This document shows positions 1 to 31,702 of a stretch of 31,702 bases of DNA, piece after piece. The position numbers were made by a program, and so were the translations under genes. The number at the start of each line of letters is the position of its first letter. Position 1 is the stretch's first letter. The DNA comes from a virus, in the IMG/VR virus record IMGVR_UViG_3300046517_002021, positions 1-31,702 of that record; one strand, given 5' to 3'. The notes under the pieces were generated by a model. It was not told where the DNA came from and did not search any database. It saw nothing but the letters and a program-made list of their open reading frames with translations.

Positions 1-1
1 A

Positions 2-214
2 CATAAAACTGTCTGCGCTTTGGAGATAGCTAAAGTAGAAGGCAATATTCTCTACTTTGTAGAAGAAGGCTTTGCTCCAATAGTTGCTCCAGAAGAAATG
101 TTCCTTCGTTATACTCCAGTTCCTGGAGATAGATATGTAGTTTACGAAGGAGATGGTTATAAAAGCTTCTCTCCTAAGAAAGCCTTTGAAGAAGGTTATA
201 TTAGGATTTCTTAA
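2..214 (+). CDS. Small conserved phage head-region protein, 5' end off window
   Basis: The frame is open from base 2 to a TAA at 212-214, so this gene enters from the left edge. The visible 70 residues begin HKTVCALEIAKVE, which looks like the extreme N-terminus of the small phage proteins that often precede capsid genes, so perhaps only a few residues are missing. A TTG at 20-22 could be read as a start, but the similarity continues upstream of it. The C-terminal half, with YVVYEGDGYKSFSPKKAFEEGY, is the recognisable conserved part of this family, whose function is unknown to me. It lies upstream of the capsid block and is followed by a hairpin at 234-258, suggesting the end of a head-gene transcript. 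Assignment as a conserved hypothetical is fairly secure. Confidence 0.7.
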   Translation, partial: HKTVCALEIAKVEGNILYFVEEGFAPIVAPEEMFLRYTPVPGDRYVVYEGDGYKSFSPKKAFEEGYIRIS

Positions 215-233
215 GTAAGAAGAGAAGGTAAAG

Positions 234-258
234 ATAAAGGTCTTCGCCAGGACTTTAT
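234..258 (+). terminator. Putative hairpin terminator after the leftmost gene
   Basis: ATAAAG(G)TC pairs with GACTTTAT around an 8-nt loop, about 20 bp after the stop codon of the first gene. There is no long U tract after it (TTCC follows), so termination strength is uncertain. The 3' half belongs to an 18-bp sequence (250-267) that recurs inverted at 9379-9396. A weak second arm near 299-315 could make this part of the palindromic element family seen at other borders. Confidence 0.4.
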
Positions 259-351
259 TCCTAAGATAACTACCTACTAACTTAATTGCTCTGCTCAGCT
301 ACACGCCACAGAGTAACTTCCCCTTCCTAACTAAGAGAATGGAGGCTACAA

Positions 352-1056
352 ATGGTTGGTGTGAGAGCACTAGTTCAATCTTCTGGAGTTCCTGCTAGGC
401 TAAGTATGCCAGGAGATATCTTTATTGGTTCAGAAAATATAGCTGCTGGTTCTATTTCCACTGTAGGTAATGGAACTATTACTGGAGCTCAGATTGTTAA
501 CGGTATTATACTTCGTTCTGGCCCTACAGCTGCCTTTAATGATACTTACGATAGTGCTCTGGGTATTCTAACAGCTCTAGGAGGTAATGCTGATAGTGCT
601 AATGTAGTTCCTGGCTCTACTTTTAGAGTTCGAGTAATTAATACTACTGCTTTTGTTCAATCTTTTACTAGAGGAACTGGAGTTATTGCAGGACTAGGCT
701 TTAACACTCTAGCTGCAGGAACTTGGAGAGACTTTGTCTTCACTGTTGTTAACACTACTCCTCTCCTTACAGTAGCAGGAACTACACTTACTGGAGATCC
801 TAACGTAACTTTCTCTCTTCCTACAGGTATGACTTCTCTACCATATGGTCCTGGCTATGGAGCTTATAATATCTCTCCAGGAGCTACTATTGTAGGAACT
901 GGTATTCCTGTAGGAACTACTGTGCTCTCTGTAACTCCGGGAGCTAGTGGACTAGTAGGAGTTGTTATGAGTGCGAATGCTACAGCTACAGGAACAGTGC
1001 AAGTTAGCTTTGGACCTACTTTGACAGTAGACTCCATAGGTAGTGGAACTGTTTAA
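352..1056 (+). CDS. Putative virion structural protein, beta-rich, upstream of capsid
   Basis: This 234-residue protein is rich in Gly, Thr, Val and Ser with many short beta-type stretches (for example residues 130-234) and no Cys. It has no enzyme motif that I can see. The composition and position directly before the major capsid gene fit a head decoration, stabilisation or minor capsid component. The start is well supported: GGAGG lies 6-7 nt upstream of the ATG. Residues about 36-70 (GTITGAQIVNGIILRSGPTA) look like the globular core, while the C-terminal third resembles a surface-exposed beta domain. Function is inferred from context only. Confidence 0.55.
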   Translation: MVGVRALVQSSGVPARLSMPGDIFIGSENIAAGSISTVGNGTITGAQIVNGIILRSGPTAAFNDTYDSALGILTALGGNADSANVVPGSTFRVRVINTTAFVQSFTRGTGVIAGLGFNTLAAGTWRDFVFTVVNTTPLLTVAGTTLTGDPNVTFSLPTGMTSLPYGPGYGAYNISPGATIVGTGIPVGTTVLSVTPGASGLVGVVMSANATATGTVQVSFGPTLTVDSIGSGTV

Positions 1057-1060
1057 GTTA

Positions 1061-1110
1061 GAGAAGCGCTTAGATATTTCCTACTCGTAACAAAACGCAC
1101 GCAACTTCTG
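1061..1110 (+). repeat. Weak copy of the inter-operon palindromic element (1057-1159 gap)
   Basis: A GC-containing arm (GAAGCGC) at 1063-1069 faces CGTAACAAAACGCACGCAAC at 1086-1105, around an AT-rich core. The 13-mer CGTAACAAAACGC (1086-1098) recurs inverted at 28310-28322, which is the same sense relative to the local genes, and AACTTC follows in both places. Pairing of the two arms is poor, so membership in the family rests mainly on this shared right arm. Confidence 0.35.
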
Positions 1111-1159
1111 CTACTTGGTAAGTTAGTAGCTAAGAGAGAGAAGAGAAAGAGAGAAAGTT

Positions 1160-2383
1160 ATGACAACCGGTATCTTCAACACTAATAACTTCACTCAGGA
1201 CCTAGCAGCTAAGTCCTTTGCTGGAATGATTACCAGGCTTATGCCTAATGGTAATGCTCCATTGTTTGCTCTTACTTCCATGCTTCCATCTGAAACTGCA
1301 CTACAAACAGAGCATGGCTTCTTTACCAAAACTATGTTGTTTCCTCAGCTAACTATGGGAGCTGTTGCTGCTCTTGCTACAGATACCACTATCACTGTTA
1401 CTACAACTGCTAACATCATCTCCGGTATGTTGATGAGAGTAGATACTACTGGAGAGAATGTCCTTATTAATTCAGTTCTTTCTCCAACTTCTGTTTCTAT
1501 CCAAAGAGCAGTTGGTAGAACAGCTGCAGCTGCTATTGGAGCTAGTGTTAGACTTTACCAAGTAGGAACAGCTTTTGAAGAAGCTAGCCTTCGGCCAAAC
1601 GCTCTTGCTATTAACCCTGTAAGAATTACTAATCTAACTCAAATCTTCCGTAATACTTGGGCAATTAGTGATAGCGTAAGAGCTACACAGATGATTGCTG
1701 GAGATACTAACGTAGCTGAGAATAGACAAGACTGCGCTGCTTTCCATGCTGCTGATATTGAGAAAGCTATCTTCTTTGGGCAGAAGTTTGCTGGAACTAG
1801 GAATGGACAGCCTTTCAGGGTTATGGATGGTCTTGTTTCTATTGTTAGCACTTTGGCTAACTACCCTCCAACCTACGCTGCTCCTAACGTAACAGTGGCT
1901 GGAAGTACTACTAACTACACTCAGTTTGAAGCTGCTTTTGATCCAGCTTTTAATCAAGCTACAGATCCTAAAGTAGCTAATGAGAGAGTTCTCTTCGTAG
2001 GAGGAACTGCTAAGAAAGTTATTAACAACATTGGTAGGCTCAATGGAACTTACTATATGGTAGATGGACAGACTTCTTGGGGCCTTCAGTTCTCTACTAT
2101 TAAGATAGCACGTGGAACTTTCCGGATTATTGAGCATCCACTGTTTAATACTAATCCTTCTTGGCAGAAGTATGCAGTAGCTGTAGATCTCTCTTCCTTT
2201 GCTCTTGCTTATCTTGGAGATAGGAAAACTCAGAATAAAGAGTTTAATATGAATAATGTAGAAGCTGCTGACAATGGTATTGATGCAGTAGGTGGGACTC
2301 TTACTACGGAGCTTACTACAGTAGTTAAAAATCCTCCAGCTAATGCTATTATGACCAACATGACAGCAGCTGCTGCAGGATAA
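1160..2383 (+). CDS. Major capsid protein (HK97 fold, SU10-like / DUF5309-type)
   Basis: The 407-residue length, position and sequence style fit the SU10-like major capsid family. The N-terminus (FAGMITRLMPNGNAPLFALT) is followed by a beta-rich insertion at about residues 70-135. The typical core follows: NLTQIFRNTWAISDSVRATQ around residue 160-180, then the diagnostic DIEKAIFFGQ segment and a C-terminal region ending in a flexible Ala-rich tail (TAAAAG). Such proteins form the icosahedral shell by HK97-type assembly. No scaffolding or protease gene is seen inside this window. The leader upstream is a long purine-rich stretch, GAGAGAAGAGAAAGAGAGAAAG, acting as a diffuse ribosome site before ATG. 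The gene is followed by a heptamer purine repeat and a strong palindromic element, consistent with separate processing of an abundant capsid transcript. Confidence 0.85.
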   Translation: MTTGIFNTNNFTQDLAAKSFAGMITRLMPNGNAPLFALTSMLPSETALQTEHGFFTKTMLFPQLTMGAVAALATDTTITVTTTANIISGMLMRVDTTGENVLINSVLSPTSVSIQRAVGRTAAAAIGASVRLYQVGTAFEEASLRPNALAINPVRITNLTQIFRNTWAISDSVRATQMIAGDTNVAENRQDCAAFHAADIEKAIFFGQKFAGTRNGQPFRVMDGLVSIVSTLANYPPTYAAPNVTVAGSTTNYTQFEAAFDPAFNQATDPKVANERVLFVGGTAKKVINNIGRLNGTYYMVDGQTSWGLQFSTIKIARGTFRIIEHPLFNTNPSWQKYAVAVDLSSFALAYLGDRKTQNKEFNMNNVEAADNGIDAVGGTLTTELTTVVKNPPANAIMTNMTAAAAG

Positions 2384-2386
2384 GAA

Positions 2387-2421
2387 AGAGAAGAGAGAAG
2401 AGAGAAGAGAGAAGATAGAAG
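2387..2421 (+). repeat. Purine heptamer tandem repeat (AGAGAAG)n after capsid gene
   Basis: Four exact copies of AGAGAAG (2387-2414) plus one copy with a single change (2415-2421) follow the capsid stop codon directly. Together with neighbouring bases they give an almost uninterrupted polypurine strand of about 43 nt (2384-2426). A similar purine run precedes the capsid start at 1134-1155. The repeat probably arose by slippage; copy number may vary between relatives. Confidence 0.8.
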
Positions 2422-2426
2422 AGAAG

Positions 2427-2506
2427 CAATAGGTATGGCGCCGATTTTGCTCTTAGTTAAGAGCTCTCTTAGTTAAAAGAAAAAAATCGCGCATACCTTC
2501 GATTGG
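2427..2506 (+). repeat. GC-clamped palindromic element, best copy (post-capsid)
   Basis: The left arm (CAATAGGTATGGCGCCGATT) at 2427-2446 pairs with the right arm ending CGCGCATACCTTCGATTG at about 2481-2505, with small bulges. The core carries two direct copies of CTCTTAGTTAA (2450 and 2466). Each forms a hairpin with AGTT loop: CTCTT/AAGAG is perfect, CTCTT/AAAAG has one mismatch. The T tract is inside the stem, pairing with the A tract of the other arm, so this is not a standard terminator. It lies between capsid and the next gene, ending about 30 bp before that start. Confidence 0.7.
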
Positions 2507-2534
2507 TAACTTCCCTGTTATGGAGTTAAACAAA

Positions 2535-3065
2535 ATGGCAATGGCAGCAGCTAAGAAAGAAACTTCTGTAACCAAAGTCTACTACCATCCTATGGATAAT
2601 GCTAAGCTCCTTAGAGAAGATGGATCAGAGATTATCTTTGTTTGTAACTACTATGTGGCAGTAGGAGAGAAAGATATAGAGTTTCTAGATAAAGAGTCTG
2701 ATCACCCAGCTACAGGAGTTGAAGCAGCTGATATGGAAACTCCGCAAGCTAAACGCTACATAGAAAGTGTAGAAGCTAAGAAGAAGAGAGATGAAGCAGA
2801 AGTTGAGGCTAATAAACTTCTTCTTCGTAGAGAAGATGTAGTTCCTGTTTTCTCTATGGCTGCTTATGAAGAGCAACATGCCGCGGTAGTTACTTCTTCT
2901 CATCCTTCTCCTGTTAGTAGTGGCGAAAGTGGAAGTGGAAGTGCAGAAGATAAGAGAGAAGGAGCTTACGGAACTACAGGAGTAGTTAACACTGGTAATC
3001 TAACTAGAGATCAACCAGCTGTTTCTACTTCTACTACTCATGGACAGAATAGGGATAAAAAGTAG
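2535..3065 (+). CDS. Hypothetical virion-region protein, paralogue of the next gene
   Basis: A frame opens at ATG 2520, but GGAG at 2522-2525 sits 9 nt before the ATG at 2535, and nothing resembling a ribosome site precedes 2520, so I prefer 2535 (176 residues). The N-terminal domain contains SVTKVYYHPMDNAKLLREDG, then EIIFVCNYYVAVGEKDIEFL, closely mirrored in the following gene. A charged helical middle (residues about 75-105, rich in Glu, Lys and Arg) leads to a Ser/Gly/Thr-rich disordered C-terminus. Such pairs downstream of capsid genes are usually minor head or completion proteins. I do not recognise a defined family. The TAG stop abuts the next ATG, so translation is probably coupled. 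Confidence 0.6.
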   Translation: MAMAAAKKETSVTKVYYHPMDNAKLLREDGSEIIFVCNYYVAVGEKDIEFLDKESDHPATGVEAADMETPQAKRYIESVEAKKKRDEAEVEANKLLLRREDVVPVFSMAAYEEQHAAVVTSSHPSPVSSGESGSGSAEDKREGAYGTTGVVNTGNLTRDQPAVSTSTTHGQNRDKK

Positions 3066-3698
3066 ATGTCAGGCTCTGCTAGTTCTCTTTCTACTGAAGG
3101 CTTGCTTAACACTGTAGTTAAAGTTCCTAAGCTTTCTACAGCTAAGTCTTCCGTAACTAAATACTACTACTGTCCTATTACTTATGCCAGCTTCTTTCGT
3201 CCTGATGGAATGAGGCTGGTATTTGTTCAAGGAGTTCATGCTACTGATTTAGTAGCTACTCAGAACTACTTGGATGCAGAGATTAGTGGAGAGAATGGAG
3301 ATCCTCATCCTTATCTCTCTATTGCTACAGAGGAACAAGTTACTCACTACAAGATGTTTGTCGATCCTAGAGGAACTTTAGAAGAGGAGCTACGGCCGAA
3401 GATAGAAGCTGAAATGAGAGAAAAGTTGGAGGAAGAGATTAGGAATAGACAGAATACTAAAGGTATTGCTCCAACTTTTCCTTCTGCTGCTGATGAAGAG
3501 AAGCTATCAGGAATTGATAGGAAAGCTAAGGTAGAAAGAATAGCTAGTGGAACTGGCTTGGTTAGTCCTCCAGTAGTTCCAACTGCTCCTATTGGAAGCT
3601 TTCAACAAGGAGTAGTTGGTAGTGATAAACTAGGTGGAGGCGCTGCTGGTTCTGCATCTACCACGTCTACGTCTTCCACTACTTCAGTTACTAAGTAG
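3066..3698 (+). CDS. Hypothetical virion-region protein, second of a tandem pair
   Basis: This is a 210-residue protein. Residues about 25-70 (SSVTKYYYCPITYASFFRPD, then GMRLVFVQGVHATD) align with the start of the preceding protein, pattern VTK-x-YY-x-P-x(6)-R-x-DG, indicating an old tandem duplication. The middle is a Glu/Arg-rich helix (about 112-135) that could form a coiled coil, and the C-terminus is a Ser/Thr/Gly-rich tail. The ATG follows the preceding stop codon directly with only a weak upstream AGGG, so it is probably translated by re-initiation. Function is unknown; position suggests a head or head-tail component. Confidence 0.6.
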   Translation: MSGSASSLSTEGLLNTVVKVPKLSTAKSSVTKYYYCPITYASFFRPDGMRLVFVQGVHATDLVATQNYLDAEISGENGDPHPYLSIATEEQVTHYKMFVDPRGTLEEELRPKIEAEMREKLEEEIRNRQNTKGIAPTFPSAADEEKLSGIDRKAKVERIASGTGLVSPPVVPTAPIGSFQQGVVGSDKLGGGAAGSASTTSTSSTTSVTK

Positions 3699-3703
3699 CT
3701 TAG

Positions 3704-3741
3704 AGCCTCCGGCGGGCCGCTTTTTCTTCTTAGTTAAGAGA
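3704..3741 (+). terminator. GC-rich terminator-like / half palindromic element
   Basis: GCCTCCGGCGGGCCGC followed by TTTTT lies just after the preceding stop codon. A short stem (GCCU with GGGC, loop CCGGC) can form, followed shortly by the T run, so it may act as a weak intrinsic terminator. Next comes TCTTAGTTAAGA, the same core hairpin (AGTT loop) found in the 2427-2506 element. AAGAGAGGACTT is shared with the copy at 19287-19356. No right arm is seen, so it looks like a left half of the family. Confidence 0.45.
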
Positions 3742-3752
3742 GGACTTCACTA

Positions 3753-3977
3753 ATGACTTTGCTTCATCACTCTACTTTCCAGTATCTCAAGCCTACAGAA
3801 GCACAGTTTAAATTAATGGATAGACTACGAACATCTTCTGCTATCTATGCTTCTCTCCTAGATGTAGAGCTACCAGAAGGGCCTGATAAAACCTACATTC
3901 TTAGATCTCTTAGGTCTATAGCTATGTGGGTTAATGTAGCTATTACTAGACAAGCAGATGGAACTCCTAGAGACTGA
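3753..3977 (+). CDS. Acb2-like small protein (putative cyclic-nucleotide sponge, anti-CBASS)
   Basis: This 74-residue protein looks like two helices linked by a P-x-G turn. Residues 16-38 form the first helix (EAQFKLMDRLRTSSAIYASL); then PEGPDK (41-46) leads into the second, YILRSLRSIAMWVNVAITR (48-66). The pattern P-G-(E/D)-K, L-R-x-L, M-W-x(3)-A-I-x-R matches what I know of the Acb2 family (T4 Vs.4 and related phage proteins). That family binds cyclic di- and trinucleotides and blunts CBASS signalling, with some members also acting on Thoeris signals. It is placed among tail genes with a good AGAGGA ribosome site. Similar small proteins in podovirus structural clusters carry this name by homology only, so actual ligand binding is an inference. 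Confidence 0.55.
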   Translation: MTLLHHSTFQYLKPTEAQFKLMDRLRTSSAIYASLLDVELPEGPDKTYILRSLRSIAMWVNVAITRQADGTPRD

Positions 3978-4009
3978 GACTGAAAGCTAAAGTCTGAGGA
4001 AGTTAAAGA

Positions 4010-4795
4010 ATGAACTTCGTAGATATAGTAAATCAGGTAATTCTTTACACTAACCGTCCTGATTTAGGCTTTGAGAATGTTGGTGGAGATGGACAGATAC
4101 CTCAACTTGTCCTCTCTGCTGCTATGAATATTCATTCTTTAGACTTCTTCTGGAGAGATATTGTAGAAAGTGATGTGCTATTTCCAACTACTGCTTATCT
4201 ACAGAACTTAGATACTTCCATTCTTCCTCGCTACAGGAGTTTAGCTTACTTCCGTAAGTGGGATTTACAGGAAGGAATGATGGATGATGCTCAGAATATA
4301 GCTACTTCCTACGGAGCTTTTGGTAACTACTACCCTCCTGTTAACTACCCTCCTTCTTCGTCTCCCTTACCAATAGATCCTATTACTGGAGTCTCTGTTT
4401 CTTATGAGAACCAATATAAGATGTTGGATATTGTAGACACTAGAAGTATGTTTGATGATTATGGACTTGTGAGAAGTGACATCTGCTATTCTGCAGGAAA
4501 TACTTTAAGAATTAAGAGCACTACACTTTTAAGTATGGGAAAGATTGGTTACTATCAATACCCTTCTAATGATATAAGTAACAATGGAGCTAACTGGATA
4601 GATTGGATAGCAGATAGTTATCCTTTTGCTATAATTTGGCAAGCTGTAGCTATGGTATTAGTTGTTATGGGAGATACAGATGGAGCTAAAGCTATTCTAC
4701 GTCCAGCTAATCCAAGAACTGGTGATCCTGGAGGAGTAGCTGCACAAGCTATTACTGCATTGGTAGCTGGAAATATAGAAGCTTCAGCTAGATAA
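4010..4795 (+). CDS. Putative tail adaptor / head-tail connector protein
   Basis: The protein has 261 residues. It begins MNFVDIVNQVILYTNRPDLG, followed by LVLSAAMNIHSLDFFWRDIV and the LPRYRSLAYFRKWD region at about residues 72-85. Helical N-terminal and beta-rich middle parts of this style are typical of the ring protein that joins portal to tail nozzle in short-tailed phages (the role of T7 gp11). The gene directly precedes the large beta-propeller-like tail protein, the usual adaptor-nozzle order. GAGGA lies 9 nt upstream of ATG. I assign the role from order and general sequence style, not from a recognised signature motif. Confidence 0.55.
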   Translation: MNFVDIVNQVILYTNRPDLGFENVGGDGQIPQLVLSAAMNIHSLDFFWRDIVESDVLFPTTAYLQNLDTSILPRYRSLAYFRKWDLQEGMMDDAQNIATSYGAFGNYYPPVNYPPSSSPLPIDPITGVSVSYENQYKMLDIVDTRSMFDDYGLVRSDICYSAGNTLRIKSTTLLSMGKIGYYQYPSNDISNNGANWIDWIADSYPFAIIWQAVAMVLVVMGDTDGAKAILRPANPRTGDPGGVAAQAITALVAGNIEASAR

Positions 4796-4815
4796 GAGAA
4801 GGAGTTAAAGAGAAA

Positions 4816-6387
4816 GTGGCTCTCTACGAAGTATCTGTTAACTTATCTTCTTCTCTATACCCCTTTGCTACAGAGATGTGGGGTAGAACTATTATGTTCC
4901 CTCAATTAGATGAGAATTACAATAGAACTATCTTCTCTTCAGTAGATCCTGGCTTCGAGAAGCAACTTCCTCAAGTCTTCTACATGCATAATGTTATGCC
5001 TACAGTTTTGGGTTATCAAAGTATTGGATTTGATCAATTAACAGGAATAGCTACTACTGACTTTGAAGTTGTTTTAGATCATGCTTTCCAAGTTCAAACT
5101 CCAGATCAGAATAACTTTATCTATGTTCCTGGAGGTGGAAAGAACTTTATCTTTAATGGAAATGGTTGGGTAGAAGCTCCTTGGTTTCCTGCTAATACTA
5201 TAACTTCTACTACAATAACTACCACTGCTTTCCTACATGGACAGACTTATATTTACTTCGCTAATATCGGTTGCTACACTTATGATAATCTCACTAATAC
5301 AATGGTATCTGTGACTTTACAAGGATTAGATCCTACAAAGATAGTAAGCATCTGTGCTGCTAATGGCTACATGATAGCTGCTAGTGAAGATGCAGTAGCT
5401 TGGTCCTCTATAGTTGATCCTACAGACTTTGTTCCTTCACTAGTAACTGGTGCAGGTGGAGGAAGTATTAATGATGCTAAGGGATCAATAGCAGTAGCTC
5501 TTCAGATAAGTGGAGGCTTTATTATCTACTGTCAGTATAATGCAGTAGGAGCTACTTATAGCGGCAACTCCAGCTTTCCTTTCATTTTTCTAGAAGTAGC
5601 TAATAGTGGAGGAATAAGCACTCCTGAACAAGTAACTCATCACTCCAATAGATCTACTCATATTGTTTATGGCTCTTATGGATTACAGGAGCTTAATAAA
5701 GCCTCTGCTAAAGGAGTTTATAATGAAGCTTCTGACTTTCTTGCTAGTAAGTTATTTGAAGACTTTGATGAAGAAACTAATACTTTCTACTCTACCTATC
5801 CTCCACAACCTTTAGCAGTTAAATTAGTAATAGTAATGGGTCGCTATCTTGTTATTTCCTATGGTATTAACTACTTAAAATACACTCATGCTATAGTTTA
5901 TGATATGGAATTTAAGAGATATGGTAAGATTAAGATAAATCATACAGATTGCTTCGAATGGAATGATCCTCATGTAAGTAATCCTGTTCATCCTACAGCT
6001 AGTAGAGTTCTACCAAAGAAGAGCATTGTCTTTCTACAGGAGAAAGGGGAGCTCTTTATGGTTAACTTTGACTTTTCTTCTGCAGGAGATAAAGGAGTTT
6101 TTATAATAGGTAAGTTTCAATTTCGTAGAGGAACTTGGATAACTCATCAATATGGAATAGTAGATAGTATTAATAGAAACATACCTTGTAGGTATCAAGT
6201 ATGGCCTACAAAGAATGGTAAGGACTTCTTAACTCCCTCTACTGCTGTAAAAAATGCTAAACTTTCAGGAACTAAGAGCTCTCTTTATCAGAAGCTTATA
6301 TCAGGACAGAACATTAGCATAATGCTTAGTGGAGGATTTAATCTTTCTTCTCTTCTCTTTGCATTTACTACTTCTGGTAAAAGGTAA
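4816..6387 (+). CDS. Putative tail nozzle / tail tubular protein
   Basis: This 523-residue protein starts at GTG (4816) with AAGGAG about 11 nt upstream, just after the adaptor stop codon. It is almost entirely beta-type sequence with regularly spaced aromatic and Asn/Gly turns (for example NFIYVPGGGKNFIFNGNGWV at about 95-114 and HSNRSTHIVYGSYGLQELNK at about 276-295), as expected for a beta-propeller nozzle such as T7 gp12 or P22 gp10. It would form the distal tail tube below the adaptor ring. No enzyme motif is visible. The assignment rests on length, fold-type composition and position between adaptor and fibre genes. Confidence 0.55.
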   Translation: MALYEVSVNLSSSLYPFATEMWGRTIMFPQLDENYNRTIFSSVDPGFEKQLPQVFYMHNVMPTVLGYQSIGFDQLTGIATTDFEVVLDHAFQVQTPDQNNFIYVPGGGKNFIFNGNGWVEAPWFPANTITSTTITTTAFLHGQTYIYFANIGCYTYDNLTNTMVSVTLQGLDPTKIVSICAANGYMIAASEDAVAWSSIVDPTDFVPSLVTGAGGGSINDAKGSIAVALQISGGFIIYCQYNAVGATYSGNSSFPFIFLEVANSGGISTPEQVTHHSNRSTHIVYGSYGLQELNKASAKGVYNEASDFLASKLFEDFDEETNTFYSTYPPQPLAVKLVIVMGRYLVISYGINYLKYTHAIVYDMEFKRYGKIKINHTDCFEWNDPHVSNPVHPTASRVLPKKSIVFLQEKGELFMVNFDFSSAGDKGVFIIGKFQFRRGTWITHQYGIVDSINRNIPCRYQVWPTKNGKDFLTPSTAVKNAKLSGTKSSLYQKLISGQNISIMLSGGFNLSSLLFAFTTSGKR

Positions 6388-6396
6388 TTAGCAGAG

Positions 6397-7347
6397 ATGA
6401 GTAGCACTAATTCACAATACACTGCTCCTGTAGACTTCCGCATAAGTCAAACTCCTCCAGATGATATTCCTCCAGAATATAGAACTACATTTACTCAGCT
6501 ATATAACTCCATCCAACAGATTATTAGAACTTTTACTAACAACTGTGGCATTGCTATGCAGCCTTCTAATCTATGGGATGGGTTAGATGGATCTTCCTCC
6601 ACACTTCTAGCAGGTAATCTTAATCGTTTTTATGTAACTGCTTCTGAAGATCTTGAGTACGGAGTTGCTATTTCTCTTACCCAAGAAGATCCGGTAAGAG
6701 CTAAGTTAGCGACTGCTGGAGGTGTTCCTGCTCATGGCTTCTGCACTACTCCTGGAGGTATTGTTAATGGAGCAGTAGGAGAAGTTCAGCTACATAGTGG
6801 AGTTGTTAACATCTCCGGACTACTTCCTGGAGCTTCTTATTTTCTATCTACTACTACGGGGCTAGTTAGTCCAACTCCTCCAGCTTCTCCTGGCTTGATA
6901 AGTCAGTTCCTAGGAGTAGCTATTAACTCCACTACTCTCTTCTTCTTTATTGAAGGTAAAGGAGAGGGAGATGTAATAGATAAAGAGCGGCTTCTCTCAA
7001 CTCCTGTTAGTGAGGATGTAGTCTATGGAGCAGCAGTTAATTTCTTCGACAACTCTGGAACTCTTACAGCACGAAATGCTAATGCAACTAACAATACTAA
7101 ACCAGCTCAAGGCTTCTGTGCTACGGCAGGAGGAGTTACTGCTGGTAATACGGGAGCAATGCAGATTATTAATGGAACAGTTGGAATTAGCGGTTTAACA
7201 AGAGGAAGTAGTTACTTTCTATCTACTACTGATGGTCTTATATCTAATGCTCCTGCAGCAGCTGCTGGTAATATAACTCAGTATGTAGGCTTTGCTATTT
7301 CTGACTCGTTGTTAGCTTTTAACTTAACAGCTTGGCTACAACACTGA
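6397..7347 (+). CDS. Putative tail fibre or virion protein with internal domain duplication
   Basis: After an N-terminal helical part (residues 1-60, including YRTTFTQLYNSIQQIIRTF), the 316-residue protein contains two copies of one domain of about 100 residues. Matching pieces are AHGFCTTPGGIVNGAVGEVQ with AQGFCATAGGVTAGNTGAMQ, ISGLLPGASYFLSTTTGLVS with ISGLTRGSSYFLSTTDGLIS, and QFLGVAIN with QYVGFAIS. Each copy keeps one Cys in the GFC motif. Duplicated small beta domains of this kind occur in tail fibre and receptor-binding adaptor proteins. The gene sits between nozzle and spike. The ribosome site is weak (GCAGAG next to the ATG), 9 bp after the preceding stop, so expression may depend on coupling. 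Confidence 0.55.
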   Translation: MSSTNSQYTAPVDFRISQTPPDDIPPEYRTTFTQLYNSIQQIIRTFTNNCGIAMQPSNLWDGLDGSSSTLLAGNLNRFYVTASEDLEYGVAISLTQEDPVRAKLATAGGVPAHGFCTTPGGIVNGAVGEVQLHSGVVNISGLLPGASYFLSTTTGLVSPTPPASPGLISQFLGVAINSTTLFFFIEGKGEGDVIDKERLLSTPVSEDVVYGAAVNFFDNSGTLTARNANATNNTKPAQGFCATAGGVTAGNTGAMQIINGTVGISGLTRGSSYFLSTTDGLISNAPAAAAGNITQYVGFAISDSLLAFNLTAWLQH

Positions 7348-7371
7348 GTCTCTTCAGAAGGTAAGAAAGCA

Positions 7372-9309
7372 ATGAATAGAAGTAGAAGTAGAAGCAGAAG
7401 TAGAAGAAAGTTACTTCTCGGAGGTTGTGCGCTTTTTTCTTTACTAATTAACAGCTCTCATAACTTAAGAGCTCAGAGCTCTGCTCCTGTTCCTAATCCT
7501 GTAAGTCCTATTACTGGAGTTGATAGCTCTAGCAAGCCTATTTGGACTTCAGGTTGGGATAGTGCCTGGAGAACTAAGATGGATGCTTCTAGAAAGGAGA
7601 TTATCTTAGCTACTAACTACGGTGTTCTAGCTGATGCTATTCTTAATAACAATGGAGTAGGAGTTAAGAGTGGAACAGATGACACTCAAGCTCTTAACGC
7701 TGCTCTTAACTACTGCACTTCTGTAGGAGGAAAGCTTCTACTACCTCCGGGTAATATACTTATAGCTGGAGGAGGAGCAGCTAATATTACTTCTAAACTA
7801 AAAAATTGCGGTATTGAAGGAACAGGAGCTATTGGAGGAGACTCTCCTATAGATGAGCCTAATGTAGGAACTACGATACTTATTACTAGCACTTCTGTTA
7901 AACCTTTTGCTGCTTACCAGAACTTCTCTTTTGTAGGAGTTACTTTCTATCATCCTAATCAACCAGTAGTTAAAGATAGTATAATAGCTTATCCTCCAGT
8001 AATAAGTCCTCCAGGCCAGGAAACAGATACTACAGAACATTGGTATATGGATCATGTAACTTTTGTTAATCCTTATGATGCTATAGCTGTAGGTGGTGGA
8101 GCTTTCTTTATAACTCACTCTCTACTCTATGCTCTTCATGACTTTCTTAGAGCTGGTAACATTGGTGATAGCTTTCATGTAACAGATAACCACTTTACTC
8201 CGGGGCCTTGGTATAGACTTACTAACTTTGCTCCAGCAAATACTTCTACAGGAGCTATGGGAACTATTATTGATAACAAAAATACTCAACTACATGCTAT
8301 GCCAGGAGCTGCTGGACAAGGTAATGCTGTTAATGCAGTATGGGTTCATAATAGTGCTTTCGCTTGGGGTTATGGACTTAAAATAGAGAATGGAGTAACT
8401 GTAGGTATTAGTGAGTTTGATTGGACATTTGATGGAGTTGGAACTGTTATAGATAGCTCTAGTGGAGGTATTTACGCCGGCTTCTCTGGACCTCCTATGA
8501 GAGGTGGAGCTGGTTGTGGAAGAGCTTATACTTATCATCCAGAACTTAACAATGCTCCTTGTTTTAATATGGGACCACATAGCACTTTAGATCTTAGTGG
8601 TTGGACAGGTAGTTCTAAGGGTAGCTTTATATCAGCAGTAGATGGAATTGTTCATCTTACTGATGTAAAGGTTAGTAATTTCGGAGAGATAGCTGATGGA
8701 AGTGATTATTGCTTAGTTTTTATGGGAGCCACTACTGGTGGAGCAGTAATAAGTATTAAGAATGGAGAGTTTCAAGGTAGGCCTAATGATATTCATGTTC
8801 ATGGTATAGTTACTCAAGATCAAATTTCTAGACTTATTGTAGAAGGAAATGCTTTTTCTTATTTTTATCAGATAATAGATGCTAAGAGTGGAGCAGGAAC
8901 TACTCTTATTTCAGGAAATTGGAGTATTGGTATAAGTCAGTTTTCTGTAGATGCTGATAAGATGGCCAGTGGAAATACTGGAGTTATTTATAACAGCAAT
9001 AACTTCGAGAAACCTCCATTGGCTACTTTTAGTTCTGGAGGTTGTGGAACTGGAGCTACTGTGCAAGCAGGTTTTGCAGGAACTATATTTGTTGGTTCAG
9101 GAAGTCCAACAGATTGTTTTATTACACTTCCTTGGCATGTATTTGGTAGTGGTGGTGGAGCTTGTCAAGGAACTGCTAATGGTGGAGGAATAGCTATTAA
9201 TATGTCACTTACTGGAAATGATAGAGAGTGGCATATTACTGGAACTGACTCTTCAGGAGCTCCTAAACTTCCTGGACAGATATTCTATGCTTGCTATGGA
9301 CAACAGTAA
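7372..9309 (+). CDS. Pectate-lyase-like beta-helix tail spike / depolymerase with export-like N-terminus
   Basis: In this 645-residue protein, residues 77-125 (NYGVLADAILNN, GTDDTQALNAALNYC, GGKLLLPPGNILIA) carry the opening signature of the Pectate_lyase_3 / right-handed beta-helix family, common in phage tail spikes that degrade capsule or O-antigen. The rest has Gly/Asn-rich beta-helix coils and Cys near the C-terminus (SSGGCGTGA, then ACQG, then FYACYGQQ). The N-terminus is odd: a (RS)n stretch encoded by AGAAGT repeats, then SRRKLLLGGCALFSLLI (residues 10-26), resembling a twin-arginine or lipoprotein export signal, with a possible cleavage site after LRA (residue 34). Virion spikes normally lack signal peptides. 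The gene has AGAAGG 10 nt upstream. Spike role is likely; secretion is only suggested. Confidence 0.6.
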   Translation: MNRSRSRSRSRRKLLLGGCALFSLLINSSHNLRAQSSAPVPNPVSPITGVDSSSKPIWTSGWDSAWRTKMDASRKEIILATNYGVLADAILNNNGVGVKSGTDDTQALNAALNYCTSVGGKLLLPPGNILIAGGGAANITSKLKNCGIEGTGAIGGDSPIDEPNVGTTILITSTSVKPFAAYQNFSFVGVTFYHPNQPVVKDSIIAYPPVISPPGQETDTTEHWYMDHVTFVNPYDAIAVGGGAFFITHSLLYALHDFLRAGNIGDSFHVTDNHFTPGPWYRLTNFAPANTSTGAMGTIIDNKNTQLHAMPGAAGQGNAVNAVWVHNSAFAWGYGLKIENGVTVGISEFDWTFDGVGTVIDSSSGGIYAGFSGPPMRGGAGCGRAYTYHPELNNAPCFNMGPHSTLDLSGWTGSSKGSFISAVDGIVHLTDVKVSNFGEIADGSDYCLVFMGATTGGAVISIKNGEFQGRPNDIHVHGIVTQDQISRLIVEGNAFSYFYQIIDAKSGAGTTLISGNWSIGISQFSVDADKMASGNTGVIYNSNNFEKPPLATFSSGGCGTGATVQAGFAGTIFVGSGSPTDCFITLPWHVFGSGGGACQGTANGGGIAINMSLTGNDREWHITGTDSSGAPKLPGQIFYACYGQQ

Positions 9310-9316
9310 TAAGTAG

Positions 9317-9416
9317 GAAAGCTAGGCTGCCCCGATTTTTAGTTGTTAGTTATAGAGTTCTTATATTAGTAGTCTCTAATCTTAGGAATAAAGTCCGCGC
9401 TCTCGCCCTGAGCTTC
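9317..9416 (+). repeat. Palindromic inter-operon element (spike / internal protein gap, 9310-9443)
   Basis: GAAAGCTAGG with CCCCGATTTTT (9317-9340) faces AAAGTCCGCGCTC with CCCTGAGCTTC (9390-9416); the outer GAAGCT-AGG parts pair with few bulges. The core can pair TAGAG (9353) with CTCTA. The right arm contains the 18-mer ATCTTAGGAATAAAGTCC (9379-9396), the exact reverse complement of 250-267. The 134-bp gap holds nothing else that I can see apart from the ribosome site of the next gene. Confidence 0.5.
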
Positions 9417-9443
9417 TAACTTAGAAGAGTGGAGTAACTACTA

Positions 9444-11192
9444 ATGGCACTAGCAGCATCTTCTACTTCTGACCAACCTACTGGTCTGGTTAACTTAGCT
9501 AGCTTAGTCTCCTCTCTTGCTCCTATCTTCTTAGGAAGTGGTAAGCAAACAGCTACAACTACTACTGGTGGTAGAAGTGAAACAGGCTCTACCACTACTA
9601 CTACTGGTGGAGGTTCTACTACTTCAGCTACTACTACTTCTCCTGATATTCTTTCAGCTCTTATGGGTAATGTTAATACTGCTCTTTCTAATGCTTCGGA
9701 TCCAACTAAAACTACTGATCTCGTTAATAATATAATGAGACAAGCAGCTATTTCCTTTGCTCCTACTCTTGGACAACTTCCAGCTTCTGGTCTTTATAAC
9801 TCTTCTACTATTAATTTACTCCAAAATAATGCTATGGCTAATGCTACTGCTGCTTCTACTAAAGCTGTTCTAGACTATCAAACTAACCAACAGCAGATAG
9901 CTACTCAGGGTCTTAACACTCTTGCTAATACTACAAAGAATACTACAACTACTACTGCTCCTTCTTCTACTAATGTTACTACTGCACAAACAGCTGCTCC
10001 TTCTACTTCTAATACTGTTACTCTTAAAGCTCCAGCAGTCAGTCCTACACAAACTCTCTTAGGACTTGCAGGAACTGTTATTGGTAATAAGTTATTAGGA
10101 AGTAAGCTAATAAGTGGACTAGGAGATAAGGCAGGAGATTTAACTACTAGTGCCGTAGATGCTATAACTTCTTCTTTAGGAGTTAGTAACCCTCTTCTCT
10201 CTACTGGAAGTAATGCTCTCCTCTCTGCTGTTAACACTGCTAGTGCTGCTCCGTTAACTACAGCAGTAGATGCTGGAGGAGTTCCTTTACTTTCTTCAGG
10301 AGCTCCAGCTTATGCTATTCCTTCAGCAGCTTCTTCAATAGCAGCACCTACAGGAGAAGCAGCTACTGATCTTGCGTTAAGTGCTTCTCCAGGAGCTATC
10401 TTTGCAGATACTGCTGGACCTGCAGCTTTAAGTGGACTTAGTGAAGGAGTAGCAGATGGAGCAGGAGCTGGATTAACAGCTGGATTAAGTGCTGCAGAAT
10501 TAACTGGTAGTGGCTTAGAGTTAGGAGGGCCAGGAGCTTTAGCAGCAGGCTTTGCTAGTGACTCTGCAATAGCAGGAGGAGCTGGAGCTAGTGTAGCTGA
10601 AGGATTAGGTGGAGGATTAGCAGCTGGCTTAACTGGAGCTGAGTTAGCTAGTAGTGGATTAGAACTTGGAGGAGCTGGAGCATTAGCTGCTGGATTTGCT
10701 AGTGATGCAGCTATTACTGGAGGAGCTGGAGCTGCTTTAGGAGCAGGAGCAGCTGCTGGTGGAGGATTACTAGAAGCTATTGCTCCATTACTAGCATTAG
10801 TAGCTTGGATTATCTGCACTGAACTACTAAGGCAGAAGAAAATGTCAGCTTCTCTATATCGCTATGGATTAGTTCACTTCAACAACTATCCAGAGTTTGG
10901 TAAGAGAGGCTACTTACTTTGGGCTCGTCCTATTAGAGACTTCATAAGAAAAGAGCCAGACTCTTACTTTACAAAAGTAGTAGCTATTATTTTCAATCTA
11001 CGAGTTAACAATATAGCAGCTAATGCAGGATGTAAGTTTGCTACTTGGACCTATAAAGGTGCAGTTATTTGCTCCATTACTTACTCTGTAAGTTGGACTC
11101 TGGGACTGCTTATCTTACCTTTCTACTACTTCTCTTCAACTGTTCGTAACTACTTCTCTCCTCTCTCCATGACTAAAGAAGTAGGAGTATAA
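9444..11192 (+). CDS. Putative internal virion protein with Ala/Gly repeats and membrane-active C-terminus
   Basis: The 582-residue protein has distinct parts. Residues 30-70 are a Thr/Ser/Gly linker; 75-170 look helical with Gln/Asn; 335-440 are an Ala/Gly-rich region with two 48-residue repeats (144 bp at DNA level); and about 445-582 form a C-terminal domain beginning LALVAWIICTELLRQKKM, then YGLVHFNNYPEFGKRGYLLW and two or three hydrophobic segments (including VSWTLGLLILPFYY). The CTEL-RQ-M-Y-G-F-GY-LWA-P pattern recurs at the C-terminus of many phage structural proteins. Glycine-zipper-like repeats plus hydrophobic segments fit an ejected protein that inserts in the host envelope. GGAG lies 9 nt upstream. 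Confidence 0.55.
   Translation: MALAASSTSDQPTGLVNLASLVSSLAPIFLGSGKQTATTTTGGRSETGSTTTTTGGGSTTSATTTSPDILSALMGNVNTALSNASDPTKTTDLVNNIMRQAAISFAPTLGQLPASGLYNSSTINLLQNNAMANATAASTKAVLDYQTNQQQIATQGLNTLANTTKNTTTTTAPSSTNVTTAQTAAPSTSNTVTLKAPAVSPTQTLLGLAGTVIGNKLLGSKLISGLGDKAGDLTTSAVDAITSSLGVSNPLLSTGSNALLSAVNTASAAPLTTAVDAGGVPLLSSGAPAYAIPSAASSIAAPTGEAATDLALSASPGAIFADTAGPAALSGLSEGVADGAGAGLTAGLSAAELTGSGLELGGPGALAAGFASDSAIAGGAGASVAEGLGGGLAAGLTGAELASSGLELGGAGALAAGFASDAAITGGAGAALGAGAAAGGGLLEAIAPLLALVAWIICTELLRQKKMSASLYRYGLVHFNNYPEFGKRGYLLWARPIRDFIRKEPDSYFTKVVAIIFNLRVNNIAANAGCKFATWTYKGAVICSITYSVSWTLGLLILPFYYFSSTVRNYFSPLSMTKEVGV
10470..10757 (+). repeat. 144-bp tandem duplication inside internal protein gene
   Basis: Two diverged in-frame copies begin GGATTAACAGCTGG (10470) and GGATTAGCAGCTGG (10614), period 144 bp. 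Each encodes GL-x-AGL-x-x-AEL-x-x-SGLELGG, then GALAAGFASD and AI-x-GGAGA. The copies are clearly paralogous but not identical. Confidence 0.75.
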
Positions 11193-11196
11193 GAAG

Positions 11197-12999
11197 ATGG
11201 CAGACTTTGGAGCTAACTTACCTCCCGCAGCTGCGCCTCCTGGTGTAGTTGGCTTAGGTGGAGTGGCTAGTGGAAGAATGTTATCAGCAGCTGATATATT
11301 AGCTAATCCTTCGCTATCTCCTTCACCTTCTCCACAAGATGCTTCTCAGATAATAACAGATGCTCAACAACAAGCTGGAGTATATAGCGGTCAATCTTCT
11401 GAAGATGTTAATGCTGCCAGAATAGCTGGACAGTCTGGAGCTAATCTTACTACATCTGGAGCTAGTCAAGTAGCTGCTGGACAAGGGCAGTTAGCAGCTG
11501 CGCAGTTAGCGATTATTAATAATAGAAAAGCTAATGATGATGAAATTTACTCTCGTTGGGGAACAACTCCCGGACATCCTTCTGCTCTTATAGCTTCTCT
11601 ATCTTCAGCTATACAAGATGAAGCTATTGATCTCCATCAAACTAGACAAGGAATTAATCAGAAGCTTTCTGCTAACTTCTTAGATAATCCTATTCAATGG
11701 ATAATGAACCAAATTACTGTTCCTTTTGAACTTGATCAACTTCGCTCTAAGAGTGCAGGATTTGAGCAGGACTTAGAAGTTCTCAGTAAGTTAAGAGATG
11801 CTACTAGAGAAGAAACAGCCCAGAACTTAGCCACTACTTATCCTATTACCGCAGCTACAGCAGCAGCTACTTCACAGATAGCTTTAGGAGAAGCTACTAA
11901 GACTGCTGGAGAAGCTCAGAGTAGAGTAGCAGGAATAGGATTAGGAGTAGCTAATGCTGGTAACTCTATTGGTAACACTGGGTTTACTCAAGCAGTTGAA
12001 GGATTAAGAACTAACACAGCTGTAAGCACTGCAGATTACCAGAAAGTAGTAAATCTACAAGAAGCTGCTAGAAAAGATGAAGCTAATAAGTTCCAAATAG
12101 ATATGCTTGCTCTTAATGATAAAGATCTTAATAAAAGTAGTGCTGCTAAAGATGCTCTTGACCAAAGAGTTCAGAAGATGGATGCAGTGATAGGAACTAA
12201 CTTTGGTTCTTGGGATGTATTTAAAGCTCTTCCTGATAGTAAAGAGAAGAGTGATCTTATGACTATGCTACTTGATCCCAGTATCCAACAAGGAGCTTCT
12301 CTTAACTTACTAGGACCAGGAGAAGCTACTGCTCTTGCTAATAAATATCACCTTCCATTATCTCCTGGGGAAGATATGGTAAGGAAGCAACTTTCTATCT
12401 GGACTTCGGATTATGAAAGAAGTCAGCAGCAGTTGCTAAAGACAATGACTCCTGAGCAAAGAGCTATTGGAGTTAATGATTATATTAAACAAAAGATTAG
12501 AGGAGAGCTTAATAATGTTCCTACCTCTGGAAGTATCTTCTCTCCAGGAACACTAGGAACAGTTCTACAGATGCCAGGAATGCAAGGAACTCCATTAGCA
12601 GATGCTTTAGCTCCATTAATGTTAAATCCTATGAGTATGGGTGGAGGAGTTAATCAGAACTATCCTCTAGATCCTAAAGATGTAATAGCTGCTGCTAATC
12701 AGTTAATAGCAGATGGTAAAGCTACTCCTGCACAGATGGGTTTACAAGTAGCTACTCTTTATTCTAATCTTGCAGTTAATGCTTCTGCAGGACATGGTTA
12801 TAGTAAGTTTACTCTTCCCTCCATGCAGAGTGAAGGTAAGTATCTCTCTAGTATTCCAAATGAGAGAGTTACTGTTATGTCTCCTTACGCTACTCATAAC
12901 TTAATGAACCAAGCAGAGATGCAGAATTACTTTACCAGAAGTGCTATTACTAGTCAGATACAAAGAAATATGGGAACTGCTCCTGGTATGGCTCCGTAA
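11197..12999 (+). CDS. Putative internal virion / DNA ejection protein
   Basis: A 600-residue, mostly helical, Ala/Gln-rich protein. It has a Pro/Ala-rich N-terminus (residues 1-50), helical segments (60-110, 130-230, 265-300), and Gly/Pro/Met loops toward the C-terminus. Heptad-like spacing around residues 180-200 (LDQLRSKSAGFEQDLEVLSK) suggests a coiled coil. It lies between two other large proteins of the presumed internal core, the usual place of ejection proteins such as T7 gp14-gp16, and has AGGAG 9 nt before its ATG, overlapping the end of the previous gene. No lytic transglycosylase motif is seen. The last codons (GGTATGGCTCCG, encoding GMAP) may double as the outer left arm of the palindromic element that follows. 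Confidence 0.55.
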   Translation: MADFGANLPPAAAPPGVVGLGGVASGRMLSAADILANPSLSPSPSPQDASQIITDAQQQAGVYSGQSSEDVNAARIAGQSGANLTTSGASQVAAGQGQLAAAQLAIINNRKANDDEIYSRWGTTPGHPSALIASLSSAIQDEAIDLHQTRQGINQKLSANFLDNPIQWIMNQITVPFELDQLRSKSAGFEQDLEVLSKLRDATREETAQNLATTYPITAATAAATSQIALGEATKTAGEAQSRVAGIGLGVANAGNSIGNTGFTQAVEGLRTNTAVSTADYQKVVNLQEAARKDEANKFQIDMLALNDKDLNKSSAAKDALDQRVQKMDAVIGTNFGSWDVFKALPDSKEKSDLMTMLLDPSIQQGASLNLLGPGEATALANKYHLPLSPGEDMVRKQLSIWTSDYERSQQQLLKTMTPEQRAIGVNDYIKQKIRGELNNVPTSGSIFSPGTLGTVLQMPGMQGTPLADALAPLMLNPMSMGGGVNQNYPLDPKDVIAAANQLIADGKATPAQMGLQVATLYSNLAVNASAGHGYSKFTLPSMQSEGKYLSSIPNERVTVMSPYATHNLMNQAEMQNYFTRSAITSQIQRNMGTAPGMAP

Positions 13000-13123
13000 G
13001 TTAGTAGGTTAGGAAAGTTACTTAGGAAAGTAAGAAGGCGTTGCCGCGGGCTGTGGCCGCTATTGTTACTACTTAGTAATCTCACCTCACCTTACTATTT
13101 AGTAATCTCCTCGGCCGCATACC
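12985..13123 (+). repeat. Palindromic element with twin TTACTA-TAGTAA dyads (12.99-13.12 kb)
   Basis: The outer arm GGTATGGCTCCG (12985-12996, the last sense codons of the preceding gene) can pair with CGGCCGCATACC (13112-13123). A nested arm near 13036-13060 contains GCCGCGGGCTGTGGCCGC. The core has two palindromes, TTACTACTTAGTAA (13066-13079) and TTACTATTTAGTAA (13092-13105), both followed by TCTC. The same pair appears in opposite orientation at 30022-30062. A direct repeat TTAGGAAAGT lies just upstream (about 13010-13030). This fills most of the 159-bp gap; the 1795-residue gene starts 35 bp after it. Confidence 0.65.
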
Positions 13124-13158
13124 TTCATCTTCCCTTTTAGAGTAAGGAACTAAAAGCT

Positions 13159-16100
13159 ATGTCTTTTGTAGATGCTACTACTGGTGAATATAGTGATGCT
13201 AGCTTTGGTCTTGACTCTCAGGCTGCACTTAACAATGAGTCCAGCATCTTCGACACTGTCTCTGGAGTAATTACTAAAGCTATTCCCTTAACTGCTCTAG
13301 CTGTTGTTAACTCCTTTGCCAACACTGGAATAGATTTAGCTAATTGGGCTATGGGAACTTCTGCTACTGGAGATGGCTTCCAGAGATGGGAACCAGATAA
13401 GCAGATGCAAGCTATTGGAGCTGATGATTACGCTGATTACTATAAAGCTCATCAAGAAGGAATAGAAGGAGCTGGCTTCTTAGTAGGTTCTCTTATTCCT
13501 GGTCTTAGTGGAGTTAAAGCTTTTAAGATGCTCCAACTTGGTAGACCAGGAGCTATGTTAACAAGAGCTACTAACCTCTTCGCTGGAGTTAAAGCAGATG
13601 CAGTAGCTAAAGCTGTAAGTGACATTAATGCTGGAGATGACGCTCTCTTCGGTCTTCTTAGCTCTCAGAAGTTTAAAGCTATAGCTGCTGGTTATGGAGA
13701 TCAAGCTCTACAAGCTCTAGCTTTTGAAACAGCAGTAGCTGGAACTATGAACTCTTCTCCTATTATGAAGCAACAGGATATGGGAGATATAGCTACTAAT
13801 ATGTTCTACGGAGTTTTAATGGGAGGAGCTATTGGTGGTAGCTTAGATGCTTTTTTTGTTAAGGGAGCTATTAAGAGAGCGCAGATAGCTGCTGATGTTG
13901 CTACCAAGGAAGCAGAACTTACTACTCAATATGGCTTTGCTTCAGGTGTTAGCTACCACGGACAGAGTATTGCAGGAGATAGGGCTGCTCTTCTGCTCTC
14001 TTCCATTGATGAAGCTTATGGCCCTCCAACTTCTGCTGCTGCTACAGCTGCTAACTTAGTGGAGAAGAAAGCTAGTGATAGAGCTTTAAGAGCAGATACT
14101 ACTGTTAAGCTTCTGCTAGGAGAATTAGCTGGTAAAGGTAATGAAGATCTTTCCTTTTCTTTAGCAGATACTTTAAAAGATCTTAAGCAACAAGGAATGA
14201 CTAAAGATGACTTAATGGAGAAGCTAGGAGGTTTAGCGAAAATTAGTAGAGTGGATGAAGCTCCTTCAGTTCCTACTGGAGATAGCTTTTACGTTAACCG
14301 CTTCTTAGCTAAAGATGTTAATCCTAGCTCTCTTACCTTTGATGACCTCGTAACTAACTACCCTCACCCGGCCGCCGACCTATCGCTTCGTTATTCTATA
14401 CGTCCTAACTCCACTCCAGTAATAGCTAACTACGCTGATACTCTTAGTGTTCCTCTCTCTGAAGGTAAGTTTACTTCTGTCCCCACCTATGGCACTGTTA
14501 CTGAAGCTTTCGAGAATGGAGTAGACATTTTTATTGGTAAAGGCCTTAAGCCTAGTGTTAATCCTCAAGCTCCTAACTTACAGAGAGTAGCTAGACCAGG
14601 AGAAAGTAGAGCACTAACTATTGGAGAAGAGCGAGGAAGAACTAAGGCAGTCTTCTCTTCAGGACTAACTACTCCAGAAACTATGGGGCCATTAACTACT
14701 GAAGTTGGTGCTCTCCGTTTACCAGAAGGTAGCGCTCCTCTTACTGGAGCTCCATTAGTTCTTAACACTGTAACTAAGGCTATCTCTTCTGATGCAGTTC
14801 CTGTAGTTGGAGATTACGGAGCTGTGAAGTTAGTGAGACAAGGTCTCTCTTACGGAAATAAGCTTTCTCTACAAAGTGTAGAAGATGGAGCTTCTGTTCT
14901 TGAAGGAACTTCTTCTACTGAAGCTAATGCTCGCTATGTTTGGGCTGCTAGTAGAGGAATTAAAGCAGGAGACAGTATAGCTACTGATGACATTCCTATG
15001 TTAGAAGAAATGTATCGCTCTTCACAAACTTCTGGAGCTACTGACTTTAGTGCTTATATGGATGGGCTTAGGCGAAGAGGAGTTACTTTTTCTGATGACT
15101 CTGATCTTCCTTATTCTCCTAGAGAGCTTCTTGATAGAATAGAGAGAAGTAAAGATGATCTTATTGAGAATCTTATCTCTAACAATCCTAAGATGTCTTC
15201 TGAGGAAGTAGCTTTAAGAGCTAATGTTCCTGAAAGTTACTTGGAGAGTGGCTTCAGAGCTAATAAGCCTGAAGACTTTATGGTTGATCCTACTCAGTAT
15301 CAAAGTGTTAACCATATAAAGTTAGAGTATGATATTGGTAACACTAATACTAGAGATGGACAAATTTTAAGAGGTCTTCTGGATAGCCAGCAGAGAATAC
15401 AAGTAATTACTGATGCATTAGATACAGTTATGGCGCGGGAGTTTGGAAATAACTGGCAGAACTTTAAAGTTAATGGTCTCTCTTCTAAAGATGCTACAAT
15501 AACAGGAGCAGGAGCTAAGTTTCTTACTTATGCTAATGCAGACTACGGAACTCTTGAGCAGCAGCTAGAGAGAATTGGTAGATATGTAGGACAAGAAGTT
15601 CTTTCTAGACGCTCTAGCTACTCTGAGATGCTAGCTCCTCATGCTAATGCTATGAGATTAGATCCAGTAATGGCTACAGAAGTAGCTGCATTTGTAGCAG
15701 TAAGAAGAAGAACTGGAGAAAGCTTCTCTTTCTTACCTTCTGATGTAGCTGCTCGCTACTGGCGCTCTGGAGATACTGCTGTTCTTACTCGTTCTTTAGT
15801 AAGAGACTCCACTGGAGCTATTGTAGATTGGGATAAAGACTTAACTCCTAATTGCTTCTTACCAGGAGCAGCTAAAGCTGTAGAAGTAGGAGTTAGTGCG
15901 GTTCCTCCTACTGGACTTCACACCTTTTATGACCTTTCTCCTAAAGTAGCTGCATTTGAAAGAGCTCAGATGGAGATTAATAATAACATACTACAAAGTA
16001 GAAATAATTGGTGGGCAGCTATGGGCATAGCTAGAAACCAAGGATTAGATACTCTCTATGCTCCAGCTATAGATACTGTTAAGAACCCATACTTTGCCCT

Positions 16101-18546
16101 AGTGAGAGCTAAGCCAGGAATGGCTTTTAGTGATGACAGTTTGGCGATGATTACAGCTACTAATCAACAGGAGTTAGAACAGAAAGCTGCTGCTCTTAGA
16201 AGTGACTTCGACGTAATAGATCGCTCTCAAGCTAAAGACTTCCGAGTAGCTCTTGGTGACTATCAGAATGATAGAAACTTCATGAGTAATAGAACTCAAG
16301 CTGATCTTAATAGAAGAGGCATACTTAATGATGTCTTCCCGGAGACTAATGCTGAAGATATGATACAGCAATATGTAGCTCACAATAATAGAATGACTAG
16401 CAGATTAGTAAGAGATTATGTAGAGATGGGGAATGCTCAGCTATTTGCTGAGATAGATGCTATGGGAGCTAAATTTGCAGGAGCTGCTACTAGTAAGTTT
16501 GGTTTTCTTGGTAAATACTTTGCTAGCAGCGAAGAAAATCCTTATGCTTCTTATAAGAAAACAGCTTTAGATATTGGGCCAAGAGAAGAGTATAAGCTAT
16601 GGGCGGATAGTCAGGAGAAGCTAGAAGCTTTCGCTTCTTCTGCTTATAACACTGCAGCTACTGCTATCAGTGGAGTAGCTAAAGGTATTCTCCCTCTCGA
16701 AGATACTGTAGCTATTATGGAGAATATGGGACTTGGTAATCCTTATGCTAAAGCTACAAACACTCTTACTGCTTATCAGGATATAGCTAACAAGCTTCCT
16801 GACACTAGAGTTCTCTCTCGTTTAGTAGCTGCTGGCAATCTTTTCCAGTCTGCAACTACTGTTCGCTTAGACTTTTTCCAGAGCCTTATTAATCTTATAA
16901 GCACTCCTATTCTAACTATGGCAGAAACTTCTAGCATTGCTAAGAGACTTAGTAATCCAGAGCTAACTACAATACTCCCTGATGGAAGTAACGGAGGGGC
17001 AGGTAGAACTGTACTTAGCACAACTAAGCCAATCTTCGGAGCTATAGCTGATCTATTTAATCCTGCAGTAAGAGCAGAGATAGAGCCTTTCTTAGAAAGA
17101 AGTAACATCACTCGCTCCACTACTAATGAATACTTCCAAGCTATTAACAATCTTGCTATTCCAAAGAGTGGAACTAGAGTAGAAAGTATTATGGAAGGAA
17201 TTAACAGTGCTATGGAAGTTGGTGCCTCTATTACTGGTAGCCAATGGAGTGAGAATATGGCTAGAATGTTAAGTGCTTTAACTGCACGAAGAATATTTAT
17301 GGCTGAAGGATTAGCTCCTGGAAGTCAGCAGTTAGAAGATAATATGATAACTTTCGTTAATAGAGTTCATGGTAATTATGTAGCTTCACAGCGTCCTGTA
17401 GCTTTCCAGGGACCAGTAGGTCAAGCTATTGGACTCTTCCAAACTTATCAGTTTAACTTCTTTCAACAACTACTTCGTTATGTAGATAATGGTGAGGGAA
17501 AAACTCTCGCTACTCTTGGAGCTCTCCAAACTTCTCTTTTCGGTCTCCAAGGACTTCCTGGCTTTCAGATGATTAATCAGCATATAGTAGGAACAGCTGC
17601 TGGTAATCCTTCTCATCAAGATCTTTACAGTGGAATTACTAACTACTTCTCTGGAGGTTATGGAGGAAGTGATAAGAGAGTTGGAGATTACCTTCTCTAT
17701 GGAGTAGCTAGTAACTGGCTTAATGCTGGACTGTATAGCAGAGGAGATATTAATCCTCGCTCTCTTACTGTCCTTCCTATTAATCCTCTAGAATATCCTG
17801 CTATCTCTGGAGGAGTAAGATTTATAAGCAATCTGTTGGATACTGCAGATAAAGTAATTCAAGGAGGTAATCTTTCTAGCTCTCTTCTTCAGGGTTTAGA
17901 ACATAATGGCCTCTCTAGACCTCTTAGTGGCTTAGGTCAATTAATGCAGGGCTTTGTAAGCACTAGCACTGGCTCTCTTATAACTGCTATACGTCCTAAT
18001 ATGGGTAATCCTGCTAATGGAGATGGCAATGTTAGTGGTTGGAGTGACTTAGTAAGTGTCGCTAATTTCTCTCGCTTAGCTGGAGCAAGACCATTGGATG
18101 AAGCAATAGCTATGGACATGACTTATCGCTCTACGCTTTACCAAGCTAAGGACACAAGTCGGATGGAAAGATTGGGAGCTGCTGTTAAGGAAGATCTAGC
18201 TGGAGGTCAACCTATTGACACTGCTAAGCTAGATACCTTCATCCATTCCTACGCTAACGCAGGTGGGGAAATAGCTCACTTTGGGCAAGCTATTATGAAG
18301 TGGAGTCAAGAAGCTAATGTAGCTAAAGCTAATGAAGTATTTCGCCATCTTAGTGATCCAATGGCTAGAACTCAGATGGAGCAAATGGGCGGGCGGCCTT
18401 TGCCAGACTTTGTTAATAGAGGAGCTATTAATACAACTCCTCCATTACCAACTGCTACAAGTCTACCAGGAATAACTAGTGGCAATACAGGAGCTACTAG
18501 TGTTGATGGAACTACGAACTCAACCCGTTCTGGCTACGGAGGATAA
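13159..18546 (+). CDS. Very large internal virion / ejection protein (1795 aa)
   Basis: At 1795 residues this is the largest gene, last in the + arm, the place of giant ejection proteins in podoviruses (T7 gp16 role). Short hydrophobic segments occur near the N-terminus (about 38-60, 102-120 and 210-235, e.g. FYGVLMGGAIGGSLDAFF), compatible with membrane insertion. The body is a long alternation of helices. Around residues 1409-1475 lies a segment (GPVGQAIGLFQTYQFNFFQQ, then RYVDNGEGKTLATL and GLQGLPGFQMIN) that I associate with large virion proteins of other phages. The C-terminal 45 residues are Thr/Gly/Pro-rich and likely disordered. I see no convincing transglycosylase, protease or polymerase motif. 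AAGGA lies 10 nt before ATG. It ends 16 bp from the convergent - strand gene. Confidence 0.65.
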   Translation: MSFVDATTGEYSDASFGLDSQAALNNESSIFDTVSGVITKAIPLTALAVVNSFANTGIDLANWAMGTSATGDGFQRWEPDKQMQAIGADDYADYYKAHQEGIEGAGFLVGSLIPGLSGVKAFKMLQLGRPGAMLTRATNLFAGVKADAVAKAVSDINAGDDALFGLLSSQKFKAIAAGYGDQALQALAFETAVAGTMNSSPIMKQQDMGDIATNMFYGVLMGGAIGGSLDAFFVKGAIKRAQIAADVATKEAELTTQYGFASGVSYHGQSIAGDRAALLLSSIDEAYGPPTSAAATAANLVEKKASDRALRADTTVKLLLGELAGKGNEDLSFSLADTLKDLKQQGMTKDDLMEKLGGLAKISRVDEAPSVPTGDSFYVNRFLAKDVNPSSLTFDDLVTNYPHPAADLSLRYSIRPNSTPVIANYADTLSVPLSEGKFTSVPTYGTVTEAFENGVDIFIGKGLKPSVNPQAPNLQRVARPGESRALTIGEERGRTKAVFSSGLTTPETMGPLTTEVGALRLPEGSAPLTGAPLVLNTVTKAISSDAVPVVGDYGAVKLVRQGLSYGNKLSLQSVEDGASVLEGTSSTEANARYVWAASRGIKAGDSIATDDIPMLEEMYRSSQTSGATDFSAYMDGLRRRGVTFSDDSDLPYSPRELLDRIERSKDDLIENLISNNPKMSSEEVALRANVPESYLESGFRANKPEDFMVDPTQYQSVNHIKLEYDIGNTNTRDGQILRGLLDSQQRIQVITDALDTVMAREFGNNWQNFKVNGLSSKDATITGAGAKFLTYANADYGTLEQQLERIGRYVGQEVLSRRSSYSEMLAPHANAMRLDPVMATEVAAFVAVRRRTGESFSFLPSDVAARYWRSGDTAVLTRSLVRDSTGAIVDWDKDLTPNCFLPGAAKAVEVGVSAVPPTGLHTFYDLSPKVAAFERAQMEINNNILQSRNNWWAAMGIARNQGLDTLYAPAIDTVKNPYFALVRAKPGMAFSDDSLAMITATNQQELEQKAAALRSDFDVIDRSQAKDFRVALGDYQNDRNFMSNRTQADLNRRGILNDVFPETNAEDMIQQYVAHNNRMTSRLVRDYVEMGNAQLFAEIDAMGAKFAGAATSKFGFLGKYFASSEENPYASYKKTALDIGPREEYKLWADSQEKLEAFASSAYNTAATAISGVAKGILPLEDTVAIMENMGLGNPYAKATNTLTAYQDIANKLPDTRVLSRLVAAGNLFQSATTVRLDFFQSLINLISTPILTMAETSSIAKRLSNPELTTILPDGSNGGAGRTVLSTTKPIFGAIADLFNPAVRAEIEPFLERSNITRSTTNEYFQAINNLAIPKSGTRVESIMEGINSAMEVGASITGSQWSENMARMLSALTARRIFMAEGLAPGSQQLEDNMITFVNRVHGNYVASQRPVAFQGPVGQAIGLFQTYQFNFFQQLLRYVDNGEGKTLATLGALQTSLFGLQGLPGFQMINQHIVGTAAGNPSHQDLYSGITNYFSGGYGGSDKRVGDYLLYGVASNWLNAGLYSRGDINPRSLTVLPINPLEYPAISGGVRFISNLLDTADKVIQGGNLSSSLLQGLEHNGLSRPLSGLGQLMQGFVSTSTGSLITAIRPNMGNPANGDGNVSGWSDLVSVANFSRLAGARPLDEAIAMDMTYRSTLYQAKDTSRMERLGAAVKEDLAGGQPIDTAKLDTFIHSYANAGGEIAHFGQAIMKWSQEANVAKANEVFRHLSDPMARTQMEQMGGRPLPDFVNRGAINTTPPLPTATSLPGITSGNTGATSVDGTTNSTRSGYGG

Positions 18547-18562
18547 GGATTACCACTAACTT

Positions 18563-19018
18563 TCATTCTGCTACTTCCTTAAAGTTTAAGAGAGTTTCCT
18601 TACTCTCTAAACAAAGAACTCTTTCTTCTTCATCATACCATTCTTCTTGGATAAGCATAGCTGGAAAGTCTGGATGAATAGAAGCGTAGAGTTCTTCTTC
18701 TGCTTTAAAAGCAGTTGCATTAGTAAGAAGAGGAAGAGAGTTAGCAGCTATTCCTGGCTTCCAAGCTCCCATATTGCTAGTTCTCCAAGCTCTCATTTCT
18801 TCGGCGCAGCGTCTAGCTTCTGCTAATTGCCGTAGCTCTTCTGCTAGCTTATTCTTATTACCTCCATATCCTCGGAGTATCTCTAGCTCCCTACTATCTG
18901 CCCACTTCTCTACAGCTTCTGGAGCATGTCTATCTCTAGCTAGTAGAGTAAACAGTGGCTCATTAGGTAGAGCATCTTCGTAGCAATCAAAGCTACCAGG
19001 TTTCTCTTTACTTCCCAC
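18563..19018 (-). CDS. Conserved hypothetical phage protein, last gene of the replication arm
   Basis: This 151-residue acidic, helical protein starts at GTG with a strong AAGGAG 8-9 nt upstream, only two bases after the preceding stop codon. The N-terminal half (DCYEDALPNEPLFTLLARDR, then HAPEAVEKWADSREL) carries the (L/F)-x-LLARD-x-x-AP-x-x-x-x-WA-x-R pattern I know from small conserved phage proteins of unknown function, and is followed by a Lys/Glu/Arg/Ala-rich helix with MRAWR. It may be cotranslated with the helicase operon. No function is proposed. Confidence 0.6.
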   Translation of the reverse strand: MGSKEKPGSFDCYEDALPNEPLFTLLARDRHAPEAVEKWADSRELEILRGYGGNKNKLAEELRQLAEARRCAEEMRAWRTSNMGAWKPGIAANSLPLLTNATAFKAEEELYASIHPDFPAMLIQEEWYDEEERVLCLESKETLLNFKEVAE

Positions 19019-19020
19019 TG

Positions 19021-19428
19021 TTAATGTCTCCTTCTACGGCGAAGTTCATCTGTTAGAGTAGCACAGACTTTAATGGGGTCATAAACTCCATCCATAGCTA
19101 TTCGTAAACAGAAAGCTATCCTTCCTAGACAGTCTTCAAAAGTAACTCCTGCAGAAGCGTAGATAGAAATATCTAGGTTCTCAGGCTTAGCTAACTCTGT
19201 GCGTAAAGCTACTAAAGAGTCAGGAGGTTCTCGCACTTCCAGTAGCTTATGCTCTACTTCTTTAACAGTTGAAGAGACAGAAGTGTCGAAGGTATGCGGC
19301 GCGGGATTTTTGTTAATTAAGTCCTCTCTTAGTTGTAGATTTTCCCGCGCGCCAAACTTTTTCTTTCTTCTACTAACTTTCCTTTTCTGTTTATTCCTTC
19401 TTATTGTAGCTGCTGCTGGAGAAGTCAT
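19021..19428 (-). CDS. Hypothetical basic protein carrying an embedded palindromic element
   Basis: A 135-residue protein whose ATG overlaps the stop of the upstream helicase gene in ATGA, with AAGGA 7-8 nt before it. The first 25 residues are strongly basic (RRNKQKRKVSRRKKK). Residues about 25-48 (FGARENLQLREDLINKNPAP) are encoded by a copy of the palindromic element. The C-terminal domain (DISIYASAGVTFEDCLGRIA, then FCLRIAMDGVYDPIKVCATL) looks conserved, and the protein ends in a run of Arg. It may bind nucleic acid. An alternative view is that the N-terminal third is a read-in of intergenic-type DNA fused to an older small protein. Confidence 0.55.
   Translation of the reverse strand: MTSPAAATIRRNKQKRKVSRRKKKFGARENLQLREDLINKNPAPHTFDTSVSSTVKEVEHKLLEVREPPDSLVALRTELAKPENLDISIYASAGVTFEDCLGRIAFCLRIAMDGVYDPIKVCATLTDELRRRRRH
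19287..19356 (-). repeat. Palindromic element inside a coding region
   Basis: CGAAGGTATGCGGCGCGGGA followed by TTTTT (19287-19311) faces AGATTTTCCCGCGCGCC (19337-19353), an inverted repeat with a 2-bp bulge around TTAATTAAGTCCTCTCTTAG. It shares the GAAGGTATGCGGC arm with the 13.1 kb and 30.0 kb copies and AAGAGAGGACTT (reverse strand) with 3.7 kb. Unlike those, it lies wholly within an open reading frame. Confidence 0.6.
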
Positions 19429-20726
19429 ATCATATTCCTTTCTTCTTCGCTTAACAAGCTGTAGTCTACAAACTCTACTTTCTCTACTACTTCTTTCTTA
19501 GGTAACCATCCTCCTCCCTTTCCTCCTGGTAACTGCACAAACTGTATCTTTTCTGCAGCTCTTAAATTGTTAAGTATCTCACTTAATGATTGCAGCTTGT
19601 CAAGTTGCTTATGTAATCCCTTCTTCCACATTTGTAATGCTGTTAATGGACTTTGAGCATCTTGTAGAATAGTAACTATTTGATTACTGACATCACTGTT
19701 TTTACTTTTACCAAACTCTCCAATAGCTGTAGGCATAAGTATCTCAACTGCACTAAGCATAGTATTAGCGTAGAAAACTACTTCTTCTGTAATTACCTGC
19801 TCATCCATAGCAGCTGCTGTTATTATACATAGCTTCAGTAAGTGAGTGTAGCGTCTAGTGTTATAGCCTTTAAATCTAGGATCAGAGATACCTATTTGGC
19901 TAGTGTAAATCTTCTCTAGTAAGTTCCTAGCTGGAGGACCTACCAAAACATCCCCTCTTCTTCCGTCTCCTTTTTGTATCTCTCTAAGTCTATTTGTAAT
20001 AACTTTAGTTGCCTCTTCAGGAGGAGATTTAGGAAACGCAATCTTTCTACCTGAAGGAGTTCCATGTATAAGCAATAATCTAGAGAGAAATCCGTGTCCA
20101 AGTATTTCAGGAGGGAAAGCTCTTGCAAAGTTTTCTTGAGTATTCCCTCCCAAGAGTGAGACAGTTGGTTGGAAGATACTAACGCTTTTAGAGTTCTTAA
20201 CTTTGTCTTGATAAGGTTTGTTTTCATCATCCCAATCCCAAAGGTTTCCCAAAGTTGTATAAAAATCTACGTTTCCTGCACTGACAAATTCATTGAACTC
20301 GTCCGCCAGAATTAACACCTCTTTAATTTCTTTCGAACTTAACGAAGATCCCCATAAGTTAAGATCAGTTACATTATGTCCATTTGCTTCTCTTACTTTC
20401 TTAGCTAGTCCTCTTCCATCTTCCTCATCATCTCCTCCTAAATCTAGGAGAAACTTCTCTCTACTACTTCTATCTGCTGCAAAGAAGTCATAGCCAGCAG
20501 CCCTAATCATCTTACCCATATATTTAATAGCACTACTCTTTCTAGTTCCTGGCTCTCCAAGAAGCATGACATAGAAGTTAGGGAATAAACGTTGGTGGCC
20601 AAACTGTATGTAAGAATTTCTGCCTAGCAAAGCTCCAATACAGGTGATCGCTGACCATCTGTGATAAATCTTAGGAGTTTCTGTGTCATCCATATAAGTG
20701 AGATAGTCAGTGAAGAAATCTCCCAC
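19425..20726 (-). CDS. DUF3987-like P-loop ATPase, putative replicative helicase
   Basis: This 433-residue protein has a Walker A at residues 57-65 (GEPGTRKSS) and a Walker B at 138-143 (LILADE, acidic D142 E143). The opening DYLTYMDDTETPKIYHRWSA and the middle TVSLLGGNTQENFARAFPPE with GHGFLSRLLLIHG fit the DUF3987 group of phage and mobile-element ATPases, often found as helicases next to primases or polymerases. No primase domain is present. It starts at GTG with AGGAG 8 nt upstream, directly after the HNH gene. Next to family A polymerase it probably unwinds DNA at the fork or loads the replisome; helicase activity is inferred. Confidence 0.7.
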   Translation of the reverse strand: MGDFFTDYLTYMDDTETPKIYHRWSAITCIGALLGRNSYIQFGHQRLFPNFYVMLLGEPGTRKSSAIKYMGKMIRAAGYDFFAADRSSREKFLLDLGGDDEEDGRGLAKKVREANGHNVTDLNLWGSSLSSKEIKEVLILADEFNEFVSAGNVDFYTTLGNLWDWDDENKPYQDKVKNSKSVSIFQPTVSLLGGNTQENFARAFPPEILGHGFLSRLLLIHGTPSGRKIAFPKSPPEEATKVITNRLREIQKGDGRRGDVLVGPPARNLLEKIYTSQIGISDPRFKGYNTRRYTHLLKLCIITAAAMDEQVITEEVVFYANTMLSAVEILMPTAIGEFGKSKNSDVSNQIVTILQDAQSPLTALQMWKKGLHKQLDKLQSLSEILNNLRAAEKIQFVQLPGGKGGGWLPKKEVVEKVEFVDYSLLSEEERNMI

Positions 20727-20727
20727 A

Positions 20728-21114
20728 TTACAGGCTCCTATTTTTTAATTTAAGAAGTGCAATTTTTCTATACTTATAATATTCTTTAACTGCTTTTGAT
20801 AGATTTTCTTTATGTTCTGAAGTTTTTTCTTTTCCTTTTCTGCTCGCACTTATATTAGCTTTACTGATTTCTGATCGTTTTTTTCCTAAATGATGGTCTG
20901 TTGTATGATCCCAGTGCCATTTAACTTCTAAATTATCTAAAGAATTGTTATCTACATTTTCATCTCTATGATGCACCAGTTCATACTTATTTAGTTTTCT
21001 ACCTAATTTCTGTTCTATAAGATATCTGCTATATTGTATTCGTTTTCCATTTATTTTTATACGCCAATAACCTTTTGTATTATCTTTATAAGGAACTCCT
21101 ATCACCTCAACCAT
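20728..21114 (-). CDS. Free-standing HNH homing endonuclease
   Basis: In this 128-residue protein the HNH_3-type core is clear: YELVHHRDENVDNNSLDNLE (residues 45-64), with H48 H49, D51, N57 and N61, then WHWDHTTDHH. The C-terminal part (GKKRSEISKANISASRKGKE, then KTSEHKENLSKAVKEYY) resembles NUMOD3-type DNA-binding repeats. The N-terminal region (KGYWRIKINGKRIQYSRYLI) is the usual AP2/NUMOD4-like lead-in. It sits between DNA polymerase and helicase with 3-bp and near-zero spacing and has its own AAGGAAA ribosome site. The gene is clearly more AT-rich and richer in AAA lysine codons than its neighbours, a sign of recent arrival. The target is probably a flanking replication gene in related phages lacking it. 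Confidence 0.85.
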   Translation of the reverse strand: MVEVIGVPYKDNTKGYWRIKINGKRIQYSRYLIEQKLGRKLNKYELVHHRDENVDNNSLDNLEVKWHWDHTTDHHLGKKRSEISKANISASRKGKEKTSEHKENLSKAVKEYYKYRKIALLKLKNRSL

Positions 21115-21117
21115 ATT

Positions 21118-23361
21118 CTATTTCCTTACTAGAGGTTGTAGATTTGCCCAACTTGTTCCGTTTCCTTTTACATCTACGGGAACTACTAGCGTTCGTTTCT
21201 TTCCAAAAGTATCAGTTACTTCTATTGGTACACGCATACAATCTACAACCTTCCAAACTATATCCTCTCTATTTTCTCTATATTGAAATAAGACACTATC
21301 GTGGACCTGCGGGCCCAATTTGAAGTTACCAACTACTCCTTCCGTGAGAGCGACTTCTGTATAGATCCTAAGGTAAGCAATGTTAAGCTGCATAGCCCCA
21401 AGAGACTGAGGAGGATGAGCAACATATCTATTGATTTGGTGCTTTCCGGATTTAGGATTGCCGAAACACCTACGCACCCAGTTGGTAGGACCAACAAGGT
21501 AACCAGATGACGTAACATCGTTAATACACTTGTCATACCAAGCTCCTTTTACTGTAGGATAAGCATTACTATAAGCTTCGAGAAGATAAGTAGTTACTTG
21601 GAGCAAGCTCCATTTAGGAGAAAGCCCTAGAAGTCTTTGAGCTCTACGGACATTGTCAATTCCCATAGTATCTAACATAACTTGCGGACCCATGTTATAA
21701 TTTGAGCCATGGTTAGTTCTTTTAGAGAGATCTCTTAACTCTTTATCAATTACTTTATGCACTCCTCCTGTTGAAGAAACTATCTCCTCATATGGAACTC
21801 CAAAGAACTTACTAGCATTCTGTCCATGGAAGTCTTTCTCTTTATCTTCCACTACTCTTATAAGCTCAGTATCTCCAGAGAGATAAGCTGTTCCTCTAGC
21901 TTCATTCTGAGCGTAATCTACTTCTCCAAATAGAAAGCCAGGATCAGGAACTATTCCTCCTTTAGCTGCATAAGGTATATTCTGAACTTGCCAACCACAC
22001 CAGAAAGCACTTTCTCTACTAGCTAATCTACCTGTATCTGTTCCATGAGGATTAAGAGCGTAGAAAATTCTAGAGTTCCAGCTCTTAGTCCTACCTTCTT
22101 TCTTAGGAATGCTATCTCGGAAGTAAGTAGTAAATAGCTTTCTCTCTTCTCGGTAGTTTTCTATAGCTGTCATAAGCCTCTTATTCAGTGGATGCCTATC
22201 TCCCACTCTATCTCTGTTAGAAGGAATTGTGCTAAGAACATCCCCGGAACCGAGAATATTAAATAGATTAATAACCTGCTTTGGTGAGGAAGGATTGAAA
22301 CTACTATTAGACACCATACGACGGAGAGACCCAAGCTGTTTATCCAATAGAATACTGGCAGCATCTTCTGCTTCCTTCATTAACTTATTGTCTCTTCGTA
22401 AGCCTGTAAGTTCAGTTAAGAGGCACGGAAAGACTAAAGGAAACTCTTTTAAGTAGTTACTCCAAGCGTATGGTGGAACTTCTCTCACCAAAGAAAGCCA
22501 GCTCATAGCTGTAGCGAAGCAGTCTTTAGCATTATAAGCGTAGTAGTCCATGAGATTAGTAGTCTTTCTCTCATTCTTCCAATATTGCCAGCTACGAAGA
22601 GTAAAAGCACTGATGAAACCTAAGTCTTTAGGTAGCTCTGACAGCCAAGAGTGAAAGAGATTTATAGTATCAAAAGCATAGTTGTGAGTTATGCAACCAA
22701 AGCGGAGAAGATAAGCATTGTCATACTTACCATTTTGAAATACTTTAGGTGCAGGAGAAGAGAGAATAGTGCGAATTACTTCTACATTGTAAGGATCAGT
22801 AAAGGGAATTACTATTGTAGCTGTTTGCAGTGGAGAAGAAGTTAGAGAGCAGAAGGTAAAGCCTACACAAGTAATTACTCTATCCTCTTCTTTTCCTGTC
22901 TCTATGTCACAAGAGATAAGAGAAGAAGAGAAAGCAGCTTCTATAACTCCATCTGTCATAGCTGGCTCAAAGAGGTTCCAGGAGAAAGCAGGTAGTTGGA
23001 ACCAAGAGTTAGGGGAGAGAAGCTTAGAGAGATAGCGTTCATATAGAAAGCGACCATAAGGAACTTTAACTATATGAGCTACTGGAGGGAGGATAAGGAA
23101 CTCAACTCCCTTTCTTTCTATAATTGAGCCAAGATAATCATCTAGCTTTGCTCGGGAGTCTTCTAAGAGAAGCTTAAGAAGTTCAGGATTGCTAGTAACT
23201 ACTGCCTGACAATTCTTCTCTTTAGCTCGCAGAAGCACTTCAGTAACAGTAATAGGAGTGCTATCATTAAGAGCAACAGCTGTAGCTGTAGAAGAGAAGA
23301 TCTTCTTAAGAAGTCCTACAAAAGGAGTGCAGTCTTTAGAGAGTTGAAAGAGTAGTTTCAT
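21118..23361 (-). CDS. Family A DNA polymerase with 3'-5' exonuclease
   Basis: This 747-residue protein is the replicative polymerase. Exonuclease motifs are complete: D152-x-E154 (CDIETG), N210-x3-D214 (NGKYD) and Y276-x3-D280 (YNAKD). Polymerase motif A is DYAQNEARG (D482, E487). Motif B is RDLSKRTNHGSNYNMG (R543, K547, Y555). Motif C is QVHDSVLF (H687, D688). Two departures stand out: the position matching E. coli Pol I F762 (T7 Y526) is His (H551), and the acidic residue after the motif C Asp is Ser instead of Glu. No 5'-3' exonuclease domain. The gene follows a palindromic element with no strong ribosome site close to its ATG, so the start could be influenced by RNA structure. Confidence 0.93.
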   Translation of the reverse strand: MKLLFQLSKDCTPFVGLLKKIFSSTATAVALNDSTPITVTEVLLRAKEKNCQAVVTSNPELLKLLLEDSRAKLDDYLGSIIERKGVEFLILPPVAHIVKVPYGRFLYERYLSKLLSPNSWFQLPAFSWNLFEPAMTDGVIEAAFSSSLISCDIETGKEEDRVITCVGFTFCSLTSSPLQTATIVIPFTDPYNVEVIRTILSSPAPKVFQNGKYDNAYLLRFGCITHNYAFDTINLFHSWLSELPKDLGFISAFTLRSWQYWKNERKTTNLMDYYAYNAKDCFATAMSWLSLVREVPPYAWSNYLKEFPLVFPCLLTELTGLRRDNKLMKEAEDAASILLDKQLGSLRRMVSNSSFNPSSPKQVINLFNILGSGDVLSTIPSNRDRVGDRHPLNKRLMTAIENYREERKLFTTYFRDSIPKKEGRTKSWNSRIFYALNPHGTDTGRLASRESAFWCGWQVQNIPYAAKGGIVPDPGFLFGEVDYAQNEARGTAYLSGDTELIRVVEDKEKDFHGQNASKFFGVPYEEIVSSTGGVHKVIDKELRDLSKRTNHGSNYNMGPQVMLDTMGIDNVRRAQRLLGLSPKWSLLQVTTYLLEAYSNAYPTVKGAWYDKCINDVTSSGYLVGPTNWVRRCFGNPKSGKHQINRYVAHPPQSLGAMQLNIAYLRIYTEVALTEGVVGNFKLGPQVHDSVLFQYRENREDIVWKVVDCMRVPIEVTDTFGKKRTLVVPVDVKGNGTSWANLQPLVRK

Positions 23362-23402
23362 TGCTTTAGTTACTCTTTAGTAGAGAAAGGAACAGAGAAG
23401 GA

Positions 23403-23484
23403 AAGCTAAAGGTCTGCGCGCTTTTTTTCTACTAAATAAGATCGCTCTTAATTAACAGAAAATCCGGCGCACAGACCCAAGCTT
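23403..23484 (-). repeat. Palindromic element upstream of DNA polymerase
   Basis: AAGCTAAAGGTCTGCGCGC (23403-23421) pairs with the complement of CGGCGCACAGACCCAAGCTT (23465-23484) with few mismatches, the best outer stem of the family beside that at 30 kb. T7 and AAAA tracts lie inside the stem. The core on the - strand contains TAAGAGCGATCTTA, a 5-bp hairpin closed by a GCGA tetraloop, and TTAATTAA. It fills the centre of the 167-bp gap between the ssDNA-binding-like gene and the polymerase start. Confidence 0.65.
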
Positions 23485-23528
23485 CTTCTTTTAGCTAACT
23501 ATTAAGTTACTAAGTTATTGAGCGAAGC

Positions 23529-24080
23529 TCACAGAACAGAAACTTGAACAAGACTCATGAAGTTTCTGCCTTCATTTTCTCCCTTACCTTTCCTCCTCTT
23601 AATGATTACTGTAAGCTCCATACCCTTACTAGCTTCAATAACTTCCCTAAGAGTGTTAGCTCCAGAAGCTGCCCTAATAGGAGCTGCTGCTTGCTTAAAA
23701 AGTCCTGCTCCTGTAGAGTTATCCAACTGAAAGAGCATAGTAGCAATATCTCCTTCTTTAGGAAGACTCTCACCTTCATCCAAAGAGTCTTCTACAATTT
23801 CCACTACTTCTTTTACAGTCATAGCCATCTCTACGGACTTGGAGTTATTAACCATTTTAACTTCAAAGCCCTTGGGAAGAACTACGTTGTAAGCTCCAGT
23901 TGGTAGTGCAGCAAACCCAGGAAGATCATCTATATCATCCAGAGAAGTATCAAGATCAATAGGAGCAATCTTAGCAGGTGCTTGGGCCATTTTGAGTTCT
24001 TTCTTCGTTTCAAGTAGGTGAATGATTAGGTTAGTCACGAGATTAGCTAGTAAGTAATCAAGCTTTGTTTCTTCGGTCAT
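23529..24080 (-). CDS. Putative ssDNA-binding / recombination accessory protein
   Basis: The ATG at 24080 overlaps the previous stop (ATGA), giving 183 residues. A second ATG at 23990 (residue 31, MAQAPAKIAPIDLDTSLDDI) looks like the conserved beginning of related phage proteins, so the first 30 residues may be an extension. The core (DLPGFAALPTGAYNVVLP at about 52-69, TMLFQLDN, ELTVIIKRRKGKGENEGRNF) alternates beta strands and basic loops as in OB-fold proteins. Proteins of this style often accompany RecA-like phage ATPases of the Sak4 type, as here two genes away. I infer ssDNA binding; no signature motif proves it. Confidence 0.45.
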   Translation of the reverse strand: MTEETKLDYLLANLVTNLIIHLLETKKELKMAQAPAKIAPIDLDTSLDDIDDLPGFAALPTGAYNVVLPKGFEVKMVNNSKSVEMAMTVKEVVEIVEDSLDEGESLPKEGDIATMLFQLDNSTGAGLFKQAAAPIRAASGANTLREVIEASKGMELTVIIKRRKGKGENEGRNFMSLVQVSVL

Positions 24081-24454
24081 TCTTTCTTTCCTAGTGTTTG
24101 TCTCCTTCCTTCTGTTAAAAGTTTCTTCCTAGCTATTAGTGAAGCCCACTTCTCTTCTGTCAGTGAGTTACTACCAATCATAAAGAAGAGTTCTTCACCT
24201 AACGCTAGTTGTTTACTCCCTTCTTCAATCTCCTTTTGCATATAAGCTAGGAGAGAAGTAAGGGAGCTATCTACTTCACTTACTGCAGAAGAAATAGTTA
24301 CTCGGAGTTTCTCCAAGTAGCTTTTTCTTTCTGTTTCAATGAAGTTAGAGAGATCTTTTTCTATAGCTACATTAGTATTAGCAGCTCTTAGCTCTTCATC
24401 TACTAAAGAACTAGCAGAAATAGTTCCAGAGTTAACAGGGATGTCTCCGCTCAT
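24077..24454 (-). CDS. Hypothetical coiled-coil protein in recombination cassette
   Basis: This 125-residue, mostly helical protein has an N-terminal Ser/Ala-rich stretch and then heptad-like segments (AIEKDLSNFIETERKSYLEK at about 30-49; AYMQKEIEEGSKQLALGEEL at about 69-88). Both ends overlap neighbours by the 4-nt ATGA arrangement, so it is translated together with the ATPase before it and the ssDNA-binding-like protein after it. No known family recognised. An accessory role in the recombination set is a guess from position. Confidence 0.55.
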   Translation of the reverse strand: MSGDIPVNSGTISASSLVDEELRAANTNVAIEKDLSNFIETERKSYLEKLRVTISSAVSEVDSSLTSLLAYMQKEIEEGSKQLALGEELFFMIGSNSLTEEKWASLIARKKLLTEGRRQTLGKKE

Positions 24455-25596
24455 TTAGAAAGCCCTCTTAGTTTAGCTGCTAATGAAGAAGCTGCTGGTG
24501 TAGAGAGTGTAGAAGAAAGTGAAGGAGATAGTGAAGGAGTTGACCTAGCTTTCATAGCTGCTAGTCTTTCTTTAGCTAACTCTGCTCCAGATTTCTCTAT
24601 GACAGGAGCTTCCTTACTATGTCCATTAACAGTGGAAATTTCCGTAGAGACTTCTACCTTCTCTATCTCTACTTCCATAGAAACTTCTACTTTTTTTACC
24701 TCAGAAAAATTTTCTATAGTTTTACTTTCCTCTTTCACTTTCTCCAATTGTTCCTTAACTTCTTGCTCTTCTTCTCTATCCATCTTTCCCTCAAAGAATG
24801 GAAGAAGAGTAGGTCTAGTAGTTACATTTGGAGCATCTTTATTCTGCTCTTCTAAAGTTATATCTCCCCTACTTCCTGTAAGAACTGAGGCAAGATAAAC
24901 AGTAGCACTTCCGAAGCTGTGCTTTCTATTTGCTACTCTACAGTAGATTATATGATCGAAGAACTTTCCCATATTTCTGGAGAAGTTAAGTGTTCCACTT
25001 AAGGGAACTAATCTCTTACTACCATCTTCCATTTCTGTCTCACAAGTATGAGTGATGAAGATAGTATTATAGGGAGCTTGTTGAATGTTCATTAAGATTT
25101 TATTAAGGATAGCTCCTTGGTAGCTATAATCACTCCACTCCGGCTTATATTCTAAAGGCTTTCCTTTAGTAATAAAGTTCATAGCACTATCTGAAAGCTG
25201 AGAGCCATGATCGAAGACTACTACTTCATCAGCTTCTAAGGAGTTAAGAGCTATATCTGTCCAAGTAGCACTCTCCTTTCCTGTAGTTCTACAGTGAGAG
25301 CAGTTAACTTGTCCATGGTTATTACAGATATGAGTATTAGTTCCTTTTACTAGCTCTAAACAAGTAGCAACAGCTACCGGAAACTCCTTAGTATCTGGAA
25401 GGATGATGAACTCAAACTTCTCTAAAAGAGATGGAGGAAGTTTAAAGATAACTTCATGTCCATTATCCATACTTATCCAGATTACTCTTCTGAAGATAGC
25501 AGCTGCACTAGCAGCTAGTTCTGTCTTTCCACTTTTAGGATCTCCAAAGATACAGATATGTTGAGCTTTACGACGATATACTTCTGTGTATTTCAC
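24451..25596 (-). CDS. AAA_24 / Sak4-like RecA-fold ATPase with zinc-knuckle insert
   Basis: A 381-residue protein starting at GTG with AGGAG 9 nt upstream. Walker A is GDPKSGKT (residues 18-25), Walker B is VVVFD (125-129), and FITHT (180-184) resembles the sensor strand. This arrangement is that of phage AAA_24 ATPases, including Sak4-type single-strand annealing / RecA-like proteins. Between the Walker motifs is an insert with C91-x2-H94-x4-C99-x2-C102, likely a zinc site and not a standard part of the family as I know it. Residues 265-381 are Glu/Lys/Ser-rich low-complexity tail. It neighbours an Fe-S nuclease and an ssDNA-binding-like gene, so it probably promotes strand annealing or recombination-dependent replication. 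Confidence 0.7.
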   Translation of the reverse strand: MKYTEVYRRKAQHICIFGDPKSGKTELAASAAAIFRRVIWISMDNGHEVIFKLPPSLLEKFEFIILPDTKEFPVAVATCLELVKGTNTHICNNHGQVNCSHCRTTGKESATWTDIALNSLEADEVVVFDHGSQLSDSAMNFITKGKPLEYKPEWSDYSYQGAILNKILMNIQQAPYNTIFITHTCETEMEDGSKRLVPLSGTLNFSRNMGKFFDHIIYCRVANRKHSFGSATVYLASVLTGSRGDITLEEQNKDAPNVTTRPTLLPFFEGKMDREEEQEVKEQLEKVKEESKTIENFSEVKKVEVSMEVEIEKVEVSTEISTVNGHSKEAPVIEKSGAELAKERLAAMKARSTPSLSPSLSSTLSTPAASSLAAKLRGLSK

Positions 25597-25647
25597 TTCT
25601 GTAGTCTCCTATTCTATTGTTATGGAGGGTTAGAAACACGTAGTGTT

Positions 25648-25720
25648 GTAGTGATGCCGCCGATCTTCAACTGGTAGTTATGAGCTCCTTATTAACAGCT
25701 TTTCCCGGCGCCATACCTAC
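25648..25720 (-). repeat. Palindromic element overlapping the 3' end of the nuclease gene
   Basis: GTAGTGATGCCGCCG (25648-25662) pairs with the complement of CGGCGCCATACCTAC (25706-25720) at 12 of 15 positions. The - strand reading GGTATGGCGCCGGGAAAAGC is coding (GMAPGKAVNKEL) and the stop codon lies within the element. The remaining 70-bp gap to the next gene holds the rest of the left arm and a ribosome site. Confidence 0.55.
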
Positions 25721-26707
25721 TGCTTCTCTGCCTTCTCTACTGATCTTCTCCAACTGAGTTTCTATCAACTGATCTAAACTAAAGACAAAAGGGTAATCTT
25801 CTTCCTTATCCTTTTTCACTACTACCTTCTCCAATGGTCCTACTACATGCTTAGTTTGCATCTCACAAACTTCGAAGAAGCGACAGGGTTTGTTATAAGA
25901 GAAGCAGCTTTGTCCATGCATAGGGAAGTAGTTATCTTCTGCATACTCACTGATATGTTGGATACTCCTAAGCAAATGTCTTATCCAATTAGCAGTGCTA
26001 CTTCTGCTTTTAAGGAAGGAAAGCATCTTCCACTCTAGCTTTCTAGTTTGATAAACAGGGTAGAAGATAGGAAAAGAACTTCTCTCTTCTAGTCCCAAAG
26101 AAGAAGCTATAGTATCTACAATAGCACTGTAACCAATTCCTTGGCCACTATTTCTATACATAGCTTCATTAAGATAGTTACTTCCTGTAGTCTTAACTTC
26201 CAATACTCCATATCTTCCTGTATCTTTATGAACTATTAGTGCATCTAGCTTTCCTCTATACTGAAAGCCTCCAGGACAGTTAATAATAAATCCTAGTTCT
26301 ACTGCTGGCTTTCCATTAAAGTGAGGAACGTAGTAGGAGGATAGCTCTTCATTTCTTAGCACTTCAAACTTATCAAGAGCTATCATAGCAAAGAAGAAGT
26401 TCTTTTTCGCTTTTAATTCCGCTTCTTCTTCCTCACTGTTAACAGAGGGAGAAGTGGAGTAAAGAAGAGGGCGAGGATAAGAGAGAAAAGCTTTCCAAAT
26501 AGCTATCTCCTTCCTTCCTGTTACTAGATAATCCTGTATCATCGCTCCTACTAGTTTACCAAAGTCTAAGTGAACATCCTCTCCTTCTAAGTCTTCCTTC
26601 TGAGAAAGTCTATCTAACTCAAACAATCTAGGACAAGCTTCTAGTAAGACTGTAGCAGAGTGAGATAGGAACTTAAAGTTTGGATGAGCTATTTCTTCCT
26701 GTTTCAT
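25667..26707 (-). CDS. RecB/Cas4-like PD-(D/E)XK nuclease with 4Fe-4S cluster
   Basis: This 346-residue protein holds the active-site pattern: E137, D155 (GKLDALIV), E170-x-K172 (VLEVKTTG) and Q189-x3-Y193 (QGIGY), that is, motifs II, III and QxxxY of the RecB-type nuclease family. Four cysteines, C25 (LLEACPRLFE) and C268, C275, C281 near the C-terminus (SCFSYNKPCRFFEVC), have the split spacing of the Fe-S cluster that holds AddB and Cas4 nuclease domains together. It likely resects DNA ends for the neighbouring RecA-like ATPase. GGAG is 9 nt before ATG; the previous stop is 1 bp away. The last 15 or so residues are encoded by the palindromic element and may be an acquired tail. Confidence 0.8.
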   Translation of the reverse strand: MKQEEIAHPNFKFLSHSATVLLEACPRLFELDRLSQKEDLEGEDVHLDFGKLVGAMIQDYLVTGRKEIAIWKAFLSYPRPLLYSTSPSVNSEEEEAELKAKKNFFFAMIALDKFEVLRNEELSSYYVPHFNGKPAVELGFIINCPGGFQYRGKLDALIVHKDTGRYGVLEVKTTGSNYLNEAMYRNSGQGIGYSAIVDTIASSLGLEERSSFPIFYPVYQTRKLEWKMLSFLKSRSSTANWIRHLLRSIQHISEYAEDNYFPMHGQSCFSYNKPCRFFEVCEMQTKHVVGPLEKVVVKKDKEEDYPFVFSLDQLIETQLEKISREGREAVGMAPGKAVNKELITTS

Positions 26708-26708
26708 C

Positions 26709-27080
26709 TCAGGAAACTCCTGTAGGATGTTCTTCTTTCCATTTACTTAATTGCTCTCTAGCTTTACCTAACTGAAACATTTCTATTGCCTCCTTAAGTC
26801 CTCTTACTACTTCTTTATCACTTCTAGAAGCTGGAGTTGTAGAGAGAAATCTCTGCCAACCAAACTCTACTGTTTGGATGAAAGTTATTACTTCTTCCTC
26901 TTTTCCTACTCCTTCTTTAGCTCCTGTATAAGAAGCCTGTCTACAGATGGAGATAATCCAACCGTTAATATCTTCTATAGCCAGAACTTTATAAGGAACT
27001 CCATCATCTATGATGATAGATAATCCTCTCTCTTTTAGAGTTAGCGAAGCTTGTAGTGGAGGAGCCTGTTTAGATGTCAT
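26709..27080 (-). CDS. Hypothetical protein, replication arm
   Basis: This 123-residue protein has a beta-rich first half (SIIIDDGVPYKVLAIEDING, then WIISICRQ at about 45-52) and a helical second half (KEVVRGLKEAIEMFQLGKAR at about 89-108). GGAG is 10 nt before the ATG and the gene overlaps the previous one by 11 nt. I do not recognise a family. It precedes the Fe-S nuclease with one base between stop and start, so it probably belongs to the same translation unit. Confidence 0.6.
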   Translation of the reverse strand: MTSKQAPPLQASLTLKERGLSIIIDDGVPYKVLAIEDINGWIISICRQASYTGAKEGVGKEEEVITFIQTVEFGWQRFLSTTPASRSDKEVVRGLKEAIEMFQLGKAREQLSKWKEEHPTGVS

Positions 27081-27360
27081 CTTCTGTTATCTCCTTTCTT
27101 TTTCCTTTTCCACCCTTGCTGGTAGCTTCTACCAAAACTACTCCTTTATGTTTACTTAATCCTGCTACTACTAATCCCACCTGTTCTTCACTAAGAATGT
27201 GAACCATATCAGGATCACTACGCAGGAGATTATGGATCTCCCGTAGGGACTCCTTATAGTTAGGAAGTGCTTTCTCTAACTCTTCTTGTAGAGTTAATAG
27301 CTTTGAAAAAAGCACTTCTTCTGTAGATAGCGCTACTGCTCCTTTGAGTATCTGGGACAA
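27070..27360 (-). CDS. Hypothetical small helical protein, TTG start
   Basis: A 96-residue protein; the best start is TTG at 27358-27360 with AGGAG 9 nt upstream. Helices cover residues 13-60 (LFSKLLTLQEELEKALPNYK), followed by HILSEEQVGLVVAGLSKHKG and a basic tail GGKGKRKEITEDDI. The tail resembles small phage DNA-metabolism proteins I have seen but cannot name. Its first 101 bases overlap the end of the preceding gene in another frame, an unusually long overlap for this compact operon. Confidence 0.6.
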   Translation of the reverse strand: MSQILKGAVALSTEEVLFSKLLTLQEELEKALPNYKESLREIHNLLRSDPDMVHILSEEQVGLVVAGLSKHKGVVLVEATSKGGKGKRKEITEDDI

Positions 27361-27568
27361 TTACTTCTACTCCTGTTTCTCTTTCATAAGTTGCTATTGT
27401 TAGACAGTTCTCTATAAAAACTCTTAACTTATGTTGTTTTCTATTCCATGCTACAGCCTTCTTTCTATAAGCTTTACTACAACTAATGGAAGCGAAGAAA
27501 TGCTGTCCATATTTAGTTGAAGTAAAACTTACTCCACATCCACATCTACAACTCCTTTTCTTGCTCAC
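27260..27568 (-). CDS. Small zinc-finger-like protein, GTG start
   Basis: I place the start at GTG (27566-27568) because it overlaps the previous stop as GTGA, like the ATGA overlaps elsewhere in this operon; longer options exist at 27607 (ATG) and 27622 (TTG). The 102-residue product has C7-x-C9-x-C11 and C30 (RSCRCGCGVSFTSTKYGQHF, then SISC), resembling short treble-clef zinc ribbons, followed by a basic stretch AYRKKAVAWNRKQHKLRV. The C-terminal 33 residues overlap the next gene and have lower-complexity sequence (NSTRRVRESTS), so the functional part may be the first 60-70 residues. Nucleic-acid binding is plausible. Confidence 0.5.
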   Translation of the reverse strand: MSKKRSCRCGCGVSFTSTKYGQHFFASISCSKAYRKKAVAWNRKQHKLRVFIENCLTIATYERETGVEVIVPDTQRSSSAIYRRSAFFKAINSTRRVRESTS

Positions 27569-27858
27569 AGCTCCTCTACTGTAGGAGTAAGACTCTCTAC
27601 TAACCATAACTTTAATTCCCAACTACTAGAAGAGTAAGAGCTTCTAAGAAACAATTTCCTCTTACCTATCTCAGCTTGTGAGAACTTAAAAGCTAAGTCC
27701 ATATCCTTTTCTTTAATTACTGCCTTCTTAACTCTAGCTACTAAATGAGGAGCTACTCGTAGCACTACTTCTCTTCTCTCTTTAAGAACTTTCCAAACAG
27801 GGAAATAAGTTCTCTCAACTTCAACAAAGTTAGTAGAAAAGGAAATAGTGCTACTCAT
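27565..27858 (-). CDS. Hypothetical basic small protein
   Basis: A 97-residue protein with a beta-hairpin-like start (TISFSTNFVEVERTYFPVWK), then a helical basic portion (VLKERREVVLRVAPHLVARV) and a C-terminal SSYSSSSWELKLWLVESLTP. No family recognised. Purine-rich GAGGAG lies further from the ATG than usual (about 13 nt), with AAAGAAG closer. It overlaps the following zinc protein by 4 nt. Confidence 0.55.
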   Translation of the reverse strand: MSSTISFSTNFVEVERTYFPVWKVLKERREVVLRVAPHLVARVKKAVIKEKDMDLAFKFSQAEIGKRKLFLRSSYSSSSWELKLWLVESLTPTVEEL

Positions 27859-27877
27859 AGCTTCTTTACTCTCCTCT

Positions 27878-28264
27878 TTACTCTTGCTCTTTCTCTTCTG
27901 TTAAAGGAAGAGAGACTGAAACTACAGTGTAATGTAACACTCTTTTCTTCAATCTTGTTCCCTTAGGAGTAAATAGAAGAAGAGCTTCTATCATTCCATC
28001 TTCTTTAACAGAAGAAGAAATAGAAAGAGTATTTACATCGTCTCTTGTCATAAGCTCTAAATCTATATTCTGTTGATCGTAGCGAATTTTAGCTGAAGCA
28101 AACGAGTTACGAAAGCTTTTAAGATCTTTTCTAGAAGCAAAAAGCAACTTAACAGCTTGACCTGCTAATAGAGTATTGTAGAGTTGAATTATATCTCCCT
28201 CTTCTTCAGTAGAAAGAGAAGTAGAAGGAAGGATAGTTCCATCTTCATTAAAGTCTATGTCCAT
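27878..28264 (-). CDS. Hypothetical acidic/beta small protein
   Basis: This 128-residue protein has GGAG 10 nt before the ATG. It opens with an acidic stretch (MDIDFNEDG) and contains a helix EEGDIIQLYNTLLAGQAVKL, then FASRKDLKSFRNSFASAKIR, then beta-type sequence to the end. The segment combining a helix, basic residues and RNSFASAKIRYDQ could contact nucleic acid, but I have no family match. The start is about 80 bp after a copy of the palindromic element. Confidence 0.55.
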   Translation of the reverse strand: MDIDFNEDGTILPSTSLSTEEEGDIIQLYNTLLAGQAVKLLFASRKDLKSFRNSFASAKIRYDQQNIDLELMTRDDVNTLSISSSVKEDGMIEALLLFTPKGTRLKKRVLHYTVVSVSLPLTEEKEQE

Positions 28265-28298
28265 AGCTTATTAACTCCTTATCTCTTAGTTATCGAAG

Positions 28299-28413
28299 AC
28301 GAAGTTTGGGCGTTTTGTTACGCTTTGTTTATAGTTAAGCGGAGCTTATATATCCTCAGCTGTTAACTTAGAAAGGCTCTTATTAGCAACTTCTTCGGCG
28401 CGCATACCTTTAG
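28299..28413 (-). repeat. Divergent palindromic element overlapping a gene 3' end
   Basis: On the - strand GGTATGCGCGCCGAAGAAG (about 28388-28406) matches the left arm of the family and is coding, giving GMRAEEVANKSL. A right arm with AACAAAACGCCCAAACTTCG lies at 28299-28318; GCGTTTTGTTACG (28310-28322) is shared inverted with 1086-1098. Arms pair only weakly and the spacer is long, so the two halves may have separated. It fills the 81-bp gap 28265-28345. Confidence 0.45.
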
Positions 28414-28711
28414 CTTCCTTTACTCCGCTTTTATACTCCTCCAATACCTGACTTCTACTCTTAAACCAATTTCCATCAACTCCACAAACTTTTATATCTG
28501 CTTCTTTAGCTTCCTCCTGACTGATACTCCTAAGTTCCTTACAAGTTAAGTAAAGAAAGTGAGAACCTGTTACTAAAGAAATAGCTCCCCGATTAAGAGG
28601 AGCTTCACATAGCCAAGCATCTTCACCTCCGTAGCGATTACGAGAGTAGTGACAGTCAGCACAAAATTTTAAGGAAGTGCTAGCTTTGCTAGCAGGAATT
28701 TCTATTGGCAT
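28346..28711 (-). CDS. Cysteine-rich putative zinc-binding protein
   Basis: A 121-residue protein with C17-x2-C20 (FCADCHYSRNRYGGEDAWLC), C35, C57 and C76, a layout typical of small phage zinc-binding proteins of unknown role. There is little ribosome site before the ATG; a hairpin (ACTCT-CTTAT-AGAGT) lies in the short leader instead. The C-terminal residues (GMRAEEVANKSL onward) are encoded by part of a palindromic element and resemble the tail of the Fe-S nuclease, which is otherwise unrelated. Confidence 0.6.
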   Translation of the reverse strand: MPIEIPASKASTSLKFCADCHYSRNRYGGEDAWLCEAPLNRGAISLVTGSHFLYLTCKELRSISQEEAKEADIKVCGVDGNWFKSRSQVLEEYKSGVKEAKGMRAEEVANKSLSKLTAEDI

Positions 28712-28756
28712 ATGAGCAGTTACTCTATAAGAGAGTTAGTCTATTTAGTTTAAAGA

Positions 28757-28777
28757 GAGCAGTTTTATAACTTGCTC
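28757..28777 (-). terminator. Intergenic hairpin cluster between two early genes
   Basis: In the 106-bp gap 28712-28817 the strand can fold GAGC-A-AGTT / AACT-GCTC with loop ATAA at 28757-28777. Smaller perfect hairpins lie at 28806-28820 (TAGTC/GACTA, across the upstream stop codon) and near 28720-28735. None has a U tract, so RNA processing or stability is as likely as termination. Confidence 0.35.
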
Positions 28778-28817
28778 AGGTTATCTTCTAGTTCTGCGAA
28801 GCAGTTAGTCTAAAGGA

Positions 28818-29837
28818 CTACAGAATAGAGGCCAAGTCTCTTTCCGGAGTAGTTAGGAAAGCATTCAACTTACCAGTAAGGAAAGTATAAACATCCTGGA
28901 AGTCACTGCCATTAGGAGTGTTAGCATACCACTCTTCTAGCCTCTTCTCCAACATCTTAAGCACTGGCTTGTTAGTTTTAACTGCTACTAGCTTCTTACT
29001 AAACAGTCCCGCAGCTACTTTAACTTGCTCAGGAGTTCTACCAGTGATGTCAGGCATAATAGTTACGTAATCAGCTTCAAAAGCTTCCCAAGTTTCCTTA
29101 TCTATTCCTCTTCCTCTCCTGTCAGTCTTAGGCTCATTAGCTAGATAAGTGAGAGTAAGTTTAGAGAGATCCAGTTGATCCTGACTATTAACAGGAGTAG
29201 CTTCTGTGTCTCCTTCAGCTGGAGATACTTGGCTCCTTGCAGCTTCAATTACTGCATCTTCAATGAGAGAAAGAACATAAGATTGAATTTTCTCTGCATC
29301 AGGTCCTTTAGATACTGCATCTACAAATCCATTCCATGTAGGAATAGGAAGTGTAAGAACTACTGGAGCTCTCTTTTCTTCTGGCTCTCCTAGAGCGTTT
29401 AACTTATTTTTAGGAGTGCGGAAAGTAAACTTCTCTTCTTTGTCCATAGTATGAGGACCAGAGATTGCTTCAATATTAGAAGAAGTTTCTCCCTCTGAGG
29501 AAGAAGAAGTAGTGGAAAGAAGCTCTTGCTCTTGTTCGTTAGTAGTGGAAGTGTCAGACATTGTAGTTGTTTCCTGTTCTCTGTTCTCTGAGCTAAGCTC
29601 AGTAATTGCGAGAGTAAAAGTTTCTTCTTTCCCTAACTTCTCTAGCTCTTGTTCAAACTCTTTAAAGGAACTAGCAGTAGTTATGCTGATAGAAGGAAGA
29701 GAAGTTGTAACTTCTACTATTTGTTTCTCTGAAGAAGGAGCAGAAGTAGAAGGTTGTTGCTGCTGTCTCTTAGGAACAGTGGCTTCTTTCCTTCTGTTAC
29801 TCCTACTCTGGTTGCTGTTAGTTCTAGGTTTTTTCAT
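28818..29837 (-). CDS. Hypothetical early protein with low-complexity N-terminus
   Basis: A 339-residue protein. Residues 1-130 are Ser/Thr/Gln/Glu-rich and basic at the very start (PRTNSNQSRSNRRKEATVPK). The C-terminal 120 residues (LTLTYLANEPKTDRRGRGID, then WEAFEADYVTIMPDITGRTP and KLVAVKTNKPVLKMLEKRLE) form a compact helical domain of a style seen in other phage genomes without assigned function. ATG 29837 has no close ribosome site. An in-frame ATG at 29561 (MSDTSTTNEQ) has AGGAA nine bases upstream and may be the true or a second start, giving 247 residues. It follows a long regulatory leader with a possible promoter. Confidence 0.6.
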   Translation of the reverse strand: MKKPRTNSNQSRSNRRKEATVPKRQQQQPSTSAPSSEKQIVEVTTSLPSISITTASSFKEFEQELEKLGKEETFTLAITELSSENREQETTTMSDTSTTNEQEQELLSTTSSSSEGETSSNIEAISGPHTMDKEEKFTFRTPKNKLNALGEPEEKRAPVVLTLPIPTWNGFVDAVSKGPDAEKIQSYVLSLIEDAVIEAARSQVSPAEGDTEATPVNSQDQLDLSKLTLTYLANEPKTDRRGRGIDKETWEAFEADYVTIMPDITGRTPEQVKVAAGLFSKKLVAVKTNKPVLKMLEKRLEEWYANTPNGSDFQDVYTFLTGKLNAFLTTPERDLASIL

Positions 29838-29881
29838 CTGTATCTTTTATCTTATTCCTGTTGTTAGAAGTTTGATGGAAG

Positions 29882-29900
29882 TTCTTTCCGAAGGAAAGAA
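29882..29900 (-). promoter_or_regulatory. Leader hairpin TTCTTTCC-TTC-GGAAAGAA
   Basis: A perfect 8-bp stem with a 3-nt loop (or a C(UUCG)G-like alternative) lies 45 bp before the downstream ATG, within the presumed leader RNA of the gene ending at 28818. It could stabilise the mRNA 5' region. Confidence 0.4.
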
Positions 29901-29912
29901 GTTTGCGGGAGC

Positions 29913-29928
29913 AAGTAGCTAGCTACTT
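29913..29928. promoter_or_regulatory. Perfect 16-bp palindrome AAGTAGCTAGCTACTT
   Basis: A perfect dyad just downstream of the putative -10 element, where a dimeric repressor would block transcription. It could alternatively be a transcript hairpin. It differs from the TTACTA-TAGTAA dyads further upstream. Confidence 0.4.
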
Positions 29929-29937
29929 ACTGTTAAT

Positions 29938-29966
29938 AGGCTAGGATGGAAGCGATAGAGAGTCAA
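29938..29966 (-). promoter_or_regulatory. Putative sigma70-type promoter for early genes
   Basis: On the - strand TTGACT (29966-29961) is separated by 17 bp from TAGCCT (29943-29938). The -35 is good (5 of 6), the -10 weak (3 of 6). It lies in the 264-bp gap 29838-30101, the longest gene-free leader in the - arm, between a palindromic element upstream and a 16-bp palindrome downstream. Start of transcription would be near 29930. Confidence 0.3.
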
Positions 29967-29993
29967 GGGGAAAATTTCTCTTAGATAAGAGAG

Positions 29994-30089
29994 AAGCATG
30001 AAGGATATGGGCTTTTTAAAGTTACTATTTAGTAATATGAAAGTGAGATTACTATTTAGTAATAGAAAAAGCCGCATACCTTCATGCTT
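29994..30089 (-). repeat. Palindromic element with twin dyads, strongest stem (30.0 kb)
   Basis: AAGCATGAAGGATATGGGCT with TTTT (29994-30017) pairs with AAAAAGCCGCATACCTTCAT plus GCTT (30066-30089): a 24-bp stem with one bulge on each side. The core holds two identical TTACTATTTAGTAA (30022-30035 and 30049-30062), 27 bp apart, each able to form TTACT-ATTT-AGTAA. The - strand reading after the first dyad (TCTCAC) matches the + strand reading at 13.08 kb. It follows the stop codon of the 80-residue gene by about 12 bp. Confidence 0.7.
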
Positions 30090-30101
30090 TCTTCTCTTCT
30101 G

Positions 30102-30344
30102 TTAAACTTTGTAGATCTTCTTACTAATTTTCTCTATAACTTCTAACTGCTTCGCTGAGAGGAAAGTATCTTCTTCATACTTCTCTATTCTCTCTGAGAT
30201 AGAGGATAGAAAGTTATGTTCCCAATCTGTTAGTCTTTCTTTATAAGTATCTGATAGCTCTATTACTTCTCTTAGCTCCTTTAAATAAGAAGCTGTTACT
30301 GGAGTTCTTTTCTCTTGTTCTTTACTCTCTTCATTGTCGCTCAT
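30102..30344 (-). CDS. Small conserved hypothetical protein next to helicase
   Basis: An 80-residue acidic helical protein. The C-terminal part (LTDWEHNFLSSISERIEKYE, then FLSAKQLEVIEKISKKIYKV) has the (L-x-x-WE-x-x-FL, LS-x-KQ-x-x-I(L)-x-x-I) pattern of small phage proteins found near DNA metabolism genes, without known function. AAGGAG lies 5-6 nt before ATG, just after the helicase stop codon, so it is cotranscribed with it. Confidence 0.65.
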   Translation of the reverse strand: MSDNEESKEQEKRTPVTASYLKELREVIELSDTYKERLTDWEHNFLSSISERIEKYEEDTFLSAKQLEVIEKISKKIYKV

Positions 30345-30353
30345 AGCTTCTCC

Positions 30354-31702
30354 TTAATCTCCTGTTTCTGCTATGTTATCTTCATCATTATCATCTACTA
30401 CTTTCTTCTTAGAGAAGTCAAGCAGTTTCTGCTTTCCATTGTTAGAAGGTGGTTGCTTACCTTTAAAAGTTTCAGCTTTCTCTTCAATAGTGTTTCCTTT
30501 AATTCTCTGAGAAGCTACTCCTTTATAGAAAGTATCTCTCTCACAAATAATGTGAAGAAAGCTTCTAGCTCTAGTAACAGCTGTGTAGAGAAGCTCTCTA
30601 CTGCACATCTTTTGGTGAGTATGATGCAAGAGAAGAAATACTTTCTCAGCTTCACTTCCTTGGAACTTATGAACTGTTATGCAGTAACCTCCAAGAAGAT
30701 TGTTAATTTCCGCAGCATCTTCTAATACTATAGGATCATCAAACTCATCGCTATAAGCATATCTTATCTCCACTATGTGGCTAGCAGCATTAACTCTATC
30801 TTCAATGTCTCCAACTCCACTGTCAAGAAAGCTTTCTACAGAAGCAAGATCTAAGTCTGCTTCTTGCTCGTCTATTAAGTGACTTCTTTCTTTAGAAGTC
30901 ATAGTTTCTGTATGTAGTGTGCCCCATCTATCTAAGTGAATTGAAGCAGGAAGAGGAATTTTTCCTAGATACTTACCATTTTTTCTTATTCCTGTAATAA
31001 AAGCATCCTCTTTATCATAAAGAACTCTATCTCCTACAGCTAAGTAATGCTTGTTATATCCTGCTATTACCTGATGAACTTCAGCCCCTCTTTCTTTTCC
31101 TAAGTAGTCAGAAATCCCTTTGTTAAGTTCAATAGTTCCAACTGCCTTGTTATAAGGACAGAGAATAATGTCTTCTTTTGGGTTATAATAGCCTTGTTTC
31201 TCCCAAGCTACAAATTGAGTTTTGATCATAACATTAGCATGATCTTCTCCTATTGGCTTCTGCCAAGGTTGGAAGAGCACAGAGGAAGTAACTTCTTCTC
31301 CTTCTCCGTTGAGGAAAGTTACTTCTTTACTTAACTTTTCCAAAGCAGGAACTTTAATTCTATCTATTACTTTCTTCTTACCATTTCCTTCTCCACTGTC
31401 TACTTCCATCTTATACTTCTCAGTCTTAGGAGAGAAAGCTTCAATATCTCCTTCTAGGATCTTCCAAGCTAAGGAAATTATCGGACTTTCCGCAGCTTGT
31501 CTGTAGACTTCAATAAGTTCTACTACTGGAAGCTCTAGCATCTTAAAACCAAGGATAGCTGCTCCGAAGATTGGTGGAAGTTGTTGAATATCTCCTAAGA
31601 AGATCTCCTGGTGATCAAAAGGTAGAGCATCTTGTAACGCACTATATAGTTCTGTGCTTATCATACTGCTTTCTTCAAAAGCTAGTAATGAAAGCTCAGA
31701 AG
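30354..31702 (-). CDS. RecD/Dda-like SF1 helicase, N-terminus off window
   Basis: The frame stays open to the right edge, so only the C-terminal 449 residues are visible; the ATG at 31664 is internal. The visible part begins SELSLLAFEESSMIS, a Walker B (motif II, EE instead of DE), so Walker A and the N-terminal domain lie beyond the edge. Then come FLGDIQQLPPIFG (motif III), IEVYRQ (motif IV), YCITVHKFQGSEAEKVFLLL (motif V) and LLYTAVTRARSF (motif VI), the set of superfamily 1B helicases related to RecD and Dda. An acidic Lys/Asp tail follows. It probably works in replication or recombination with the polymerase and the Fe-S nuclease encoded downstream. Confidence 0.85.
   Translation of the reverse strand, partial: SELSLLAFEESSMISTELYSALQDALPFDHQEIFLGDIQQLPPIFGAAILGFKMLELPVVELIEVYRQAAESPIISLAWKILEGDIEAFSPKTEKYKMEVDSGEGNGKKKVIDRIKVPALEKLSKEVTFLNGEGEEVTSSVLFQPWQKPIGEDHANVMIKTQFVAWEKQGYYNPKEDIILCPYNKAVGTIELNKGISDYLGKERGAEVHQVIAGYNKHYLAVGDRVLYDKEDAFITGIRKNGKYLGKIPLPASIHLDRWGTLHTETMTSKERSHLIDEQEADLDLASVESFLDSGVGDIEDRVNAASHIVEIRYAYSDEFDDPIVLEDAAEINNLLGGYCITVHKFQGSEAEKVFLLLHHTHQKMCSRELLYTAVTRARSFLHIICERDTFYKGVASQRIKGNTIEEKAETFKGKQPPSNNGKQKLLDFSKKKVVDDNDEDNIAETGD

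Follow-up and report, generated by a model that had tools for sequence, protein, structure and literature searches.

The window, by which we mean the whole 31,702 bp stretch analysed here, is an IMG/VR virus record comprising a podovirus fragment, and belongs to a distant relative of Pseudomonas phage PaP2 (Fredfastierviridae). The encoded proteins have matches in podoviral families (major head protein, DNA polymerase, DNA primase, Sak4-like protein, exonuclease and Dda-like helicase), and by protein its nearest isolates are PaP2 with its relatives (MCP identity ~38%) and EBPR podovirus 3. Genes, whose limits come from mechanical ORF calling, run on the + strand to ~18.5 kb and on the - strand from there on. 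No close relatives of the fragment appeared in the collections searched, and exact peptide patterns of the 1795-aa protein and of the Sak4-like protein likewise found no relatives. The comparison genome used throughout, IMG/VR contig 3300036791_000092 (48.5 kb; G001), has mostly the same gene content and order, with 81% identity to the window in MCP and ~50% in Pol. An HNH endonuclease gene (20728-21114) lies between the primase and polymerase genes, which are adjacent in G001, and two tandem 144-bp copies, 75% identical, occupy 10449-10736 within ORF 9444-11192. CpG is strongly depleted in the window (o/e 0.29), and of the ~112 GTAC sites expected it has just 4; GTAC is also avoided in several relatives (L007, L152-L157 and L205).

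Palindromic, GC-clamped elements with an AT-rich core were confirmed near 2427, 13040-13127, 19287, 23403, 25648 and 29994. The best copy, GGTATGGCGCCGATTTT...AAAAAATCGCGCATACC, lies at 2428..2502 (+), 3' of the MCP stop codon (2383), with a held-out E of 5.5e-8 and a fold z of -3.7 as RNA and -5.0 as DNA; G001 carries a GC-clamped hairpin at the equivalent place. The copy at 23406..23482 (-; held-out E 2e-6, z -7.2) has compensating outer arms, GGTCTG/CAGACC, and sits at the junction of a 183-aa gene and the DNA polymerase gene. The copy at 13036..13130 (+; held-out E 0.005, z -5.6) contains two inner TTACT..AGTAA palindromes and may possess an extra left arm at 12985, within the final codons of the gene that precedes the copy. 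The longest and most stable palindrome, at 29994..30090 (-; z -9.1 as RNA, -12.1 as DNA), has genes 28818-29837 and 30102-30344 on either side; it is also the longest inverted repeat of the window, and its held-out recovery is marginal (E 0.024). The remaining two confirmed copies lie in coding sequence: 19287..19368 (-; held-out E 0.0015, z -2.6) is read in frame as ...KFGARENLQLREDLINKNPAPHTF... within ORF 19021-19428, and 25646..25722 (-; held-out E 0.18, z -3.0) supplies the C-terminal codons and the stop of the exonuclease gene 25667-26707.

An earlier note had listed about ten copies, of which five or six hold. Those at 234, 1061, 3704, 9317 and 28299 fold no better than dinucleotide shuffles and, like that at 25648, are not recovered in held-out profile searches. 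The element at 28293..28415 (-), which has a GGTATGCGCGCCG arm and overlaps ORF 28346-28711 at its 3' end, reaches a held-out E of 0.065, a weaker match than the best unrelated one, and that at 9318..9420 (+), 3' of gene 7372-9309, reaches 0.54; both are degenerate copies at best, the second a doubtful one. The claimed half copy at 3704..3746 (+), which contains CTTCTTAGTTAAGAGAGG (held-out E 0.29), is not above chance, and neither are those at 234 and 1061. A weak profile match (E 0.015-0.05) at 7420-7475, in the N-terminal region of ORF 7372-9309, is a possible degenerate in-frame copy.

The copies at 2427, 13040, 19287, 23403, 25648 and 29994 fold far better than dinucleotide shuffles, with z scores on the transcribed strand of -2.6 to -9.1 (random 80-mers: mean -0.4, sd 1.1). 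The listed copies also share sequence: their mean best pairwise score is 33.8, whereas shuffles average 20.1 (21.5 at the highest) and random segments of the genome 22.7. Profile searches in which each copy was held out in turn recovered those at 2427, 23403, 19287 and 13040, with E values from 5e-8 to 0.005. The earlier note was right to call them a family.

G001 carries a family of its own, with 12 copies of ~74 nt each, built to the same design of GC clamp, AT-rich arms and inner hairpin. Its core is GTCTCAAAAA(A/T)GAGA, and its GC clamps are of the type GGGCGCCGAA...TTCCGGCGCTCAA. Held-out searches recovered every one of the 12 copies (E 6e-6 to 5e-15), including one at 21690-21763, within the 1772-aa gene, that was detected by profile search only. 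The profile of this family has no match in the window, so the two families share a design and not detectable sequence. Chance, meaning inverted repeats with no relation to one another in a genome of low complexity and poor in CpG, would explain why about half of the first-listed window copies fail, but shared sequence and folding far beyond shuffles, and the recovery of the entire G001 family, make it the least probable of the explanations considered; for the main copies it is ruled out by held-out recovery.

Comparable families were sought more widely. An exact-pattern scan of viral contigs with the G001 core gave more than one match in G001 alone, with single matches in two close G001 relatives and in scattered contigs, and a scan with the window left arm never gave more than one match per contig. 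No comparable repeat family was found in L205, another relative that avoids GTAC. In PaP2 and EBPR podovirus 3, shared intergenic 9-mers are mildly in excess, and none occurs in more than two gaps. The scan of genome contigs pointed to one metagenome-assembled bacterium, with a phage-like contig whose post-MCP hairpin is of the ordinary terminator type.

We examined where the copies lie relative to genes. Half of the G001 copies (6/12) are mostly outside ORFs, compared with 8.7% of the genome (p = 0.00025), and window copies are likewise mostly at gene borders, apart from that at 19287, inside an ORF, and that at 25648, which forms the 3' end of one. The sites had been described as transcription-unit borders; since most fall within co-directional runs of genes, they are better called gene borders. 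The two phages have copies at about three of the same borders: before the MCP gene, where the window copy is weak, after the MCP gene, and after the 183-aa gene, whose orthologue G_32824_33300 is followed in G001 by a copy at 32740-32814. Most remaining copies occupy different positions in the two phages despite their nearly identical gene order.

In G001, copies are read in frame in five ORFs, encoding the terminase, the exonuclease, the 1772-aa protein and two helicase ORFs. Where orthologues were compared (for the 1772-aa protein, the exonuclease and ORF 19021), they lack the in-frame segments. The G001 orthologue of ORF 19021-19428 does not have the N-terminal segment encoded by the 19287 copy. 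The exonuclease gives the best evidence, since its pattern is reciprocal: in G001 the protein bears a 25-residue N-terminal addition made of that phage's own repeat, whereas in the window a C-terminal tail is encoded by the window repeat and is missing from the G001 orthologue, indicating that the repeats are additions. The helicase orthologue of G001 (38758-41172; L153/L154) is split into distinct ORFs; cutting the contig at 40000 produced one of the breaks artificially, but 39735-39811 may be a real frameshift or insertion.

These in-frame additions, together with the lineage-specific positions, support insertion. We therefore read the elements, with a probability of about 0.5, as dispersed, lineage-specific palindromic repeats of ~70-100 bp that form hairpins and have multiplied within the phage genome. 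Such repeats would mostly enter gene junctions and occasionally, in frame, poorly conserved protein ends. A small palindromic mobile element was among the options raised earlier, and the in-frame copies and lineage-specific positions point toward it. Flanking sequence gave no target-site duplication, the longest flank repeat averaging 3.9 nt versus 4.0 for random sites, and element ends are not sharply defined. A PHROGs and Pfam scan of proteins, which covered part of the ORFs of a window that is itself a fragment, found no transposase, and no clean empty site was found. Because neither a transposase gene nor a target-site duplication was found, we propose that duplication and insertion would have produced the copies, with a hairpin or replication template-switch intermediate as a possible route. 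Copies at junctions may then have been kept since a hairpin in the transcript is tolerated there or even useful, such as in forming a structure for mRNA 3' ends or processing.

Close relatives of G001 show how single copies vary. G002 is nearly identical to G001 save near 11.2 kb, where it has a palindromic repeat in the slot that an HNH endonuclease gene (11247-11720) occupies in G001 (L152). Between G001 and G003 (91% identical), the post-MCP copy has a single difference in 70 positions, compared with 19 in 52 for its flanks (p = 1.3e-7), while the copy before the MCP gene has, in G003, an inverted inner core between unchanged outer arms. At least one copy is thus under constraint, and cores can invert. 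The expectation that arms would be conserved at the same borders in relatives is borne out for the post-MCP element, which is shared and strongly conserved, and fails for most other borders, which are not shared. Conservation of the post-MCP copy suggests function over pure selfishness.

The leading rival to dispersal, ahead of a DNA-level site, is a role in the transcript: a selected hairpin at gene junctions, arising in place and serving RNase III-like cutting or protection of mRNA 3' ends. This is possible, and we hold it only tentatively. In G001 the transcribed strand carries all 12 copies (p = 0.0005); in the window, agreement between strand and transcription falls short of significance, as 76 of 256 flip patterns are equal or better. 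By a loose score used with no shuffle comparison, 51 of 55 relatives have a strong hairpin 3' of the MCP gene, and the post-MCP copy of G001 is conserved far beyond its flanks. Furthermore, the left arm of the G001 copy at 13284-13356 doubles as the native coding sequence of the C-terminus (NSLGSGPL*; L027 and others have a similar one), an overlap that resembles shaping in situ more than insertion. Against such a signal, five G001 copies and one window copy lie within coding sequence, where cutting would destroy the message, and the inner core is inverted at the same site in one relative. Nor do mismatches favour RNA pairing: G-U does not exceed A-C (27 versus 36), in a test of little power, as control hairpins of the relatives also have no clear bias (113 versus 95).

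A transcript-level role would also be favoured if arms had changed together, as the earlier note had suggested for the inner stems. When halves were swapped between copies, native partners bound somewhat better, both in the window (whole halves, p = 0.033; arms, p = 0.051) and in G001 (p = 0.114 and 0.030, respectively). The clearest coordinated change, read directly from the sequence, is from GGTATG/CATACC at 2427 to GGTCTG/CAGACC at 23403. A local-alignment version of the pairing test fell short of significance (p ~0.13-0.14), RNAalifold returned 3 pairs for the G001 family with zero compensatory changes, automatic alignments failed to align the repeat arms, and an RNA family search (Rfam) gave no match. 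Given the slight swap effect, the non-significant alignment test and the lack of compensatory pairs, the claim that the fold is conserved through covariation is weak. Likewise, the two tandem inner hairpins described for the best copies appear, among copies folded with RNA and DNA parameters, only at 2427 and with DNA parameters. As RNA, 2427 favours a single long hairpin, the form that 13040, 23403 and 29994 take under both parameter sets; in most copies the RNA fold is a single long imperfect hairpin.

Palindromy is about equally strong on both strands, which would suit a site acting in DNA, in replication, recombination or regulator binding, with palindromy and orientation set by protein binding or fork direction. 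The inverted core of G003, which leaves the outer arms intact, fits such a site as well, and the orientation of the repeats is confounded with genome arm. However, the two phages have different cores, many arms vary too much to form a defined binding site, and no candidate binding protein was identified, so we regard a DNA-level site as unlikely. Ordinary intrinsic terminators are far less probable still. The post-MCP hairpin is followed by a T run in several relatives, but the main copies of both families have none after the right arm, terminator-like sites are not above shuffles in the first 20 kb of either the window or G001, and some copies lie inside ORFs. The missing T run and the copies within ORFs thus disfavour intrinsic termination, in agreement with the earlier remark that T and A tracts lie inside the stem.

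Taking dispersed repeats as the preferred reading, a stronger form of it is that these are self-spreading phage palindromes, which would multiply independently in each lineage, on the transcribed strand and often in frame, adding short peptides without any transposase. We consider this doubtful, along with the hairpin or transcript-linked mechanism by which it would have them spread.

The window phage and its relative each have their own family of hairpin repeats between genes and sometimes, in frame, inside them. Compact phage genomes are thought to be short of room for dispersed repeats. If the repeats spread and enter coding sequence in frame, they would be a source of new protein termini and also of recombination points between phages, and they would offer a small, tractable system for how transposase-free palindromes multiply. 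The near-invariant post-MCP copy makes a functional role directly testable.

Several known systems resemble these repeats in part. ESAS of Cluster K mycobacteriophages are many imperfect inverted repeats near gene starts, with a consensus that varies by lineage; each consists of two 17-bp repeats with a short spacer, is tied to a 13-bp site (SAS) at start codons, and is kept at the same genes across phages (PMC3203893). The repeats described here are longer, independent of starts and enter coding sequence; they lie after genes and in N- or C-terminal regions, at borders that mostly differ between G001 and the window. PeSLs of T4-type phages are, by the account in PMC4503421, repeated stem-loops linked to gene shuffling and are described as promoter-terminator motifs; our repeats differ in having no terminator T run and no excess of promoter-like sites. 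REPs (PMC3733652) and the mitochondrial double-hairpin elements mentioned in PMC7218506 are, like ours, dispersed small palindromes. In contrast to REP/MITE-type repeats, the phage copies are few and lineage-specific with no transposase seen, REP tags being GTAG/CGTC, and unlike a transposon-derived MITE they have no target-site duplication. In behaviour the phage repeats appear closest to Rickettsia palindromic elements (RPEs), small palindromic repeats of ~150 bp in several families, found in unrelated genes and often in frame (PMC10969869). This is a likeness of behaviour, and membership is not claimed. Like RPEs, the repeats of both phages are multi-copy, palindromic and in frame within ORFs (five in G001, and ORF 19021-19428); unlike RPEs, they are borne by phages, have GC clamps, form ~74 bp units in G001 and agree there in strand with transcription. 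We read these as phage repeats distributed like Rickettsia palindromic elements, some copies of which are under constraint.
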